64,000 bases of DNA, from the NCBI GenBank assembly GCA_910575155.1, contig CAJTDX010000006.1:1-64000 (forward strand), written 5' to 3'. The notes below the pieces were generated by a model. The model was not told the DNA's origin, searched no databases, and saw only the letters and a list, made by a program, of their open reading frames with translations. Shown piece after piece: positions 1 through 64,000 of this stretch; within the stretch, counting starts at the first letter, position 1; the number at the start of each line of letters is the position of its first letter. This DNA comes from Lachnospiraceae bacterium. Its GTDB lineage: Bacteria; Bacillota; Clostridia; Lachnospirales; Lachnospiraceae. Both the position numbers and the translations under genes were made by a program.

Positions 1-103
1 AATCGCACGAAATCTCCTGTCCATAGCATGGGGTATGGATTGTGTGTAGATGTCCAAAAATCGGGTACTACACAAATTCAAAATGTCCTTGACAAGGGGT
101 ACA
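1..103. mobile_element. Possible end of an insertion sequence (weak)
   Basis: Read on the minus strand from position 103, the sequence begins TGTACCCCTTGTCAAGGACA, and about 35 bases further on a second block resembling it (TAGTACCCGATTTTTGGACA) follows. Nested end repeats starting with TG are common in IS3-family elements. The block abuts a gene start at 120 that stops after four codons. No transposase can be read in the 100 bases available, and I cannot see the other end or a target duplication. It could equally be ordinary intergenic sequence. Confidence 0.25.
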
Positions 104-105
104 AT

Positions 106-120
106 TTAGTTCTTTGTCAT
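106..120 (-). pseudogene. Gene start that stops after four codons
   Basis: An ATG at 118-120 lies at normal distance from a strong ribosome site (ACGGAGGT at about 128-135) and downstream of the conserved leader block, exactly as for the genes at 975, 3256 and 4633. The frame reads only Met-Thr-Lys-Asn before TAA at 106-108. The likely explanation is a cargo gene interrupted by foreign DNA just inside its start. A regulatory mini-ORF is the alternative. Confidence 0.3.
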
Positions 121-153
121 GGTGTGTACCTCCGTTTTTTTACCTGTGGCTTT

Positions 154-257
154 GTTTTCCCTTTCGGTAGTACACATATTCGCTCTAAAACCACATTTTA
201 TCAAGTTAATTCCGAACATAAGCTGCACAAATATCCGCAACGGGAATTGTGTAATTT
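154..257 (-). promoter_or_regulatory. Conserved promoter/leader block, copy 1
   Basis: First of four related intergenic blocks. On the minus strand it holds an extended -10 of the form TGnTAnnAT (here TGATAAAAT), then the conserved leader AGAGCGAATATGTGTACT and ACCGAAAGGGAAAAC, ending at the ribosome site of the start at 120. It lies directly after the stop of the gene at 258. Confidence 0.55.
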
Positions 258-635
258 TCAATGATTGGGGATGTGCTTCCCGTCCTCTATCCAGTCAACC
301 AAAGCAATGATCTCGCCATCGGTCTCCATCCGTTCAAACTCTGCCACATCCTCCAAATCCCAATCGATGGGGTACACGCCGCAGAACTCCACAATGCAGT
401 CTATCTCCCTGGTCTCAATCCAGTCCCGGTTCAGGTTCCATGCACCGCAGACCGTATCGACATGGCCGTGGCCGACATGGTTCCTGTCAAGCATCCCCTC
501 AATTTTCTTTATGGTTTCATCTTTGCAAAGGTCGGTATCCTTTGGAACCGTAATGTAAAACATACATTTTGTAATCTCTCCCCGTTCTTTCCTCGCGTCA
601 ATCCACTCCCGGATGACCTCTGTCCTTTTCCTCAT
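258..635 (-). CDS. Phage-type hypothetical protein, 125 aa
   Basis: I do not recognise this family. The start at 635 follows AGGAGGACGCAACC. The protein is acidic, with a basic N-terminal helix (MRKRTEVIREWIDARKE) followed by a mixed segment and a Trp/Asp/Glu-rich C-terminus; no membrane segment or signal peptide is visible. It lies 19 bases after the gene at 655, so the two are probably co-transcribed from leader copy 2. Codon use matches the G+C-rich phage block. Confidence 0.7.
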   Translation of the reverse strand: MRKRTEVIREWIDARKERGEITKCMFYITVPKDTDLCKDETIKKIEGMLDRNHVGHGHVDTVCGAWNLNRDWIETREIDCIVEFCGVYPIDWDLEDVAEFERMETDGEIIALVDWIEDGKHIPNH

Positions 636-654
636 GGTTGCGTCCTCCTCTGTC

Positions 655-975
655 TTATTTTTTCACCAGGCAGCATTTCTTCTCATCCCAAAAGCTGACC
701 GCATCGTGTATAAAGTTTTTATCGTCCTCGCGGTTTTCAATCCTGGTGCTTACCCAATAGCCTTCTTTCTTTGCTTTTCCGACCACCTCGTGGATGTTGT
801 CGATGGCTGTCTTTACCTGTGCGCCTGATTCCGTTTCAAAAACCAGGTGGCGGGCAGTCGTCCTTGCCAGCCGACCGAACTCCCCGAAGTAGGAATGCCC
901 GCTCCCGCACCTCGCCACCAGAACCTTCTGCCCGATCTCCATCTCCTCAAATTTCCCAAGCATCCAAACCTTCAT
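655..975 (-). CDS. Phage-type hypothetical protein, 106 aa
   Basis: Unrecognised family. I chose the ATG at 975 (MKVWMLGKFEEME) because CGGAGGATGCAGGG precedes it; the frame is open further upstream, but that part runs through leader copy 2. The protein looks soluble and beta-rich at the N-terminus (KVLVARCGSGHSYFGEF), with a charged C-terminal half ending in two Cys and several Lys. First gene of a two-gene unit with 258-635. Confidence 0.65.
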   Translation of the reverse strand: MKVWMLGKFEEMEIGQKVLVARCGSGHSYFGEFGRLARTTARHLVFETESGAQVKTAIDNIHEVVGKAKKEGYWVSTRIENREDDKNFIHDAVSFWDEKKCCLVKK

Positions 976-999
976 CCCTGCATCCTCCGTTTTCTTTGT

Positions 1000-1112
1000 G
1001 TTTTCCCTTTCGGTAGTACACATATTCGCTCTGAAAGGACATATTATCAAGTCATTTCGGAGCATAATACTGCACAAATATCCGGGGCAGGGATTGTGTG
1101 GTTTATGGCGGG
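1000..1112 (-). promoter_or_regulatory. Conserved promoter/leader block, copy 2
   Basis: Second copy of the block. It fills the gap between the stop at 1113 and the ribosome site of the gene at 975. The minus strand carries TTATGCTCCGAAATGACTTG, an extended -10 TGATAATAT, and the conserved leader ending ACTACCGAAAGGGAAAAC. Confidence 0.55.
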
Positions 1113-1304
1113 TCACAGCCCGCCTGACTCCTTCCGGATTTCATTTTTTGAATGCTGCCGCTCCGACTTTTTGAACGGTCTTTTGTAGCGCCTCCGCCTC
1201 TGCCCGCGCCTTTTCCCCGACGCAGGCATGGCAATCCCGGTGTGCATCTCATCCCCATACTGGTGGTCCTCTATCCAGCGGAGGTTCCTCCCATATGCTT
1301 TCAC
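1113..1304 (-). CDS. Small basic phage protein, 63 aa
   Basis: The GTG start at 1302-1304 overlaps the TGA stop of the preceding zinc-ribbon gene as GTGA, with AAGGAGG nine bases upstream, so translation is probably coupled. The product starts VKAYGRNLRWIEDHQYG and is very rich in Arg/Lys, especially KRRGQRRRRYKRPFKK, suggesting nucleic-acid contact. No known domain is recognised. A longer version starting further upstream would overlap the zinc-ribbon gene without a ribosome site. Confidence 0.5.
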   Translation of the reverse strand: MKAYGRNLRWIEDHQYGDEMHTGIAMPASGKRRGQRRRRYKRPFKKSERQHSKNEIRKESGGL

Positions 1305-1522
1305 GGCTCCTGCCTCCTTCCGTAGCATCTGTGGATGGCTTCCAGAATCTGCTCCTGCTCTTTCCCATCCACACCGATGCTCTCCAGCGCCTCCCTGGTG
1401 CCGCAGTCCGGACAGAGCTGCGTTCTGCCGTCTGCCCGCGAAACTGCCGGCCTTCCGTGGTAGGTCTGCCCACATCTTGGGCAGACCGAAATCCTCGCAA
1501 TATTATCTGTTTCTTTCATCAT
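1301..1522 (-). CDS. Small zinc-ribbon protein, 73 aa
   Basis: A short protein with two CxxC pairs, CPRCG at about residue 14 and CPDCG at about residue 37, which can bind one Zn. Small zinc ribbons of this kind are frequent in clostridial phages and usually bind nucleic acid or protein; the target here is unknown. AAGGAGG lies five to eight bases before the tandem ATG pair at 1517-1522. It overlaps the 3' end of the cyclotransferase-like gene and is coupled to the basic protein at 1113. Confidence 0.7.
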   Translation of the reverse strand: MMKETDNIARISVCPRCGQTYHGRPAVSRADGRTQLCPDCGTREALESIGVDGKEQEQILEAIHRCYGRRQEP

Positions 1523-2192
1523 GGCTTCCTCCTTCCGTGTTTTCCTTCCGAGGGGCAAGCGCCGCCTCCCTGCTGCGGAACATCCGGCCTGCGGATGCGC
1601 GGCAGCGGCTTCCCCTGCGGTTCTGGAGGGTGAAATACCTCCCGTCAAATCCCAACACTGTGTAGTTGCCCGCGCAGCCGTTCTTCCGATTGGTGGCCAT
1701 GAAGCAGGCTTCCCCTGCTTTCCACCCGCCCGGAAATTCCTCCGTGCTGTCGGCATACGCCTGTTCCAAAAATGCCTCGTCGAATCCGAAACTCTGGTAG
1801 CCCTGCCTGCAGGTCTCCATGTAGAACTCACTCGGAATCCCAAGCGGGCGGTCCTCATGCATGATGTAGACGAAAACCTTCCGTATCCGCACCCTGCCGG
1901 TCTTGATGCCCTTGAGGGGCAGCTTCATTTCCTTTTTGTAATAAAAGGCTGGGAATCCCTCGTAGCGGTCCAGCGCCGCCTCATCCTCTTCTGTCACCGC
2001 CCATGCCGCTACGGGGACGCTCGCGCCCTCCTGCGGCTCGATGGTGAGGTAGGAGCCGGTCCTGCTCCCCTTGAACAGCAGCCGGTAGCCCTCAATCACC
2101 GAAGTCCCGATGATCCTCGCCCCAGGGCAGCGCATCCGCATCTGCGGGATGTTCAAATTTGAGCCGTAAGCAATGTAGTATCTCTTTTCCAT
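1503..2192 (-). CDS. Gamma-glutamylcyclotransferase-like (AIG2/GGCT fold) enzyme
   Basis: 229 aa. The N-terminus has the family signature YYIAYGSNL (residues 5-13), and a candidate catalytic acid lies in DRYEGFPAFYYKKE near residue 80. GGCT-fold enzymes cyclise a gamma-glutamyl group to 5-oxoproline, releasing the attached amine. In mobile elements such enzymes often lie beside amidoligases that form gamma-glutamyl bonds; that arrangement is seen here, with the amidoligase immediately upstream. About 110 C-terminal residues extend beyond the core and are of unknown role. Ribosome site AAAGGACGG lies upstream of the ATG at 2192. Substrate is unknown. Confidence 0.75.
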   Translation of the reverse strand: MEKRYYIAYGSNLNIPQMRMRCPGARIIGTSVIEGYRLLFKGSRTGSYLTIEPQEGASVPVAAWAVTEEDEAALDRYEGFPAFYYKKEMKLPLKGIKTGRVRIRKVFVYIMHEDRPLGIPSEFYMETCRQGYQSFGFDEAFLEQAYADSTEEFPGGWKAGEACFMATNRKNGCAGNYTVLGFDGRYFTLQNRRGSRCRASAGRMFRSREAALAPRKENTEGGSHDERNR

Positions 2193-2308
2193 TCTGATAT
2201 CCGTCCTTTCCGAAGGGGGTACCCTTCTACCACCTTAAGACCGCCGTAGCGGTCCACTGCCGTTTCTGCGGCAGGAAAGGTGGCAGGAGGCTACCTCCTG
2301 CGGTCCCT

Positions 2309-3256
2309 TCAAGCGGCCCTTCCGTTCCGGAAGGATGCGTCCCCTGCAAGCCTCCTTGTCAGGATGTCCCTTGCGGTCTTGAATTCGTCCCCGATGAAGC
2401 CGAGCCGGAGGAGCCATGTCCGCATGGCGTATTTCGGGTTCTCGCTCTGCTGCGGCTTCGGGCTTGCGGTCTTGACTTCCTTCGCCATCTGGCTGAGTGC
2501 GAGGCAGAGCTGGATGTAGCTCTTGAGCTGCCCTGCGTGGAGGCCGCCCCTGCGCCCGTCCCCCGGTTCATCGAACTGGAAGAGCCGGAACTCGACCGTG
2601 CCTTTGGTGAAGGTTGCGTGGTAGTTGAGCATATGGTAGCGGCTGTCGTTGTAGTGCTGGCTCCTGCCGTAGTTTGCGCCGTGGCTTGTGTACCAGATGT
2701 CCGCGAGGGCTGCCATCGTGGAAGGTTTCTTTCTGTTGACCTCCTCTAAGAACCGCGGGTCAACCGTGCGGCAGTAGCGGTTCATCCTCCAGCGGTCAAG
2801 GTTTAAGGCGTCCGCTATCAGGCTTTCATGGCCTGCCATAATGTTGGCAAGGTTGCGGAGCGTCTGCGGCGTGTGGCCCTTCGCCCCGATGTGGATGTGT
2901 ACCCCGCAGCCCCTTCCCGCGTCGCTCTTTGCGCCGGCGTGCCGGAGTTGCCGGATGAGCTCCTGCAGAAGCTCCATGTCCGCGTAGGTAAGGATCGGCG
3001 TCACCATCTCGCATTTTTCGCTGTCCGGCCCCGCGATGCTCACGTCCTTCTGGAATTTCCACTCCCTGCCGTCTGCGTCCCATGCGCTCCAGGTGCTGTA
3101 GCCGTTCCGTGCCGCCGTGTTTTCGTACCTTCCTGTGCCGAAGTACTTAGCCGCAATCCTCGCTGCCTTGTCCCTTGCGATGCTGTTCATCTCCACCTCA
3201 ACCCCGATGGTCTGCTTTTTCATCTCCTCAACCTGTCTTGCTAACTTTTCGTTCAT
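2309..3256 (-). CDS. Phage amidoligase (COOH.NH2 ligase-like)
   Basis: 315 aa from the ATG at 3256, which follows CGGAGGAAAACAGC; an in-frame extension runs into leader copy 3. The motif IGVEVEMNS near residue 18 carries the metal-binding Glu pair of the Amidoligase_2 (glutamine-synthetase-fold) family. GCGVHIHIG near residue 118 and VEFRLFQFD near residue 220 are the other conserved blocks. The family is predicted to join a carboxylate and an amine using ATP. The last 65 residues (from about LKSYIQLCLALSQMAKE) form a separate domain also found in the protein at 3881-4633. Together with the cyclotransferase at 1503 this suggests making and cleaving of a glutamyl amide. Confidence 0.8.
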   Translation of the reverse strand: MNEKLARQVEEMKKQTIGVEVEMNSIARDKAARIAAKYFGTGRYENTAARNGYSTWSAWDADGREWKFQKDVSIAGPDSEKCEMVTPILTYADMELLQELIRQLRHAGAKSDAGRGCGVHIHIGAKGHTPQTLRNLANIMAGHESLIADALNLDRWRMNRYCRTVDPRFLEEVNRKKPSTMAALADIWYTSHGANYGRSQHYNDSRYHMLNYHATFTKGTVEFRLFQFDEPGDGRRGGLHAGQLKSYIQLCLALSQMAKEVKTASPKPQQSENPKYAMRTWLLRLGFIGDEFKTARDILTRRLAGDASFRNGRAA

Positions 3257-3282
3257 GCTGTTTTCCTCCGTTTTCGTTGTGT

Positions 3283-3384
3283 GTTTTCCCTTTCGGTAGT
3301 ACACATATTCGCTCTAAAAGGGGATAATAGCAAGTCAATTCGGAGCATAATCTACACAATGTTCTGCCCTGTTTTTTGTGTACT
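3283..3384 (-). promoter_or_regulatory. Conserved promoter/leader block, copy 3
   Basis: Third copy, between the stop at 3385 and the amidoligase start at 3256. On the minus strand: TTATGCTCCGAATTGACT, an extended -10 TGCTATTAT (hexamer at 3324-3329), then the conserved transcribed part AGAGCGAATATGTGTACT / ACCGAAAGGGAAAAC, then CGGAGG. No good -35 lies at 17 bases, so an activator or the extended -10 probably carries the promoter. Confidence 0.6.
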
Positions 3385-3666
3385 TTATGGTTTTTTTACG
3401 CTCCCCAGGGATGCCGCCGTGATCTGTGCGCCGAGCCGGAATCCGTCCTTGAAGCCTTCACAGATGGTCTTGCACTCAAGATCGGAGGCATCGTCCAGAA
3501 GTTTCTCCAGCAGCGCCTTCCCCTCACTGTCCAGCAGCCCTTTCAGGCGTTCAATCTCCCCGTCAATGCGGTCGGCAATCTCCACCATTTCCGGCGTCTT
3601 GTCGTTCCGGTTCTCCCACGGCACAATCTCCCCAAAATAAATCTGTTTCAGAATGTCCTGTTCCAT
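3385..3666 (-). CDS. DUF6809-like phage protein, 93 aa
   Basis: A small acidic helical protein (start MEQDILKQIYFGEIVPWE). Its length and heptad-like pattern (IADRIDGEIERLKGLL, then EGKALLEKLLDDASDL) fit the DUF6809 family of clostridial phages, which has no known function. The ATG at 3664-3666 directly abuts the TAG stop of the DUF4314 gene, so the pair is translationally coupled. The family assignment is from memory of the pattern, not a search. Confidence 0.65.
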   Translation of the reverse strand: MEQDILKQIYFGEIVPWENRNDKTPEMVEIADRIDGEIERLKGLLDSEGKALLEKLLDDASDLECKTICEGFKDGFRLGAQITAASLGSVKKP

Positions 3667-3897
3667 CTAATCGTCCTCCTCTATCTTCCGTGCCTCATCC
3701 TCACCGTAAATTACATGGAGGTGACTGCCGTTGTCCCACGCTACCATGACGCTCGCCGTGTCATCCACGCCCGTCACGGTTCCTTTCGTCCCGATGGGCG
3801 GGGCTTGCACATCTTCCATCCGCACAAGCTCCACCCGTGTGCCTGCAGGGTACTCCCTGCGGACACGCTCCACAATCTCCCTACTCGGAAACTTCAT
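3667..3897 (-). CDS. DUF4314 family protein, 76 aa
   Basis: Small beta-rich protein with the pattern of DUF4314: RVRREYPAGTRVELVRM, then PPIGTKGTVTGVDD, then VMVAWDNGSHLHVIYGEDE. It resembles an SH3-like barrel of the type that binds nucleic acid or protein; function is unknown. AGGAGG lies nine bases before the ATG at 3897. It overlaps the 3' end of the gene at 3881 and runs straight into the one at 3385, forming a compact three-gene unit. Confidence 0.75.
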   Translation of the reverse strand: MKFPSREIVERVRREYPAGTRVELVRMEDVQAPPIGTKGTVTGVDDTASVMVAWDNGSHLHVIYGEDEARKIEEDD

Positions 3898-4633
3898 TGC
3901 CAGCCGCCTCCTTCCTTTCTCCGTTTTTAAATGCCGAGCTGCCGGAAAGGTTCTTCAGCAGGGTTTTCCGCTCGCCCTTGTATTCCGCGCCAATGAAGCC
4001 GAGCCGGAGCAGGAAGCACCGGAAAGCGTATTTTTCATTCTCCACCTTTTTCTCGGTCGCCGTGATGCGCTTCTGGTTCCTCGCCATGTCGCAGAGAGCG
4101 GCAATGAAATGGGTGTAGGCCGCTGCCGACTCGCTGTCCGTTTTGGAAAACCATGGGAAGGAAACCTTCTCCCCATCCGCCTCAATCGGGAGGCTGCTGA
4201 CCGCCAGCGCCTTTTTGATAAGGCTGCCCTTGGAGTCCACCAGTTTCCGCAGGTTCTCCAGTGCGGCATCCGTGAAGGAATCCCTCGGCATTGCCACCGT
4301 AAGCCCCACGTTTGCCTCCTGCGGCGCTGTTTCCGACTCCTCCGCATGGTGTTCTGGCTCTGCGTTTTCTTCCGCCGTGCCGCCTTCCTGCACCGTTTCC
4401 GCCTGGGCTGCAATGATTCCCCTTTCGGCAAGCTGCTCCATCAGGTTTTCTATCTCCTCACTGTCCGCCCGGTCGTCAAACTCTACCGCGCCGGTCTTGT
4501 CAATGTGGAAGTAATCCACCTCGTAAGCCGCCGTCGGCATCCCAAGGTATCTCGGCTTCACCTCTAAAATCTCTCCCATCGCCTGCACCAGCGCTTTCCT
4601 CTCTGCCCCTGTCCTGTTGAATTCAAACCTCAT
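3881..4633 (-). CDS. Virulence-related-type phage protein sharing the amidoligase C-terminal domain
   Basis: 250 aa, start at 4633 nine bases after GGAGGT in leader copy 4. The N-terminal 75 residues (MRFEFNRTGAERKALVQAM and onward) form a compact domain; residues 75-115 are a low-complexity Glu/Ala linker. The C-terminal half aligns by eye with the end of the amidoligase: KYAFRCFLLRLGFIG here against KYAMRTWLLRLGFIG there, and both continue into an L-x-G-x-[AS]-F-[KR]-N-G ending. Proteins of this shape are annotated as virulence-related in clostridial phages without experimental support. It may present or recognise the amidoligase substrate. Confidence 0.65.
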   Translation of the reverse strand: MRFEFNRTGAERKALVQAMGEILEVKPRYLGMPTAAYEVDYFHIDKTGAVEFDDRADSEEIENLMEQLAERGIIAAQAETVQEGGTAEENAEPEHHAEESETAPQEANVGLTVAMPRDSFTDAALENLRKLVDSKGSLIKKALAVSSLPIEADGEKVSFPWFSKTDSESAAAYTHFIAALCDMARNQKRITATEKKVENEKYAFRCFLLRLGFIGAEYKGERKTLLKNLSGSSAFKNGERKEAAGNEVSE

Positions 4634-4650
4634 TTTTTTGTACCTCCTTC

Positions 4651-4715
4651 GTTTTTCGGTACTACATTAATCACTCTGAACCGCAGAAATAGCAAGCGTT
4701 ATGTGCGGAAAAATG
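4651..4715 (-). promoter_or_regulatory. Conserved promoter/leader block, copy 4 (diverged)
   Basis: A diverged copy between the methyltransferase stop (4716) and the start at 4633. The minus strand reads TTGCTATTTC, then CAGAGTGATTAATGTAGT, then ACCGAAAAACGAAGGAGG. It keeps the AGAGnGAnTnATGTnnTACCGAAA pattern of the other three. Confidence 0.45.
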
Positions 4716-6875
4716 TCACAATAAAAAGTCCGGGAACTGTGCATAGTACACGATTCCTGAAAGCACGAAATATACGTTCGGCAGTGCGACACCATTGCCC
4801 CACATCTTATATTCAGCGGAATCCGAATGTGGGTCTTTCAGCCACTTGATGATCTGCTTATCCGTCTTGGGCTTCGTGGAAGTCCCCGCAATCTTCCGGT
4901 GGGTCTCAAAAACCTCCCGCCAGAACACTAAATCTTCCTCTGTGGGTTCCTCCGTCCCAAGCCCGCCGCACCACCAGTCCGGGAAGCCCTGCAGCCTCGC
5001 GCACTCGGTGGGCGTCAGCCTGCGGACAATATACTCCGGCTCCTTCTGCACATCATTGATGACAGGCGGGTCTTTATAATCTGTGGCCACCAGCGTGTTC
5101 GCCAGCTCCTTCTCCGCCCGTGTGAAATGGGAATTCTTACTGGTGCAGTAGGTCGGCTGCGCCACGGCGTGGCGGTCCGTTGCATCCAGCGTGAAGGAAA
5201 CATCCTCATTGATGCCGCTGCCCTGCGGCCCGTTCCTGTCATCCCGCCCGATCATGGAGCCCTGGAGGACGAAGGTCTGCATCTGCATATTCCGGGTGGC
5301 CATCAGCGCCCCGGACTTCCCCTGCAGGTCGATGACCTCGTCCCTCTGGTTGATATGGAACGCCGACATCCCTTCCGGCTCCACCACGGCAATCCCTCCC
5401 TGGTTGCATCCGGGATTCCCGCCATTGGCATCCAGCGTCCGAGAAGTTTCCGCCTCATAGAATCCGCTGTGGGGATTGTCAGACTTCATGGCGTTGCTGT
5501 CCTTGGAGCAGATGCCGTATGCCTGCACCACCAGCTCATTACAGCGGCTTTCCCCCATATCAAAGGTGTTCAGCGTATTTGCCACCTTCCCGTCCTTCCA
5601 TGTGGGGGCGTCCCCTTTGTAATGGGCGCGGTATCCCTTGCAGAACGGCACGAACACCGTCTGGTCATTGTTGCAGGAGAGCGTTGCCGATTTGTCATCC
5701 TGTATGATCGGGCCTTTCCCGCCGCCCTCACAGCCGGAGCGGATTTTCAGCGTCTTGGGTGTTTCCGGCTCCACCACGAAAGGCTGGTTGTTGCCGCCCA
5801 TCCCATAAGTGGCATTGACCGTAGGCGCAGTGTCCAGCGGTCCCGTGTATCTGGTATCCTGCGAATGGTTTTCATAGAGCGCCACCGCCGCAGGGACAGT
5901 CCCGGCACGGAGCGTGGGCGAGGTTTCCTCCTTATAACCAATGCCACGCGCCTTTGCGGAATGCTCCGTACAGAAACCGGCCGATTCCAGGACGCACGGG
6001 GGATGGTGCGCCTCCGCCCGCAGGGTGCAGGTCACCTCATCCGTCACATCCATCCGCTGCCCGCCCTGGTCGTTCAGGCAGATGCCGCCTGACGCTCCAG
6101 CGCCTTCCGCAACACTTCCGGCAGCTCCTTGCCACGCACGGAAGCCCTCCGCAGAATACCCAGACACGCCTTCGGACTCAAATAATACCTTTCCGGCACT
6201 CCCGCCTGCAAAATCTGCGACAAGGTAGATGCGTTTCCTTCGCTGAGGGATTCCCCAAAATTGGGCGTCAAGCACCCGCCACGCGAGGGAAAATCCATCC
6301 CCCACGACAGTTCCTGCGTTTGCCCATTTCCCCTTTGGAGGTCCAGGTACAGAAATACTTTCGTCTTTGACGGAGCAGACCGCTTCGAGGACGGCCTTGA
6401 AATCCTCCCCCTTGTTGGAGGAGAAGGCGCCGGGGACATTCTCCCATACGATAAACCTTGGGTATTTTCCATCTGTTGCACACCTCATTTCCTTTACGAT
6501 TCTTACTGCCTGGTAGAACAGGCACGACTGCCGCCCATCCAGCCCCGCCCGCTTGCCGGCCACCGACATATCGGTGCAGGGCGAGCCAAAGGTGATGATA
6601 TCCACGGGGGCGATCTTTGCGCCGTCCACTGTGGAAATGTCGCCTAAATGCTTCACGGAGGGCAGCCGCTTTGTGGTCACCCGGATGGGAAAAGGCTCAA
6701 TTTCTGATGCCCATAAAGGCGTGATGCCCGCAAGCAGCCCGCCGAGCGGGAATCCCCCGGAGCCATCGAACAGGCTGCCGAGGGTCATCCCGGAATCCGC
6801 AGTCTGCGGATTCGGTGTGTCTCCGCCGCCAGTGCCGGAACTGATTCTATGGATATATATAGCGTCCGCATTCAT
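4716..6875 (-). CDS. Phage DNA C5-cytosine methyltransferase with repeat-rich target domain
   Basis: 719 aa. Motif I LGSLFDGSGGF (about 32-42), catalytic PC in GSPCTDMSVAG (Cys about 100), ENV at about 145, QRRKRIYLVADF (motif VIII, about 215), RRLTPTECARLQGFP (motif IX, about 620) and MWGNGVALPN (motif X) are all present, so it should methylate cytosine C5. The stretch between VIII and IX is about 400 residues, much longer than usual, and is built of degenerate repeats around a T-L/V-x-A core (SPTLRA, APTVNA, SATLSC, ANTLNT, SRTLDA, SFTLDA, ANTLVA). The ATGA overlap with the gene at 6872 implies coupling. No cognate restriction enzyme is seen; a protective or regulatory role is inferred. Confidence 0.9.
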   Translation of the reverse strand: MNADAIYIHRISSGTGGGDTPNPQTADSGMTLGSLFDGSGGFPLGGLLAGITPLWASEIEPFPIRVTTKRLPSVKHLGDISTVDGAKIAPVDIITFGSPCTDMSVAGKRAGLDGRQSCLFYQAVRIVKEMRCATDGKYPRFIVWENVPGAFSSNKGEDFKAVLEAVCSVKDESISVPGPPKGKWANAGTVVGDGFSLAWRVLDAQFWGIPQRRKRIYLVADFAGGSAGKVLFESEGVSGYSAEGFRAWQGAAGSVAEGAGASGGICLNDQGGQRMDVTDEVTCTLRAEAHHPPCVLESAGFCTEHSAKARGIGYKEETSPTLRAGTVPAAVALYENHSQDTRYTGPLDTAPTVNATYGMGGNNQPFVVEPETPKTLKIRSGCEGGGKGPIIQDDKSATLSCNNDQTVFVPFCKGYRAHYKGDAPTWKDGKVANTLNTFDMGESRCNELVVQAYGICSKDSNAMKSDNPHSGFYEAETSRTLDANGGNPGCNQGGIAVVEPEGMSAFHINQRDEVIDLQGKSGALMATRNMQMQTFVLQGSMIGRDDRNGPQGSGINEDVSFTLDATDRHAVAQPTYCTSKNSHFTRAEKELANTLVATDYKDPPVINDVQKEPEYIVRRLTPTECARLQGFPDWWCGGLGTEEPTEEDLVFWREVFETHRKIAGTSTKPKTDKQIIKWLKDPHSDSAEYKMWGNGVALPNVYFVLSGIVYYAQFPDFLL

Positions 6876-8128
6876 TCCGCCTCCACCTCCTTCACCAGCG
6901 CGGAGTATGGAATTTTCTCCCCGCCGCGCACCACATACACATTTTCCGAATCCCCGGTATCCTCCACATACCTCCGCAGAATCACAGACGCATATTTCTC
7001 ATCCAGCTCCATCATGCAACAGATGCGGTTCGTCTGTTCGCACGCCATCATCGTGGAGCCGCTGCCGCCGAAGGTGTCCAGCACGATGGTGTTCTCCTGG
7101 GAGGAATTGCAAATTGGGTATCCAAGCAGGTCAAGCGGCTTGGAAGTCGGGTGGTTCTTGTTCCGCTTCGGCTTGTCGTAGTTCCAGATGGTGGTCTGCT
7201 TCCGGTCGGAATACCACGGGTGCTTCCCGTTCTTCAGAAAGCCGTACAGCACAGGCTCATGCTGCCATTGGTAGTCCGAGCGTCCAAGCACGAGGGAATT
7301 CTTCACCCAGATACACACCCCGGCAAGGTGGAACCCTGCGTCCACAAACGCTTTCCTGAAATTCAGCCCCTCGGTGTCCGCATGGAACACATAAGCCGCG
7401 CCGCCGCTTTCCAGATGCTCCACCATGCATGAGAACGAATTGTACAGAAATGTGTAGAATTCATCCCCTTTCATACTGTCGTTCTGGATGGTCAGCCCGC
7501 CGGAACTCTTGAAAGAAACTCCATAGGGAGGATCTGTCACGATGAGGTTTGCCTTCTTCCCATCCATGAGCGCCGCCACGTCTTCTGCACTGGTGGCATC
7601 CCCGCACATAAGCCTGTGCCTGCCCACCGTCCAGATATCGCCCCGCTCCACGAACGCCGCTTTCTCCAGCGCAGCGGAAAGGTCAAAGTCATCATCTTTC
7701 ACATCCTTCTCCCCGTCCCCGGCAAAAAGGTCGGCAAGCTCGCCCTCCTCAAATCCCGTCAGAGATACATCAAAATCCGCACCCTGCAGACTTTCAATTT
7801 CGATGCGGAGCAGCTCCTCATCCCATCCTGCGTCCAAAGCCATTCTGTTGTCCGCAAGGATGTAGGCTTTCTTCTGCGCCTCCGTCAAGAAGTCTGCGAA
7901 CACACACGGCACTTCCTCCATGCCCTCTTCCTTTGCCGCCGCAATCCTGCCATGCCCCGCGATGACATTGAAATCCCGGTCGATGATGACTGGGTTGATG
8001 AAGCCGAACTCCCGCAGGGACGAGCGGAGCTTCGTGAGCTGCTCCGTTGAGTGCGTCCGTGCGTTGTTCACATACGGCACTAATCTGGAGAGCGACACAA
8101 GCTGCATCTCCGTTGTCGTCTTTCCCAT
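6872..8128 (-). CDS. ParB-like domain fused to an N4/N6 DNA methyltransferase
   Basis: 418 aa. Residues about 8-100 form a ParB/Srx-type N-domain (NARTHSTEQLTKLRSSL, then VIAGHGRIAAAKEEG). A beta-class amino-methyltransferase follows: catalytic DPPYGVSF near residue 200 precedes the AdoMet motif DTFGGSGSTM near residue 355. It would methylate exocyclic N of adenine or cytosine. ParB-methylase fusions are common in phages next to terminases. The nearest clear SD, AAGGAG, is about 12 bases from the ATG at 8128, which is long. Co-transcribed with the small terminase and the C5 enzyme. Confidence 0.9.
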   Translation of the reverse strand: MGKTTTEMQLVSLSRLVPYVNNARTHSTEQLTKLRSSLREFGFINPVIIDRDFNVIAGHGRIAAAKEEGMEEVPCVFADFLTEAQKKAYILADNRMALDAGWDEELLRIEIESLQGADFDVSLTGFEEGELADLFAGDGEKDVKDDDFDLSAALEKAAFVERGDIWTVGRHRLMCGDATSAEDVAALMDGKKANLIVTDPPYGVSFKSSGGLTIQNDSMKGDEFYTFLYNSFSCMVEHLESGGAAYVFHADTEGLNFRKAFVDAGFHLAGVCIWVKNSLVLGRSDYQWQHEPVLYGFLKNGKHPWYSDRKQTTIWNYDKPKRNKNHPTSKPLDLLGYPICNSSQENTIVLDTFGGSGSTMMACEQTNRICCMMELDEKYASVILRRYVEDTGDSENVYVVRGGEKIPYSALVKEVEAE

Positions 8129-8135
8129 TTTTTAT

Positions 8136-8669
8136 CTACACTCCTTTCCTTGCGCGGAGCAGCCGCTCCATCACGTCATCCTGGGGCGTGTTGCCCTGGA
8201 ACTCCACCGAGCAGTTCTCCTTCACGATCTGGTAGATCTGCATCCAGCAGTAATTGGTCTGCTTCATGTAGGACTGGCTCATGGAAACATAAGGGGAGGC
8301 GATGGCAGCCCCCGTGGTCGGGTGCTTCGCAAGGAAGCCCGTGGAGGATACAATCTCCTCACACTGAATCCACCGGGAGACGCTCATGGCATACTGCTCC
8401 ACCATCTGCACGGTGACCAGCTTCTCACAGCCCCTCGCCTTCAGCCATGCATACGTTTCGTTGAAAACCTCTTCCGCCACCAGCTCCCGCCCGCTTTTCT
8501 GCGGGGACTTGAGGAAGTCCTTCACGGGCGGCACATCCATGCCCTCCAGCTCAGCCGGCTCCATCATCACTTCCGCCGTTTTCCCCTCGCTGATCTTCTC
8601 CGTGAGCGCCTTGGGCTTCCGCCCTGCCCCCGGCCTTGCGCCGCCCCGGTTGCTGCCGTCTTTTGCCAC
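8136..8669 (-). CDS. Phage terminase small subunit, P27 family
   Basis: 177 aa from a GTG at 8667-8669 preceded by GGGGTGA; the longer open frame upstream runs through a terminator hairpin, so a start there is unlikely. The N-terminus has the typical basic GGARPGAGRKPK segment, followed by a helical body (FNETYAWLKARG, MVEQYAMSVSRWIQCEE). P27 small terminases recognise packaging sites and bring DNA to the large subunit. The large subunit is expected further along but is not next here: two methyltransferases and the cargo set intervene, and the window ends. Confidence 0.8.
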   Translation of the reverse strand: MAKDGSNRGGARPGAGRKPKALTEKISEGKTAEVMMEPAELEGMDVPPVKDFLKSPQKSGRELVAEEVFNETYAWLKARGCEKLVTVQMVEQYAMSVSRWIQCEEIVSSTGFLAKHPTTGAAIASPYVSMSQSYMKQTNYCWMQIYQIVKENCSVEFQGNTPQDDVMERLLRARKGV

Positions 8670-8700
8670 CGTTTTCACCCCGTTTCTTTGATTTCGTTTG

Positions 8701-8731
8701 AAAAAATGCTGCGGAATCAAACGCCGCAGCA
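8701..8731 (-). terminator. Rho-independent terminator before the small terminase
   Basis: On the minus strand an 8-bp stem TGCTGCGG / CCGCAGCA is followed at once by six T. It separates the replication and HNH genes from the terminase unit. Confidence 0.75.
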
Positions 8732-8752
8732 CCTTAAAAAGCCTTTATTTTA

Positions 8753-8889
8753 CGGAAAATCAGAGCGGGGCAATCCCCCGTTTGATTTCCGGTTTTTATG
8801 CGTGACACCCCACGCCCGTTCCCCGGCGGGTTCCTTACAGAGATTTCACCCGCCCCTCCCGGCTGGCAGAAATCTCTGTAAGGAACCCG
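8753..8889. other. Structured non-coding region: 21-bp perfect inverted repeat plus second hairpin
   Basis: A perfect 21-bp inverted repeat (8827-8847 with 8869-8889, core GGTTCCTTACAGAGATTTC) encloses a 21-base loop. A second stem (8753-8762 with 8783-8791, CGGAAAATCA / TGATTTCCG) lies next to it, then the terminator at 8701. No ORF is credible here. Its place between the HNH nuclease and the small terminase is where cos or pac sites lie in many phages. Confidence 0.6.
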
Positions 8890-8900
8890 CACACAATGAT

Positions 8901-9260
8901 TTAATGCTTATTCCAGCGGTCGCCCCGCTCCGCATGAATCCTTGCATGGCAGGACTGGCACAGCGACACAAGGTTTGCCTCATCATGCGTCCCGCCCTCC
9001 GCCAACGGCAGCCTGTGGTGTACTTCCTCCACCGGCCGCAGCAATCCTTTCTTCTGGCATTCCTCACAGAACGGGTGCTTTGCGGCGTAGCGGTCACGGA
9101 TTCGTTTCCATGCCCTGCCATACCTACGGCGTACAGCCGGGTCTCGGTCGTACTTCTCGTAGCGGCGGTTCTCTTGCTTCCCATGCTCCTCGCAAAAGCG
9201 TCCCTCTGTCAGCTTGGGACAGCCGGGGAAGGAACACGGCCTCTTCGGTTTCCTTGGCAT
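8901..9260 (-). CDS. Phage HNH endonuclease
   Basis: 119 aa. An N-terminal zinc-binding set (CSFPGCPKL, CEEHG) is followed by RYGRAWKRIRDRYAAKHPFC and the HNH core EEVHHRLPLAEGGTHDEANLVSLCQSCHARIH. HNH proteins next to terminases in HK97-like phages take part in DNA packaging cleavage. I chose the ATG at 9260 (MPRKPKRP); a GTG nine bases upstream is possible but lies on top of GGAGGTGA. A folded leader at 9279-9333 precedes it. Confidence 0.85.
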   Translation of the reverse strand: MPRKPKRPCSFPGCPKLTEGRFCEEHGKQENRRYEKYDRDPAVRRRYGRAWKRIRDRYAAKHPFCEECQKKGLLRPVEEVHHRLPLAEGGTHDEANLVSLCQSCHARIHAERGDRWNKH

Positions 9261-9278
9261 TGCTCTCACCTCCTCACG

Positions 9279-9333
9279 GCATAAAGAAAGCCCCCGCAGG
9301 ATGAGTCCCCGCGAAGGCCGCCTGTCTTTATGC
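9279..9333 (-). promoter_or_regulatory. Hairpin leader of the HNH gene
   Basis: A 9-bp perfect stem (GCATAAAGA / TCTTTATGC) closes a G+C-rich interior just upstream of the HNH ribosome site. There is no T-run after it, so it looks like an RNA leader or attenuator rather than a terminator. Confidence 0.4.
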
Positions 9334-9393
9334 AGTTTTCGATAATATCAGTGTACCACGCCCAATATGGAAAATCGTCCGCGATTTTGGACA

Positions 9394-9852
9394 TCAGCTT
9401 TTCCCATACAGCAGGGTGACCAGTTTCTGCAGGGCGCGGTTCTTTTTCTTGTATGCGGATGTCCGCTCGATGTGGAAACGGTCGCAGATGTCGTAAATGG
9501 AATCCGTCTGCCGTTCATCCTCGGAATAAAAGGTTTCCAGCACATACCGCTCATCCTCAGAAAGTTCCTCCCATGCTGGAAGGAACCACGCCATATATTC
9601 CACCGCCTGACGGTACCGCTCCTTCAGCACGTCAATCTCCTCGATGCCCTTTATCATCCTGTCCTCCACGGCGTGGGGATTGCGGGTATGCGGCATCCCG
9701 TCCGATTTGGGGCTGCTGATCCCGCCCATTTTTTCATATGCCGCCCTGACCTCGTCATCCGTGTGTTCGATGATGAATTTCATGCTGCCGTAGTCCTTCA
9801 GTGCGTCCACGGCCGCCGACCGCTTGTCAAGGTACTTCCAGATAATGCTCAT
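9394..9852 (-). CDS. ArpU/DUF1492-like phage transcription regulator
   Basis: 152 aa starting MSIIWKYLDKR after TTGGAGGCATGG. The C-terminal third looks like a sigma-4-type helix-turn-helix: EELSEDERYVLETFYSE, then DSIYDICDRFHIERTSAYKKKNRAL. The middle contains the [DE]RMIKGIEEIDVLKERY pattern seen in DUF1492/RinA-like late-gene activators. In phages such proteins switch on packaging and late operons; its position just before HNH and terminase fits. Identification is by pattern. Confidence 0.65.
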   Translation of the reverse strand: MSIIWKYLDKRSAAVDALKDYGSMKFIIEHTDDEVRAAYEKMGGISSPKSDGMPHTRNPHAVEDRMIKGIEEIDVLKERYRQAVEYMAWFLPAWEELSEDERYVLETFYSEDERQTDSIYDICDRFHIERTSAYKKKNRALQKLVTLLYGKS

Positions 9853-9960
9853 AAGCCATGCCTCCAATCAAAATAAATTTGCTTCCCCCGGATTTTCAAA
9901 GATTGTCATTGATTTTCGTTGATTGGCTCAGATTTGCTTTTTGACTGGAGGCGGCTCCGC

Positions 9961-11325
9961 CTATATTTCTAAATCAGCTTTCACCGCATCGATCAGTGCG
10001 GCCTGCGTGGTGTCCTTCTCGGATAATGCCTTCATGATCCGCTCGTCTATAGTGCCTTTTGTGATGATGTGCTGCACCACCACGGTTTCCGATTCCTGCC
10101 CCTGCCGCCACAGCCTCGCCACTGTCTGCTGGTATAACTCAAGGCTCCATGTCAGACCGAACCAAACCAGCGTGTTCCCTCCGCTCTGGAGGTTGAGGCC
10201 ATGCCCCGCACTTGCCGGATGGATCAGCGCCACCGGGATTTCCCCGGCGTTCCATTTCCGGATGCTGCCGTCTGTGTCCAGCCTCGCATACGGGATTTTC
10301 AGCTTTTGGAGCCGCCCCGTGATACGCTCCAGGTCGTGCCGGAACCAGTAGGCCACAAGCACCGGCTTGCCGTTCGCCGCTTCGATGATGTCCTCCAGTG
10401 CGTCCAGCTTCCGCTCATGGACGGCGACCGTTTCCCCGGCATCCGTATACACCGCCCCATTCGCCATCTGAGACAGCTTCCCGGAAAGGGAGGCGGCGTT
10501 GGCGGCTGTGACCTCGCCATCGGGAAGCTGTAAGACCAGTTCCTCCTTCAGTTCCGCATACCGCGAATTTTCCCGTTCCGAGAGATACACCGAGTATCTG
10601 GAATTTATCAGCTCCGGCATCCGCAGGTAATCGGTGGACTTCATGGAAATGGTGATGTCGGAGATTTTCCCGTATATCTGTTTCTCCGCACCCGGCAACG
10701 GCTTGTAGGAAAATACCACCTGCCCGTTCTGCTTATCCGGCCGGAAGTAGGAAGTGCGGTACTGCCCGATGAACCGCCCAAGCCGCTCCCCCATGTCCAG
10801 CAGCCGGAACTCCGCCCACAAATCCATCAATCCGTTGCTGCTCGGCGTCCCGGTCAGCCCCACGATGCGCTTCACCTTCGGCCGGACTTTCATCAGTGCC
10901 TTGAACCGCTTCGTCTGGTGGTTCTTGAAGGAGGACAGTTCATCAATCACCACCATGTCAAAATCAAAGGGGATGCCGCTCTCCGTAATCAGCCACTGTA
11001 CATTCTCACGGTTGATGAGATAGATGTCTGCCGGTTTCCTTAACGCCGACAGCCGTTCCGTTTCCGTCCCTACAGCCACGGAATATTGCAGGCTGTCCAG
11101 ATGATCCCATTTTTCAATCTCCGCTCCCCATGTGTTCCTCGCTACACGCAGTGGGGCGATGACCAGGATGCGGCGGACCTCGAAGCTGTCAAACAGGAGA
11201 TTATTTAAGGCTGTCAGCGTGATGCTCGTTTTGCCAAGTCCCATGTCCAAAAGGACTGCCGCCACAGGGTGTGTTTCGATATACTCCGTGGCATATCTCT
11301 GGTATTCATGTGGACTGTATCTCAT
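9961..11325 (-). CDS. SNF2-family (DEAD/DEAH-like) helicase
   Basis: 454 aa from the ATG at 11325, after GGAGGG. Motifs in order: Q-like EYQRYATEYI, Walker A LLDMGLGKTSITL (about 29-41), motif II VVIDELSSFKN (DEL in place of DEAH), motif III GLTGTPSSNG, then the C-lobe with HPASAGHGLNLQSGG and QTVARLWRQGQ. It lacks long chromatin-type insertions and matches SNF2 helicases of phage replication modules. It overlaps the VRR-NUC gene by 20 bases. Confidence 0.9.
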   Translation of the reverse strand: MRYSPHEYQRYATEYIETHPVAAVLLDMGLGKTSITLTALNNLLFDSFEVRRILVIAPLRVARNTWGAEIEKWDHLDSLQYSVAVGTETERLSALRKPADIYLINRENVQWLITESGIPFDFDMVVIDELSSFKNHQTKRFKALMKVRPKVKRIVGLTGTPSSNGLMDLWAEFRLLDMGERLGRFIGQYRTSYFRPDKQNGQVVFSYKPLPGAEKQIYGKISDITISMKSTDYLRMPELINSRYSVYLSERENSRYAELKEELVLQLPDGEVTAANAASLSGKLSQMANGAVYTDAGETVAVHERKLDALEDIIEAANGKPVLVAYWFRHDLERITGRLQKLKIPYARLDTDGSIRKWNAGEIPVALIHPASAGHGLNLQSGGNTLVWFGLTWSLELYQQTVARLWRQGQESETVVVQHIITKGTIDERIMKALSEKDTTQAALIDAVKADLEI

Positions 11326-11587
11326 CCATAATCCCTCCAATCTGCGATTCGTCATCCAGCACATACACTTTGAATCCAAGCCGCCGTAACAGCCTGTGCC
11401 GGGAAAGCTGCAGGGGTCGTGGCTTTTCCCCCGGAGCTTTTACCTCCACGAATGCCATTTTCCCATCCGGGAGAAGTGCCAGTCTGTCAGGCACCCCATC
11501 AAAACCGGGCGATGTGAACTTTAGTGCCAAGCCCCCGGCGGCCTTTACCGCCGCCCTAAATTTCTGCTCTATGGTCTTTTCTCTCAT
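11306..11587 (-). CDS. VRR-NUC domain nuclease
   Basis: 93 aa, essentially one VRR-NUC (PD-D/ExK) domain: SPGFDGVPDRLAL supplies the Asp and FVEVKAPGEKPRPLQ the ExK. Stand-alone phage VRR-NUC proteins can cut Holliday-like or flap structures. GGAGG lies seven bases before the ATG. It sits between primase and helicase, the usual place in this module. Confidence 0.9.
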   Translation of the reverse strand: MREKTIEQKFRAAVKAAGGLALKFTSPGFDGVPDRLALLPDGKMAFVEVKAPGEKPRPLQLSRHRLLRRLGFKVYVLDDESQIGGIMDEIQST

Positions 11588-11633
11588 GCAAATGCCTCCA
11601 ATCCCTTATTTTTCAATCATTCCAGCCTTTAGG

Positions 11634-11738
11634 GTGCAGGTCGTTGACGGTCGTTACATAAAGTCCTCTATAAGTGTTTTTTTTACTGAAAAAACTGCCC
11701 TAAAGGGGGTTTATACTGCGACCGTCAACGACCTGCAC
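11634..11738. repeat. 20-bp perfect inverted repeat between primase and nuclease genes
   Basis: GTGCAGGTCGTTGACGGTCG at 11634-11653 is exactly complementary to 11719-11738. The 65-base interior is A+T-rich with an eight-T run. The block lies just after the primase stop and before the VRR-NUC ribosome site; no gene fits. It could be a replication-initiation site, a regulator site or an RNA hairpin. Confidence 0.6.
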
Positions 11739-11760
11739 CTTTCCCATAAACACAGGGGTT

Positions 11761-13998
11761 TCAGCTTTCAAAGTCTTCCTTGATCTGCAGCCCGATAATA
11801 TACATACCCGCCTTTTTCTTCTGCTTCTTAAATCCTGCTGTTTCCAGTGCATTATAAAAATCAGCCGTGCTTCGGGTATACTCACCCGTCCTCATACAAT
11901 AGCTGCGGTATTCCTGGTAGACCTCCCCGGACTTCGCCATATATCCCGATTCCACCTCGCAGCATTCGCCCAGAAAATGCCCAAGCCAGTCGTTATCTTC
12001 ACGGTATAATTTGATAGCCTCTTCCACGCAGGCAGGGCAGGGGATATGGAAATTCCGGCTGATTGCCTTCTTTGCACCCTCAATAATCCACGCCATGACA
12101 GAAGGTGCTGCCTCCGATACGAGGAAATCGGCATAATTCTTCACATCCCCCGCCCCTTCAATCCTGGCATGAAAGGGGATCACAATTAAGCGCCTCCATG
12201 TCCCAGGGTCATTTGCGCCCACCCTCGGCAGGTGGTTGGTGTACAGCACGAGGGTATGACTCGGCGTGAAAGAGAATGGGTCTTTATATTTTTTCTCCGC
12301 AAAAATCTCATCCGTGGAACACATCTGCTTCACCACGGAGGTGTTCAGCCGCATCCCCTCCTCCAGCTCGGCGGCTATGATGAGCCGCTTCCCCTTCGCC
12401 TCGGCAAGCTCCGGCTTCACGTTCCGCTTGCAGCCGACCGTGAGGGTATCGGCAGACATATTGCCGCTGTAGGTGCCAAGCACACGGGCTATTGTGTTCC
12501 AGAAGGTGGATTTGCCGTTCCTTCCCTCCCCGTAGGCAATGACCAGCGATTCCATGTAGACGCGCCCCACCGCCGCCATCCCCACGATCTGCTGCACATA
12601 GTCAATCAGCTCCTGGTCTTTGCAGAAAATGGTGTCCAAAGAATCCAGCCACAGCTTCTCACCCTTGTCGCCGGGAGCCGCCGCTGTTATTTTCGTGATA
12701 TAGTCCTCCGGGCTGTGGTCTCGCTTCCCCGCCAGCCCATCCGGAAGGTAATAGGTGCCGTCCGGCGTGTTTAGCAGGAATCCGTCTTTATCCAGGTCGG
12801 ACACACTGATCTCCAGCATAGGCTTCGCCGCCTGCAGGGCAGAAACCACATACTTCATATCCCGTCGCTTCATCACAAACGCCTTATAGCCTAAAGCGGA
12901 CAGATAGGCAAGGTAGGCATCCATCTGCCCGCTACTGATTTTCTTTTCCAGCGACTTGCCGCCAGAGGCGATGGCATCCTCCGATATACCGGTATCCATG
13001 AGCGCCTGTTTCGCCCGCATGATTTCATCCTTGGAGTCCGCAAGCTGTAGGTCTAAAAATTCCTCCGCCGCACCCACCGCCTGCTGCTTGGACTCCACCC
13101 AATACTGCCCGCAGAAACGCAGGTAGTCCGTGGCCGCCGTGTACCGAAGTTCCACGCCGTATTCCCTAGTCAGCACCTTCGCCTGCCCAATGTCAGAGTA
13201 ATCCCCTGGCTTCAGCGATTCCCTTCCGAACTCGTCATTGTACGCATCCGGGGCGACATACCCTTCCTGCCCCTGCACCTTCTCCGCAAAACGGCAGGCG
13301 CTCTGCCAGATCATAGCAAGCTCCGCTTCTTCCAGGGGCGGATTGCACTTTGCCGCCTCTTCCATGAAAATCTCATGCGCCCGCTCCGTTGCGCCGTACC
13401 GTTTCACCACGCGCCCCGCGAAATGGGACATGGTGGCGTTCCTCTGCCCCTGGGGGATCTCCCTGCCGCCCTGGAGCTTCACGATGCAGTCAATGGTGAT
13501 CTCGCCCTCATGCCAGAGGATGGCGTCTGCCGGATGCCCGAAAATGAACCGGGCGGAATCCAGCGCCTTGGCATCAAAGAATGGGAACTTCTGCTGTATG
13601 CCTTTCTTCAGACTGGCACACGCCTCCCCGTCATGGATAGGATCATGAGGGAAGTACACATGGAACCTCGGCCTTGCGGACTTCCCCTCCTTCGGCTTCA
13701 TGTTGTTCCGGCTCGGCACCACAACGAACGCCACGTCCTTCCCGATTTTTTCTTCCAGGTCTTCCGGGTGAATCCAGTCCGCCGGATTGTCGGAATGGGA
13801 ATTGTCGCAGTCCATCACGTCCACATCGCAGGAGAGGAAATTGTCCCCACTCCTGCGGCAGTTCTTAAATTCCGCGCACACATGGTCGAACGCCACCACC
13901 TCCATGCAGTCGTCCTCATTGTCAATGATGCGCCTGTTGGGGTATAGGCTGTTCTTTGCGTTCCCCCTGCAGTTCGCCGTATAAAATGTCATTTTCAT
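11761..13998 (-). CDS. Phage P4-type primase/helicase (D5_N, virulence-associated E-like)
   Basis: 745 aa. The N-terminal 190 residues (DCDNSHSDNPADW, then ARPRFHVYFP and FDAKALDSARFIFGHP) form a primase-like domain. A D5_N-like linker follows, then an SF3 helicase with Walker A AYGEGRNGKSTFWNT (about 490-505), Walker B-like LIIAAELEEGM and sensor YTNHLPRVGANDPGTWRR. It would prime and unwind at the element origin. It overlaps DUF7768 by ATGA. Confidence 0.9.
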   Translation of the reverse strand: MKMTFYTANCRGNAKNSLYPNRRIIDNEDDCMEVVAFDHVCAEFKNCRRSGDNFLSCDVDVMDCDNSHSDNPADWIHPEDLEEKIGKDVAFVVVPSRNNMKPKEGKSARPRFHVYFPHDPIHDGEACASLKKGIQQKFPFFDAKALDSARFIFGHPADAILWHEGEITIDCIVKLQGGREIPQGQRNATMSHFAGRVVKRYGATERAHEIFMEEAAKCNPPLEEAELAMIWQSACRFAEKVQGQEGYVAPDAYNDEFGRESLKPGDYSDIGQAKVLTREYGVELRYTAATDYLRFCGQYWVESKQQAVGAAEEFLDLQLADSKDEIMRAKQALMDTGISEDAIASGGKSLEKKISSGQMDAYLAYLSALGYKAFVMKRRDMKYVVSALQAAKPMLEISVSDLDKDGFLLNTPDGTYYLPDGLAGKRDHSPEDYITKITAAAPGDKGEKLWLDSLDTIFCKDQELIDYVQQIVGMAAVGRVYMESLVIAYGEGRNGKSTFWNTIARVLGTYSGNMSADTLTVGCKRNVKPELAEAKGKRLIIAAELEEGMRLNTSVVKQMCSTDEIFAEKKYKDPFSFTPSHTLVLYTNHLPRVGANDPGTWRRLIVIPFHARIEGAGDVKNYADFLVSEAAPSVMAWIIEGAKKAISRNFHIPCPACVEEAIKLYREDNDWLGHFLGECCEVESGYMAKSGEVYQEYRSYCMRTGEYTRSTADFYNALETAGFKKQKKKAGMYIIGLQIKEDFES

Positions 13999-14426
13999 GC
14001 CTTGTTTACCTCCTCACATTGCTCCGTGAAATAGCGTATCGGCATATCCCGCTTTTCCGCTTTCTCGATCTCTGCCGCCATCCCCGTGGATATGGTGTTT
14101 CCGAACACCCATAGCTGCTCGCATTTCCCAAGCAGCACCATCCCCATGAACATCCCGATTGCCCGCTCCGCAGGCTTCCCATCATCCAGAAACTGCGGAA
14201 ACAGCAGGTGCGGAGCGAGCGGGATAGCGCCGTTTCGCACCGCAAATTTGCAGTAATGCCTTGCTTTCTCCATGTTGCCGTCTATATCCCCGGCAAGCGG
14301 GGAACATATATACACAAGTGGCAGGTATGTCCGCTTTGCCGCCAGCTCTTCTTTTCTGATTTCCGATAATGCCTCATATGTGGTAGGGTCATGGTATCCC
14401 TCACTGTTAAACCTGCTGATTCCCAA
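13995..14426 (-). CDS. DUF7768/DUF4406-like phage protein
   Basis: 143 aa if started at the TTG at 14424-14426, eight bases after AGGAGG; a GTG at 14435 lies too close to that site. The core VYICSPLAGDIDGN, then APHLLFPQFLDDG, then CEQLWVFGNTISTGMAAEI matches the nucleoside-deoxyribosyltransferase-like DUF4406/7768 group often found between polymerase and primase. The enzymatic role is unproven. Confidence 0.75.
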   Translation of the reverse strand: MGISRFNSEGYHDPTTYEALSEIRKEELAAKRTYLPLVYICSPLAGDIDGNMEKARHYCKFAVRNGAIPLAPHLLFPQFLDDGKPAERAIGMFMGMVLLGKCEQLWVFGNTISTGMAAEIEKAEKRDMPIRYFTEQCEEVNKA

Positions 14427-14438
14427 AGCCAGCACCTC

Positions 14439-16367
14439 CTAATCTTTCTTGTAGAACTCACATTCATAGCCGTCTGCCCGGAGCAGCAGCCCTTTCGCCC
14501 AAGGCGGCGTCCTGCCCATCTGTTCACACACCTCCTCCAGGGACATCCTCCGGTCGGCTTCGATAATAATCTCATCATGCACATGGGCCACGATGGAACA
14601 GCACCGCAGCGTCTGCATGGCATAGCATAAAATATCGCGCGCAATCGCTTGGACGATGTTCTCCACGAACTTGGGGCCGTAGCTTTCCAGGCGCTCCCAT
14701 TTCTTCGTGCCGCCCACGCCCATATAGGTCACGGACTCGCCGCCGAACATGTTCTCCCCGATTTGCGGCTTTACATAGGCAAGCTGCCGCTTTGACGGGA
14801 GCGTGATGAATAGCATACCGCTCTGGAAGTTGAAGCGGATGCCGTGTGTCTCTATGGGCAGCCTCTTTTTCACGCACTCTTTCACGGCGCGGTCAACATC
14901 CCACCAGAGCATAGTGATATTGGGGTTGGAATCCCTCCATGCCGATACAAGCGGCTGCAGTTCCTCCTCGGAAAGCCCCATCTCCAGCGCACCCATAGAT
15001 TTCAACGCGCCTACCGAACCGCCGTATCCCAAGGCCAGCTCCGCTATCTTGCCCTTCTGCCGGAGATGCCCATTCTCTCCGTTCTTCACGACAGGCACAC
15101 GGAACATCTGGCTTGCCGAAGCGCAGTAAATATCGCCACCTTCCTCAAACACCTTCATACGCCACCGCTCCCCGGCAAGCCAGGCGATTACCCTCGCCTC
15201 AATAGCGGAAAAGTCCGCCACGATGAATTTCCTGCCATCCTGCGGCACAAAGGCTGTGCGGATCAGTTCCGACAGCACCTCTGGCACGGAATCGTAGAGC
15301 GTGGACAGCGCATCAAAATCCCCGCACTTTACAAGCTCACGCGCCTCCGCCAAATCTGGAATATGATTCTGGGGCAAGTTTTGTAATTGCACAAGACGAC
15401 CGCTGAACCGCCCGGTCCTATTGGCACCATAAAATTGAAACATACCGTGGACGCGGCCGTCTGCGCAGACTGCATTTTTCATAGCTGTGTATTTCTTCAC
15501 AGAGGACTTGGCGAGCTGCTGCCGAAGCTCCAGCACCTTCGCCAAAGGCTCCGGCGCGGTTTTTAGGAGCGCCGTCACCGCCTTTTTATCCAAAGAATCC
15601 GTCTCCATGCCGTTTTCCGCAAGCCAATGCTTCATCTGCTGTACGGAATTGGGGTTGTCAAGCTCGGTCAGTTCCTTCATGGCGTCCGACAGTCTCTCAT
15701 GGGAAAAGGCATCCATCCGGATCGCCTGTTCCACCATTTCCATGTCCACGCCAATGCCCCGGTCATTGATCTCCTGATCCTGGTGGTACTGCTCCCACAC
15801 CTCATCTGATACAGGGAACTTATAGAGCCTCTGCTGTATCTGTATCTCCGCCTCCACATCACGGAGATTATAGGCTTTGAACCGTCTCCATTTCTCCATG
15901 TCGTGTTCCGGCAGATTCCGCATCCTGCCGCCGTTTATTTTAGTGGGCTTGCACGGGACGCAGAAATATCGTATCAGGTCTTTGCCTTCCGTCAGCTTCT
16001 GTTTTTCCAGCCCCAGCACTGTACCCGCATTCTCCAGCGAAAGCGGAAGCCCCAGCGTGGCAGACCATACCATCGTACAGTGCCATCCCTCCGGCTCCAG
16101 CCATTCCCCAAGATAATGCGACAGGCACACCCGCTCGAACATGGCGTTGAATGCCCATTTCGTGACTGACTCATCAGAGAGCGCCGCCAGAACATCCGCA
16201 GGGATGTTCTCCCCACAGGCCAAGTCCACTACCTTCACTTTACCACCGTCCATCGAATAGCCGAACAGCAGGACTTCAAAAGTAGGGGAGGATGCATATT
16301 TATAAACTCCACATTTGGATAAATCCACATCAGAAAATGTCTCAATATCAATCGACAAGGTTTTCAT
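14439..16367 (-). CDS. Phage family A DNA polymerase
   Basis: 642 aa. The N-terminal 3'-5' exonuclease domain starts LSIDIETFSDVDL (Exo I Asp/Glu) and includes KWAFNAMFERVC. The polymerase domain has motif A FIVADFSAIEARVIAWLAG, motif B KGKIAELALGYGGSVGAL and motif C HVHDEIIIEAD. There is no 5'-3' exonuclease domain, as usual for phage enzymes. AAAGGA precedes the ATG. It replicates the element with the primase, helicase and DUF2815 protein. Confidence 0.93.
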   Translation of the reverse strand: MKTLSIDIETFSDVDLSKCGVYKYASSPTFEVLLFGYSMDGGKVKVVDLACGENIPADVLAALSDESVTKWAFNAMFERVCLSHYLGEWLEPEGWHCTMVWSATLGLPLSLENAGTVLGLEKQKLTEGKDLIRYFCVPCKPTKINGGRMRNLPEHDMEKWRRFKAYNLRDVEAEIQIQQRLYKFPVSDEVWEQYHQDQEINDRGIGVDMEMVEQAIRMDAFSHERLSDAMKELTELDNPNSVQQMKHWLAENGMETDSLDKKAVTALLKTAPEPLAKVLELRQQLAKSSVKKYTAMKNAVCADGRVHGMFQFYGANRTGRFSGRLVQLQNLPQNHIPDLAEARELVKCGDFDALSTLYDSVPEVLSELIRTAFVPQDGRKFIVADFSAIEARVIAWLAGERWRMKVFEEGGDIYCASASQMFRVPVVKNGENGHLRQKGKIAELALGYGGSVGALKSMGALEMGLSEEELQPLVSAWRDSNPNITMLWWDVDRAVKECVKKRLPIETHGIRFNFQSGMLFITLPSKRQLAYVKPQIGENMFGGESVTYMGVGGTKKWERLESYGPKFVENIVQAIARDILCYAMQTLRCCSIVAHVHDEIIIEADRRMSLEEVCEQMGRTPPWAKGLLLRADGYECEFYKKD

Positions 16368-16461
16368 TCCTTCACCATCCTTTCACTGACCTTTGGGCGA
16401 CAGGGAAACGCACACAATGGAACGTATCCCCACCGCCCTCTGCAGTCACTACTTATTCAGA

Positions 16462-17028
16462 TCAGGACAGGAAATCCTCGTCATCCTCATCCGCAAAGTC
16501 ATCCTCCGCACGGGACTTGCCGCCCAAGGGCTCGCCGTCACGGATTTTCTGCAGGTTGTTCAGCCCACAGGCGATGCCTTTGTTGCCGTTGCTGTTGAAA
16601 GCATAGAAATTGATGCTTGCCCTTCCATACACGCCGCTGTAGACCTCGGAGCGTTCCAGAATCGGCTGTCTGTCCGCATCCACGATTCCCGGTGCTGTGG
16701 TGCTGTTTGCATTGACGAAATAAGCGTTTGCGTATGCCTCATCGTCCGGGCGCTCCGTGTCACCGTCACGTAACGGCGTCTTCAGAACAGAGAGGGCAGG
16801 GACGCTCCTGCCGTTACCCTTCAGTTTTGCCTCGCCCTCGCGATATGCAGCCTCAATCGCCGCCTTAATCTTTGCGATTGTCTTTTTGTCCGACTTGGGG
16901 ATGATGAGCGAAACAGAATACTTCGGCTCACCGCCGTTGATTGCTTTCGGTTCCCATGCGTTGCAATAACTCCACCGGGTGTCCGGACCGGTGATTACCT
17001 TTGTCGGATTATTTACATTGTTTGCCAT
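16462..17028 (-). CDS. DUF2815 protein, probable single-strand DNA-binding protein
   Basis: 188 aa from MANNVNNPTKV, preceded by AAGGAGG. The OB-like core (PKYSVSLIIPKSD, then YFVNANSTTAPGIVD, then VYSGVYGRASINFYAFN) and the acidic tail EDDFADEDDEDFLS fit DUF2815, a phage family placed with SSB-type proteins. The acidic C-terminus is typical for SSBs that recruit partners. It lies between the polymerase and the DUF2800 gene, as in many clostridial phages. Confidence 0.85.
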   Translation of the reverse strand: MANNVNNPTKVITGPDTRWSYCNAWEPKAINGGEPKYSVSLIIPKSDKKTIAKIKAAIEAAYREGEAKLKGNGRSVPALSVLKTPLRDGDTERPDDEAYANAYFVNANSTTAPGIVDADRQPILERSEVYSGVYGRASINFYAFNSNGNKGIACGLNNLQKIRDGEPLGGKSRAEDDFADEDDEDFLS

Positions 17029-17041
17029 ATGATTTGCCTCC

Positions 17042-18169
17042 TTAATTTTCCTTGAAATCTTCTTGTGCGGTGTGCATCGGTGGGCGCTTGTCCGACTCCG
17101 GCACAAGTGCCGGCTTTCCCTGGGGTTTCTCGGTCAGTCCCGCTTTCTCGATGATGTCCGCAAACCTCTTCTTACCGAGCGCCGCCGTCATGGCGGTAAT
17201 ACCCAGCAGCTTCTCCTCGTAGGGATTGAAGCCCGCTTTTTTGACTGCATCCGCTACGGCGGCCTCATCGGTATATCTGCGGTTGGAACGGCCTTCCACC
17301 ACCTTGTACCCGTCGTACTTTATGCCGCTTAGCGCCTGCTGCAATGCAAATTCCTTCACGTCCGCTGCCCAGACAGACAGTTCATCCGCCCTGGCAAGGA
17401 TGGCGACGATTTCCGCATCCTCCAGCGTGGCGGGCATGGCAAAATCATATTTCGCCATCTCCAGGTTGTACTCGGCGCGCTTCCTGCAGGCGGCTTTCGC
17501 CTTGCAGAACCGGCACCAGTCGCCGCAGGCAAATTTGCCTTCGCCGTCATAGGCCAGCTTTGCTTTCTCTGCCAGCTCACCATTCGCCCACGAAAGGAGG
17601 TCATCCTTTGCCATGACGCACACGCTGACATTGTCCCTTCGCGGCTGGAAGATTGCCATCTGCACAGTGTCGATGTCATAGATGCCGTCAAAAAGTTCCA
17701 ACGCGCCCAGGGCATACAGCATCATCTGCGGATTGTCCACAGCGGAGACTTCCACGCCCTTGCCGTGCTTATAATCCACAATGTACAATGTCCCGTCCGC
17801 AATGATCACGCAGTCTCCGGTGCCGAAGCCTTCCTGCACAAACCGGGAGAAGTCCAGCCGCTGCTCGATCAGCACGACCGGGTCTTTGCATATCTTCTTT
17901 GCCTCCGCCACAAGCTCCATCACATAGGCGGCATAGTCGCAGGCGCACTGCTCCATCTCTTCACTGTAGAAAGACAGCCCCTCGGTCGGGTTGGCGGATT
18001 CCATCCCAAGCATCGATTTTAATTTGTGTTCACACAGGCTGTGTGCGTCTGTGCCTTCCTGGGCATACTCGCTGCTCTTGTCCTCATAATTCTCGCACAG
18101 CCTTGCGGACGGCGGGCAGTTCAGCCATCGGCGGCTGGAAGATGCCGACAATAAAGCGTGTCCAACCAT
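17042..18169 (-). CDS. DUF2800 protein, PD-(D/E)xK nuclease-like
   Basis: 375 aa from the ATG at 18169 (GGAGG seven bases upstream; a GTG one codon earlier is also possible). N-terminal SASSSRRWLNCPPSARL and EGTDAHSLCEHKL, then GDCVIIADGTLYIVDYKHGKG, carry the Cas4/RecB-like pattern with Asp and D-x-K. A Cys set (CGDWCRFCKAKAACRKR) suggests an Fe-S or Zn site. The role is likely recombination or DNA processing with DUF2815. Confidence 0.85.
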   Translation of the reverse strand: MVGHALLSASSSRRWLNCPPSARLCENYEDKSSEYAQEGTDAHSLCEHKLKSMLGMESANPTEGLSFYSEEMEQCACDYAAYVMELVAEAKKICKDPVVLIEQRLDFSRFVQEGFGTGDCVIIADGTLYIVDYKHGKGVEVSAVDNPQMMLYALGALELFDGIYDIDTVQMAIFQPRRDNVSVCVMAKDDLLSWANGELAEKAKLAYDGEGKFACGDWCRFCKAKAACRKRAEYNLEMAKYDFAMPATLEDAEIVAILARADELSVWAADVKEFALQQALSGIKYDGYKVVEGRSNRRYTDEAAVADAVKKAGFNPYEEKLLGITAMTAALGKKRFADIIEKAGLTEKPQGKPALVPESDKRPPMHTAQEDFKEN

Positions 18170-18531
18170 CACAGCACCTCCACTTCTGCAAGGAGTGCCG
18201 GATACTCCGCCGGATCAATGCCGGACAGCTTCGGCGCACCGTGCTTCTCAAGCAACTCCTTGACCTTTGCCGTATGCCCGGCACGGGATTTCTCCGCCAG
18301 CACCGCACGGATTTCCTCCAGCGTTGGCACTTTCACCTCCGGCTCTGCTTTTGTCGTGTCCTTCGCGGCCTTTTTCTCTGTTTCCTTTTTTGCAGACGTT
18401 CTGTCCACAGTTTTCTTCTCTTCCGGCTCGCCGCTGAATAGATCCGCCAGCGAATCTGAAATGCCGATGAGGATTTCGCCGCAGCGTTTCAATTCAGACA
18501 ACTGTGCTGCCAGCTCGCTCATTTTTCCCAT
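18169..18531 (-). CDS. Phage hypothetical protein, 120 aa
   Basis: Starts MGKMSELAAQLSELKRCGE after AGGAGG. The N-terminal helix is followed by a Lys/Glu-rich linker (KKETEKKAAKDTTKAEPE) and a C-terminal helical unit (PTLEEIRAVLAEKSRAGHT, then LLEKHGAPKLSGIDPAEYP). Such proteins precede DUF2800 in many clostridial phages and are sometimes misnamed Rrp5. The stop overlaps the next start as TGATG. Function unknown. Confidence 0.75.
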   Translation of the reverse strand: MGKMSELAAQLSELKRCGEILIGISDSLADLFSGEPEEKKTVDRTSAKKETEKKAAKDTTKAEPEVKVPTLEEIRAVLAEKSRAGHTAKVKELLEKHGAPKLSGIDPAEYPALLAEVEVL

Positions 18532-18733
18532 GCCCTGTACCTCCTTCCTCTATTTCATGGATTTCCACGGATTCCACCGACTGCCCAGGGGAGAGGAGGT
18601 AGACCTGCGTAAAGCCCCCGAAAAGAAATCTCAAAAGCCTGGACGGAAGTCTACGCTCCGCACCGGCTATGATGTTCTTGCCCTGTCCGCCTGCACCGGT
18701 GATGTTGATGCTGACTCTGTGTTTCAATGCCAT
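18494..18733 (-). CDS. Small phage hypothetical protein, 79 aa
   Basis: Starts MALKHRVSINITGAGGQGKN at the ATG at 18733 with GAGGTGAG upstream. Contains a basic stretch (RRLPSRLLRFLFGGFTQVYLL) and an acidic tail region. It overlaps the next gene by 38 bases. The family is unknown to me, but its place in the early operon and its proper ribosome site support it. Confidence 0.6.
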   Translation of the reverse strand: MALKHRVSINITGAGGQGKNIIAGAERRLPSRLLRFLFGGFTQVYLLSPGQSVESVEIHEIEEGGTGHGKNERAGSTVV

Positions 18734-18815
18734 TGTTCTCACCTCTTTTCCGGGAGGCGGTATTTTCGCCTTCCATATCTACGGAGATTTCAAAGGTGTT
18801 TTGATGAGGTGATTT

Positions 18816-19211
18816 TCAAAAATATTTCAGAAATTTTTTCCTGGCCGCAGCGATGGAATCATATACCGCTCTATAATTAACACCTTCCTTTTCCGCTATC
18901 TGGTGCATGGACATCCCGGCGGCAAGCATCAACATCCGCCTCTGTTGCACCTCCGACAGCTTCCCAAACGCATCCCACAGATGCTTGTCTGCCTCCCTGC
19001 GTTCCTCCGCCATGTCCGGTGTTTCATCCGTGGCCGGGGCAAATTTGTCCTTATCGCCATACTGCAAGGCGTCGAAAGAATAGCAATGGTACCGTTCCTT
19101 GCGGTCGCCATTGGATTCGAGCCTCCTGGATTCCAGGATGATTTCCCCGATGGAATCCTCCACTTCGATTTCAGTTACACCGCCTGTTGCAAATTCATAC
19201 TTGATTTTCAT
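18816..19211 (-). CDS. Sigma-factor-like HTH protein of the early phage operon
   Basis: 131 aa from MKIKYEFATGGVTEIEVED, preceded by AAAGGAGAACGG. The C-terminal 60 residues resemble a sigma region 4: DAFGKLSEVQQRRMLMLAAG, then MSMHQIAEKEGVNYRAVYDS. The N-terminal half is a short beta-rich unit. It may act as an early regulator. A terminator lies just upstream, so it probably has its own promoter. Confidence 0.7.
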   Translation of the reverse strand: MKIKYEFATGGVTEIEVEDSIGEIILESRRLESNGDRKERYHCYSFDALQYGDKDKFAPATDETPDMAEERREADKHLWDAFGKLSEVQQRRMLMLAAGMSMHQIAEKEGVNYRAVYDSIAAARKKFLKYF

Positions 19212-19265
19212 TTTGCCGTTCTCCTTTCGGAGCCCGGCAAGTGGCACTAATCATGCCGCCGGAAA

Positions 19266-19315
19266 CAAAAAAAAGAGCCTGGCAAGCAGCACAAAAAGTG
19301 CCGCTTGCCAGGCTC
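19266..19315 (-). terminator. Strong rho-independent terminator
   Basis: Perfect 13-bp stem GAGCCTGGCAAGC / GCTTGCCAGGCTC, followed on the minus strand by eight T. It ends the unit that includes 19537-21266. The rest of the gap 19316-19536 shows only a short minus-strand open frame beginning MGWGNGWLNRDKD (17 codons) that I do not call as a gene. Confidence 0.85.
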
Positions 19316-19536
19316 AATGTCATCTCCGCCATATTTCAGGTGGTATCATGGAGGCTTGACCGTTTCTTGGAATGAAATCTCCCCTCCGTGCATCATGCTC
19401 AGACAAACGAGTGATCCTTGTCCCGGTTTAGCCATCCGTTTCCCCAGCCCATATACATTCCTTATGAGCGTGTCGTATTACCGTGGCGGAATCTCCGGTC
19501 AGCCCCTATAGAAAAACAGAGGGCGGATCGATGTCC

Positions 19537-19746
19537 TTATTCAGTTTTCTTCACCCCAATTTCAGCGCCGCAGTGCCCGCACTTGATAAAATAATCGGGA
19601 TACCGACCCTTTGTTGGGATAACGAGCTGTGTCTTTACAGCCGAGGCTGCGTCCATCAGTCTCCACCCGCACTTGGGACAGAAGACTGTTTTTCTCTTTT
19701 CTTTTAAGTCATGGTTCGATTCCTCCTTTTTCCTGCGCACCATCAT
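19537..19746 (-). CDS. Small zinc-ribbon protein, 69 aa
   Basis: Starts MMVRRKKEESNHD with AGGAGG seven bases upstream. Two CxxC pairs (FCPKCGWRL and KCGHCGAEIG) form a rubredoxin-like zinc ribbon with a hydrophobic YFIKCGHC strand. Such proteins follow the Orf7/Orf8-type pair in several conjugative elements and phages. Function unknown. Confidence 0.65.
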   Translation of the reverse strand: MMVRRKKEESNHDLKEKRKTVFCPKCGWRLMDAASAVKTQLVIPTKGRYPDYFIKCGHCGAEIGVKKTE

Positions 19747-19811
19747 ATACACTCCTCCTGATACTGCCGCCTATCCGGCATGGGAGTGTGGGTGTTCCTG
19801 TCACGCCACGG

Positions 19812-20624
19812 TTACTCAACAATGGCCGTAAGCCACGGGGCTGCCGGCCTGCCCAAAAGACGTGCGTTCAGGTACGCCATCTCCAAGGTGAGGCATGTGT
19901 TCCCCAAATAGTAGCCGTCCATAATAGTGAGTGTCATGGCAAGGTCAGGCTTCTCCATATCAGTCAGACAGATCGGCAGAAGATACTGCACCCGTCCCTG
20001 GTAGCCCTGTGGAACCACAATGCCGGGTTCCACTACCGCCCTCCGTCGCGCCAGCTCTACTGCCGTTTCCAAAAGCAACGGTAGGTTCCGTGCATCGCGG
20101 ATTTCAGCGGGCAACCGAAAATAATTTTCCTCATCTCCCAGGATGTGGTCTACATTGACTCGGATCGGCCATTCCGGGTTGTAGTTGACGCCATTCTGCG
20201 TCATATAATAGCGGGGCTTCTTCGGAAGCGGCGATATGTACCGGAGCTGGTGAGACAACTCGTCCGCAAACCCCCTGAAATACCATTCCAGCATAGAATC
20301 TTTCTTCTTGTTCCGTCCAAAGCAGGCGTAAATTGCTTTGTAACGCGGCGTGTAAAGGCCCGTATGGAAGCAGGCATGTTCGTTTTCAATATGGAACATC
20401 TCCGCCGCCTTGCTGGGATTTCTTTCATCTTTGTAATCAATTAGCTGTTTTTTAAAGATTGCATGGATATAACGCTCTAAAATCGGCGTATCCGGATTTT
20501 TAGTTAAATAGATCGGGTTCCGAAAGCGCCACGGCTCCGGCAGTGCCATCTCAGCCAGTGCGTCAAGCTGGATGTACCAGTCCGGGACGTAGGCAAAGGA
20601 AAACAGATCTGGCTGCAATATCAT
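19812..20624 (-). CDS. DUF3825 domain protein
   Basis: 270 aa from MILQPDLFSFAYVPD, with GGAGGG upstream and the start overlapping the previous stop as ATGA. Conserved DUF3825 blocks are visible: FHTGLYTPRYKAIYACF, WYFRGFADELSHQL, NPEWPIRVNVDHILGD. The family occurs as single or fused domains in bacteria and phages; its activity is not established. The last third (MTLTIMDGYYLGNTCLTLEM) closes the beta-rich fold. Confidence 0.75.
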   Translation of the reverse strand: MILQPDLFSFAYVPDWYIQLDALAEMALPEPWRFRNPIYLTKNPDTPILERYIHAIFKKQLIDYKDERNPSKAAEMFHIENEHACFHTGLYTPRYKAIYACFGRNKKKDSMLEWYFRGFADELSHQLRYISPLPKKPRYYMTQNGVNYNPEWPIRVNVDHILGDEENYFRLPAEIRDARNLPLLLETAVELARRRAVVEPGIVVPQGYQGRVQYLLPICLTDMEKPDLAMTLTIMDGYYLGNTCLTLEMAYLNARLLGRPAAPWLTAIVE

Positions 20625-20863
20625 ATCAATTCCCTCCATTTTTTCTGGATCGCATCCACCAGCTTCATCTGCACCTGGACTTTCATGTCTTCATCAATAT
20701 GCTGGAATATCTCACCGTTCCTGCCGGTCGTCTCATAGGTCACCAGCGAATTGATGTAAGCATCATAGTACAGCAGTATTTCATCCAATGCCGCTGCATC
20801 TCCGTGGACCGCCCTTTTAATTAGGTCATAGTTCAATTCATGTCTCTGAGCTTCCCCGCTCAT
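20621..20863 (-). CDS. HTH_16 family small regulator (Tn916 Orf8-like)
   Basis: 80 aa. The pattern DLIKRAVHGDAAALDEILLYY followed by QHIDEDMKVQVQMKLVDAIQ is characteristic of the small helical proteins next to Orf7-type sigma factors in Tn916-like elements. It overlaps the sigma gene by 26 bases and the DUF3825 gene by ATGA, giving a tightly coupled regulatory unit. It probably modulates the sigma factor. Confidence 0.8.
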   Translation of the reverse strand: MSGEAQRHELNYDLIKRAVHGDAAALDEILLYYDAYINSLVTYETTGRNGEIFQHIDEDMKVQVQMKLVDAIQKKWRELI

Positions 20864-21266
20864 AAAATATTCTGATTGCCTGAAAGGCGCGCTGCCTATA
20901 ATTATAGACAGTGCGTACCGTCACCTCCATTCTTTTTGCAATTTCCTCATCCGTCAAATCATACCAGAAGTCAAGCAACAATACCTTCTGCTGTTTTTCC
21001 GGCAGGGAAAGGAGTGCTTTATATAAAGTTTCACTGTAGACCACGCAGGATAACCCATCTGCAAAAAGCACAAAATAGTCGGACGGATACCTGTCCTCGT
21101 GGCTTAAAAGTTCAAGAATATAGTCTATCGGTTCTTCTGAAAAGTGTTTGTCCCGGTTTTCCTTCGCCCTTTTTAAGTTTCTGCTGAAATTGCGAGCCAC
21201 CGTCTTGCTGAACGAGTCAAACATGGCGACCATACGCTTTTCACGGTTATCAGAGGGAACTCCCAT
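20838..21266 (-). CDS. RNA polymerase sigma-70-like factor (Tn916 Orf7-like)
   Basis: 142 aa, ATG at 21266 after GGAGGG. Region 2-like NFSRNLKRAKENRDKHF, then region 4 LYKALLSLPEKQQKVLLLDF and LTDEEIAKRMEVTVRTVYN, an ECF-type HTH. In Tn916 the equivalent gene regulates excision and transfer. Here it heads the phage-like block and probably drives its early genes. No integrase or excisionase follows, unlike Tn916. Confidence 0.85.
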   Translation of the reverse strand: MGVPSDNREKRMVAMFDSFSKTVARNFSRNLKRAKENRDKHFSEEPIDYILELLSHEDRYPSDYFVLFADGLSCVVYSETLYKALLSLPEKQQKVLLLDFWYDLTDEEIAKRMEVTVRTVYNYRQRAFQAIRIFYERGSSET

Positions 21267-21442
21267 GACACATCCCTCCTTTTTGCAGAATTGAGCTGGT
21301 TGGTTTTTTTCGCCTCCTCACATAACCAGAACACATCTCAGGGTGCAAAACCGGAAAGTTTTCTGAAAAAATATAAAATTTCTTCTTGGGGCAGGATTGT
21401 ATAGGATTTTCGATTAATGTCTGCGCATACTCTTACCTCCAC

Positions 21443-21493
21443 AAAAGCCAGGAGAGGGCCAATCCGTACAAGGCAGACTGACCCTCTCTTGGC
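21443..21493 (-). terminator. Probable terminator between cargo island and sigma operon
   Basis: A 12-bp stem (GCCAAGAGAGGG with CCCTCTCCTGGC, one G-U pair) followed by TTTT on the minus strand. It lies in the 376-base gap 21267-21642, which otherwise holds only A+T-rich sequence and no gene I can support; the promoter of the sigma operon should lie at 21300-21440. Confidence 0.5.
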
Positions 21494-21642
21494 AAGAACA
21501 AAGTCATTTTTATGGGCTTGCCTTGCGTTATTAAGATTACCTATTTTAATTCGGTGTGCTCGCTTCTTAAGAAAAGATCTATGTATATGGCTTCATAACT
21601 TTTTGCTGGATTTTCTATTGAGCACACAAAAGACATGAAAAA

Positions 21643-22704
21643 TTAATGAGCTTTGATTTTATCATAAATTGTAATGCTATCAGTAAATCTGTCATCCGCT
21701 GTGGAGTCCATCATTACACAAATATAAGTTTCCCCATTAATGACTGCTGCAGAAACTAAGCAGTTACCCGCCAAAGTGCTGGCTTCTGTCTTTAGACCAA
21801 TGACTTCGGGGTAATAATATTGGCTGTTGGGATTGAGCGGCTCGTTGGAATTATTGTATGTAACCTCTCTGCCACCGACCCATTTGGGGTAGGATGTGTA
21901 GCTTGAAACAATTTCCGAAATGTAGGGGTCATCCAAACACGCTTTCACAATGATGACAAGATCGTAGGCCGTTGTGTACTGTCCTTCGGTGTCATGCCCA
22001 TCCGGGACTAAAAAGTTTGAATTTTCAAGACCAAGCATCCGGGTCTTTTCATTTACCTTGTCCATAAATGTATCAATGGACTGCGCATTTGTCAGATTAC
22101 TGTCTCCAGCAATTTTCTTCCCAGCATTGACCGCCAGTGTATAAGCGGTGTCATTGCCGGAGGGGAGCAGAAGGGCGACCAGGAGCTGCCTTGTTGTCAG
22201 GATATCGCCTTGGTTGAGCCATGCTCTGGACGAGTCCTCATGCATCTGCTCTATTTCAGTGCCTACAGTCATTTCATCATCTGTGGGACAGTAGTCAAGT
22301 ACCGTCAATGCCGTAATCAGTTTAGCTGTGCTGGCGAGCGCAATTTTATCTGTGCTGTTTTTTTTGATACAGCAAGGTATTGGCATCCGCATTCATTACA
22401 ACGACATTTTTCGCTACAACATCCGCAGAAATTGAATCAACGGAACCGGCGGGGGCAGGAGCAGGAGAAATTGTTTCCTTCTGACTGCGATCCTCTTGGA
22501 AAAAACCTTTGTTGCCGTTTCCAGCCTTGTTATCGGATGGGGAGGGTTTCCACTGCCTTTTAGCAAATCCACGGCACCAAAGATGGCAACTGCTATAAGT
22601 AGGCAGAGAGCATCACACACGGAACCGTAACGAATCTTTTTTCGCGTCCTTGATTTCTGTCGGTTCCTTCTGCTATAGTTTCTATCATTGTTTTGACGTT
22701 CCAT
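21643..22704 (-). pseudogene. D-alanyl-D-alanine carboxypeptidase (PBP5/DacF-like), double frameshift
   Basis: The N-terminus (start 22704, AAGGAG upstream) encodes a basic head and one membrane segment (ALCLLIAVAIFGAVDLL). After about residue 52 the reading must shift at GGAAACCC into another frame (KPSPSDNKAGNGN to NADANTLLYQK), and shift back at a run of eight A near 22360. The C-terminal part is intact: ASTAKLI (SxxK), LPSGND (SxN), LKTEAS (KTG position) and the DacF-like tail. With one base added at the first site and one A removed at the second, a single protein of about 350 aa results. It is therefore a pseudogene, a phase-variable gene, or affected by sequence error. Confidence 0.8.
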
Positions 22705-22837
22705 TTTTTCTCCTTGCCAATTTAGGACTTGTCCGATATAAACCGACGCTCATCAAGCGTATGATTTTTCTTTTGCCGTCGTTCAGCAGATTGGGGCTAT
22801 ATGGATTTAGTTCTTTCGGAAAAAGCGTTCACAGTGC

Positions 22838-23413
22838 TCATAAGGGGGTAGCCCCCTTATCGGTGATTTCAATATAATCAGCTTTAGTCATACCGTACAA
22901 ATAGTAATCGCAGTATGTGTTTACCATTTTACCCTCACGGATAAGTCCCTCACGCTTGAAGCCTGCTTTTTCCAAAGTTTTATACGATGCAATATTTTGT
23001 ACATGAACATCAGCCCAAAGACGCTGCAATTCTGTTTCTTCAAAGCAGAAGATAGCTACTCTCGCCAGTGCTTCTGTCATAAGTCGGTTGCCTTGATAGG
23101 CAGGAGAAAGACGAAATGCTACTTTTGCCATGCGGTCATTTTCAATGAGATACACCCACATATCCCCGATGACTTTATAATCTTGTTTGTGAACAATACC
23201 CCAATGAAAACTTTTTGTGGGTTTCTCCGGCTTTTGAAAAAGCAATTCTGGGTTTAAGTCACTTTTCCCCGGGCGTTTTCCCCAATACTGATAAATGGAA
23301 CTGTCACCCAACCATTCTTTCAAATCTGAAACATCTTCTTTTCGCAGAGGGCGCAGGATAAGTTGTTCCGTTTCAAGAACAGGCTTATTCTGCGCATAAT
23401 CCTGTAATTTCAT
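22838..23413 (-). CDS. GNAT-family N-acetyltransferase (RimJ-like)
   Basis: 191 aa from MKLQDYAQNKPVLETEQLILRP, with GAGGGGG upstream. ETEQLILRPLRKEDV is the RimJ/L-type start; FRLSPAYQGNRLMTEALARVAI is the acetyl-CoA-binding motif A and NIASYKTLEKAGFKREG motif B. The substrate may be a protein N-terminus or a small amine or antibiotic. It lies 13 bases after the TrmO-like gene, in the MerR-controlled unit. A perfect hairpin overlaps its 3' end (22841-22860). Confidence 0.85.
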   Translation of the reverse strand: MKLQDYAQNKPVLETEQLILRPLRKEDVSDLKEWLGDSSIYQYWGKRPGKSDLNPELLFQKPEKPTKSFHWGIVHKQDYKVIGDMWVYLIENDRMAKVAFRLSPAYQGNRLMTEALARVAIFCFEETELQRLWADVHVQNIASYKTLEKAGFKREGLIREGKMVNTYCDYYLYGMTKADYIEITDKGATPL

Positions 23414-23426
23414 AAGCCACCCCCTC

Positions 23427-23900
23427 TTAAAATTTGAACACCTGTCCCCAATCAAAATAGCCGGACGCTTCTGTGCTTTTCGGCCATTCGCTGCACCATG
23501 CGGGAACACCGGGCGTTTCAACTCTGTCAAAACTCGGAGTGTACGGCTTGATGTCAAGTACGGGCGTATTGTCATTTGCGTCAATGAATGTAACACGAAT
23601 CATGCCGTTGGTGAAATCAATGTTAATAATTTCGGACGCTGTTAATGCAATAGGGTTCGGACGCGCAGGAGATCGTGTCGCAAATACACCCATGACTTCG
23701 GGTGCGCCTTTATAGGGCTGTTCTGTCTGTAATTCATTCCGGTCTGCGTTGTTGTCGCAATCGCTGAACCACCAAAGGACATTGATGTGGCTGAAGCCCT
23801 CTAAGGCCTGCAGTCCGGGAATGTACTCCGGCTCTAGCTGAATAAATGTGCCGTTTTCATCATTTTTTACTTTGCCAATGGCTTTTAATTGATAGGTCAT
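23427..23900 (-). CDS. TrmO-like SAM-dependent methyltransferase (UPF0066/YaeB)
   Basis: 157 aa. The beta-barrel TrmO fold shows in LKAIGKVKNDENGTFIQ, LEGFSHINVLWWFS, GVFATRSPARPNPIALT and the end FDRVETPGVP. TrmO methylates the t6A37 base of tRNA using SAM; this short form lacks the C-terminal domain of E. coli TrmO, and small relatives may act on other targets. AAGGAGG precedes the ATG. The promoter at 23932-23962 is of the MerR-activated type. Confidence 0.85.
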   Translation of the reverse strand: MTYQLKAIGKVKNDENGTFIQLEPEYIPGLQALEGFSHINVLWWFSDCDNNADRNELQTEQPYKGAPEVMGVFATRSPARPNPIALTASEIINIDFTNGMIRVTFIDANDNTPVLDIKPYTPSFDRVETPGVPAWCSEWPKSTEASGYFDWGQVFKF

Positions 23901-23931
23901 ATTTTTCCTCCTTGCTTTTGTTGGTAAAACC

Positions 23932-23962
23932 AGTATAAGACCTCACATCATGTGAGGTGCAA
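23932..23962 (-). promoter_or_regulatory. MerR-type promoter with 19-bp spacer and dyad
   Basis: On the minus strand -35 TTGCAC (23957-23962) and -10 TATACT (23932-23937) are separated by 19 bases, and the spacer holds the palindrome CCTCACATGATGTGAGG. This is the classic architecture of promoters remodelled by MerR-family activators. It faces the TrmO/GNAT operon. Confidence 0.8.
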
Positions 23963-23971
23963 TAGGGAAAA

Positions 23972-24002
23972 TTAAAAATGCCCTGCATTTTTAGCAGGAC
24001 AT
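23972..24002 (-). terminator. Terminator of the merR-like gene
   Basis: A 9-bp stem (ATGTCCTGC with GCAGGGCAT, one G-T pair) followed by TTTTTAATTTT on the minus strand, just after the stop at 24019. Confidence 0.7.
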
Positions 24003-24018
24003 TTCAAAGCCTGTACCA

Positions 24019-24831
24019 TCATGCGTGTTCCAGCGGTATTTGAAGCTCAATCAAATATTTTTCAGGGTTATTCTCATTCCACGGGCCCCTATGCACGATC
24101 TGACGCATCGGGTTAGACATTTTGTATTCGCTGTTTGTCTGCAACCATTCGGCAAAGGCAAGGTAGGCGCCTTTTATATTTGCAAAATCGCCATAGACCA
24201 TTGTGCAAGCCATATACGGGACTGGTTCTGTCATGTGGAAACAAAATGGCTCTTTTGCCTTTCCCATTTTCTTTACCGGAGCGCATAGCTCAATATCAAC
24301 ATCTGTCTCTCGAAATTCTGTATCGTGATAAATGGAAAGTGTATTGCCCATTATTTCGATTTTTTGCACTTCTGTAAAAGTAGAAAGTTCTTTCCATAAG
24401 TCGCCCTCGGAATAGTAATTCGGTACAATTTTCCGCAAGGATAGCACCTGATACGCCGGGATTGACTTAACGGATATATTATAGTGCAGTTCTCCTTTAC
24501 CACCCTGTATTTCACTTTTTGTAAGTTCAATCTTCCGCAGTTTTTCTCGTTCGGCCTGTATTGCATTTTCTATCTCTATGCGCTTTTTATCGAGCTGTGC
24601 AAGAAGGGATTGCTCGTCCATCGTCAGGGCAAGCGCAATTTCCGAAACATTCAGTCCACTGTCCCGCAGATACAGAATCTTATTTAGACGCGGTATTTGC
24701 TTTACTGAATACAGTCGGTGTCCCGTCCACTTGTCAACCTCTGCCGGTGTCAGAAGTCCTACCTCGTCATAGTAGCGAAGCATACGAATAGATACCTGTG
24801 CCAGCTTTGAAAATTCACCTATTCTAAACAT
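24019..24831 (-). CDS. MerR-family regulator with GyrI-like effector domain (BmrR-type)
   Basis: 270 aa. HTH: MFRIGEFSKLAQVSIRMLRYYD, wing TGHRLYSVKQIPRLNK, then a dimerisation helix (EQSLLAQLDKKRIEIENAIQAE). The C-terminal 150 residues form a GyrI/AraC-binding-type ligand domain ending NPEKYLIELQIPLE. BmrR-like proteins bind cationic drugs and activate promoters with 19-bp spacers; such a promoter lies just downstream before trmO. It has its own promoter at 24852-24879. Confidence 0.9.
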   Translation of the reverse strand: MFRIGEFSKLAQVSIRMLRYYDEVGLLTPAEVDKWTGHRLYSVKQIPRLNKILYLRDSGLNVSEIALALTMDEQSLLAQLDKKRIEIENAIQAEREKLRKIELTKSEIQGGKGELHYNISVKSIPAYQVLSLRKIVPNYYSEGDLWKELSTFTEVQKIEIMGNTLSIYHDTEFRETDVDIELCAPVKKMGKAKEPFCFHMTEPVPYMACTMVYGDFANIKGAYLAFAEWLQTNSEYKMSNPMRQIVHRGPWNENNPEKYLIELQIPLEHA

Positions 24832-24851
24832 TTTATCACCACCTATCTATC

Positions 24852-24879
24852 ATTATATCCATAGTTTTTGATACTTCAA
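24852..24879 (-). promoter_or_regulatory. Promoter of the merR-like gene
   Basis: -35 TTGAAG (24874-24879) and -10 TATAAT (24852-24857) with 16 bases between. It ends 20 bases before the start codon. Confidence 0.55.
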
Positions 24880-24951
24880 ACAGAAATTCGCTTTAAGTAA
24901 TATAGATTTATTTTGGCTAACTGATAATGATATGGCGCTTTTTCAAATACA

Positions 24952-25503
24952 TTATCTCTTTTTCTTGTGTAGCTTTAAGTCAATATTTTTCGTTGCCGCT
25001 GCATCCTGCAGTAATCCAGCAACAAAAGCGCTTTTTTCTTTGAGCGTCAGTGTTTCCATATCAGGTTTACGGTAAATTTCTTTAAGTACTGTTTGCAGTT
25101 CTTGCAGTTCCAGCAGGTTGACGGCTACGCAAAAGAGTGTCTTTTTGCGGCCATCATTATAATTGGATAATAAAACCTCCAAAATGTTGGCTTTCACCGC
25201 CTGCTCTGCATTATAAGCGTCTATTCCAAGGCGTTTGGCCTTTTCCATATCGGATCTTCGATTTCGATGTGTAATAAAGGAATCGAAATCATCAATATGA
25301 TCGTATTTCTCACAGGGGTATTCACTGCATTGAAAACAGTATTCAACTCCGTCATGCTCCAAACTGCATCTTGCAATTTTACAGGACTGATTCCCTTCAC
25401 CGCCGCCGCAACCAGGACAGTTTTTATTCAAAAACATGGGGCAAAGCCCGCAATTCAAACCGCAGAGGGAAAATAATTGGTTTGCTCGATTAAATCCTTT
25501 CAT
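24952..25503 (-). CDS. DUF3795 zinc-binding protein
   Basis: 183 aa. A dense Cys set at the N-terminus (LCGLNCGLCPMFLNKNCPGC, then CKIARCSLEHDGVEYCFQC and YPCEKY) is typical for DUF3795, followed by an alpha-helical C-terminal half. The family is common in gut Clostridia and its function is unknown. AGGAGGTTCC lies before the ATG. Stand-alone gene in the cargo island. Confidence 0.85.
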   Translation of the reverse strand: MKGFNRANQLFSLCGLNCGLCPMFLNKNCPGCGGGEGNQSCKIARCSLEHDGVEYCFQCSEYPCEKYDHIDDFDSFITHRNRRSDMEKAKRLGIDAYNAEQAVKANILEVLLSNYNDGRKKTLFCVAVNLLELQELQTVLKEIYRKPDMETLTLKEKSAFVAGLLQDAAATKNIDLKLHKKKR

Positions 25504-25587
25504 GGAACCTCCTTAAACAGCCTGCCTGCAAATATTCAAGACAAGCTCTGATAATGCTTGACATAGCAAAGTAGAAAATTTGAAAAC

Positions 25588-26004
25588 TTAAAACTCATAT
25601 CTTGTACCATGCGAGAGCAACAGGCCATCTGTTAATTCCACACGCAGAATGATAGTGTTTTCATCGTTAAAATCGGTATGACCGTTATCAATCCATTCAG
25701 CAAAGACTTTTTTCAGCTTTTCAGCAATCACACAGTTTTCTTTTTTCCCAAAATAACCCAAACTGACGCCATTCCCATGTGCTGTAAACCACTCGCCGGC
25801 GATTGCAACAACATGGTTATCTTTTATATGTTTTATTTTATTTGAGAGGGCATGAGTAATGATATAAAATGCACCATCTTCGTAATAGGCATTTACATAT
25901 CGCACATAAGGCGTTGCATTTTCTATTGTTGCTAATGATATAATCGTATCTTTCCCGAAACGCTCAATCATGACCAGTTCTGCTTCTTGACTAAATTCTT
26001 TCAT
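25588..26004 (-). CDS. Pyridoxamine-phosphate-oxidase-like flavin protein
   Basis: 138 aa. The split-barrel flavin fold shows in GKDTIISLATIENATPYVRYVN, then YYEDGAFYIITHALSNKIKHIKDN, then VVAIAGEWFTAHGNGVSLG. Small proteins of this class use FMN or F420 and are often annotated as nitroimidazole-resistance-like or general stress proteins. The substrate is unknown. Confidence 0.8.
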   Translation of the reverse strand: MKEFSQEAELVMIERFGKDTIISLATIENATPYVRYVNAYYEDGAFYIITHALSNKIKHIKDNHVVAIAGEWFTAHGNGVSLGYFGKKENCVIAEKLKKVFAEWIDNGHTDFNDENTIILRVELTDGLLLSHGTRYEF

Positions 26005-26070
26005 TAAATCTTTCTCTCTTCAAATTATATTTTTCGGATCTGTTCAAAGTCTCGACAAGCTGGAATTTAG

Positions 26071-26460
26071 CTATTGTCTTTTCTTTTCTATTGTGTAGGA
26101 TTGCAGACCCTTCTGACAGCCATTCTTTTCATAAAATCCCTCTACTCCCGGTTGTGAACCAAAATATAACATAGTAGGCGTATTATCATTATCCTTTGCA
26201 AGTTGAAGAAGTCTACTTCCTACTCCTTGTTTTTGATATTCTGGAAGAACAAGCAACTCTGTAATTGTTCCAAAATAATAACCATCTGAAAGAATACGCA
26301 AACACCCTATCAGCACTTTGTCATCATAGGCGGTTATATTCAGCGTTTTAGATAATGCCTCCTTTGTTCTTTCGATGTCATAATCGCCTTGCCATACTTG
26401 ATTAACAAAGGAGAGAAAAGTTGAAGCATTAAGTTTTTTATCACCCACTTTGTATTCCAT
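26071..26460 (-). CDS. GNAT-family N-acetyltransferase, 129 aa
   Basis: A compact GNAT domain: ITAYDDKVLIGCLRILSDG, then TITELLVLPEYQKQGVGSRLL (acetyl-CoA loop Q-x-x-G-V-G-S), then FYEKNGCQKGLQSY. It belongs to the broad group of small-molecule or peptide acetyltransferases. GGAGGTATAATA precedes the ATG. Confidence 0.8.
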   Translation of the reverse strand: MEYKVGDKKLNASTFLSFVNQVWQGDYDIERTKEALSKTLNITAYDDKVLIGCLRILSDGYYFGTITELLVLPEYQKQGVGSRLLQLAKDNDNTPTMLYFGSQPGVEGFYEKNGCQKGLQSYTIEKKRQ

Positions 26461-26490
26461 TATTATACCTCCACAACTCCGAATCGTTTT

Positions 26491-26984
26491 TCAATTTGAC
26501 AAAAGCAGAAGCCATATAAACATCACTAAAATGATAGCCCCTATTAAAGAAAAAATGTTTACAACTTTATTTACTTTTGCCTTAAATATTTTCGATAGAA
26601 TGAAGAAGACTCCCATGCCTATTACTCCGCCCAAAGTGTTTGCTAAAAGGTCAGTAATATCACTTGCCCCAATAGCAAAAACAAATTGTACGGTTTCAAA
26701 AAACAAACTTGTCAGAAATATTGGAATAAACTTTTTAAGGAAAGGCTTCTCTTGTTGCAATGCACATAACAAAATTCCGAAAGGAATAAAAGCAAAAACA
26801 TTATTATATATCTCACCAAAACTTATTGTTCCGTTGACGATAACAGAACCTCGGAAAGGAATTAGATTCACACTTCTCAAGTGATCTATATCTTTAAAAG
26901 AAAATTGTAGTTTAAATATTATAATCCATGTTAATGCTAACAGATATACAATAAGTAATCCTTTGGTTATTTTTTTGATTGCAT
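26491..26984 (-). pseudogene. VanZ-like membrane protein with a frameshift near the start
   Basis: The conserved body (SVNLIPFRGSVIVNGTISFG, NNVFAFIPFGILLCAL, GASDITDLLANTLGGVIGM) is a VanZ-type protein with several membrane helices. The natural start appears to be the ATG at 26982-26984 (AAGGAGCG upstream), but that frame ends after five codons at a run of seven A. With eight A the frame continues MQSKKITKGLLIVYLLALTW into the rest without interruption. A TTG at 26880 could give a shortened form lacking the first membrane helix. VanZ relatives confer low-level teicoplanin or cell-wall stress resistance. Confidence 0.75.
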
Positions 26985-27035
26985 TTTATCGCTCCTTTCT
27001 ATAAAATTCCGGTTAGTTTATCCGTCCACAGTACA

Positions 27036-27500
27036 TTAACTATTCAGAAGTTTTGTCAAATCCTCCTCGGAAGCGTCCATTTTCACAGAAACTTCTTCCA
27101 TTGTCATACCGGTAGCAAGAAAACGCTTTATAACCATTTTCATATCCTCGCCAACCTCAATGATATGTCCGTCCAAATCGTAAAAGCGAATCACCCGCTG
27201 ACCCCAGCTATGATCGATCACTTCTCCCAGATATTCAATATCCGGGTATTCTTTCAACTTGTTCAAAAAACCGTCAAAGTCCTGTTCCTCAAAGACGATT
27301 TCCGCATTGTTGGATTTCTTTAATATCTTTTCTTTTGGCAGATCTACAAGCCAGTCAAAATCCTGCTGCAATGCCAGGCCGCAGGTAAAAGCAATGTTTC
27401 TGCCATAATCCTGGAACACCTCTAATCCAAACAAATCCTCATAAAAATTTCTTGCGGCACTGATGTCCACCACCGAAATCACAGTACATGTATATTTCAT
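27036..27500 (-). CDS. VOC-family (glyoxalase/bleomycin-resistance-like) protein
   Basis: 154 aa. Two beta-alpha-beta-beta-beta units: SVVDISAARNFYEDLFGLEVF at the N-terminus and GQRVIRFYDLDGHIIEVGE in the second half, with metal-ligand candidates Glu near the ends. An extra helical tail (MTMEEVSVKMDASEEDLTKLL) follows. The ligand is unknown; relatives bind antibiotics or act as isomerases or dioxygenases. Confidence 0.85.
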   Translation of the reverse strand: MKYTCTVISVVDISAARNFYEDLFGLEVFQDYGRNIAFTCGLALQQDFDWLVDLPKEKILKKSNNAEIVFEEQDFDGFLNKLKEYPDIEYLGEVIDHSWGQRVIRFYDLDGHIIEVGEDMKMVIKRFLATGMTMEEVSVKMDASEEDLTKLLNS

Positions 27501-27556
27501 AATGATAATTCCTCACTTATAGATATATTTTCGTGGCTCAACAAAACGGAAATTTG

Positions 27557-27970
27557 TCATTTTCGGTTCGGTTTTCTTTTGATAGCCAACAATTTCATGT
27601 AATCATCAAAATCAGCCGTATTAGTCGGTTCAAACATAACCCATTTCCCGCCATGATAGGTTTTCGCCTCATCATACTGCTTACAAACAGCATTAGAAAG
27701 AGTATCCCTTATCGCTTCAAATTTGGCTCGTTCATCTTTGCCTAAGATTACCATAAAGCCCATACAGTTTTCCCTTGCATATAGGGCGCAAAGTGTTTTT
27801 CCGCCTCTGCGATATTTGTATTCATAGTTCCAGGACTTGCCACCGCTGTTCCATATGCGATCCATATCGTATTTCTCGTCAATCGCAGCGCATAGCCTCT
27901 GCCATACGTCATATAAAGATTGTCCAATCAAGGCAATCATATCATTCTCATCTGGTATTATGTTGATCAT
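27557..27970 (-). CDS. DUF3788 family protein (paralog 1)
   Basis: 137 aa. Pattern WNYEYKYRRGGKTLCALY, then CMGFMVILGKDERAKFEAI and KTYHGGKWVMFEPT matches DUF3788, small proteins of unknown function common on clostridial mobile elements. A second, diverged copy lies at 34595-35023. Confidence 0.85.
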   Translation of the reverse strand: MINIIPDENDMIALIGQSLYDVWQRLCAAIDEKYDMDRIWNSGGKSWNYEYKYRRGGKTLCALYARENCMGFMVILGKDERAKFEAIRDTLSNAVCKQYDEAKTYHGGKWVMFEPTNTADFDDYMKLLAIKRKPNRK

Positions 27971-28062
27971 AACTTAGCCTCCTCAAAACACCACTATCGA
28001 TCCTGTTTTCAAAGATTGCGCCATTCCTCATTTGCTCATCAACCATATTGCCGCAACGCTTT

Positions 28063-28287
28063 GATATAGTCAACATGATATAGTTTCCACACATGAACTG
28101 AAATTCTTTCTATGTGATTTCTGTTCGTCAGACCAGAGGTTTGCTCTCTGGGTTAGTACTTTCCCCGAAATCCGGCTTCCTTCAGATTCAACTTCACGAT
28201 GGACACCCTTGCCTTCGGCTATATCCTTCCCACTACCGGGCGGATTCCAGACTTTCATTGGTTAGAAACGTGCGCCGCCAGGCGCAC
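28063..28287 (-). other. Possible 5' remnant of a group II intron or other structured element (weak)
   Basis: The minus strand from 28287 begins GTGCGCC, forms a 7-bp hairpin with GGCGCAC, and continues through a 200-base stretch (including GCCGAAGGCAAGGGTGTCC and GTCTGACGAACAGAAATC) that has no coding pattern and resembles ribozyme leaders I associate with bacterial group II introns. No reverse transcriptase or domain V/VI follows, so it would be a truncated relic. It fills the gap between DUF3788 and mgtE. Confidence 0.35.
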
Positions 28288-28321
28288 CACTATAAAAAAA
28301 CAGGTTTGAAAAACTGCTTTT

Positions 28322-29707
28322 TTATATATGAAGTATCATTGTCGCCAGCCAGAAATAAATTAAAAGTGAAAGCGCATCCATAACCGTCGTAATAAACGGA
28401 GATGATATTACAGCCGGGTCAAGCTCCATTTTTTCTGCAAGAATAGGAAATACGCATCCAACCATTTTGGCAAATATAATTTCGATTATAAGTGTCAGAC
28501 TGATTACAAGATCAACCTGAATAGTAATAGCACTCATACCAAGCAATGTTCTGTCAACAAACCATATTTTAACAAAATTGACAGTGGCAAGTGTAATTCC
28601 GCACAGAACACCTACTCTGAATTCCTTCCATATCACTTTAAAAATATCTTTAAAATTTATTTCTTTAAGTGAAAGAGCACGGATAATAACGGCACTCGCC
28701 TGACCTCCCGAATTACCGCTTGTTCCCGTAAGCATAGGTACAAACGAGGTCAGTACAATCAGTGCCGAAAGCTTGTCCTCAAAAGCATTTAAAATCATAC
28801 TCGTAAATGTTGCACTTATCATAAGAAACAAAAGCCACGTAATTCTGGATTTCCATGTTTCAAAAATGCCTGTTTTGAGATAAGGTTTCTCGTTAGGCAG
28901 AATAGCGTGCATCTTCTGGATATCCTCAGTATTCTCTTCCTGCAATACGTCAATAGCATCATCGACTGTAATGATACCCACAAGCCTGTTTTCCATATCC
29001 ACAACAGGAAGAGCAAGGAAGTTATACTTATCAAGGAAATTTGCCGCTATTTCTTTATCATCATGCGTGTTTACAAAAATTATATTTGTTTCCATAAACT
29101 CTTCAATCTTATCGTCATAATCGTGTAACAAAAGTTCCTTTACTGTAGTTACACCAATAAGATGCCTTGAGCTGTCAGTAACGTAACAAGTATAAATTGT
29201 TTCCTTATCAACACCTGTACGTCTTATTCTTTTAAAGGCATCCTCAACAGTGTTATCCTTTTTCAGATCAACAAACTCAGGGGTCATAATTGAGCCTGCG
29301 CTGTCCTCAGGATACTTTAAAAGAGTGTTAATTGATTTTCGTGTCTGTGCATCAGTATTTCTGAGTATTCTTTTTACAATTGTTGCAGGCATTTCCTCAA
29401 TAATATCAACTGTATCATCAAGGTAAAGCTCGTCAATAACCTCACGAAGCTCTGTATCTGAAAAAGCATGGATGAGAGCCTCCTGCGTTTCACCGTCAAG
29501 CTCAACGAATGTTTCAGCCGCCTCTTCTTTAGGAAGAAGACGGAAGAGCAAAATCCTCTGTTCATTTGGAAATTCATCAAAAAGAACAGCAATATCAGTT
29601 GGATTAATGTCTGCTAAAATGCTTTTAAGCTGTGAATATTTCTTCTCTCTGTAAAGAGTGGAGATTTGCTCTATAAGCTTTTCAAATTCAAGTTTTTCAA
29701 GATTCAT
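28322..29707 (-). CDS. mgtE: Magnesium transporter MgtE
   Basis: 461 aa, the usual MgtE length. N-terminal superhelical domain (about 1-130, including IADINPTDIAVLFDEFP-like repeats), two CBS domains (about 135-255: SAGSIMTPEFVDL and LPVVDMENRLVGIITVDDA), a plug helix and five C-terminal membrane helices with the signature SGNSGGQASAVIIRALS. It moves Mg2+ across the membrane with gating by cytosolic Mg2+. AAAGGAGATACGG precedes the ATG; a two-codon ORF (ATG GAA TAA) with its own AGGAGG lies just before. No M-box-like leader is visible. Confidence 0.95.
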   Translation of the reverse strand: MNLEKLEFEKLIEQISTLYREKKYSQLKSILADINPTDIAVLFDEFPNEQRILLFRLLPKEEAAETFVELDGETQEALIHAFSDTELREVIDELYLDDTVDIIEEMPATIVKRILRNTDAQTRKSINTLLKYPEDSAGSIMTPEFVDLKKDNTVEDAFKRIRRTGVDKETIYTCYVTDSSRHLIGVTTVKELLLHDYDDKIEEFMETNIIFVNTHDDKEIAANFLDKYNFLALPVVDMENRLVGIITVDDAIDVLQEENTEDIQKMHAILPNEKPYLKTGIFETWKSRITWLLFLMISATFTSMILNAFEDKLSALIVLTSFVPMLTGTSGNSGGQASAVIIRALSLKEINFKDIFKVIWKEFRVGVLCGITLATVNFVKIWFVDRTLLGMSAITIQVDLVISLTLIIEIIFAKMVGCVFPILAEKMELDPAVISSPFITTVMDALSLLIYFWLATMILHI

Positions 29708-29916
29708 AGTCCGTATCTCCTTTCGTTTTTTATTTTATTCCATAGTATTGTTACCTCCTTATGTATCAAAACTGTTGAATTGGAATTTGTCATAATAAAT
29801 TAAGGATATTATAGGTTTAAGTAGTAGCAAGACTTTAATAAAGTAGAAAAGCCTCAATTGAATTTCTATACCAGATTAGTTACTGTGTATAACCTCCATA
29901 TAAACGTCCTCTTCCA

Positions 29917-31077
29917 TCATTTGTTCTTTTGATTTTTTATCCAGATATAGCAGATAACCACTCCGATTAAGGCTATCCCTCCTGTGGTTATATATGGTAA
30001 TTCAATATTGCTTTCATACAGATACCCAGTTAATAAAGGAGCAATAACTTTGCTAAGATTTCCGGCGGTACTGGCAAATCCCATCAGTGTTCCTTTATGC
30101 TGATTGTCAGTTTTTGAAAGGGTTGCGTTTAATGTGGGTACTGTAATAGCAGAAGATACCGCAAATAAGCCAAAAACCACCAACACACTAACAAACCCAG
30201 TTGTCAATACCATGGCAAACGCTACTAAGGCTTTGCAAAACATACCTATCAGTATTAGTCGCTTCTCACCAATTTTTTTTGCTAAAGGACCAGTCAAAAA
30301 GCCTTGTACTACAATCAAAATACCTGCTAGAGCCATCCAAATAACACCAACTTGCTTAGTGGAAAATCCAAACTTATCTACGACATACAGCCCCGTAATT
30401 CCTTGCAAGCCTGTTTGACAGAAATGCACAACGAAAATAAGTATCAAAACCATTCCTGCTGAGCCCAAAATTATACTTTTCAGGTCTGAAAAATCAAAGG
30501 GTTTTCTTTTTTCCGTCTGTCCTGAACGCTCAATTGACTCTGGCAAAAGTGTTAGAATTAGTAGAAAGGCAATAAATGAAATGCCAGCGCCTGTAAAAAA
30601 TGGGAGCGCAAGCGAATAGCCTGCAAGAATGCCTCCCAATAATGGTCCCATCATTACGCCAATGCTCATTGAAGCTCCAAGTTGACTCATATTCTTGCTT
30701 CTTTCTTCCTCCGAGCTGGAATCTCCAACATATGCCAAAGATGCAACGGACGTAGCAGATGACAAAATACCCGATAAACTGCGAGCTATAAATAGTGTCC
30801 AAAAGGATGAAGCCAAACCGAACAGGAACAAACTGATGGAATATCCTATAATACCAATGCTGATAATCGGCTTTCTACCAATTCGGTCGGACAGTGCACC
30901 CCAAAAAGGTGCGCATACTGTTTGTGCCAGAGCATATACGGCAGTGAGCCATCCAAGCTCACGACCGCCAGCACCTAGATTTTCCATGTAAAATGGCATG
31001 ACCGGAAGAACTAAGCTATATCCTAACGCAATCACCAAAGTAGCAAGATTTAAAGCGAAAATTGGCTTTTTATTCAT
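29917..31077 (-). CDS. MFS efflux transporter (drug:H+ antiporter, TetA-like group)
   Basis: 386 aa with about 12 membrane helices. Motif A between helices 2 and 3 reads GALSDRIGRKPII, and motif C-like GPLLGGILAGYSLAL lies in helix 5. The ATG at 31077 overlaps the phosphotransferase-like stop, so the two are coupled. Co-regulation with a rifampin-phosphotransferase-like enzyme under TetR suggests drug export, but the substrate is unknown. Confidence 0.85.
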   Translation of the reverse strand: MNKKPIFALNLATLVIALGYSLVLPVMPFYMENLGAGGRELGWLTAVYALAQTVCAPFWGALSDRIGRKPIISIGIIGYSISLFLFGLASSFWTLFIARSLSGILSSATSVASLAYVGDSSSEEERSKNMSQLGASMSIGVMMGPLLGGILAGYSLALPFFTGAGISFIAFLLILTLLPESIERSGQTEKRKPFDFSDLKSIILGSAGMVLILIFVVHFCQTGLQGITGLYVVDKFGFSTKQVGVIWMALAGILIVVQGFLTGPLAKKIGEKRLILIGMFCKALVAFAMVLTTGFVSVLVVFGLFAVSSAITVPTLNATLSKTDNQHKGTLMGFASTAGNLSKVIAPLLTGYLYESNIELPYITTGGIALIGVVICYIWIKNQKNK

Positions 31078-33637
31078 CAATCGTCACCGTCCCCTCTGAG
31101 CCGTCCACCGTTATCATTTGTCCATTTTTAATACTTCTCGTGGCTGTGTGTGTCGCCATAACGGCAGGGATACCACATTCCCGCGCAACAATACTTGAAT
31201 GACTGAGAGGACCTCCAATATCCGTTACAATTCCACTTGCAGAGGCAAATAAGGGTGTCCAAGCCGGAGTTGTAGTAACGGCAACCAAAACACTTCCTGG
31301 CTGGAAATTTTTAAAATCTGCCGGACTATTTAGTATGCAGGCACGAGCTGTCACAACACCAGAACTGGTTCCTATACCCCTCAACACGGTTTTTCCATCT
31401 TTTTGTTTCTGTGGTGCATGTGATATGCTTTTTACTTTCTTCTCAGGTAACTGAGCTGGTGACACATAGCCCTGATACTTTTTGAGTTCCGCTTTTCGCT
31501 CAAGTATCGAATTTTTTCTATCGGATAAAGGTATATTTTTGTCTAACTGTACTATAAATTTTTCCAATTCCAATTTTGTGAGCCAATATATATCATCTAT
31601 ATGCGAAGTAGCTCCGCCACGTATAAGGCGTGCTGAAATTTCATGAAACATCTGGCGAATCAGAGGATGCCCCATTCCCATGCAATAAATAGCATTTTCA
31701 CGCATAGGAGCAGTTTCCTGCGCCCAATGGAGCAACTTCAAAAACAGTTTTTTGCGTGAGCCACCTATATGTTGTAAAATTTCTTCTTCTGCCTGTTTCC
31801 TATGCTTTTCAAATTTGGATTGACGTAAAAAAGGACTTTCACCTTTGCCTTCTACAAAGGTTTTTATGGATTCAAAGGTTGGTGTAAGTGTTTCCTGCGG
31901 TGTGGAATATGCAAAATCAAATTCATAAGCGGTACGACCAAACTCTTTAAAATACTGATTGATTCGATTTTTCCATTCTATCCATACTTCCAGCGAAACT
32001 TCGTCAGGCGGAACTGAGGACATAAAATTTTCCGCTATCTTTGCTGTTGGATTACTTTGCAGATAAAGGTTGAGAGTATTATTTTGCTTTACCCATTCCG
32101 AGAGACTCCACAGGTTCTTTTCGGCTTGCAGAGCAATCGTATCAAATCCAAGCAGGAAAACAGAAGTATCTGTCATACCAGCGCGACGAGCCGCTCCCTG
32201 AAAAAATTTTGTAAATAATGTTTCGCTGATAGAGGCGGCTGGCAATGTAAGCTGAATTCTTGTAAAATAAATACAAGCGGCATAAAATACAGTCTGAATC
32301 CCCTTCATTATTTGATGGGCATTCAGCGTATGCAGGGGCTTTTCTTCCCATTGTTTAATCACATCCTCAAATTCTTTTCGTGCTGTTTCCCAGCGTGCAA
32401 CACTGTTCGTGAGCGCACGGCGTAAAGATTGGGGTGAAAGGGATTTGACAGCAATCAAAAGAGGCTTTGAATTAGCGGAAAGATAAACATATCCGTTAAT
32501 AATCGTATATGCTCCGTTTTCTGGCAGTAGCTTTTTCGCACTTTTACCAAACATATCTATCCATAAAAGCGCCGACGCACGGTTGACTATTTCAAGCCCA
32601 AGTGTGGCGAATAAGGGCGTAACAGGATTTGGCAAGTGTTCCGCTAGACTGCCTTTTGTATATATAACATCCTTTTCCGGTAACGTCCATTCCGGCGGTA
32701 GGACAGTAATGGGGCGAGCCTGAACAATATACAACTTATCTTTTTCCAGTGCCCACTCTACATCCATAGGCATTTCATAATACTTCTCAATTTTTTTTCC
32801 AAGTTGTGTTAATCGCATAACTTGATTGCGAGTAAGAGCATGTTTTTTCCTCAACTGTTCAGGAGTTGGGATTTCTTCTGTTCCATCTGAGTTGCGGACT
32901 GTCATAATTTCTTTGTTTGCTACTTCATATGATACAATTCGTTCAGCATTTTTATCTACAACAATTGTATCAGGGGTGACTAAGCTAGAAACAACCGATT
33001 CGCCAAGTCCCCACGCGGCGTTAACAATCATTTCGCTACGTCTGCCATTGATAGGGTTTAGCGTAAACATAACGCCGGACGCATCGGAAAACGCAAGCTT
33101 TTGTACTACAACAGCAAGTGCGACAATTTCCTGCTTTATATCATTCTTCATGCGATAAGCAATAGCGCGAGCTGTCCATAGAGAAGCCCAGCACCTCTTT
33201 ACAGCGTCAAGAACTTCATTCTCACCTTGTATGTTAAGATAGGTTTCCTGCTGGCCTGCAAAAGAAGCGTCGGGCAAATCCTCGGCGGTTGCGGAGGAAC
33301 GGACAGCCACTGCTATATTTCCCAATCCGGCATATGCGGTTTTAATTGCATCGGATACTTCCTGCGGCATTTCTCCATCATGGAAAAGCATCCCTATCTG
33401 CGTAGATACATTTTCAAGCTGACTGGTATTGTTAGAGTCAATACCGTCCAGCAACTTATTAATGTGAGGTTGAATATGGTTCTTTTCAACAAAAATCTTG
33501 TATGAGGTAGTCGTAACATGAAAGCCCTCCGGCACAGGGATGCCCGCTGTCAAAAGTTTTGATAAAGACATACCTTTTCCGCCGACCATTTCAAGGGTTG
33601 CCTGTTTATGCAGCAAGGGTAGGGTATAATAAATCAT
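31070..33637 (-). CDS. Rifampin phosphotransferase-like / PEP-synthase-like enzyme
   Basis: 855 aa, close to the 860-870 aa of rifampin phosphotransferases. N-terminal ATP-grasp (PPDK_N) domain (MVGGKGMSLSKLL, then AVRSSATAEDLPDASFAGQ, then MFTLNPINGRRSEMIVNAAWGLGE), a central variable domain (about 330-760) and a C-terminal swivelling His domain with GGPLSHSSIVARECGIP (His about 813). Such enzymes use ATP to phosphorylate rifamycin; a general PEP synthase would have a PEP-binding TIM barrel, which is absent. I infer antibiotic inactivation; another hydroxylated substrate is possible. Confidence 0.8.
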   Translation of the reverse strand: MIYYTLPLLHKQATLEMVGGKGMSLSKLLTAGIPVPEGFHVTTTSYKIFVEKNHIQPHINKLLDGIDSNNTSQLENVSTQIGMLFHDGEMPQEVSDAIKTAYAGLGNIAVAVRSSATAEDLPDASFAGQQETYLNIQGENEVLDAVKRCWASLWTARAIAYRMKNDIKQEIVALAVVVQKLAFSDASGVMFTLNPINGRRSEMIVNAAWGLGESVVSSLVTPDTIVVDKNAERIVSYEVANKEIMTVRNSDGTEEIPTPEQLRKKHALTRNQVMRLTQLGKKIEKYYEMPMDVEWALEKDKLYIVQARPITVLPPEWTLPEKDVIYTKGSLAEHLPNPVTPLFATLGLEIVNRASALLWIDMFGKSAKKLLPENGAYTIINGYVYLSANSKPLLIAVKSLSPQSLRRALTNSVARWETARKEFEDVIKQWEEKPLHTLNAHQIMKGIQTVFYAACIYFTRIQLTLPAASISETLFTKFFQGAARRAGMTDTSVFLLGFDTIALQAEKNLWSLSEWVKQNNTLNLYLQSNPTAKIAENFMSSVPPDEVSLEVWIEWKNRINQYFKEFGRTAYEFDFAYSTPQETLTPTFESIKTFVEGKGESPFLRQSKFEKHRKQAEEEILQHIGGSRKKLFLKLLHWAQETAPMRENAIYCMGMGHPLIRQMFHEISARLIRGGATSHIDDIYWLTKLELEKFIVQLDKNIPLSDRKNSILERKAELKKYQGYVSPAQLPEKKVKSISHAPQKQKDGKTVLRGIGTSSGVVTARACILNSPADFKNFQPGSVLVAVTTTPAWTPLFASASGIVTDIGGPLSHSSIVARECGIPAVMATHTATRSIKNGQMITVDGSEGTVTIDE

Positions 33638-33639
33638 AA

Positions 33640-34245
33640 TTATTCACCTTCATCATTCATAATTCCGTGTAGAAATATATCCATTGTTTCATCAAGCATT
33701 TTCTCCGGACTGGCTGATGGTCGGGATGTGTAAATGATTGATATAATGGAGTTAATTAACAAACGCGTCATTAAATCGGCATTTGTCTTACGGAAGACGC
33801 CTGATTTCACTCCATTTTCAATTACAGATTTTATAATATCCTGATATGCGTAACGCGCAGTTTTCAGCCGCTTTCGATAATCTTCTTCTAAATAGTCAGA
33901 TTCTGTATTTAACCACATCAGCACCGTTCGATACTGCTTTGGTACTCCAAGATGATTCAGCATGATTTTTCTAAGACACTGTTCCGGCGAGGATTCATCG
34001 GCAATAATCCTATGAACCTTTTTAATTATTTCTTCTATTTCTTTCTCAACTGCATATACAACAATCTCGTCTTTCGTTTTGAAAAAATCATACAGACTGG
34101 ACTTTCCCATGTTTGCTAAAATCGCAATTTCCCTCATTGATGTTTTTTGGAATCCATTTTTCTCTATGAGCTGCAAAGCAACACTGATTATTTCTTCTCG
34201 ACGCTCTTCTTGTTGTTCTGGTGTAAGCATAATTCCTTTTGGCAT
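33640..34245 (-). CDS. TetR-family repressor
   Basis: 201 aa from MPKGIMLTPEQQEERREEI, AGGAGG nine bases upstream. HTH: EKNGFQKTSMREIAILANMG followed by KSSLYDFFKTKDEIV. The C-terminal helical domain is the ligand/dimer part. It lies two bases before the phosphotransferase-like gene, and two operator palindromes overlap its own promoter, so it very likely represses the tetR-rph-MFS operon until a ligand binds. Confidence 0.9.
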   Translation of the reverse strand: MPKGIMLTPEQQEERREEIISVALQLIEKNGFQKTSMREIAILANMGKSSLYDFFKTKDEIVVYAVEKEIEEIIKKVHRIIADESSPEQCLRKIMLNHLGVPKQYRTVLMWLNTESDYLEEDYRKRLKTARYAYQDIIKSVIENGVKSGVFRKTNADLMTRLLINSIISIIYTSRPSASPEKMLDETMDIFLHGIMNDEGE

Positions 34246-34263
34246 ATTATGATACCTCCTTAT

Positions 34264-34325
34264 AGCGACCATCGGTCGCTTCTTGTTTTGCTATCATTAT
34301 ATAGCGACCGATGGTCGCTTGTCAA
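34264..34325 (-). promoter_or_regulatory. tetR promoter with two 17-bp operators
   Basis: On the minus strand -35 TTGACA (34320-34325) and -10 TATAAT (34296-34301) are both consensus. The 18-base spacer consists almost wholly of the palindrome AGCGACCATCGGTCGCT (34303-34319). A second palindrome, AGCGACCGATGGTCGCT, lies downstream at 34264-34280 next to the ribosome site. Repressor binding would block polymerase. Confidence 0.9.
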
Positions 34326-34369
34326 GGCTAATTTTTTTCCTCTTTTGGCATTCGGATTGCTTACAGAGA

Positions 34370-34590
34370 ATTTTGACCATGAGTATATTCCTATATATTC
34401 TGCACATAGTCAAGTTGAATATCATCCCAAGTGCATCCGCATAAAAGCTACAAGATTACCCTCCCTCTAGTTGCTTGTAAATGCAAACAATTACAGATTC
34501 GGATACCAACGTAACAAATCAGACAGCCCTTCGGATTCCAGTTTCCTGATCACATAACTCAACCACTCCTCCGGCGTGGGCATGTCACCT
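34370..34590 (-). repeat. Decayed partial copy of the 36117-36340 segment
   Basis: From GACCATGAGTATATTCC to GTCACC this stretch aligns by eye with 36117-36340, with many substitutions. It includes the last 31 codons of the Spo0A-C-like gene found intact at 36235, ending here at the TAA at 34491. No promoter or start remains. It fills the gap between the tetR promoter and DUF3788. Confidence 0.7.
34491..34590 (-). pseudogene. C-terminal fragment of Spo0A-C-like gene
   Basis: The minus strand encodes GDMPTPEEWLSYVIRKLE and then SEGLSDLLRWYPNL before the stop, nearly identical to the end of the gene at 36235-36486. The sequence upstream of GDMP is unrelated, so only the tail was retained. Confidence 0.75.
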
Positions 34591-34594
34591 GCTA

Positions 34595-35023
34595 TTATAG
34601 TGGCATACGTTTCCGAAGATTGATAAGGCTAAAAACATCCTCCATGATCCTTTCGTTCTTGACATCCAGCATTACCCATTTCTGTCCATTTCCAGCTTTA
34701 GTAGCTTTGAATACCGTTTGTACATAGTTCGAGCATAGCGGCATGAGAAGCTCTGCCTCTGCAAGTTCATGACTTCCTATGACCACGAGGGCGATAAAAT
34801 AGCCTTTCATTGGATAGAGCGTACAAAGGGATCTTCCGCTCTTTTTGTACTTAATATTCCAGCCAGCCTGCATGGAACAACGGCTGTGTTCCATGCAAGG
34901 CTTGATCTGGTAGGCGGACTGGATACGCTCATTGAAGTCCGCCCATAACGGGCTGCAAATATATTCTGTGACCTGCTCCCACGTTGGCGGCGTTACATTT
35001 GAATAGAGCATATTCCAATCCAT
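34595..35023 (-). CDS. DUF3788 family protein (paralog 2)
   Basis: 142 aa. WNIKYKKSGRSLCTLYPMKG, then FIALVVIGSHELAEAELLM and GNGQKWVMLDVKNERIMED parallel the copy at 27557. Its N-terminus (WEQVTEYICSPLWADFNERI) is better conserved in shape. It follows the AraC-type regulator gene by 14 bases, so may share its promoter. Confidence 0.85.
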   Translation of the reverse strand: MDWNMLYSNVTPPTWEQVTEYICSPLWADFNERIQSAYQIKPCMEHSRCSMQAGWNIKYKKSGRSLCTLYPMKGYFIALVVIGSHELAEAELLMPLCSNYVQTVFKATKAGNGQKWVMLDVKNERIMEDVFSLINLRKRMPL

Positions 35024-35037
35024 CCTAATTTCCCTCC

Positions 35038-35967
35038 TTAGGCCCGACTATCCAGCGGCAAAGGCTTGACCCAAATTTCCATGTATGCCATGTCCTCTGC
35101 ATCCCGGTAATACTTTTCCGCAGAGAAGGGTTCCGTGGCCAGGTTATGGTGCGACAGCCATGTGCCAAAAAGATACTTGCTGGCCTGATCCAAAGCAACC
35201 GTCACCAAATCCTCAAATTTTTCTGCTTCAATTTTGCAAACGATGTATTCGCCTGCGGGAAGTTCTTTCTTTACGAAACCGTCCTGCAACTGGCCCGGTA
35301 CATTTTTAGCAAAGCCACCTGCAAAATAGGCGAAAAGGCCTTGCGTAGCATCTTCCGTATGGGACATTCCCATTTCTATGCTGGTATCGAGGTCGGACAA
35401 AATTGAGGCTTTCTCCGTGTGATACCGTTTCCAAAGCTGACCCGGCGCATCCACGCCGGTGCTTTCGCCAGCCGGAACCTGCTCAGAAATACGAACTTCG
35501 GTCTCCAGACCAAGGTAGGTCTCCGGGGTCGCCAGCGATTTTCTCTGAATTTCCAAAACGATATCTCCCGCTACCAGCGGAACCCCTTCGTCAACCAGAA
35601 CGTAGTTCATGGAAATCTCCGGCTTTTCAAATGTGTTGAGCATTGGTGAATTCCTCCTATAGTCTTCGGGAGTAATCCCATACGTTTCCTTGAAAGCCCG
35701 TGTAAAGTTTGCGTGGCTGGAAAAGCCGTAGTCTAAGGCGACGTCAAGGATTCTCTGTTCGGAGTCCCCCAGATTCTCGATCACCTTTGCCAAACGGCGG
35801 AGCTTCACATATTCCTGCACCGATTTATTCACCAGTCGCTTGAACAAGCGCTGGAAATAAAATGGGGACAGGCCAACGGTGTTTGCCAATTCCTCCGTCG
35901 AAATTTCTTCAGCCAGGTGTTCCTCGATAAAAGTCAAGGATTGTTCGATTGTTTCCCATGCGTGCAT
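35038..35967 (-). CDS. AraC-family regulator with GyrI-like effector domain
   Basis: 309 aa. N-terminal double HTH: EEISTEELANTVGLSPFYFQRLFKR, then ILDVALDYGFSSHANFTRAFKETYG. The C-terminal 190 residues are a GyrI-like (Rob/SoxS-associated) ligand domain ending MAYMEIWVKPL. This layout matches Rob/TetD-like drug-responsive activators. AGGAGG lies seven bases before the ATG. A palindromic stretch lies in the upstream gap near 36000. Confidence 0.9.
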   Translation of the reverse strand: MHAWETIEQSLTFIEEHLAEEISTEELANTVGLSPFYFQRLFKRLVNKSVQEYVKLRRLAKVIENLGDSEQRILDVALDYGFSSHANFTRAFKETYGITPEDYRRNSPMLNTFEKPEISMNYVLVDEGVPLVAGDIVLEIQRKSLATPETYLGLETEVRISEQVPAGESTGVDAPGQLWKRYHTEKASILSDLDTSIEMGMSHTEDATQGLFAYFAGGFAKNVPGQLQDGFVKKELPAGEYIVCKIEAEKFEDLVTVALDQASKYLFGTWLSHHNLATEPFSAEKYYRDAEDMAYMEIWVKPLPLDSRA

Positions 35968-36234
35968 TACAGCACCTCCTATGATTAATGTTCATAGCTA
36001 TGAGCAAAATGTCGTTTAGCTCATCCCTATGATGTTCACATCATACCACGTTATTTCCGGCTGGGCTTTTCACACAATGCCCTTTTGATGTGCGGCGTTG
36101 TTTGAGATGCCCCTCGACCATGAGTATATTGCCGTACATTGCACACACAGTCAAGTTGAATATCGTTCCACCTTTTTCATTGCAGAAAGAGAGAAAATTT
36201 GCTCGACTTTTGATTTTCATGTAAATACACAAAG

Positions 36235-36486
36235 TCAAAGATTGGGATACCAGCGGAGCAGCTCAGACAGTCCCTCGGATTCCAGCTTTCTGACCACATA
36301 ACTTAACCACTCTTCCGGTGTAGGCATATCCCCTGTGTGGGGAATTTTCTCCCATTGTGCCCGTCGTATTGGGTCTGGGTCATTCATCCCCGATTTTATG
36401 CGGGCTGAAATAATCGCCCTCATCTCTTCCACTGTAATATTCCTGTCTCTCGCCAGCTTCTCAAAAAACGTTCTATACTCCGGCAT
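36235..36486 (-). CDS. Small Spo0A-C-terminal-like protein, 83 aa
   Basis: Starts MPEYRTFFEKLARDRNITVEEM after AAAGGAGG. Continues ISARIKSGMNDPDPIRRAQW and PTPEEWLSYVVRKLESEG. The -NDPDP-...-W-x-x-IP-x-x-G-x-x-PTPEE- pattern is that of small clostridial proteins annotated as Spo0A C-terminal-domain-like. Function unknown. It diverges from the XRE gene at 36646; the intergenic region contains TATGCC/GGCATA inverted repeats. Confidence 0.7.
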   Translation of the reverse strand: MPEYRTFFEKLARDRNITVEEMRAIISARIKSGMNDPDPIRRAQWEKIPHTGDMPTPEEWLSYVVRKLESEGLSELLRWYPNL

Positions 36487-36645
36487 ATGCCTGCCTCCTT
36501 TCGTTCCATACGAGTAGTATGCCATATTTGAGGCATAATATAAACGGTTTTATGCCCGTGAAAGGATATAGTTTATCTACCAATCCAGACTATTATAGCA
36601 CCACTCAAGGGCTTAAAATAGACATAAGGAAAGGCGGACTACAAA

Positions 36646-36948
36646 ATGGATGTACAGAAACGAATCAAAAATCTGATGGAATTGAGGGGTTGGACAGACT
36701 ACCGGCTGGCGAAAGAAGCGGGGCTTTCCCATTCCACAGTTACAAATATGTTCAACCGCAGCAATGCTCCAACTTTACCGACCCTGGAGGCTGTATGCAG
36801 AGCGTTTGGCATAACGCTGTCTCAGTTCTTTGAGGATTTTGAAGACAATGAGACGCTGCAGGAACAGAGGCTTTTATTTTCAAAATGGAGTACCTTTACA
36901 CCAGATCAGAGAAAAATCTTGCTTGACCTTATGGATATCATAAAATGA
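36646..36948 (+). CDS. XRE/Cro-CI-type transcription regulator
   Basis: 100 aa. HTH_3: VQKRIKNLMELRGWTDYRLAKE, then SHSTVTNMFNRSNAPTLPTL, then VCRAFGITLSQFFED. The short C-terminal part (WSTFTPDQRKILLDLMDII) is helical. The only plus-strand gene in the island, at its right boundary, it is placed like an element regulator. Ribosome site AGGAAAGGCGG is about 10 bases upstream. Confidence 0.9.
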   Translation: MDVQKRIKNLMELRGWTDYRLAKEAGLSHSTVTNMFNRSNAPTLPTLEAVCRAFGITLSQFFEDFEDNETLQEQRLLFSKWSTFTPDQRKILLDLMDIIK

Positions 36949-36955
36949 TGGAAAG

Positions 36956-36991
36956 CCGCAGTCGCTCCACAGCGTGGAGTCTGCGGTTTTT
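36956..36991 (+). terminator. Terminator of the XRE gene
   Basis: Stem CCGCAG(TCG)CTCCAC / GTGGAGTCTGCGG followed by five T, seven bases after the TGA stop. Confidence 0.75.
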
Positions 36992-37144
36992 GATTTTGTG
37001 TTATAGTGACGCCATACAATGTCCATCTTGTCTACTCAACCCTCCTGTAACAATCCTATCTCCACAACCTACCATATATCCAACCTGTCCACTCAACCCT
37101 ACGTCAGTTTTTACCGTAGACCAGTTTCCAAAGAGTTACAAAAC

Positions 37145-37195
37145 GCAAAAAATCCGGGAGCCGGAATTACCCATCGGCAATTCCCTACTCCCGGA
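37145..37195 (-). terminator. Terminator of rlmD
   Basis: On the minus strand TCCGGGAG pairs with CTCCCGGA around an inner AATT-containing loop and six T follow. It ends the rlmD transcript. The gap 36992-37144 between the two terminators has no credible gene. Confidence 0.75.
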
Positions 37196-37226
37196 AACCC
37201 CTTGTTTTCTACACTTTTTTGTACTT

Positions 37227-38642
37227 CTATTTCTCAACTCTTGACATCAATACTACCGTCTCAACATGCCCCGTTCCCGGAAACATATCCACACAACTAA
37301 CTCTTTCCACCATATACCCCCGTTCCTGCAAAATCTCAAGATCCCTTGCCAAACTGGTAGGCTTACAGGAGATATAAACCATTTTATCTACCCCATAATC
37401 TATAATTCGTCCTAGTGCTTTGGGATGAATACCATCTCTTGGCGGATCTAACACTATAAAATCTGGCTGATCAGAAATATGTTCCAGAACTTTCAGCACG
37501 TCTCCTGCCAGAAACTCACAATTCTGCAGTCCATTGATCTTTGCATTTTCCTTTGCCGCTTCCACAGCTTCCTCTACAATCTCCACGCCAATAACTTTCT
37601 CAGTCACCGATGCCAATATCTGCGCTATGGTTCCTGTACCGCTGTATAAATCATACACCACTCTGCCATTTCCTGCATCAGCAATAAATTCCCGTACTGT
37701 CTCATACAAGACCTCAGCGCCCAGAGAATTCGTCTGAAAGAACGAAAACGGTGAAATACGAAAACGAAGTCCCAAAATTTCTTCATAAAAATAATCCTGT
37801 CCATACAGCACATTAGTTCCCTGATTAATCACTGCATCTGCCAGACTGTCATTTAAAGTATGCAAAATTCCTACTATTTTTCCTTCCAAATGAAGCTGCA
37901 GTAACTTATCCTTCAATCCTTCCAGAAGCCGCTCCTGCTTCTGCCCTGTAATCTGGCTCGTTGTCACCAGATCTATCAGAATCTCTCCCGTCTTTGCCGC
38001 TTTTCGCACCAGCAAATGCCTCAAATACCCTGTATGACGCATTTTATGATAATATGGTATGTTCTGGTCCTGAAAATACGTCAAAACCGCCAGCAAAATG
38101 TCAGAATAATCCTGATCCACTATTTTACATCCACACACTGTTACAATATCATGAAAACTTCCCCGCTTGTGCATTCCCAGAGAAAGAGGTCCATCTTTCA
38201 CGCTGTCTCCAAAAGAAAATTCCATCTTATTCCGATATGCAAATTGTCTTGGACTTGCTTTGACACCTTCAAAAATATCGTCAAATGACTTTCCTCCGCG
38301 CCGCTGCCTGAACGCTTCACAAACAGGCTCCAGCAATTCTCTGACCTGCTGTTCTTTTAAATCGAGTTGACGCTCATAGGATAAATTCAGATACGTACAG
38401 CCGCCGCAAATACCAAAATGTTCACATGGTACCTCCTTCAATTCCATAAATGACTTCTCCAAAACCTGCAAAAGCCTGCCTTCTCCTCTTCCTTTCCGGA
38501 CCTTGTTAATGGAAAAAGAAATCTTCTGCCCTGGTATCACATTCTTTACCACCACTTTCTTTCCATTTTCCAGTGTTATAATCCCCTTATTTGGAAACGA
38601 TACCCTCTCTACAATTCCCTCACAGATCTGTCCTTTTTTCAT
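37227..38642 (-). CDS. rlmD: 23S rRNA (uracil-C5)-methyltransferase RlmD/TrmA family
   Basis: 471 aa from MKKGQICEGIVERV with GGAGGAGAAT upstream. N-terminal TRAM domain (1-60), Fe-S cysteines in CEHFGICGGC and VCGCKI, SAM motif VVYDLYSGTGTIAQIL, DPPRDGIHPKAL, catalytic Cys in VYISCKPTSLARDL and the end motif GTGHVETVVLMSRV. It methylates a uridine in 23S rRNA. The 3' end codes HVETVVL, the place where several conjugative elements integrate in Gram-positive bacteria; the cargo island begins just beyond. Confidence 0.93.
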   Translation of the reverse strand: MKKGQICEGIVERVSFPNKGIITLENGKKVVVKNVIPGQKISFSINKVRKGRGEGRLLQVLEKSFMELKEVPCEHFGICGGCTYLNLSYERQLDLKEQQVRELLEPVCEAFRQRRGGKSFDDIFEGVKASPRQFAYRNKMEFSFGDSVKDGPLSLGMHKRGSFHDIVTVCGCKIVDQDYSDILLAVLTYFQDQNIPYYHKMRHTGYLRHLLVRKAAKTGEILIDLVTTSQITGQKQERLLEGLKDKLLQLHLEGKIVGILHTLNDSLADAVINQGTNVLYGQDYFYEEILGLRFRISPFSFFQTNSLGAEVLYETVREFIADAGNGRVVYDLYSGTGTIAQILASVTEKVIGVEIVEEAVEAAKENAKINGLQNCEFLAGDVLKVLEHISDQPDFIVLDPPRDGIHPKALGRIIDYGVDKMVYISCKPTSLARDLEILQERGYMVERVSCVDMFPGTGHVETVVLMSRVEK

Positions 38643-38904
38643 ATTCTCCTCCATAAGCAACGGCTGCGATATCAATCGCATACACAACAAAACTTAAATT
38701 ATCACTAAAACAAAACGGATAAGCCCGCATCATCTTTCCCATATTCTAAATCTGAAAGCATTGGCATCCAGTGAAACGCCGTTTCATAAAATCCAAAGAC
38801 AATCAGAGCACTTTACTTAAAACTCTGCTAAAAAACAGATTTTATTCCTTGCGCAAATACAAAATTCCAATTGAGAAATTTCATATATCAATTCAGAAAG
38901 AAAC

Positions 38905-39042
38905 AAAGAATCCTGCTCTGCAGGATTCTCCGCCTGCGGCGGGTCGCTTTAGCGGCATATTTCTTTTTCGCCGCAGTGCGATCATAGTTTATAGGAAAGA
39001 TACTTTCACGCATTAGCGTGACAAGGTCTTTCCTATAAGAGA
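38905..39042. repeat. Composite intergenic repeat (module B then A)
   Basis: Module B (38905-38985, beginning AAAGAATCCTGCTCTGCAGG and ending CCGCAGTGCGATCA) and module A (38989-39042, TATAGGAAAGATACTTTC ... CTTTCCTATA) recur at 43981-44115 in the opposite order. Both contain self-complementary arms. The surrounding gap 38643-39226 holds no gene. Confidence 0.75.
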
Positions 39043-39070
39043 AAAAAGACTCCCACATACTGCGGGAGTC
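39042..39070 (-). terminator. Terminator after the small membrane protein gene
   Basis: Stem GACTCCC / GGGAGTC followed by six T on the minus strand, about 160 bases after the stop at 39227. Confidence 0.6.
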
Positions 39071-39226
39071 CCTGTCTGCATCCTTTCCGGATTCTTCATT
39101 CTAACACACATCTCATCATAAAATATGCCCTCTCTGGAGTATCCCCTCATGACCATCTGACTGTTTCACCAGGCATACCCTTGGGCCATTTACAATATCA
39201 AGATTATTTCCATCACGGATTACTTC

Positions 39227-39484
39227 CTATTCTTCACTCTCATCCTCGTCATCAAAGAAATCATCCTCGAAGTCATCCTCAAAATCTTCCTCAAAATCTT
39301 CCAGATAATCTGGTGTAAAGAAACGATATACGCCATATGCAATAGCTGCAACTGCTACCACTGCTCCAGCTATAGCGCAAATCCAAAGTACCTTTGATTT
39401 CTTCTTCTCACAGCTGTCCTGCTTGTGCAATAATTCGTTTAATTTTACTGAACTCAACAATTCATCAAACCTCTCTTTATTCAT
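39227..39484 (-). CDS. Small single-pass membrane protein with acidic tail
   Basis: 85 aa from MNKERFDELLSSVKLNELL, AAGGAGAGG upstream. One membrane segment (VLWICAIAGAVVAVAAIAYGVY) follows a KKK stop, and the tail is almost purely Asp/Glu/Phe (DFEEDFEDDFEDDFFDDEDE). By the positive-inside rule the acidic tail is outside. Short proteins of this type are common in Lachnospiraceae and have no assigned function. Confidence 0.7.
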   Translation of the reverse strand: MNKERFDELLSSVKLNELLHKQDSCEKKKSKVLWICAIAGAVVAVAAIAYGVYRFFTPDYLEDFEEDFEDDFEDDFFDDEDESEE

Positions 39485-39584
39485 GATTACCTCTCCTTCT
39501 CTGGAAAATTTGTAAGTCATCAAACTTTTGCCTGATGATATTATAACACATCTTTACAGATTAGCATACCAAATTTTTGAAATT

Positions 39585-41825
39585 TTATACTTTTTTTAGT
39601 TTTGCAAAAGAGGCAAACATCTTTTTCATTCCCACCCGGTCAAACTGCACCGTCACCTCATAATCTCTGCCGCCTTCCACAATCTGCATGACAGTTCCTT
39701 CTCCAAACTTGCCATGCTTTACCCTGTCTCCACTCACATATTCCAGGGTAATCTTACTGGTACTGGCGCTGGAAAAAGACGTGCTTTGGTATGGTTTATT
39801 CTGGTATGCGTTTCTGGTGTTAAAAATCGGATTTACCTTAGATCCTGCCAGACGAAACGGCTTTTTCAGTTCATCATTTCCAGATTTATCCTCGCCGCGC
39901 CTCTCTGTCTTCCGCAGAAGATATTGTGGAATCTCTTTTACAAACCTAGATACTTTATTATATTGCGTTTCTCCCCGAACCATACGTTGTCTGGCACATG
40001 TAATTGTCAAATCTGTCATAGCACGGGTAATTCCCACATAACAAAGACGCCTTTCCTCTTCAAGATCCATAGGATCATCCGACATAATGGTCATATAACT
40101 GGGAAACATTCCATCCTCAAGTCCCGCCAGATACACATTAGGAAATTCCAGCCCTTTGGCGCTGTGTAAAGTCATCAATACCACATAATCATTGCCTTCC
40201 TGCAGATTATCAATCTCTGCAACCAACGCAACCTCTTCCAGAAATCCGCTCAAAGTGGGCATCTCTTCTGTTTCATCATAAGCAGCCGCTTTGCTGACTA
40301 ATTCATCTATATTTTCAATTCTTGCCCTGGCCTCTTCAGAATTTTCCGCCTCAAGCTCCGCAACATATCCGGTTTCTTCTATAATCTCCTGCAATAACTG
40401 AGACACGCTTAAGAACTCCACTTTACTCCTCATAGTCTGTATAAAATTTACAAAAGGCTTTATTTTTATTCCGGCTTTTTTAATAGTTGGAATATCATCC
40501 GCCATTTTTAATGCATTGTAGAAACTCATATCCATCTCCAATGCGTACTCCTGCACACGCCCAAGCGTAGTGGCTCCAATTCCGCGCTTTGGCACATTGA
40601 TAATACGCCGCACGGCAAGATCATCCCTGCCGTTATCGATCGTCTTCAAATACGCCAGAAGATCCTTTATTTCTTTTCTGGCATAGAAATTAACCCCGCC
40701 GACAATGCGGTAAGGTATACCGCTTACTACAAAGCGTTCTTCAAAAAGACGCGACTGGGCGTTGGTACGATAGAGAATTGCACAGTCTCCATACTGACAG
40801 TTCCCTTCCTGCACCTTGTTTCTGATATCCTTCACAATAAAAGTCGCCTCTTCATTTCCAGAATCGAACTGCTGAAAATTAATTTTCTCGCCCTCGTCAT
40901 TATCCGTCCACAATTCCTTTGATTTTCTGCCAACATTATTTGCAATCACCATATTGGCTGCATTTAAAATATTTTTGGTAGAACGATAATTTTGTTCCAG
41001 CTTAATCACTCTGGCATCCGGATAAACCTCTTCAAAATTCAGAATATTTTTAATATTTGCGCCTCTGAATTTGTAAATTGACTGGTCGTCATCTCCAACA
41101 ACACATAAGTTCCGATATTTTCCCGCTAAAAGCTTGATAAGCTGAAACTGCGCCGTATTGGTATCCTGATACTCGTCCACCATAATATAGCGGAAACGCT
41201 CCTGATAACTGTCCAAAACCTGGGCGTCATTCCGGAAAAGCTCCACTGTTTTTACAATAAGATCGTCAAAGTCCAAGGCATTATTCTTGCGGAGAGCCGC
41301 CTGATACTCCCGGTACACCGCCGCCTGTCTCTCTTTGGCAAAATCACCCGCTGCACGCAGCGTAAACTCCTCCGCTGAAATCAGCTCGTCCTTCGCTGAA
41401 GAAATCACTCCCAGGAAACTTTTTTCTTTGTACATCTTCGTATCAATCTGCAGACGCTTGCATACCTCTTTCATCACTGTCTTCTGGTCATCTGTATCAT
41501 ATATGGTAAAATTATTATCATAACCCAAGCGATCTATGTAACGCCGCAGAATCCTGACGCAGGTTGCATGAAACGTAGATACCCATATACTTTCCGCGCC
41601 AAATCCCACCAAACGATCAATTCTTTCACGCATCTCTCCCGCCGCTTTATTCGTAAATGTAATTGCCATTATATGATAAGGATTGACTCCTTTTTCTTCA
41701 ATCAGATAAACTGCTCTGTGAGTCAGCACTCTGGTCTTGCCTGATCCCGCTCCCGCCAGAATCAGCAGCGGCCCTTCCGTACAAAATACAGCTTCCTGCT
41801 GCATAGAATTTAATTTGTCATACAT
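39585..41825 (-). CDS. pcrA: ATP-dependent DNA helicase PcrA (UvrD family)
   Basis: 746 aa, normal length. Walker A ILAGAGSGKTRVLTHR, motif Ia ITFTNKAAGEMRERI, motif II VDEYQDTN, motif III VGDDDQSIYKFRGA, motif IV KLEQNYRSTKNILN, motif V LMTLHSAKGLEFPNVYLAG, motif VI RRLCYVGITRAMTDL. The C-terminal RNAP-binding Tudor-like domain (GDRVKHGKFGEGTV) is present. It unwinds DNA 3'-5' in repair and rolling-circle replication. Confidence 0.97.
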   Translation of the reverse strand: MYDKLNSMQQEAVFCTEGPLLILAGAGSGKTRVLTHRAVYLIEEKGVNPYHIMAITFTNKAAGEMRERIDRLVGFGAESIWVSTFHATCVRILRRYIDRLGYDNNFTIYDTDDQKTVMKEVCKRLQIDTKMYKEKSFLGVISSAKDELISAEEFTLRAAGDFAKERQAAVYREYQAALRKNNALDFDDLIVKTVELFRNDAQVLDSYQERFRYIMVDEYQDTNTAQFQLIKLLAGKYRNLCVVGDDDQSIYKFRGANIKNILNFEEVYPDARVIKLEQNYRSTKNILNAANMVIANNVGRKSKELWTDNDEGEKINFQQFDSGNEEATFIVKDIRNKVQEGNCQYGDCAILYRTNAQSRLFEERFVVSGIPYRIVGGVNFYARKEIKDLLAYLKTIDNGRDDLAVRRIINVPKRGIGATTLGRVQEYALEMDMSFYNALKMADDIPTIKKAGIKIKPFVNFIQTMRSKVEFLSVSQLLQEIIEETGYVAELEAENSEEARARIENIDELVSKAAAYDETEEMPTLSGFLEEVALVAEIDNLQEGNDYVVLMTLHSAKGLEFPNVYLAGLEDGMFPSYMTIMSDDPMDLEEERRLCYVGITRAMTDLTITCARQRMVRGETQYNKVSRFVKEIPQYLLRKTERRGEDKSGNDELKKPFRLAGSKVNPIFNTRNAYQNKPYQSTSFSSASTSKITLEYVSGDRVKHGKFGEGTVMQIVEGGRDYEVTVQFDRVGMKKMFASFAKLKKV

Positions 41826-41928
41826 ATTCTGCTTTCCTTCCTATATTCAAACATATGTTTATTATAGTAAATAATTTTCCATATTTCAACCAATTTTCCA
41901 TTATTCTCCCCAAAAAACAACAAAACGC

Positions 41929-41957
41929 TTGTCATCTGGTTTTTAATACTATATAAT
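41929..41957 (+). promoter_or_regulatory. Promoter of the DUF1836 gene
   Basis: TTGTCA (41929-41934), 17-base spacer, TATAAT (41952-41957); the start codon is 20 bases downstream with GAGGTG between. Confidence 0.8.
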
Positions 41958-41976
41958 ACTTTTTGAGGTGAAACAA

Positions 41977-42603
41977 ATGACGATAGATGAAAAAGATTTG
42001 CTGAACAGTATTCTGGACAGTCTTGCCCGCATCGAATATATCAAACCGGAGGATCTGCCCAATATAGATCTATACATGGATCAGGTGACAACCTTCATAG
42101 ACGCGCAGCTTTCTGTTTCCAAACGCCACCCGGAAGACAAGGTCCTGACCAAGACCATGATTAACAACTATGCCAAAAATAATCTATTGCCCCCCCCTGT
42201 AAAGAAAAAATACTCCAAAGAACATCTTCTGGCATTAATTTTTATTTACTACTTCAAAAATATTTTAAGTATCGGCGATATCCAGGCAATTCTGAATCCC
42301 CTTACTGATAAATATTTTGCTTCCGATTTGAATTTTAACCTGGAAGATATTTACTCAGAAGTATTCCGCCTGGAAGAATCTGAAATTTTAAATATGCAAA
42401 AAGATATCACCCGGAAATATAACACCAGCCAGCAGACATTTTCTGAATTGCCCGAAGCAGAACAGGAAGAACTTCAGCGTTTTTCCTTTATCTGTATGCT
42501 GAGCTTTGATGTTTATTTAAAGAAAAAATTAATAGAAAAACTTATTGACGCAAAGCTTGCCGGAAACAGTTCCCCGGCAAAAGCTCCGCAAAAAAAGAAA
42601 TAA
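41977..42603 (+). CDS. DUF1836 domain protein (MerR-like fold)
   Basis: 208 aa from MTIDEKDLLNSILDSLA; the ATG at 41977 lies six bases after GAGGTG, so I prefer it to a GTG three codons earlier. The core VLTKTMINNYAKNNLLPPP, then KYSKEHLLALIFIYYFKNILSI matches DUF1836, a winged-HTH-like family of Firmicutes with unknown targets. It diverges from pcrA and converges on the YerC-like gene. Confidence 0.85.
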   Translation: MTIDEKDLLNSILDSLARIEYIKPEDLPNIDLYMDQVTTFIDAQLSVSKRHPEDKVLTKTMINNYAKNNLLPPPVKKKYSKEHLLALIFIYYFKNILSIGDIQAILNPLTDKYFASDLNFNLEDIYSEVFRLEESEILNMQKDITRKYNTSQQTFSELPEAEQEELQRFSFICMLSFDVYLKKKLIEKLIDAKLAGNSSPAKAPQKKK

Positions 42604-42608
42604 GATAT

Positions 42609-42665
42609 AAGTGGAAATGAATCATGTTCCTGACACCTTGGGGCATGAAGACATTTCCACTTTTT
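42609..42665. terminator. Bidirectional terminator between convergent genes
   Basis: Long arms AAGTGGAAATG / CATTTCCACTT close a loop, with TTTTTC on the plus side and TTATATC on the minus side. Confidence 0.7.
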
Positions 42666-42669
42666 CTAT

Positions 42670-42972
42670 TTACTCTTCCTTGTTCTCTAAACCTGTCCTT
42701 GCAAATACCATGTCATATCCGTCGTTTCCATAATTCAGGGAACGGTTAACCCTGCTGATCGTAGCAGTGGAAGCTCCTGTCTTTTCTGCAATATCCAGAT
42801 AGGTATTCTGTGATCTCAGCATCCTTGCCACTTCAAATCTCTGAGATAAGGATAACAGCTCGTTTACCGTGCATACATCCTCAAAAAATATGTAACACTC
42901 CTCTTTATCCTTCAGAGTCAATATCGCTTCAAACAAATGGTCTACGGCTTGTGTTTTCAAATTTTTGCTCAT
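42670..42972 (-). CDS. YerC/YecD family TrpR-like regulator
   Basis: 100 aa from MSKNLKTQAVDHLFE (AAGGAG seven bases upstream; an ATG two codons earlier is too close). The TrpR-like HTH reads ELLSLSQRFEVARMLRSQNT, then IAEKTGASTATISRVNRSLNYG. Family YerC/YecD, found beside pcrA-type genes in many Firmicutes; ligand and targets unknown. Confidence 0.9.
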   Translation of the reverse strand: MSKNLKTQAVDHLFEAILTLKDKEECYIFFEDVCTVNELLSLSQRFEVARMLRSQNTYLDIAEKTGASTATISRVNRSLNYGNDGYDMVFARTGLENKEE

Positions 42973-43064
42973 ATCCATTCTCCTTTTATGTAGTTCTCAT
43001 AATTAAATTAATATAAATTTCTTTATGATTTTAACATATTAAAGTCATAACGTAAATAGATATT

Positions 43065-43784
43065 TTATTTTCTCTTATAATTGATAAAATCAAACAGCCG
43101 CTCACTGTGGCTGTTTATAATCAAATATTCCGGAAAGCCTGTTTCTTCCAGCAGTTTCCGTGAAAATGTATGATCCCCTGCCATACTGTCCACATGAGCA
43201 TCGGAATTCATTACAACCGGAACCTCATACTTAATACATTGTTTCAGCATTTCCTGGTAATTCTCCCTGGCATTTTCCCTGTAACTTAAGGGAGACAAGG
43301 ATGAATTATTTATTTCCAGCAGTACATGATACTTCTTTGCCCCCTGAACTACCTTCTCATAATCTACCGGAAAACGACTGTCATCCGGATGGGCAATGAT
43401 ATTGATATACGGATTTTTCATGGCTCCCAGATATGCCGACGTATGATCCTCAATACTTCCCGCTGTAAAACATGGCGGATGAATACTTGCCAGAACTAAA
43501 TCCATCTTTTTCAAAACAGATTCCGGCAAATCTACATTGCCCTCATAGTCCAGAATGTTTAGTTCCACACCATATAATACGGTCATTGACTTATATGTTC
43601 TGGGCAGCACTCTGTAATTCATAAAATACATCTCATGGCAGGTTCCCGGCATAGCAGGCGCATGTTCTGTAATTGCAAACACTTCCATCCCTTTTTCACA
43701 GGCTGCTGTGATCATTTCCATCCTGGTACTGTACGCGTGGCCGCTTGCTGTGGTATGGCTGTGTAAATCAATTTTATCTGTCAT
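43065..43784 (-). CDS. PHP-domain phosphatase (YcdX-like)
   Basis: 239 aa. PHP metal motifs: DLHSHTTASGHAYST, ITEHAPAMPG, LYGVELNILD, LASIHPPCF, IIAHPDDSRFP, VVMNSDAHV. The trinuclear metal site is complete, so hydrolysis of a phosphate ester is expected; the YcdX group includes both alkaline phosphatase-like and histidinol-phosphatase-like members, substrate unknown. AGGAGGAAGAG precedes the ATG. Confidence 0.88.
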   Translation of the reverse strand: MTDKIDLHSHTTASGHAYSTRMEMITAACEKGMEVFAITEHAPAMPGTCHEMYFMNYRVLPRTYKSMTVLYGVELNILDYEGNVDLPESVLKKMDLVLASIHPPCFTAGSIEDHTSAYLGAMKNPYINIIAHPDDSRFPVDYEKVVQGAKKYHVLLEINNSSLSPLSYRENARENYQEMLKQCIKYEVPVVMNSDAHVDSMAGDHTFSRKLLEETGFPEYLIINSHSERLFDFINYKRK

Positions 43785-43849
43785 CTCTTCCTCCTAAACT
43801 GTATCTGCAGCTTCATTATACAGGAACTATATGGAATTTATCCTATAAA

Positions 43850-44155
43850 GGAACAAAGTGGGCATGCCCACTTCAACTCCCCTACCCCCTCAATCATGAG
43901 GGGCCTAGACACTTTGCGCGCCGAGCACAATTGCAAAGCAATATTTTACCTCTTGTGCGAGTGCGCATATTATTTTTCTCTTATAGGAAAGATACTTTCA
44001 CGCATTAGCGTGACAAGGTCTTTCCTATAAGAGAACAAAGAATCCTGCTCTGCTGGATTCTCCGTCTGCGGCGGGTCGCTTTAGCGGCATATTTCTTTTC
44101 CGACGCAGTGCGATCATTGTTTTTTATTTTATAGGGATTCTGAAGGAATTTTCTA
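43850..44155. repeat. Composite intergenic repeat cluster (modules A then B plus hairpins)
   Basis: Contains hairpins AAGTGGGCATGCCCACTT and CCCCTCAATCATGAGGGG, a GTGCGCATATTATTTTT stretch, module A (43981-44032), module B (44036-44115) and a hairpin TTTATAGGGATTCTGAAGG...TATAAA (44138-44160). It fills the 534-base gap 43785-44318, which has no gene I can support. Parts recur at 38905, 55490, 59904 and 62640. Confidence 0.7.
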
Positions 44156-44318
44156 TAAAATAAAAATAATAACGCCCGCACTCTGGCGCAGCATTCTGCA
44201 AATTCAGATTTTTCCTGTAATAGTATTTTAGCCGTTTTGCCTCTAAAAAACAAGATAAGAAATAACACATTCCCTTATCTTCCACATACCATAATAAAAA
44301 AGAATAAAGGACGAAAAC

Positions 44319-45341
44319 ATGAAAAAATATTTTTTTCGATTTTTTACCATGCTGGTCTGCCTTGCCGCGCTTACCGGAAGTTCCATTCTTTCCGGTTGTT
44401 CCGGCACAAAACAGGCAAAAAACGATTCTGTAAAACTTACGCTTAATGAGGTGGCGCACTCCGTATTTTACGCCCCGATGTACGTCGCTATTGAAGAAGG
44501 ATATTTTCAGGAAGAACATATTGACCTGACCCTGGTTACAGGATTTGGCGCAGACAAAACGATGACGGCTGTCCTCTCCGGCGAAGCTGAAATTGGATTT
44601 ATGGGACCTGAAACAACTGTTTACACCTATAACGAAGGCGCGCAGGATTATGTGGTTAATTTCGCCCAATTAACCCAGCGTGCCGGAAATTTCCTGGTGG
44701 CACGGGAAGAAATGCCTGATTTCACATGGACCGATATAAAAGGAACAGAAGTTTTGGGCGGCAGAAAGGGCGGTATGCCGGAAATGATCTTTGAATACAT
44801 TTTAAGGCAAAACGGCATCAATCCTAAAACAGATCTCTCCATTGACCAGAGCATTGATTTTGGTTCAACAGCCGCGGCTTTTTCCGGTGGAAAAGGCGAC
44901 TTTTCTGTAGAATTTGAGCCAGGCGCCACATCTTTGGAACTGGAAGGAAACGGATATGTCGTTGCCTCCCTGGGAGTCGATTCCGGCTATGTTCCTTACA
45001 CAGCGTTCAGCGCCAAAGCTGAATATATAGAAAAAAATCCCGAAATTATCCAGCAGTTTACAAACGCGCTCCAAAAAGGCCTGGATTATGTGCAAAACCA
45101 TTCTCCAGAAGAGATTGCAGAAGTTATCGCGCCTCAATTCAAAGAAACGGATGCCGAAACCCTTACTGCAATTGTAACCAGGTACTATGAACAGGATACC
45201 TGGAAAGAAAACCTGATTTTTGGAGAAAACAGTTACCAGCTGCTTTTGGATATTCTCTCAGATGCCGATGAACTTTCCGCTGAGCCTCCTTATAAAGAGC
45301 TTGTAAATACTTCTTTTGCAAAAAAAGCTGCCCCAAAATAA
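44319..45341 (+). CDS. ABC-type substrate-binding lipoprotein (NMT1/SsuA-like)
   Basis: 340 aa. Lipoprotein signal MKKYFFRFFTMLVCLAALTG with lipobox LSGC. The NMT1/THI5 pattern follows: AHSVFYAPMYVAIEEGYFQEE, GFGADKTMTAVLSGEAEIGF, LGGRKGGMPEMIFEYILRQ. Relatives bind sulfonates, nitrate, taurine or pyrimidines outside the cell. No permease or ATPase gene is adjacent, so it works with a transporter elsewhere or is an orphan. Confidence 0.88.
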   Translation: MKKYFFRFFTMLVCLAALTGSSILSGCSGTKQAKNDSVKLTLNEVAHSVFYAPMYVAIEEGYFQEEHIDLTLVTGFGADKTMTAVLSGEAEIGFMGPETTVYTYNEGAQDYVVNFAQLTQRAGNFLVAREEMPDFTWTDIKGTEVLGGRKGGMPEMIFEYILRQNGINPKTDLSIDQSIDFGSTAAAFSGGKGDFSVEFEPGATSLELEGNGYVVASLGVDSGYVPYTAFSAKAEYIEKNPEIIQQFTNALQKGLDYVQNHSPEEIAEVIAPQFKETDAETLTAIVTRYYEQDTWKENLIFGENSYQLLLDILSDADELSAEPPYKELVNTSFAKKAAPK

Positions 45342-45367
45342 GCTGATTTTTCAGACATAAGAGGACT

Positions 45368-45483
45368 GTTGCAGTACGGCGAATCATAAGAGACTTCCAC
45401 CTTGTGTTGCAGTACGGCGAATCATAAGGAACTGGCACCTTGACTTGTCAACGTATCAGGAACTTATGATTCACTGTACTTTT
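45368..45483 (+). repeat. Short direct and inverted repeat after the lipoprotein gene
   Basis: GTTGCAGTACGGCGAATCATAAG occurs at 45368-45390 and 45406-45428 (given here as one unit of 23), and CTTATGATTCACTGTAC at 45463-45479 is its near complement. The last pair forms a hairpin followed by TTTTGT and may end the lipoprotein transcript. Confidence 0.55.
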
Positions 45484-45553
45484 GTATTTACATCAAAAAA
45501 CTACACTCCCTGGCGTTCACTGCCGGAAACAAGATCGCTAAGGAACTCTTTCT

Positions 45554-48500
45554 CTACTGTCTGCAATATCCAAATTTCGTTAAAAACTCCCGGTTTGCAC
45601 CCTGTCCAATTTTCCAGGTTCCTTCTCCTCCCTGTGTAATCCATTTCTGGACAGCGCGGACATCCTCATTGGTAAACGACCAGGTTTCCATCGGTGTTTT
45701 ATTATTTAATATACGTTTCAGATATGTAAAATTCTGCGGCTTACGCCACACGGAATGCTCCTCTAACGTGTCCAGGTATTTTTCAGATATAAACCGGACA
45801 TAGTATCTGGGCGTTTCCGCTGTGACGGCCAAATCATCCCACACCATTACCTTTACCGTCTTGTAGGTCGTCTTCATATAGGAATCTGTTACCTGATAGG
45901 TAATATCAAATTCTGCTTTGGACTCCGTCTGCAGCTTAAATTTCTGCGGATCAAAATTTTTCAGTTCCAGTTTACTGCTGAGATCCCCGTCTTCTTCATC
46001 CTCTGCGGATGCTCTGCCTGTCAGGACTTCTGCGGTAATTGTTCCAGCGTTTGCCTCTTCTTTCATATAGTAGAAAACATCGTCACTGTCAATCTCAGGA
46101 TAATTGTTATATTTTACTCTGAGCGGAAATTCCTTCTCTGTGGTATTTCCTTTGCTGTCAGTGACAGCAAACGTCACAAGCACATCCACTGTTTCATCTT
46201 TTTCCAGCTTCAGATAATAGGTATCAAGAAGAAAATCCTCCGGCACATCTGTTTTATAACGCTTTTCATAGGCAGTCTGGCTTCCGTTGCTGGATTGCGG
46301 ATAAGAAATTTTTATAATCCGCAGTTTATCATTCAAATTAGGACTCTTTCCCGCGCCCTCATTATCTTCTTTATCATGCGCTATCAAATGACCGATGATT
46401 TTCTCTTTCGTTACCTTCTCGCCCTCAAAAAATTCCAGTTTTTTCTCCGGATCTGCCACAATCGTCGGAAATGCGTCCCACTTTGCCTGGAAATTGATAT
46501 ATTCCACTGCATGAACTTCTCCATTTATAAAAGGTTCTTTGAACGTTCCTTCCGTCCTGCGGGCAGCCTCATCCAAATTTATTACGTCTGTTCCCAAAAT
46601 ACTGCGGACCGGTTCTGTTATCTGATAAGTACGGATATCTTCGATCGTACGGTCTGAAACTCCTCCTTTCTGATGCGCTTTATCATATAATTCATACGCA
46701 TATTTCTGCTGCTTTTCAGAATAAGTGTTTTCCATGTTCATCTCCCATCCCTGAAAGCTGTATGTTACCTCGCACTCATATTCCTTCCCCTGTTCTGTAC
46801 GTTTTTTCTCGATCTCTGTTCTGGTAAAACCATTCTCGCGAAACTGATAGAACTGTTCCAGAGACACATCGCATTCCAGCATATTCGCTCCTGCAGTAGC
46901 TCCGTTTCCGCTGTATGCCATATTAACATTTTTATAACGGAAATACCTCTGTACTGTTCCTGGTTCCTGAATATCATGAAGTTCAGAACAGCTCTCATAC
47001 TGATACAGGCCGTATCCCGCTTTATCCATATTCCAGTCGCTTCCTGCGAGGCTGCCGCCATGCACGGCCGTTTTCGCTTCCAGATTTCCCAGTTTTACCA
47101 GAGTGCGGAAACGTCCGTCTTTATAGTAAACCGGACGTTCACAGACTGTCACGCCGTTTTTTACTACTTTCAGCTGATAGGCCGTATTTTCCAAAACCGT
47201 GAAATACAGTTCCGCCGTCTGCGCTCCCCCAGTATTTCCTGATGCGGAACCTGCACTCAGAGATGACTGGAAATTCCCAATACAGGTACCTGCTTTCATT
47301 CCTGTCAGGGATACGCTGCATTCCTTCTGAGCTGTTTCGACAATCACTGTCTTTCCGCTGCGGTTATACGTAAGACAGACTCCCGGCTCTTCCCTGTTAT
47401 CTGCGTCAGTCTTCTTAAGATCGCAGGGAATATCTGCATAATCTTCACACTTTACGCTGTAAGCATACTGCGCGTACCAGGTCTCATTTCCGATACTGTT
47501 TCTTTGCTCCCGTCCCTCCTCCGTCAGCTGGCCAGACGCATCAGCCATTTTTGTACCTTTGGTTTTTTCACTGAAATAGCCCTGAAATATATATCCATCT
47601 TTCCGGGGCTGCACAATTTTATGTTCGTCCGTCTTTTCCGTACAGTTCTCGTCAAAATACAGTCCCGTCCTATATTTTTTGTATATTTTTTCTGTTCCGG
47701 ACACTTCAGGATCATTGAGCTGATTATCTAAGGTGACGGTATAAACATCCGGCTGCCAGTTGGCATAGAGGGTAACTGTCCAGTTTCCATGTACCAGTTC
47801 CGGTGCATAAGCTGTCATGGCATAAGATTTCGCCTGATCAAACGAAACGCCCGTACCATCAGAACTTGTATTCCATTCTGCGCCATCTTTTACAGAATAT
47901 CCCGGTCTGGATAAACCGAACGAGGAAACATCTACCGGATCCTGTTCCGTTCCCCCATAATTCCAGTTGCGGAAAAATGTTTCAATCTGAAATTTAGCGT
48001 TATCCGACGATACGCCCTGATTGGCATTATATTTAATAGTCAGAACATTTGGAGTCCACTGTGCATAGAGAATCACTTCCTCTCCAGAAACCGCCGTCAG
48101 GTTTGTTACGGTTTCCAATAACTTATATGCCTTGCCCGTCCCATTTTTCTTTGTGTTCCAACCTGTCAGGGTATAGCCCGGACGCTTATAATTTCGCCCT
48201 TCCCGCAGGATCAGATCTGTGTCGTAAACTGCACTTTGTCCGCTGACGTTTCCAGTTCCCCCATTCGCATCGTAAGCAACTTTATAGTTAATGGGAACAA
48301 ATTTATACACATCAAAAGTATGACTGAGTTTCAGAGGTTTGAATTCCTGAAACCCTCCGTCCCCTCTGGTGCATCCCAGCCAGACATGCGATTCCTGCAC
48401 TTTGTAAAACTGTTCTGTGTTGGGGCAGTAGGAATAATGAAACTCAAAATATGCATAACCTGCGTTTCCGTCCGGACAAACATAAGGGCTTGCGAGATAT

Positions 48501-49381
48501 TCCGCTTCTATTTCCGGCTCATCCTTAATTGTTACCTTAAGTCTGCGGTGCGCCACGGTATTTTCTTTGCCTCCGGCATCATAATTCTGCACGCTCTTGG
48601 TAACAGACTTCCCTTTTAAACTCCCTGTCAGCACGATATTTTTCTTCAATTCCTCTTTGGTTGGATTTAAAGGTTTTTGCGCCACAGTGCATTTTATACT
48701 TCCGTTTATTTTGCCTGCTGTATGTTTGCACGAGATTTTTCTGCTTATTTGCGTGGTATATCCTGTTTTCCCAGTATTTTCAAGTGTTTCATTGCTTCTC
48801 AGTTCTAAAATCCTGTTGTCTGTATTTTGCAGCAGATCTTCAAGTTCTGCTGAGGCTGCTCTTTCCGGAGTCTCTGATTCCAGAATCTCTGCTCCTGCCT
48901 GATTCAGTTGTTCCTGTAACATTCTCCCGTCTCTGGTTTTTGTTTCCTCTGCGCTCTCTGCTTTGCCTGTATCTGATTTTTTCTTCTTTCTGTCCTCTCC
49001 CTTCTTGTGTTCTCTCTCATTTGTTTTTCCTTTTTTCCGTTCTTTTTGCTCTGTTTCTTTCTGGTCTTTATCGGTGGTTCTTTTATTCTTCTGCTTCGTC
49101 TTGTTTTGATCTGTTTCTTCAGCTTTTTCTTCCGTATTCTCTTCTGTTTTCCCAAAAGAGCTCTTATCCTCCGGGAGATTATTTTTATCTTCATATGCTA
49201 ATGATCCCGGTTTTATCTCTTCTATCTGCTGTGTAGTTGTTTCCTTTTGCGGCAGATGCGTTTCTTTCTGCTCTGTCAGATACTTTGTAAGCGAATTTTC
49301 TCCTGCTTTTGTCTGAACTGACGTCGGAACCCCCATCAGCGCAAGCGTCAACGATAACAATATGCTCAAAACAATTTTCAA
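45554..49381 (-). CDS. Large secreted repeat protein of the pilus locus
   Basis: 1275 aa. Signal peptide about 1-26; residues 60-150 are Lys/Glu-rich low complexity (a stalk); from about 370 to 640 several Listeria-Bacteroides (InlB B-type) repeats (VAYDANGGTGNVSGQ, RPGYTLTGWNTKKNGTG, GEEVILYAQWTP); later a possible adhesive region and Ig-like or cadherin-like units (DVLVTFAVTDSKGNTTEKEF, FDITYQVTDSYMKTTYKTV). No LPxTG, membrane anchor or SLH domain is visible at the C-terminus (GANREFLTKFGYCRQ). It ends the Tad-like operon, 35 bases after a pseudopilin gene with the same repeat type, so it may be the pilus-linked adhesin. Confidence 0.75.
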   Translation of the reverse strand: MKIVLSILLSLTLALMGVPTSVQTKAGENSLTKYLTEQKETHLPQKETTTQQIEEIKPGSLAYEDKNNLPEDKSSFGKTEENTEEKAEETDQNKTKQKNKRTTDKDQKETEQKERKKGKTNEREHKKGEDRKKKKSDTGKAESAEETKTRDGRMLQEQLNQAGAEILESETPERAASAELEDLLQNTDNRILELRSNETLENTGKTGYTTQISRKISCKHTAGKINGSIKCTVAQKPLNPTKEELKKNIVLTGSLKGKSVTKSVQNYDAGGKENTVAHRRLKVTIKDEPEIEAEYLASPYVCPDGNAGYAYFEFHYSYCPNTEQFYKVQESHVWLGCTRGDGGFQEFKPLKLSHTFDVYKFVPINYKVAYDANGGTGNVSGQSAVYDTDLILREGRNYKRPGYTLTGWNTKKNGTGKAYKLLETVTNLTAVSGEEVILYAQWTPNVLTIKYNANQGVSSDNAKFQIETFFRNWNYGGTEQDPVDVSSFGLSRPGYSVKDGAEWNTSSDGTGVSFDQAKSYAMTAYAPELVHGNWTVTLYANWQPDVYTVTLDNQLNDPEVSGTEKIYKKYRTGLYFDENCTEKTDEHKIVQPRKDGYIFQGYFSEKTKGTKMADASGQLTEEGREQRNSIGNETWYAQYAYSVKCEDYADIPCDLKKTDADNREEPGVCLTYNRSGKTVIVETAQKECSVSLTGMKAGTCIGNFQSSLSAGSASGNTGGAQTAELYFTVLENTAYQLKVVKNGVTVCERPVYYKDGRFRTLVKLGNLEAKTAVHGGSLAGSDWNMDKAGYGLYQYESCSELHDIQEPGTVQRYFRYKNVNMAYSGNGATAGANMLECDVSLEQFYQFRENGFTRTEIEKKRTEQGKEYECEVTYSFQGWEMNMENTYSEKQQKYAYELYDKAHQKGGVSDRTIEDIRTYQITEPVRSILGTDVINLDEAARRTEGTFKEPFINGEVHAVEYINFQAKWDAFPTIVADPEKKLEFFEGEKVTKEKIIGHLIAHDKEDNEGAGKSPNLNDKLRIIKISYPQSSNGSQTAYEKRYKTDVPEDFLLDTYYLKLEKDETVDVLVTFAVTDSKGNTTEKEFPLRVKYNNYPEIDSDDVFYYMKEEANAGTITAEVLTGRASAEDEEDGDLSSKLELKNFDPQKFKLQTESKAEFDITYQVTDSYMKTTYKTVKVMVWDDLAVTAETPRYYVRFISEKYLDTLEEHSVWRKPQNFTYLKRILNNKTPMETWSFTNEDVRAVQKWITQGGEGTWKIGQGANREFLTKFGYCRQ

Positions 49382-49416
49382 CCCAATTCTCCTTTCTTTT
49401 TATTATTTCTGCAGTC

Positions 49417-50013
49417 TTAAAATTTGTACTGGAATACGGCATAGAACGTTGCATCCTGGTCAAGAAGCAGATCATCTGAGATCATTGCCTGCGTCTTTGC
49501 ATCTTTCCATCCTCGGAACACATACCCGTTTTTCTCCGGAGGCGGCGGAAGAATCACCGCACTTCCCTGATATGCCGAATACTGTTCATAAATTTCCCCA
49601 TCTACCAGAAACTGCGCAACGCAATAAGTCCGGCGTTGTGAATATTCTTCCAAAATCACTGTTTTCCTGCACCGGGCATGTTTGCCCGTTCCCCTGACCG
49701 TGCGGTAATTCACCCTGACTTCCACATCCAATACCCCTTTTTCCGTATCTGCAGTAAGCACGTCCACCTGAACCTGGCTGTCTGATGAAATCTGCATTAA
49801 CAATGTCTGCTGAAAATCTGCAATCAGCTCCCCCGGATTTTCAATTTTATAACCGCCATCTTTTTTTAATTGTTCCAGCGCCTGCTCCACCGCAGTATTC
49901 AACGCCTTATCCATTTCATTTTCGCGGACGTCTTTGCCGCTGACTATCAGAACTGCAGCGATGACCATCACCACTATAAACAGCAAGGCCGCTCCATAAA
50001 TCGTATGTTTCAT
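49417..50013 (-). CDS. Pseudopilin-like membrane protein with a C-terminal repeat domain
   Basis: 198 aa. Residues 5-24 (IYGAALLFIVVMVIAAVLIV) are an N-terminal membrane helix as in TadE/TadF proteins; a coiled region (EMDKALNTAVEQALEQLKK) and a beta domain follow. The last 50 residues (PPPPEKNGYVFRGWKDAKTQ, then LDQDATFYAVFQ) look like a single Listeria-Bacteroides repeat as in the next gene. It overlaps the previous gene by ATGA. Confidence 0.7.
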   Translation of the reverse strand: MKHTIYGAALLFIVVMVIAAVLIVSGKDVRENEMDKALNTAVEQALEQLKKDGGYKIENPGELIADFQQTLLMQISSDSQVQVDVLTADTEKGVLDVEVRVNYRTVRGTGKHARCRKTVILEEYSQRRTYCVAQFLVDGEIYEQYSAYQGSAVILPPPPEKNGYVFRGWKDAKTQAMISDDLLLDQDATFYAVFQYKF

Positions 50014-50504
50014 ACTCCCTCCTTTCCGGCGGCATCTTTGGGCCTGTCATCGACAATAATGGAAATTTTTTCCGTGCTGATTTTCTGCTCTCTGTCCATT
50101 GCTTTTAAAGAAAATGTGTACACCCCGCTTTGATGAAAGACTGCCTGTTTTGCGTTTTCCTGGTAACAATGTAAAACACTGCCGCCTTTGTGGTCCGTAA
50201 TATCTGCAATCAGAACATCCAGCTCTCCTCCTTCTGCGTCTGCCGCCGAAAACAAATGATCTGTCATAATAGCTTCTCCTGTGTTCCACACCTTTTTCCC
50301 AGTACACTGAATCCGCGGCGCTTCCCGTTCGCATACTGCCTCTACTGCCTGCGTATCCGCCATACAGGAGAAATCTTCCGATTCTGTTTCCATTCGTTTT
50401 CCGATTCTTCCAAACAGCGAAATTGCTATAAAAATTGCTGCCAACGCTGCAAATACAACCCCTGGAAGAATCATATCTGATACCGCTTCATATATTTTCT
50501 CCAT
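50010..50504 (-). CDS. Pseudopilin-like membrane protein with Ig-like C-terminus
   Basis: 164 aa. Helix MILPGVVFAALAAIFIAISLFG at residues 11-32, then an extracellular part with paired Cys and a beta-sandwich-like end (SGVYTFSLKAMDREQKIST, then EKISIIVDDRP). AGGAGG lies before the ATG. It probably serves as a minor pilin or assembly factor. Family not recognised. Confidence 0.65.
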   Translation of the reverse strand: MEKIYEAVSDMILPGVVFAALAAIFIAISLFGRIGKRMETESEDFSCMADTQAVEAVCEREAPRIQCTGKKVWNTGEAIMTDHLFSAADAEGGELDVLIADITDHKGGSVLHCYQENAKQAVFHQSGVYTFSLKAMDREQKISTEKISIIVDDRPKDAAGKEGV

Positions 50505-50512
50505 GTTTCCTC

Positions 50513-50653
50513 CTAACAGATACTTTTGGAAAATATACAGATTGCATCAAAGATCTGACCCTGCGTCAGAAACTCCGCTGCAAATCCAATCAACAGTACG
50601 GAAGCCGACGACGCCACAATTATTTTTCCATATTCTTCAAATACTTCTCTCAT
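50513..50653 (-). CDS. Flp-like micro-pilin, 46 aa
   Basis: Starts MREVFEEYGKIIVASSASV with GGAGG eight bases before the ATG. One hydrophobic helix and a short tail (FLTQGQIFDAICIFSKSIC). The N-terminus aligns with the pilins at 54023 and 50677: [KR]-x-x-x-x-E-[YF]-[SG]. No separate leader peptide is present, only two residues before the hydrophobic/EE motif. Confidence 0.65.
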   Translation of the reverse strand: MREVFEEYGKIIVASSASVLLIGFAAEFLTQGQIFDAICIFSKSIC

Positions 50654-50676
50654 ATTCAAGTCCTCCTGCTTTTTAT

Positions 50677-50781
50677 TTATGAAAGCAGCCGTTCCAGCAA
50701 ATATACGAAGACACCCAATATACTGCCTCCGGCAATCGTATAAATAACAGCTCCTCCAAATTCTTCTATCACCTGTTTCAT
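50677..50781 (-). CDS. Flp-like micro-pilin, 34 aa
   Basis: ATG at 50781 after AAGGAG with a seven-base gap. Sequence starts MKQVIEEFGGAVIYTIAGG and ends VYLLERLLS: one membrane-type helix with the same EE-[YF] motif as its neighbours. Too short for most gene finders. Co-translated within the locus. Confidence 0.6.
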   Translation of the reverse strand: MKQVIEEFGGAVIYTIAGGSILGVFVYLLERLLS

Positions 50782-50810
50782 TTAAACGCTCCTTCTTAGA
50801 TCCTTTCCTT

Positions 50811-51146
50811 TTATTTTGCAAATCCGCGTACCTGATGAGAAGTCACCAAATCCAGAATAGGAATTGCATAATTATAATCTAATATAACCTCTGCCCGTTT
50901 CGTATGACCCCAGGCGTCGTAAACCATCGTTTTCACACGCAGTTTATATCCTTCTTTCTGCGCCTGCTGACGGCAGGCGGCCACCACAGAGGCGTTAAAA
51001 TTGCTGCACTCAATCTCGCTGATTACATCTGCATGATAATTTCTGGCATTTGCAGACTGTATTCCTGCCGTCACCACGCCAATTCCCACCATGCCTGTTA
51101 CTAATAGGAAAAACATCCCCAGATAAGTCTTAATTACCTGTCCCAA
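50811..51146 (-). CDS. TadE-like pseudopilin, 111 aa, TTG start
   Basis: Starts with TTG at 51144-51146, eight bases after AAGGAG. N-terminal helix YLGMFFLLVTGMVGIGVV, then a soluble part containing two Cys (EIECSNFNASVVAACRQQ). The leader of this gene lies inside a 68-base tandem duplication shared with the end of the previous gene. Probably a minor pilin. Confidence 0.7.
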   Translation of the reverse strand: MGQVIKTYLGMFFLLVTGMVGIGVVTAGIQSANARNYHADVISEIECSNFNASVVAACRQQAQKEGYKLRVKTMVYDAWGHTKRAEVILDYNYAIPILDLVTSHQVRGFAK

Positions 51147-51280
51147 ACGCTATTCTCCTTTCCCTGTTTGACGGTTAAAGTTCCTAAACGATGTTATAAT
51201 TTCATCTGCTACAAACGCTATTCTCCTTTCCCTGTTTGACGGTTAAAGTTCCTAAACGATGTTATAATTTCATCTGCCCT
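51145..51280. repeat. 68-bp tandem duplication
   Basis: Two adjacent copies (51145-51212 and 51213-51280), identical over at least 64 bases. The unit carries the last four codons and stop of the TadB/C-like gene and the ribosome site of the pseudopilin gene, so the duplication added a non-functional second gene end between them. Confidence 0.9.
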
Positions 51281-52782
51281 AAAAATACCAGAATAAATAC
51301 TACCATATTTACAATCGTCTGGAACGATACCGTCACCTGAGGCAGATAAAAAATTCCATTGATTCCCGCAAGACTTTTCTCATTGGTCAGCTTTTCTGAT
51401 TTGTCCATCATTTTGCTGTTGCGCTGCAGTAACATGCGAATCTGGGACTGTGCATCCCCATGACCTGATTCTGAGATCGCATACAGCATTTTCATTGAGG
51501 ACAATACCGATGAAAGCTGAAACATTCCCAAAAATTGCAGGTATGGCTCCACGGCATCCGGCGTCTGCTTGAGACTGTCCGAAAGTCTTTGCAAATCAGG
51601 CTTTAAAACTGCCGGCGCCGTCTCAATGGTCTTCTCAATAGAAACCTGCACATTATTCCCCTGAAGAAGCAGCGCCATTTCCATTAACCATCCCGGAAAA
51701 ACACGGTTGATCTCCCTGACTACCTGGTCATAAGCAAGCCGATAGCCAACTTTGTGCTGATTCAGCAGAAAAATAGCTGCCGCCGTCAAAACTGCCGCGC
51801 CAAAAACTTTTCCCAATACGCCTGCCAAAACTGCCGCTGCAAACACCGAGCCTCCAATCACGAGACTCTTCCTTGTTTCTTTCTTCTCATCAAAATCAGT
51901 TACCATCTGAACATATCCTGAAAGCTTGTCTTCCTCTACATCCTCCGGCTCAATCCAGCTTTTGGCGATCTGTTTATTTGCCTTCCTGAGAATGCCAATA
52001 TTCAAAATCAGATACAACGCCGTGCAAATCTGTGTCACAGGATGATAGACAATGGCGTACTTTGACGGCATAGAGCGATACACACAATGAAAAATAACCG
52101 CAAGAAGCACCGTAACTATAAGCGAGAAAATCACTCTGATTCGCGCCGCTTTCTTGTCCTCCTGCAGCAGCATTACATTATCTGCCCATACCGCCTTATC
52201 CTGCAGCAGCAGGTCTATCCCTTCCCGGCAGGCCCCGCCGTTGCTCTCCACGGTACACAGATATTCATGTATGGCGGGAAGCCGGCTTGCAGGATAGGCA
52301 TCTTCAATAATTTTCAAAGCCTCCCGATATAAGTCCTTCTCGTAAACGCCCTGCTCAATATAAGCGATGGCCGCGCCCAAAACCTCGTACATTCTTCCCT
52401 CCGTAAATAAAGTACGGGTATCTTTTAAAGAGAGTAGAATTTTGGGATTCAGGCGAAAAGAATACAAGATCTGTTCCATATAATCCGATACGTCCAAAAA
52501 TCGTCTGTGCTCAAACATCTGCTTATAGCCATCCAGAATAAGAAAAGGCAGGACGGCCATACTTGCCAGCGTCACCAGAAGAATCAAATGCCAGCGCAGG
52601 CTAAAGAGTATCCCGCATCCGATAGCTGCCGCCACAGACAAAAACAGGAACACACTGTATTTCCCCATTGAAAAACTATAACCGTAACTGTCAATCTCCC
52701 GCTGCAGATTTCCGGGATGAAACAACTCAAATCTGCTCTTTCTCTTCTGTCTTTTTATGTTCTTCTGCAGCTTTTTGCTCAT
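51262..52782 (-). CDS. TadB/TadC-like inner-membrane platform protein
   Basis: 506 aa from MSKKLQKNIKRQKRKS, CAGGAGG upstream; the start overlaps the tadA stop. Membrane pairs near 45-85 and 235-290, a pair near 320-360 and one at the C-terminus, with two T2SSF-like cytosolic segments (YMEQILYSFRLNPKILL and FPGWLMEMALLLQGNNVQVS). The length suggests the usual TadB and TadC are combined in one protein. It anchors pilus assembly. Confidence 0.75.
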   Translation of the reverse strand: MSKKLQKNIKRQKRKSRFELFHPGNLQREIDSYGYSFSMGKYSVFLFLSVAAAIGCGILFSLRWHLILLVTLASMAVLPFLILDGYKQMFEHRRFLDVSDYMEQILYSFRLNPKILLSLKDTRTLFTEGRMYEVLGAAIAYIEQGVYEKDLYREALKIIEDAYPASRLPAIHEYLCTVESNGGACREGIDLLLQDKAVWADNVMLLQEDKKAARIRVIFSLIVTVLLAVIFHCVYRSMPSKYAIVYHPVTQICTALYLILNIGILRKANKQIAKSWIEPEDVEEDKLSGYVQMVTDFDEKKETRKSLVIGGSVFAAAVLAGVLGKVFGAAVLTAAAIFLLNQHKVGYRLAYDQVVREINRVFPGWLMEMALLLQGNNVQVSIEKTIETAPAVLKPDLQRLSDSLKQTPDAVEPYLQFLGMFQLSSVLSSMKMLYAISESGHGDAQSQIRMLLQRNSKMMDKSEKLTNEKSLAGINGIFYLPQVTVSFQTIVNMVVFILVFLGQMKL

Positions 52783-53879
52783 ACAACCTCCTGTTCCTTT
52801 TTTCTGATTTCCTGTACCAGTCCAATATCCAAAGGCTCGTACGCACAGGTTTCCGGACAATGAAAAGGCTCCTGGATTCCCGCGCGGTGCAGGCGTTTTA
52901 AGATATCTTCCGGAATTACATCCGAAACCTGTTTTCCATCCTCAACCAGCATGTAAATCTCATTCTTTCCGGAAAAACGGTCATAAAAACACATCTGGTC
53001 TATATAGCGTTCTAAAATCCCCCGATCGTTTTCATATTGCCGAATCAGAACACCCACGCTGATAAATTCATAAATATAATTTTCCAGACGGTCCGCATCT
53101 CTGGAACGCCCAATCATATTCATAATCCGGTCCGGAAGATTTCTAAGATCGTCCAGATGCAGCGTCGTAAACCCATAAACCCCGGTGGACCACTGCTCTA
53201 AGAGATACTGCACCTCCGTAGACCTTGCTTCTGATAAAATAATCCATTTGGGATTCTGCCTCAGACAAAGTTTGATCGCGTCTGTATAACTCAAATCCTT
53301 ACTGACCTGCAGTTCCACACAGTCATTTTCGGGATTAATCTCATGGAAATGCATCTCCAGATTGTCCTCGATGGTAATGGCGCGCTGGTTGGGCGGAATA
53401 AAACGTGAAAAAAATTTGGCGCATTCTGTCTTTCCCACTCCCGGTTCCCCGCAAAAAGCAAAATTCATTTTAGCTTTTACACAATTTATCAGAAGACTTA
53501 ATATTTCTAACGTACAATATTGGCTGTCCAACATACTTTCTACTGTATGCCGCACTTTCGGAAGGGATTTGCGAATGCAGATACTGCGCCCTGACACGGC
53601 TGCCGACTCATGAATAATACTGATTCGAAGCTCATTCGTCTCTGCCTCTAAGACATTATTGGTACGGTTAAAAGGCTTATTGACACGATTGGCAATCCGA
53701 TGCGTAAAGCGTTCTATAAATTCTTCTGTAATGGAAACCTGCGCCTGAAATCTTCCGCGTCTTAAATCTGCAATCCACAGCGTTTTTCCATTATAATCAA
53801 TATCCGTTACATTCTTATCCTGAATATAGGAATAAAAAGGACCAAACTCTTCCTCTGTCAATTCCCAGTCATATTTCAT
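52779..53879 (-). CDS. TadA/CpaF-type secretion ATPase
   Basis: 366 aa. N-terminal domain (about 1-120), then FAFCGEPGVGKTECAKF (Walker A about 145-158), ITIEDNLEMHFHE (Asp box), WIILSEARSTEVQYLLEQW (Walker B) and TTLHLDDLRNLPDRI (His box). It powers Flp/Tad pilus assembly. GGAGG lies before the ATG. It lies 144 bases after the pilin gene, with a folded RNA between. Confidence 0.9.
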   Translation of the reverse strand: MKYDWELTEEEFGPFYSYIQDKNVTDIDYNGKTLWIADLRRGRFQAQVSITEEFIERFTHRIANRVNKPFNRTNNVLEAETNELRISIIHESAAVSGRSICIRKSLPKVRHTVESMLDSQYCTLEILSLLINCVKAKMNFAFCGEPGVGKTECAKFFSRFIPPNQRAITIEDNLEMHFHEINPENDCVELQVSKDLSYTDAIKLCLRQNPKWIILSEARSTEVQYLLEQWSTGVYGFTTLHLDDLRNLPDRIMNMIGRSRDADRLENYIYEFISVGVLIRQYENDRGILERYIDQMCFYDRFSGKNEIYMLVEDGKQVSDVIPEDILKRLHRAGIQEPFHCPETCAYEPLDIGLVQEIRKKEQEVV

Positions 53880-53939
53880 TTATAACCTCCATTTCATATA
53901 TTATTTTGGAGGCGTGACTGAACATCCAGGCCCACCATC

Positions 53940-54022
53940 CGGCAGACCGCGATATTCAGACACGCTCTGTCACACAGGCCATGGAGACAGCCCAGCCTTT
54001 GGGCTGCCCGGCCTGTCTGCCG
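53940..54022 (-). promoter_or_regulatory. Intercistronic hairpin between pilin and ATPase genes
   Basis: CGGCAGAC (54015-54022) pairs with GTCTGCCG (53940-53947), and inner GGCC/GGGC arms extend it. It starts right at the pilin stop with no T-run. Such structures often protect an abundant upstream mRNA and lower downstream expression. Confidence 0.5.
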
Positions 54023-54184
54023 TCAGGAAAGTTTTACTTTGCTGAACAAGCCGTCAATCAGATCGGCAAACGCCTCATGGATCGGCCCATTGCTGGCAAG
54101 CAGTATGCCTATAATGGCAAGCAAAGCGACAATGGCGACAGCCGTAATGATAATACCGCTGTATTCTTCAAAAATAACCTTCAT
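54023..54184 (-). CDS. Flp-like major pilin candidate, 53 aa
   Basis: Starts MKVIFEEYSGIIITAVAIVA after AAGGAGG with a seven-base gap; ends IDGLFSKVKLS. One long hydrophobic helix and a short amphipathic tail, the layout of Flp pilins, but with almost no leader before the FEEY motif. First structural gene of the operon, coupled to the leader ORF by ATGA. Confidence 0.75.
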   Translation of the reverse strand: MKVIFEEYSGIIITAVAIVALLAIIGILLASNGPIHEAFADLIDGLFSKVKLS

Positions 54185-54318
54185 GCCTCTTCCTCCTTTC
54201 TGCGGAATGGCATCCTTACCCTTCTGCGTATTTTACTTTCATTCATGCATTGGTAATCGGCGGACGTTACTGCCAATTGACTAAGAATTCCACGCATATC
54301 CATGTCTGGAAACTGCAT
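54181..54318 (-). CDS. Small leader ORF of the pilus operon, 45 aa
   Basis: ATG at 54316-54318 seven bases after AAGGA: MQFPDMDMRGILSQLAVTSA, then ADYQCMNESKIRRRVRMPF, and a basic/acidic tail (RRKEEEA). The stop overlaps the pilin start. The frame is open further upstream, but only into the promoter. It may be a regulatory or assembly peptide; the ORF itself is not recognised. Confidence 0.45.
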   Translation of the reverse strand: MQFPDMDMRGILSQLAVTSADYQCMNESKIRRRVRMPFRRKEEEA

Positions 54319-54414
54319 GGAGAAATCCTTATGCAGAAATAAAAAAGATTCGTTCTGCCGGCACAGAGACTGCCGGCGGCTGGAATATAATACGGAAAGA
54401 ACTTCCGTACAGGT

Positions 54415-54443
54415 ATTGTAAACCCGGACGTTCCAAAAATCAA
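54415..54443 (-). promoter_or_regulatory. Promoter of the Tad-like operon
   Basis: -35 TTGATT (54438-54443), 17-base spacer, -10 TACAAT (54415-54420). A GCCGGCAG...TGCCGGC hairpin follows in the leader. Confidence 0.6.
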
Positions 54444-54473
54444 TTATGCATTTCTCACAAAAATTTTCACGCG

Positions 54474-54516
54474 AAAAAAGCCTGACCGAAAGCAAAGCCG
54501 CTTCCAGTCAGGCTTT
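54474..54516 (-). terminator. Terminator of mrp
   Basis: Stem AAGCCTGAC / GTCAGGCTT followed by TTTT on the minus strand, 35 bases after the mrp stop. Confidence 0.8.
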
Positions 54517-54550
54517 CCGATGTCAAAAGGATATCAGACCCGGTAAAAAT

Positions 54551-55393
54551 TTATATAGTTTCTACTTTCTCTACTGCATCATGCAAATATGGATTCTCAA
54601 TCTTATGGAACTGCCCTTCATCCGCCATCCTGGCATATTCCGGATGCAGAGGCATCTTTGCAAGTACGGGAATCCCCATCTGTTCTGCCGTTTCATCTAT
54701 ATGGCTGTCGCCAAAAAGACTGATTTCTTTGCCGCAGTCAGGGCATTTGAGAAAACTGTAATTCTCCACCAGCCCCAATACCGGAATATTCATCATATTT
54801 GCCATATTGACCGCTTTTTTTACAATAAGCTGCACCAGTTCCTGGGGAGACGTCACAATGACAATTCCGTCCACAGGCAGAGACTGGAACACCGTAAGGG
54901 GAACGTCTCCGGTTCCCGGAGGCATGTCCACAAACAGATAATCCAGATCTCCCCAATACACGTCATGCCAAAACTGTTTTACCGTAGAAGCAATCACCGG
55001 CCCTCTCCATACAACCGGAGCTTCCTCATCTTCCATCAAAAGATTCAAGGACATAATTTTAACGCCGTCTTCACCCGGAATTGGAAACAGTCCCAGATCG
55101 CTTCCTTCCGCCGGTCCATGTACCCCGTACATCTTGGGAATGGAAGGACCCGTAATATCCGCGTCCAGGATCCCCACCTCATATCCTTTTTTACGCATCG
55201 CTCCGGCAAGGGAAGCCGTGACAAATGATTTTCCCACGCCTCCTTTTCCGCTGACTACGCCGATTACTTTTTTTACACTGGAAAAAGGATTGCACGCTTC
55301 CAGCATACTCTGGGTATTCCCCTGACTGGGACAGCCTTCACAGCTCTCCCTTCCGCAGCTTGACGCACTGCTGCATGTTTCATTTTCTGCCAT
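54551..55393 (-). CDS. Mrp/NBP35-type P-loop Fe-S carrier protein
   Basis: 280 aa from MAENETCSSASSCGRESC. N-terminal Cys cluster (CGRESCEGCPS), P-loop GVVSGKGGVGKSFV (about 45-58), switch PPGTGDVPLTV, then CPDCGKEI (the CxxC that binds a bridging Fe-S cluster) near residue 218. Mrp proteins carry or insert Fe-S clusters. The start at 55393 (MAENETC) follows GAGTGATTTTT, a weak site. Monocistronic. Confidence 0.92.
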   Translation of the reverse strand: MAENETCSSASSCGRESCEGCPSQGNTQSMLEACNPFSSVKKVIGVVSGKGGVGKSFVTASLAGAMRKKGYEVGILDADITGPSIPKMYGVHGPAEGSDLGLFPIPGEDGVKIMSLNLLMEDEEAPVVWRGPVIASTVKQFWHDVYWGDLDYLFVDMPPGTGDVPLTVFQSLPVDGIVIVTSPQELVQLIVKKAVNMANMMNIPVLGLVENYSFLKCPDCGKEISLFGDSHIDETAEQMGIPVLAKMPLHPEYARMADEGQFHKIENPYLHDAVEKVETI

Positions 55394-55489
55394 AAAAATC
55401 ACTCATTCCTTTCGTTTGACTCAGGCTGAAACAGCCATGAAAAATTTATTTTTCACACCATTGCCGCGCGGTCACGCAGTGACATCTTC

Positions 55490-55646
55490 CATTCGCACAC
55501 GCGCGCATATTTTTTTAGGAAAGACATTTTCACACTAAAGTGTGAAAATGTCTTTCCTATAGAACAAGATACCACTGCGCAAACTGCTGCCAGCCTGTAC
55601 AGTGGTTCATCCTAATTGCTCCGGCAGTTCACTGCCGGAGCAATAC
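55490..55646. repeat. Intergenic repeat (module A variant) and perfect 14-bp palindrome
   Basis: TAGGAAAGACATTTTCACAC ... GTGTGAAAATGTCTTTCCTA (about 55517-55560) is a near-perfect inverted repeat resembling module A. At 55617-55646 ATTGCTCCGGCAGT pairs exactly with ACTGCCGGAGCAAT, a strong hairpin after the lipoprotein gene; no T-run follows it. No gene lies in 55394-55667. Confidence 0.65.
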
Positions 55647-55667
55647 TTAACGATTCAATTTTTTATC

Positions 55668-56339
55668 TTACTGTGCTTCTGTTACTGCCTCGATATCAAA
55701 CATCATCTGCTCAAGTTTGAACACATCATCCTCATTCGGTGTATAAACCTTATTTTTCAGTTCCACACGTACTGTTGCAGACTGCTCATCCTCGTACTCC
55801 ACATTTCCTAAAGATTCCTGAATGGCATCTTTCAGCATACTAAAGGACTTCTCCAGCGCTTCTTCTTCTGAGGGGCTTTCTTCTCCACTGCTCACTTTCT
55901 CTGTCATTTCCTGAATATACGCATCACTGGCTGCTTCATATTTCTCCATAGCGCCTGTAAATACTTTCATCTTCTGGTACTTAACCTCTACTTCGTAGGA
56001 ACCATCGTCTTTTTTGGTTGCTTCTCCAACTGTATATTTCACATTTTTGTAAATGTCTCTCACAACAGTCTCATATTCCTGCTGCAGTTCCTCAGAGATC
56101 TGAACTCCGGAGGTCAGACTTTTCAATGCGTTCTCAATACCTAACTCATACAGCTCGCTTGCTTCTTCTTTCGTTCCGATCTTCTGCTCTACAAACGCTG
56201 CTGAATCATTCTTGTAGGAATTGTCAAGCAAAGCTTTTATGTAGCCGCTGGCATCAAAGCTTCCACATCCGCCCAATACAGTTGCCATTAACATTGCCGC
56301 CAACAATATGACGGCTTTTCTCAGTTTTTTCATTTTCAT
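55668..56339 (-). CDS. DUF5105 lipoprotein
   Basis: 223 aa. Lipoprotein signal with lipobox VLGGC near residue 25. The body is helical (SAAFVEQKIGTKEEASELYE, EALEKSFSMLKDAIQESLG) with an NVEYEDEQSATVRVELKNK-type beta segment, matching DUF5105 (formerly also called DUF5105-type Firmicutes lipoproteins). Surface-exposed, function unknown. Confidence 0.8.
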   Translation of the reverse strand: MKMKKLRKAVILLAAMLMATVLGGCGSFDASGYIKALLDNSYKNDSAAFVEQKIGTKEEASELYELGIENALKSLTSGVQISEELQQEYETVVRDIYKNVKYTVGEATKKDDGSYEVEVKYQKMKVFTGAMEKYEAASDAYIQEMTEKVSSGEESPSEEEALEKSFSMLKDAIQESLGNVEYEDEQSATVRVELKNKVYTPNEDDVFKLEQMMFDIEAVTEAQ

Positions 56340-56463
56340 ATACCTTACTCCTTCGTAGTTTTTTACAATACTGATATTATATAACGTTCCTCTGCTCCCG
56401 TCAATATTTTTTTAAAAAATGTAATAAATACGTAACGATTCTGTTACTGTTTACCAAAAATTT

Positions 56464-56493
56464 TTACAAGTCGAGCCATTACATAAATACAAT
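56464..56493 (+). promoter_or_regulatory. Possible promoter of the CmpB-like gene
   Basis: TTACAA (56464-56469), 18 bases, TACAAT (56488-56493). A second -10-like TATACT ends only six bases before the ATG at 56516, which would give a nearly leaderless mRNA; no good ribosome site is present. Confidence 0.4.
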
Positions 56494-56515
56494 ACAGAGC
56501 GGGTATACTTTCTCT

Positions 56516-56911
56516 ATGAAAAAAAATTTTTTACTATGTGGTTTTACCGGATGGTGCCTGGAAATTCTATTTACCTCTTTTGGCTCCTACCGAAAACGTG
56601 AATTAAAACTTATGGGGCAAACGTCTCTGTGGATGTTCCCCATTTACGGCATGGCGTCTTTTCTCAAACCAATTTGCCGGCTGATCAAAGGATTCCCTGC
56701 CGCAGTCCGCGCTGTTTGCTACAGCGTTTTCATTTTTCTGGGCGAATATATCAGCGGCAGCATTCTGAAAAAATATGAAATCTGTCCCTGGGACTACAGT
56801 AAGGCAAGGGCCAATATCAGAGGTGTGATCCGTCTCGATTTCGCTCCCTTATGGATGGCTGCCGGCCTTATTTTTGAAAATCTTCTGATGCGCCCCAATA
56901 CGGAACCTTAA
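56516..56911 (+). CDS. CmpB-type putative ABC transporter membrane protein
   Basis: 131 aa. Hydrophobic with about four membrane segments; pattern KNFLLCGFTGWCLEILFTSF, then GQTSLWMFPIYGMASFLKP and FLGEYISGSILKKYEICPWDYS fits the CmpB family (putative ABC transporter permease). Usual members are about 150-200 aa; this one is short. Convergent with the histidine kinase gene. Confidence 0.75.
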   Translation: MKKNFLLCGFTGWCLEILFTSFGSYRKRELKLMGQTSLWMFPIYGMASFLKPICRLIKGFPAAVRAVCYSVFIFLGEYISGSILKKYEICPWDYSKARANIRGVIRLDFAPLWMAAGLIFENLLMRPNTEP

Positions 56912-56929
56912 CACAACCTGAAAATCCCC

Positions 56930-56976
56930 GGATTTCTCCTGCACATCTGAGATGTGTAAGGGTAATCCGGGAAATC
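56930..56976. terminator. Shared hairpin between convergent genes
   Basis: CCCGGATT / AATCCGGG outer stem with an inner GCACATCT / AGATGTGT stem. Only short T-runs flank it. Confidence 0.5.
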
Positions 56977-57026
56977 AGCAGAACCGTACTCTTTTGTGCA
57001 GCAATTTCCCGTTATGAACGCTGCGT

Positions 57027-58499
57027 CTACTGGCTTTTGCTGTCCAGCTCAAACCAGAATTTTACTCCGTTTTCTTCATTGCTGACGCCGCATTCCCGGT
57101 GAAAGGAATCCATAATTGCCTTTACAATTGACAAGCCTATCCCATTTCCTCCGTATTCTCTTGTTCTGGCCTTATCAACCTTATAGAATTTCTCCCAAAT
57201 GTGAGCAAGTTCTTCTTCCGGGATCGGGTTTCCCGTATTAAATACTTCCACCCTTACCGTATCTGCTCCCGGAATTACAGACACCATAATCTTTTTCTCT
57301 CCTGAAGCATAATGAATGGCATTGCTGATATAATTCATCACAACCTGCTCCGTCTTAAACTCATCTGCCCACACATACTCCGGACTCTGCCCAAAAACCT
57401 CAAGGCTGATATCGTTCTGTTCCCGAAGAATTGCCGTGGCGTTCACTACGCCCCAAATCACCTCCATCAAATCAAACCGTTCAAACACCACCTGCTCGAT
57501 TCCAGACTCCAGTTGATTTAATGTCAGAAGATTTTTTACAAGCTTGTTCATCTTATCCGCCTCGTCCATAATGACTTCGCAGTAAAATTCACGACTGGCA
57601 TCGTCGTCATTGATACATTCTTTCAGCCCTTCCGCATAACCCTGAACCAGTGCAATGGGCGTTTTCAGTTCGTGAGAGACATTCGAAATAAATTCTTTGC
57701 GCATCTTATCAATTTCTGTCTTCCTCTCAATATCTATTTTCAGTTCATTATTAGCGCTTTTCAGTTCGGAAATAGTCTTTTCCAGAGTCTCGGACATCTG
57801 GTTCATATGTTCTCCAAGAAGATCCACCTCATTGCGCCCTTTGCTCTGAAATTTTGCGTCAAAGTCAAGATTTGTCATGCGCCTGGAAATATCCGCAAGC
57901 TGCAGAATAGGATTGGTAATTCTCCTGGTGACTGCATAAATAATAAGCGCGCACATAATCACCGCTGTTACGCCCACATAGGCGAGAAAACGGTTCGCAA
58001 TTCCCACGCTTTCCTTAATACTCTCCACCGCCGTGCGCATCAATATCATATTGCCATTCTGCAGATTGCCCCAAAGCACCAGATAATCTGACTCCAGCCG
58101 ACTGTCCTTCGTCTTTTCCACCACATATTGAGAGGTATTTTTTAATACCTGGGTATCGTCATTTTCCTGATAAAACACTAATTTTAAAAACTGCAGCAGA
58201 AGACGCTCGTCATCCCCCACATTGGAATACATAATGGTCCGGTCTGAACTGATAATCATCATCGTAATATTGCTGTTTGCACACTGCCGCTCCAGACGAA
58301 TCAAAAAATTTTCTCTGTCCGCCCGTCCTTTTCCGCTTTCATCATTCACCATCTCAAACGTATCCAGAAGCGTTCCCTGCTTATGATCCACATAATAAGA
58401 TTCTAACATGGTATTATTAATGAACCAGCAAAGCAGCACTGTTCCAGCTACGATACTAATCATAATGGCCGTAATTTTTCCTGTTATGGAATACCTCAT
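57027..58499 (-). CDS. Sensor histidine kinase (two-component system)
   Basis: 490 aa. Membrane helices near 8-28 and 165-190 enclose an extracellular sensor; HAMP domain (RRITNPILQLADISRRMTNL), HisKA with H-box FISNVSHELKTPIALV, then HATPase N-box MNYISNAIHYASGE, G1 box-type HIWEKFYKVDKART and G2 GGNGIGLSIVKAIMDSF. It phosphorylates the response regulator encoded just upstream; genes overlap by ATGA. The signal is unknown. Confidence 0.93.
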   Translation of the reverse strand: MRYSITGKITAIMISIVAGTVLLCWFINNTMLESYYVDHKQGTLLDTFEMVNDESGKGRADRENFLIRLERQCANSNITMMIISSDRTIMYSNVGDDERLLLQFLKLVFYQENDDTQVLKNTSQYVVEKTKDSRLESDYLVLWGNLQNGNMILMRTAVESIKESVGIANRFLAYVGVTAVIMCALIIYAVTRRITNPILQLADISRRMTNLDFDAKFQSKGRNEVDLLGEHMNQMSETLEKTISELKSANNELKIDIERKTEIDKMRKEFISNVSHELKTPIALVQGYAEGLKECINDDDASREFYCEVIMDEADKMNKLVKNLLTLNQLESGIEQVVFERFDLMEVIWGVVNATAILREQNDISLEVFGQSPEYVWADEFKTEQVVMNYISNAIHYASGEKKIMVSVIPGADTVRVEVFNTGNPIPEEELAHIWEKFYKVDKARTREYGGNGIGLSIVKAIMDSFHRECGVSNEENGVKFWFELDSKSQ

Positions 58500-59173
58500 G
58501 ACTCTACCTCAAACTTATAGCCCATACCCCAGATTGTCTTTATATAATCTCCTTTCGCTCCCAGCTTGCTGCGCAGTTTTTTCACATGCGTATCAATGGT
58601 CCTGGCATCTCCAAAATAGTCATAATTCCACACATGGTTTAATATTTTCTCTCTGGAAAGGGCAATTCCCTTATTCTCTATAAAATAAGTCAGCAGTTCA
58701 AACTCTTTGTAACTTAATTCCAATTCTTTTCCTTCTACTGTTACCTGATGCCCCAACCTGTCAACCGCAATTCCGCCAATCTCCAGAATCTGTTCGTCAT
58801 TTTTACCAGTACGCCTTAAAATTGCTTCTACTCTCGCCACCAGAATCCTGGGACTGAATGGTTTGGAAATATACTCGTCCGCACCTATATCAAACCCCTG
58901 AAGCTCATCGCTCTCTTCCCCTTTGGCTGTCAGCATGATGATCGGAACTTTTGAACTCTCGCGAATTTCTCTGCAGACTTCCCAGCCGTTGATTTTAGGC
59001 ATCATCACATCCAGAATAATCAATGCGATATCCTTTTGATCATAAAACTGGTTTAAAGCGTCCTCGCCGTCCACTGCCTCTGTCACTTCAAAATCCTGTT
59101 TAACCAGAAAATCACGCACCAGTTTACGCATCCTGCTCTCATCATCCACCACAAGTATTTTCAATTTTTCCAT
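58496..59173 (-). CDS. OmpR/PhoB-family response regulator
   Basis: 225 aa from MEKLKILVVDDESRMRKL, with AAAGGTGTGAG upstream. Receiver: acidic DDE, phosphoacceptor Asp in IALIILDVMMPKING, Thr in IIMLTAKGEES, Lys in YISKPFSPRI. The C-terminal winged helix has LSYKEFELLTYFIENKGIAL and ARTIDTHVKKLRSKLG. First gene of the two-component operon. Confidence 0.95.
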   Translation of the reverse strand: MEKLKILVVDDESRMRKLVRDFLVKQDFEVTEAVDGEDALNQFYDQKDIALIILDVMMPKINGWEVCREIRESSKVPIIMLTAKGEESDELQGFDIGADEYISKPFSPRILVARVEAILRRTGKNDEQILEIGGIAVDRLGHQVTVEGKELELSYKEFELLTYFIENKGIALSREKILNHVWNYDYFGDARTIDTHVKKLRSKLGAKGDYIKTIWGMGYKFEVES

Positions 59174-59271
59174 TCTTCTCACACCTTTCGCTCTTCCGGT
59201 TTCGTCCGCTCTACGCAAATTTCTTATTACAGAAGAATATCACAGAAATATGTTAAATCTGTGAAAGCGCC

Positions 59272-59868
59272 TCAGGGATTATTGCCCAATTCTTCCTGCT
59301 GTTCTTTTAAACGCGCTTCCCGCTGTTCCAAATCTGCCTCCCATGCCTCATATTTGTTAATAATTTGATTTTCATAGTTTATAATGTTGGGATGGCTGCT
59401 GGTCATGGTAATCACTCCCATACCCGCCGCCACAAGAAACAAAAACAGACAGCACATCAGGCTAAAATGCAGATGTTTCCGGCTCTTTTCCGCCCGTTCT
59501 TCCGCTCTGCGTTTCTGGAAACCTGTCGTCCGTTCCCGCTGTTTCAGCTCTTCTAAATGCTGCGCATACCATTCGATCGTCTCTTCCTGCACCTCCTTTC
59601 TCGTAAAAGAAGCCGGAAGTTCAATGGCCTCAAGCTCTTCCCCAACAAGCTCCGGCGACATTAAAAGATAATTTTGCAGTTCCTTCAAATACATCAGTCC
59701 CACCACTGTTTCAAAGACATTTTCTTTCAAAAGTTTGTGGTACATATCCAGAACCATTCTGGGATTTTCCATATCCAGCTTACTTCTCACATATTGTATG
59801 CTCTCCGCTTCATGGCAGGCTTTTTCTGCCATAATTTTATCCGTAAACAAAACTCCTTCTATAATCAT
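59272..59868 (-). CDS. Hypothetical protein with one membrane segment, 198 aa
   Basis: Unrecognised. Residues 1-120 form a cytosolic helical domain (AEKACHEAESIQYVRSKL, FETVVGLMYLKELQNYLLM); residues 100-130 are Arg/Lys-rich; one membrane helix (FSLMCCLFLFLVAAGMGVI) near 140-158 is followed by a coiled-coil tail (EQREARLKEQQEELG). Possibly a sensor or adaptor. The start ATG at 59868 lacks a strong SD. Confidence 0.6.
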   Translation of the reverse strand: MIIEGVLFTDKIMAEKACHEAESIQYVRSKLDMENPRMVLDMYHKLLKENVFETVVGLMYLKELQNYLLMSPELVGEELEAIELPASFTRKEVQEETIEWYAQHLEELKQRERTTGFQKRRAEERAEKSRKHLHFSLMCCLFLFLVAAGMGVITMTSSHPNIINYENQIINKYEAWEADLEQREARLKEQQEELGNNP

Positions 59869-59903
59869 CTCAAATCCATCCTATCCTTGTTATGACAAAG
59901 CGG

Positions 59904-60070
59904 TCAAGTCCGCTTTCACTCCCTCATCCCTGAGGGACTTGGCTGCTTTGATGCGCCGCGTGCGCTCAAGTCCGCTCTCACTCCCTCATCCCTGAGGGAC
60001 TTGGCTGCTTTGATGCGCCGCAGTGCGCTCATTGTTTTTTAATTTATAGGGATTCCGAAGGAATTTCCTA
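59904..60070. repeat. 62-bp tandem duplication and hairpin repeat
   Basis: Two near-identical units (59904-59965, 59966-60027), each with a CCCTCATCCCTGAGGG hairpin and a TTGATGCGCCGC motif. A TTTATAGGGATTCCGAAGG...TATAAA hairpin follows. Same family as the repeats at 43850-44160. No gene lies in 59869-60171. Confidence 0.75.
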
Positions 60071-60076
60071 TAAATT

Positions 60077-60135
60077 AAAAAAGAGAAAATGCTTTTTCCC
60101 TGTAAATACAAGACCTCAAGCATTTTTCTCTTTTA
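60077..60135. terminator. Terminator after the chemoreceptor gene
   Basis: Arms AAAGAGAAAATGCTT / AAGCATTTTTCTCTTT with T/A runs on both sides; it can act on either strand. Confidence 0.7.
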
Positions 60136-60171
60136 CTTTGCCCTATCCTTGGCCTTCCGGCTCACAGGATT

Positions 60172-61533
60172 CTATTCACTTTCTGCAATACGAACCATGC
60201 GTTCCATGTCAGAAATCAGCTCTTTGGAATACTCACGCGCTTCTGTACACAACTGATTCGCCCTGGCATAATCTTCATCAAACAGCGCCTGAATGACATC
60301 CGAGCCATATCCATGAAATTTGCGGTGCTTCTCACCGAGTCCATCCCAGATCTCACGAATTCCCGGAATATCCGGCGTAATGGAATAATAGAAATGTCCA
60401 AATCCACATTTGGAAGAATCAAGCTGCAAAGGCACAATCACCTTTTCCCTCACCATTTTCTCCAGATTGGAAATCCACGTCTGATGCGCCGTAACGGCGT
60501 TTCTCACATATGTAGCAAATTCATGATTCTCAAGATGATAAAATACATCTTTTGACATAGTTCCCATCTGCTTGACCGCTTCATCCAGCGTTTTCTCAAT
60601 CTCCACGACAGGCTGTTTTGCCTTGGCAAGCTCTTCCCCGATTTCACGCATAAAATCTGTACTGTTATTTAAATGATTCTCCATTTCAGACATTGTACTG
60701 CTGATTTCTTCACTGACTGCAGCCAGCGAAGTAACCGCCTGACTGACCTCAGAGACATGCCTCTGATTCTCATCATTTAACTTCCATACATTTCCAATCT
60801 TATCTGTCATCGTCCTGAGCGCTTCTATTGTATTGCTGGTACTGCCAGAGCTTTTTTGAGACGCTGTCTTAACTCCCTCTACAAACGTTCCCATGCTGCC
60901 GGTCAGCGTCTGCGTCTCTTCTGCCAGCGAACGTATTTCATCCGCCACCACAGCAAACCCCCTTCCAGCGCGCCCTGCCCTGGCTGCTTCGATCGACGCG
61001 TTCAGAGCCAGCAGATTGGTCTGGCGGGAAATCGATTCAATCCCTGAAATCACTTCATTCATGTGATTGATGACTTCTATCAGCTCATCCATATCCTTTC
61101 CCATTTCCTGGGACACTGCGATTGCCTGATCAGAAAGATCACGAATCGACGTCAATTCTCCCTGACCTGTCTCTATCTTACGATATACCTCATCGGTATC
61201 TTCTGAAACCTTAATAATTGTGTTTGTCAGCTCTTCCAGAGAATTATTGCCTTCTTTGCCGCTGCTGGTATTCGTACCAAATATAACCTCTGTCGCCTTG
61301 CTCACATTGCGGGAAATTTCCAGAATCTTATCTGTCTCGTGCTGCAATACCAGATCCAGGGAACTGATCTGCATCACAGCCTTAATATTCTTCTCCAGAA
61401 CCCCCGCAAACTGTTTTCTGCCGCTGGAAAGTCTCTGATACATATCATTCAATTCCGGATTTCTGGAATAGTTGGTATTCTTCAATTCAGCCACTGATTT
61501 TACAAGTTTTTTGTTTGAATTTCCAATTCCCAT
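60172..61533 (-). CDS. Soluble methyl-accepting chemoreceptor with CZB domain
   Basis: 453 aa with no membrane segment. The signalling tip [20 protein letters not shown], then [20 protein letters not shown] is canonical. The C-terminal part is a CZB zinc-binding domain with [23 protein letters not shown] and [11 protein letters not shown] supplying His/Cys/His/His ligands. CZB receptors sense zinc or oxidants such as HOCl in the cytoplasm. No flagellar or che genes are adjacent. Confidence 0.92.
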
Positions 61534-61700
61534 GTTACAACCTCATTTCCTCTGAATGTTATCTTAAACCGCATTCTCCCTTATCGCCGGCCAGACCATG
61601 TGCCGGCAGCGATAAGAAATTTTCCCGCTTTATGGGATTCCTTACCGAACCCGATAAAACGTTCTCCCACTTCGCAGGATTCTCATTATTAAAACAATAA

Positions 61701-62043
61701 TGGAGCTGAGGGGAATCGAACCCCTGTCCGAAAGTCAATTCACTATGGCATCTCCCATTACAGTCATTATTTTATCATTCCCTCCGCCGAACGCCTAATG
61801 ACAGGCTTACGGTTTTGGTAGCTTCATCATACGCCCGTGCGCGCAAAGCTTAACGCACGTCGTTTCCCACATAGTCGAAGCCGGTATCTTAAACTGTGGG
61901 TGATCTAAGGCCGACTGCTGCAACTAGGCAGCGATTGCTAAATTGTCTTCAGCGTTTATATTTATTATTCCCGTTTTAAGGCGGTCAGGAGCCGCCAATG
62001 GCTTCCATAGCTGCACAACCCCCGTCGAAACCAGTACAACCCC
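61701..62043 (-). ncRNA. ssrA: tmRNA (SsrA)
   Basis: 343 nt. The 5' end GGGGTTGTACTGGTTTCGAC pairs as acceptor stem with CAGCTCC near the 3' end; the T-arm reads GGGGTTCGATTCCCC and CCA is not encoded. The tag frame ends AAC GCT GAA GAC AAT then TTA GCA ATC GCT GCC TAG, i.e. -NAEDNLAIAA, a normal Clostridia-type degradation tag. Rescues stalled ribosomes with SmpB, encoded immediately upstream. Confidence 0.97.
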
Positions 62044-62074
62044 TGGTTAAAACGCTGTTGTCCAGTGCTAATAT

Positions 62075-62104
62075 ATTATACCAGCAGAATCACAGTAAAG
62101 TCAA
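62075..62104 (-). promoter_or_regulatory. Promoter of ssrA
   Basis: -35 TTGACT (62099-62104), 18-base spacer, consensus -10 TATAAT (62075-62080). The -35 starts just after the smpB stop. The precursor has a 5' leader of about 25 nt for RNase P to remove. Confidence 0.85.
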
Positions 62105-62106
62105 GA

Positions 62107-62574
62107 TTAATACAGGTTTTTTACCTTGAATTCCCGCTCCGATTCTCTGCGCATATCTTTTTTGGCAATATCCTGCCGCTTATCATAAAGTTTCTTTCCC
62201 CGTGCAAGAGCAATCTCCACTTTCACCAGGCTTCCTTTGAAATAAACCTGCAGCGGGACAACCGTATAACCCTTCTCCTTCATTTTTCCCGCCATCTTAT
62301 TGATCTCGTATTTATGCATCAGCAGTTTTCTGGGACGGAGCGGGTCTTTGTTAAAAATATTCCCTTTTTCATAAGGGCTGATATGCATCCCATAGATCAT
62401 AACCTCGCCGTTCTCAATGCGGATAAAAGACTCTTTGACAGAACACTTCCCCATCCGCAGAGATTTTACTTCTGTGCCTGCAAGGCTGATGCCTGCTTCG
62501 TATTTATCCTCAATAAAATAATCGTGAAAAGCCTTTTTATTATTGGCAATTAACTTAACGGTACCTTTCCCCAT
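62107..62574 (-). CDS. smpB: SsrA-binding protein SmpB
   Basis: 155 aa from [30 protein letters not shown] upstream. Core motifs [40 protein letters not shown], and the basic tail [14 protein letters not shown] that inserts in the mRNA channel. Works with the tmRNA next door and RNase R upstream. Confidence 0.97.
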
Positions 62575-62639
62575 ACCTATTCCTTTCCAGGTAATTGCAA
62601 AATCCAGTCCTTTTACATATATCATATACCTGACGGCGC

Positions 62640-62760
62640 CTCAGCAATCTCATACCTTTCGCACGCATGCGCATAATATTTTTATAGTTAGAGGAAAGTC
62701 ATAAATCTTAACATTTCGCAACAGCAAGATCTTTCCTAATCATATTTATGCTTACAGTTA
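62640..62760. repeat. Degenerate intergenic repeat between rnr and smpB
   Basis: Contains CGCACGCATGCGCATAATATTTTT and an imperfect GAGGAAAGTC ... GATCTTTCCT pair resembling module A (given as positions 62657-62740). It holds no gene. Confidence 0.45.
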
Positions 62761-62820
62761 TAATATTATGAAACAATTTTAATTTGTTGATTTTGCAATT
62801 ACCAATATCTGCTCTGTTAT

Positions 62821-64000
62821 CTATTCTGCTAAAACAAAGTCGATGGTACGCATATACTCATCCGTATCCGCCGCCACAACTTCTATCTTCTGCCCCAGTT
62901 TATACGTTTTTCCTGTGGCTTCGCCTGTCAGCTCATAAGCTTCCTCATTAAAATGATAATAATCGTCGCTCAGATTCGTAACATGTACCATTCCTTCCAC
63001 CGTATTTGGAAGTTCCACATACATGCCCCATGCCGTCACACCGGAAATCACTCCCTGAAAAGTCTCTCCGATATGTTCCGACATATACTGCACCTTTTTC
63101 AATTTATCTGTCTCACGCTCCGCTTCCTCGGCGCGCCGTTCTCTGGCGCTGGACTGGGCTGCCGCCTCCGGCAGAATCTGCTCATAATGAGAAATCCTTT
63201 TCCCGTTCATCCTCCCGCGCAGAGTTTCTTTGATAATACGATGTATCTGCAGATCCGGATAACGGCGGATAGGAGAAGTAAAATGACAGTAATACTGGGC
63301 TGCAAGACCAAAATGCCCGGTATTTTGCGTACTGTATTTTGCCCGTTTCATCGCGCGAAGCGTCAGACGGCTGAGCAGCGGCTCTTCCGGCGTATCTTCC
63401 ATTTTCTCCAAAAGCTTTTGCAGTTCCTTGGGATGGATTTCATCCTGACCGATTTTAATGGTATAACCAAAGTTATTGATAAACGTGCCCAGCTTGCGGA
63501 TCTTTTCAGAATCCGGCGTATCGTGCGTACGGTAGACAAAGGGGATTTCCTGCCAGAAAAAGTCCTGAGCCACTGTCTCATTGGCAATCAGCATAAAATC
63601 CTCAATAATTCTGGTCGCCACATTCCGTTCGTAAGGTTTGATCTCCAAAGGCCGGCCCTGCTGGTCCAAGACAATCCTGGTTTCCGGAAAATCAAAATCA
63701 ATCGATCCGCGCTTTCTGCGTTTCTCCCGCAAAATTGCAGCCAGCTCTTCCATGCGTTCAAACATAGGAATCAGTTCTTCATATTTTGCTCGTTCTGACG
63801 CATCCTGATCCTTTAAAATTTTACGCACACTGGTATAGCTCATTCTCTGATCCACCCGCACCACAGTCTCTGCTATTTTATGATCGACAACCGTTCCTTT
63901 CTGATCAATCAGCATAATGCAGCTTAATGCAAGCCGGTCCTGCCCGGCATTTAATGAACAGATTCCATTGGACAGCGTATGCGGCAGCATAGGAATCACA
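62821..64000 (-). CDS. rnr: Ribonuclease R, C-terminal part (runs off the window)
   Basis: At least 392 aa of the RNB and S1 domains. IPMLPHTLSNGICSLNAGQ opens the visible part; TRIIEDFMLIANETVA, then FTSPIRRYPDLQIHRII are RNB signatures, and the S1 domain is GETFQGVISGVTAWGMYVELP. The catalytic Asp cluster lies beyond the edge. 3'-5' exonuclease that degrades structured RNA and tmRNA-tagged messages. Order rnr-smpB-ssrA is conserved in Firmicutes. Confidence 0.95.
   Translation of the reverse strand, partial: VIPMLPHTLSNGICSLNAGQDRLALSCIMLIDQKGTVVDHKIAETVVRVDQRMSYTSVRKILKDQDASERAKYEELIPMFERMEELAAILREKRRKRGSIDFDFPETRIVLDQQGRPLEIKPYERNVATRIIEDFMLIANETVAQDFFWQEIPFVYRTHDTPDSEKIRKLGTFINNFGYTIKIGQDEIHPKELQKLLEKMEDTPEEPLLSRLTLRAMKRAKYSTQNTGHFGLAAQYYCHFTSPIRRYPDLQIHRIIKETLRGRMNGKRISHYEQILPEAAAQSSARERRAEEAERETDKLKKVQYMSEHIGETFQGVISGVTAWGMYVELPNTVEGMVHVTNLSDDYYHFNEEAYELTGEATGKTYKLGQKIEVVAADTDEYMRTIDFVLAE

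Follow-up and report, generated by a model that had tools for sequence, protein, structure and literature searches.

A compact Tad-like locus of Lachnospiraceae with micropilins that may be assembled without prepilin cleavage

To our knowledge, all known type IV pilins lose their leader. Processing by a prepilin peptidase is regarded as a defining trait of these proteins (PMC10191384). Whether pilins might be assembled uncut is the question raised by a compact operon in the DNA analyzed here, a window of 64,000 nucleotides from a Lachnospiraceae bacterium (assembly GCA_910575155.1, contig CAJTDX010000006.1, positions 1 to 64,000), in which a Tad-like motor is encoded together with very short pilin-like proteins and no such peptidase. 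Our reading of the open reading frames places this operon on the minus strand, from 54184 to 49417, and bears out all eight genes that the initial annotation had reported there, each of them preceded by a strong Shine-Dalgarno sequence. The extent of the system proved larger than proposed, its boundary moving to 45554 with the inclusion of a 1275-aa surface protein:

54023–54184, minus strand: p53, the first micropilin (53 aa; MKVIFEEYSGIIITAVAIV... N-terminus; ribosome-binding site GGAGG; 63 distinct upstream micropilins in the family)
53885–54025, minus strand: RNA hairpins in the p53–tadA intergenic stretch (minimum free energy -74.5 kcal/mol, z -6.6)
52779–53879, minus strand: tadA-like ATPase (366 aa; Pfam T2SSE, 2e-14)
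51262–52782, minus strand: tadBC-like inner-membrane platform (506 aa; both halves TadB-like, joined in one protein)
50811–51146, minus strand: p111, pilin-like protein (111 aa, TTG start; relative of plasmid DUF4320 proteins)
50677–50781, minus strand: p34, micropilin (34 aa; MKQVIEEFGGAVIYTIAGG... N-terminus; ribosome-binding site; 49 distinct relatives of up to 41 aa)
50513–50653, minus strand: p46, micropilin (46 aa; MREVFEEYGKIIVASSASV... N-terminus; ribosome-binding site; 58 distinct relatives)
50010–50504, minus strand: p164, larger pilin-like protein (relatives begin M-K-x-I-I-x-E-[YF]-G)
49417–50013, minus strand: p198, proposed tip pilin (about 128 aa of pilin-like core, with an optional InlB B-repeat domain)
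45554–49381, minus strand: large secreted surface protein with InlB-type repeats (1275 aa; beyond the operon as initially annotated)
45557–45811, minus strand: C-terminal domain of the surface protein (about 85 aa; YVRFIS-KYLDTLE...ETW.F..EDV..VQ.W...)

Directly beside the operon, the window has genes for an Mrp-type ATPase, a lipoprotein-like protein and the adhesin, with no T4SS conjugation genes among them. Neither the ORF list nor Pfam and NCBIfam gave any ORF or family match for TadZ, RcpA, TadG or TadE in the compact locus, in agreement with what had been noted for the first three. About 70 loci share this order of genes, so the operon is not a chance arrangement. Separated from classical TadA by a score gap (3e-39 against 9e-27), the compact family was detected in 37 of 299 Lachnospiraceae genomes, and three genomes have it in duplicate. 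Its cultured carriers include Petralouisia muris and Lachnospiraceae bacterium A2. A sample of 393 Clostridia yielded compact loci in two further clostridial families (G381 and G579), the third match in this sample (G677) being of the plasmid type considered below.

Profile searches recovered 170 distinct micropilins from 70 loci, with exactly three per locus in 46 of them. The micropilins matched no family in Pfam or NCBIfam, nor did they match the Flp1 model (Flp1_like), which detects the classical Flp1 of the same genome at 4e-23. Among relatives of the window with a TadA identity of at least 77%, dN/dS was 0.07 for p53 (21 relatives), 0.11 for p34 and 0.20 for p46, a signature of purifying selection by which we reject the possibility that these short ORFs are untranslated. 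Judged by this signature the micro-ORFs are genes, and together with the shared gene order it upholds the earlier view that they are real and conserved. Their start also appears fixed: a Shine-Dalgarno match of at least 4 lies at the assigned start in 168 of the 170, and an in-frame start bearing such a sequence at least four codons upstream was seen in only 24. Furthermore, in the same close relatives the pairwise DNA identity falls from 0.74–0.86 over the first 30 coding bases to 0.26–0.31 between -45 and -21. Taken with the conservation of the N-terminus, the Shine-Dalgarno placement and this drop before the ATG led us to reject misassigned start codons masking a leader.

The N-terminus itself is strongly constrained. 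The aromatic position of the motif is residue 8 in 163 of the 170 sequences; residue 7 is glutamate in 85%, residue 8 tyrosine or phenylalanine in 91%, residue 9 glycine, serine or alanine in approximately 98%, and residue 2 lysine or arginine in 74% (glycine or alanine in two sequences only), and Thr/Ala, Tyr or Ala/Gly predominate at position 14. The micropilin profiles additionally matched 27 relatives of p164, 110–400 aa in length. Of the three larger proteins initially described as pseudopilins, p164 is tied to the micropilins by the N-terminal motif of its relatives; p111 and p198 are devoid of the acidic pair.

A peptidase profile that recovers the enzymes of classical loci with e-values of at most 5e-16 gave no A24/TadV peptidase in any sampled compact locus (best match e-value 0.44), and we therefore reject a peptidase concealed inside the locus. 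The reported absence of a peptidase gene thus stands and extends to the relatives, none of whose compact loci has the nearby TadV gene that the initial annotation had named as speaking against its interpretation. Its other option was a peptidase lying elsewhere, and the search of the rest of the genome found two A24 peptidases, both in a separate classical Tad locus on another contig (C11), which has TadZ-, TadA-, TadB-, TadC- and TadE/G-like genes and a Flp1 with a normal leader (MKSFKDFLMEEEG, followed by MGVVEVI). An A24 peptidase is present in all 150 of the 150 Lachnospiraceae genomes sampled, among which no genome has a compact locus without one. Given this universality, co-occurrence is uninformative on processing in trans.

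The compact locus has a TadA/CpaF-type ATPase like that of the classical Tad pilus, with PDB matches including archaeal GspE2, VirB11 and CpaF structures (CpaF at about 1e-14), and a single protein stands for TadB and TadC, its first and second halves aligning to classical TadB with hhalign probabilities of 95.4 and 79.6. According to a proposal by Denise et al. (PMC6668835), the TadB and TadC proteins of Tad go back to the splitting of a duplicated ancestral platform, so the compact platform would either never have undergone the split or have been fused again. A maximum-likelihood tree of 34 ATPases places the compact proteins in one clade (100/99) and the Gram-positive plasmid-type proteins, sampled from E. 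faecium, Listeria and Peribacillus (three plasmids) and the clostridial genome G677, in another (100/99). The two clades are sisters (100/100) separated by a long branch from classical TadA/CpaF, and no compact ATPase falls inside the classical Tad clade. The compact TadA is likewise distinct from VirB11, both in the tree and in scoring 89.8 bits against an NCBIfam VirB11 cut-off of 249.95.

The relationship to the plasmids extends to p111 and perhaps to p198. Profile-profile comparison of p111 with the plasmid DUF4320 set gave an hhalign probability of 85 (E 7e-6, swapped control 2.4%), and that of p198 with its plasmid counterpart a probability of 30 (E 6e-4, swapped control 1.5%), suggesting that p198 may be akin to the plasmid protein. 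AlphaFold2 models of p111 and p198, built on 25–26 fairly close sequences and having pLDDT values of 80 and 70, both predict a long helix that starts at residue 2 and is followed by another helix and a sheet of three strands; in p111 (pLDDT 79.6) the helices span residues 2–47 and 52–65. No solved pilin was found among the structure matches of these models: for p111 Foldseek gave nothing significant in the PDB, and VIA-align only unrelated alpha/beta domains. In p198 Pfam detects Flg_new (9e-8), and Foldseek recovers the InlB B-repeat 2y5p (2e-5, TM 0.86 on the repeat). The p198 core occurs bare in 17 loci (116–138 aa) and carries an extra domain in most others, of the InlB type in the window; in two loci it is fused to large adhesin regions (L063, 523 aa; L090, 921 aa). 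An iterative profile search with the C-terminal domain of the 1275-aa surface protein gave 34 matches in 32 compact loci, and the L063 fusion ends in this very domain. Because of this distribution and fusion we assign the surface protein to the system, the fusion linking pilus and adhesin.

The plasmid cassettes of E. faecium, Listeria, Peribacillus and pLS20 share an order of p198-like protein, ATPase, TadB, TadC, DUF4320-like protein and small peptides, with a large adhesin gene of the thioester or isopeptide type a short distance upstream. The pLS20 ATPase, which was left out of the tree, is 55% identical to that of Peribacillus. A tblastn search with the Peribacillus ATPase listed 156 PLSDB plasmids at E<=1e-25, mainly from Bacillus, Listeria and Enterococcus; the E. 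faecium carriers are 65-kb plasmids. These 'CpaF/VirB11' cassettes resemble the compact locus in the sister ATPase clade, the DUF4320-like p111, tentatively the p198-like protein, the leaderless-looking micropilins (47–60 aa on the plasmids) and the large adhesin genes alongside. They differ in that TadB and TadC are separate genes on the plasmids but fused in the compact locus, and in that the cassettes adjoin T4SS conjugation genes, VirD4-type downstream in three and TrbC/VirB2-type in Peribacillus, whereas the compact locus does not. The micropilin N-termini also diverge, being MLDQN.. on the plasmids (MLDQNTDRSWW, MLDQNTTRLLF and, in pLS20, which has copies of a 47-aa micropilin, MLDQNADRMYW) as against M-K-x-I-F-E-E-Y-G. 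Ahead of their membrane helix the plasmid micropilins show no conservation of a small residue, and no A24 peptidase is encoded by any of the four plasmids examined.

How the micropilins relate to mature Flp pilins can be framed as a choice of alignment. The mature Flp pilin has a glycine at position 7. Flp pilins have glutamate at +5 and tyrosine at +6 (PMC3244431). From the sequences we favor as probable the alignment in which E7-Y8-G9 of the micropilins corresponds to E5-Y6-G7 of the mature Flp pilin, leaving no leader beyond Met-Lys, over an alternative alignment to which we grant a lesser but real likelihood. The favored alignment is supported by the fixed distance from the start and the retained E-Y pair, by the plasmid siblings, with neither a conserved small residue nor a peptidase on the plasmids checked, and by the predicted helix of p111 and p198, which begins at residue 2. 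On balance, we therefore consider that the compact loci represent a distinct Tad-like type IV filament lineage of monoderm Clostridia whose pilins would be assembled uncleaved, the absence of micropilin processing being the best, albeit unproven, reading. Met1-Lys2 would be retained, E7-Y8-G9 would stand in for the mature E5-Y6-G7, and prepilin peptidase would not be needed.

The strongest competing explanation, which we regard as doubtful, is that M-K-x-I-F-E-E-Y-G serves as a leader of nine residues, with cleavage behind Gly9 by a borrowed A24 peptidase, either that of the classical Tad locus or a PilD/ComC-like enzyme, so that the filament would be an ordinary processed one with subunits lacking Glu5. 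The near-invariant small residue 9 could serve as the -1 position, the motif end [FIL]-E-E-[YF]-G resembles the F-L-x-E-E-[DE]-[GA] at the leader ends of classical Lachnospiraceae Flp1, and an A24 peptidase is at hand in every genome sampled. It is known that different systems can use a common prepilin peptidase, and processing in trans has been proposed for MSH loci without a peptidase (PMC6668835). However, the resulting mature pilins would be without the Glu at +5 seen in 19 of 19 classical Lachnospiraceae Flp1 prepilins, and the putative leader would nearly always be nine residues long, while the classical leaders, with G/A at -1, vary widely in length (the length read-out took an early match in a few sequences, and we used only the spread and the +5 Glu). 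Moreover, residue 9 is serine in p53 of the window and S, M or L in the plasmid siblings. A second explanation, that no filament forms and the micropilins are permanent membrane subunits of a motor-platform complex exporting or anchoring the surface protein, would suit p34, which has little beyond one transmembrane helix, the genetic tie to a large secreted protein and the want of homology to solved pilins; it is improbable given that the motor and platform belong to the filament-extruding type, that several subunits are pilin-like and modeled as helix plus sheet, and that the adhesin tip is modular and joined to a pilin core by fusion.

Returning to the uncleaved filament, we infer filament formation, lack of cleavage, a division of labor among the pilins and adhesion; most likely the compact system functions in the manner of a Tad pilus whose tip is adhesive. 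The TadA-type ATPase would drive the fused TadB/TadC platform to extrude a thin micropilin filament, with p53 as the main subunit and p34 and p46 as minor ones; p164, p111 and p198 would make up a complex for initiation or at the tip, with the InlB-repeat domain of p198 and the large surface protein serving as adhesin. With classical Tad systems such as Caulobacter Cpa and the Tad/Flp1 locus on C11, the compact locus shares the TadA-type ATPase, the TadB/TadC-type platform, accessory pseudopilins and tiny pilins with E-Y-G just ahead of the membrane helix. It nevertheless departs from the classical Tad pilus in several traits that define the latter: genes for TadV, TadZ, a secretin and TadE/G are absent, the TadB and TadC parts are fused, the pilins show no canonical leader with Glu5 and the ATPase lies elsewhere in the tree. 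Another parallel is with the Gram-positive tad loci of Imam et al. 2011 (PMC3244431), also clostridial and tad-like and with no prepilin signal motif found, but those loci have tadV, tadZ and rcpC, none of which is present here. In the literature searched we found no paper describing leaderless Tad pilins or DUF4320, and a search on pLS20 together with comC, which encodes the one A24 peptidase known in laboratory B. subtilis, gave nothing relevant. The initial annotation thus holds in part: its operon, micropilins and peptidase-free locus stand, and the surface protein, the classical locus and the plasmid kinship had escaped it.

If true, a widespread lineage that skips cleavage would revise the minimal set of parts for the type IV pilus machine, and Glu5-type assembly would work behind an uncut N-terminus. 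The plasmid kinship is also relevant to the way in which Gram-positive donor cells hold on to recipients. According to a study of pLS20, pili do not seem to be formed by Gram-positive T4SSs, and the thioester adhesin of this plasmid is needed for efficient mating in liquid (PMC8092201); a recent review holds these T4SSs to be universally without VirB11 (PMC12857230). We tentatively propose, at somewhat less than even confidence, that a deep lineage common to gut Clostridia and Gram-positive conjugative plasmids skips prepilin cleavage and that the 'VirB11' of conjugation is the motor of a mating-contact filament. As pLS20 carries its ATPase-platform-micropilin cassette directly downstream of the thioester adhesin gene, the mating-pair question is directly testable in B. 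subtilis.

Finally, the intergenic stretch between p53 and tadA folds with z < -2 in 27 of 37 relatives, versus 23 of 65 controls upstream of p53. The hairpins are possibly an element for processing or attenuation that favors pilin over motor production, and a folded RNA after p53 would suit a major subunit produced in excess.

ATPases annotated as 'CpaF/VirB11' on the conjugative plasmids of Gram-positive bacteria (L153, L154, the Peribacillus plasmid L155, and L161, which is pLS20) cluster with the TadA of the compact Tad-like operon and not with VirB11, three of these four having been placed in the maximum-likelihood tree of 34 ATPases. A 2025 review describes VirB11 as absent from Gram-positive T4SSs (PMC12857230), whereas genes bearing this label are present on these plasmids.

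Several local duplications occur in the compact loci and in the plasmid-type cassettes. On pLS20 a 47-aa micropilin ORF occurs in two identical copies (9353-9496 and 9523-9666), of which the annotation covers only the first, and near-identical micropilin pairs are also seen in Peribacillus and in the plasmid-type locus of a clostridial genome (L146, G677). The micropilin p53 is likewise doubled in L070, with both copies identical. In the window, a 66-bp perfect tandem duplication with a period of 68 (51144-51277) lies where tadBC meets p111, and takes in the last part of tadBC together with the p111 RBS region. In one relative (L089), p46 and p164 are separated by an inserted unrelated ATPase-like gene of 522 aa, about 3.6 kb past tadA.

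The same genome as the window carries a classical Tad locus on contig C11 (L003, 6973-17704), with a flagellin gene nearby. This locus contains two differing prepilin peptidases of the A24 family, about 7.5 kb apart, a spacing that recurs in many relatives.
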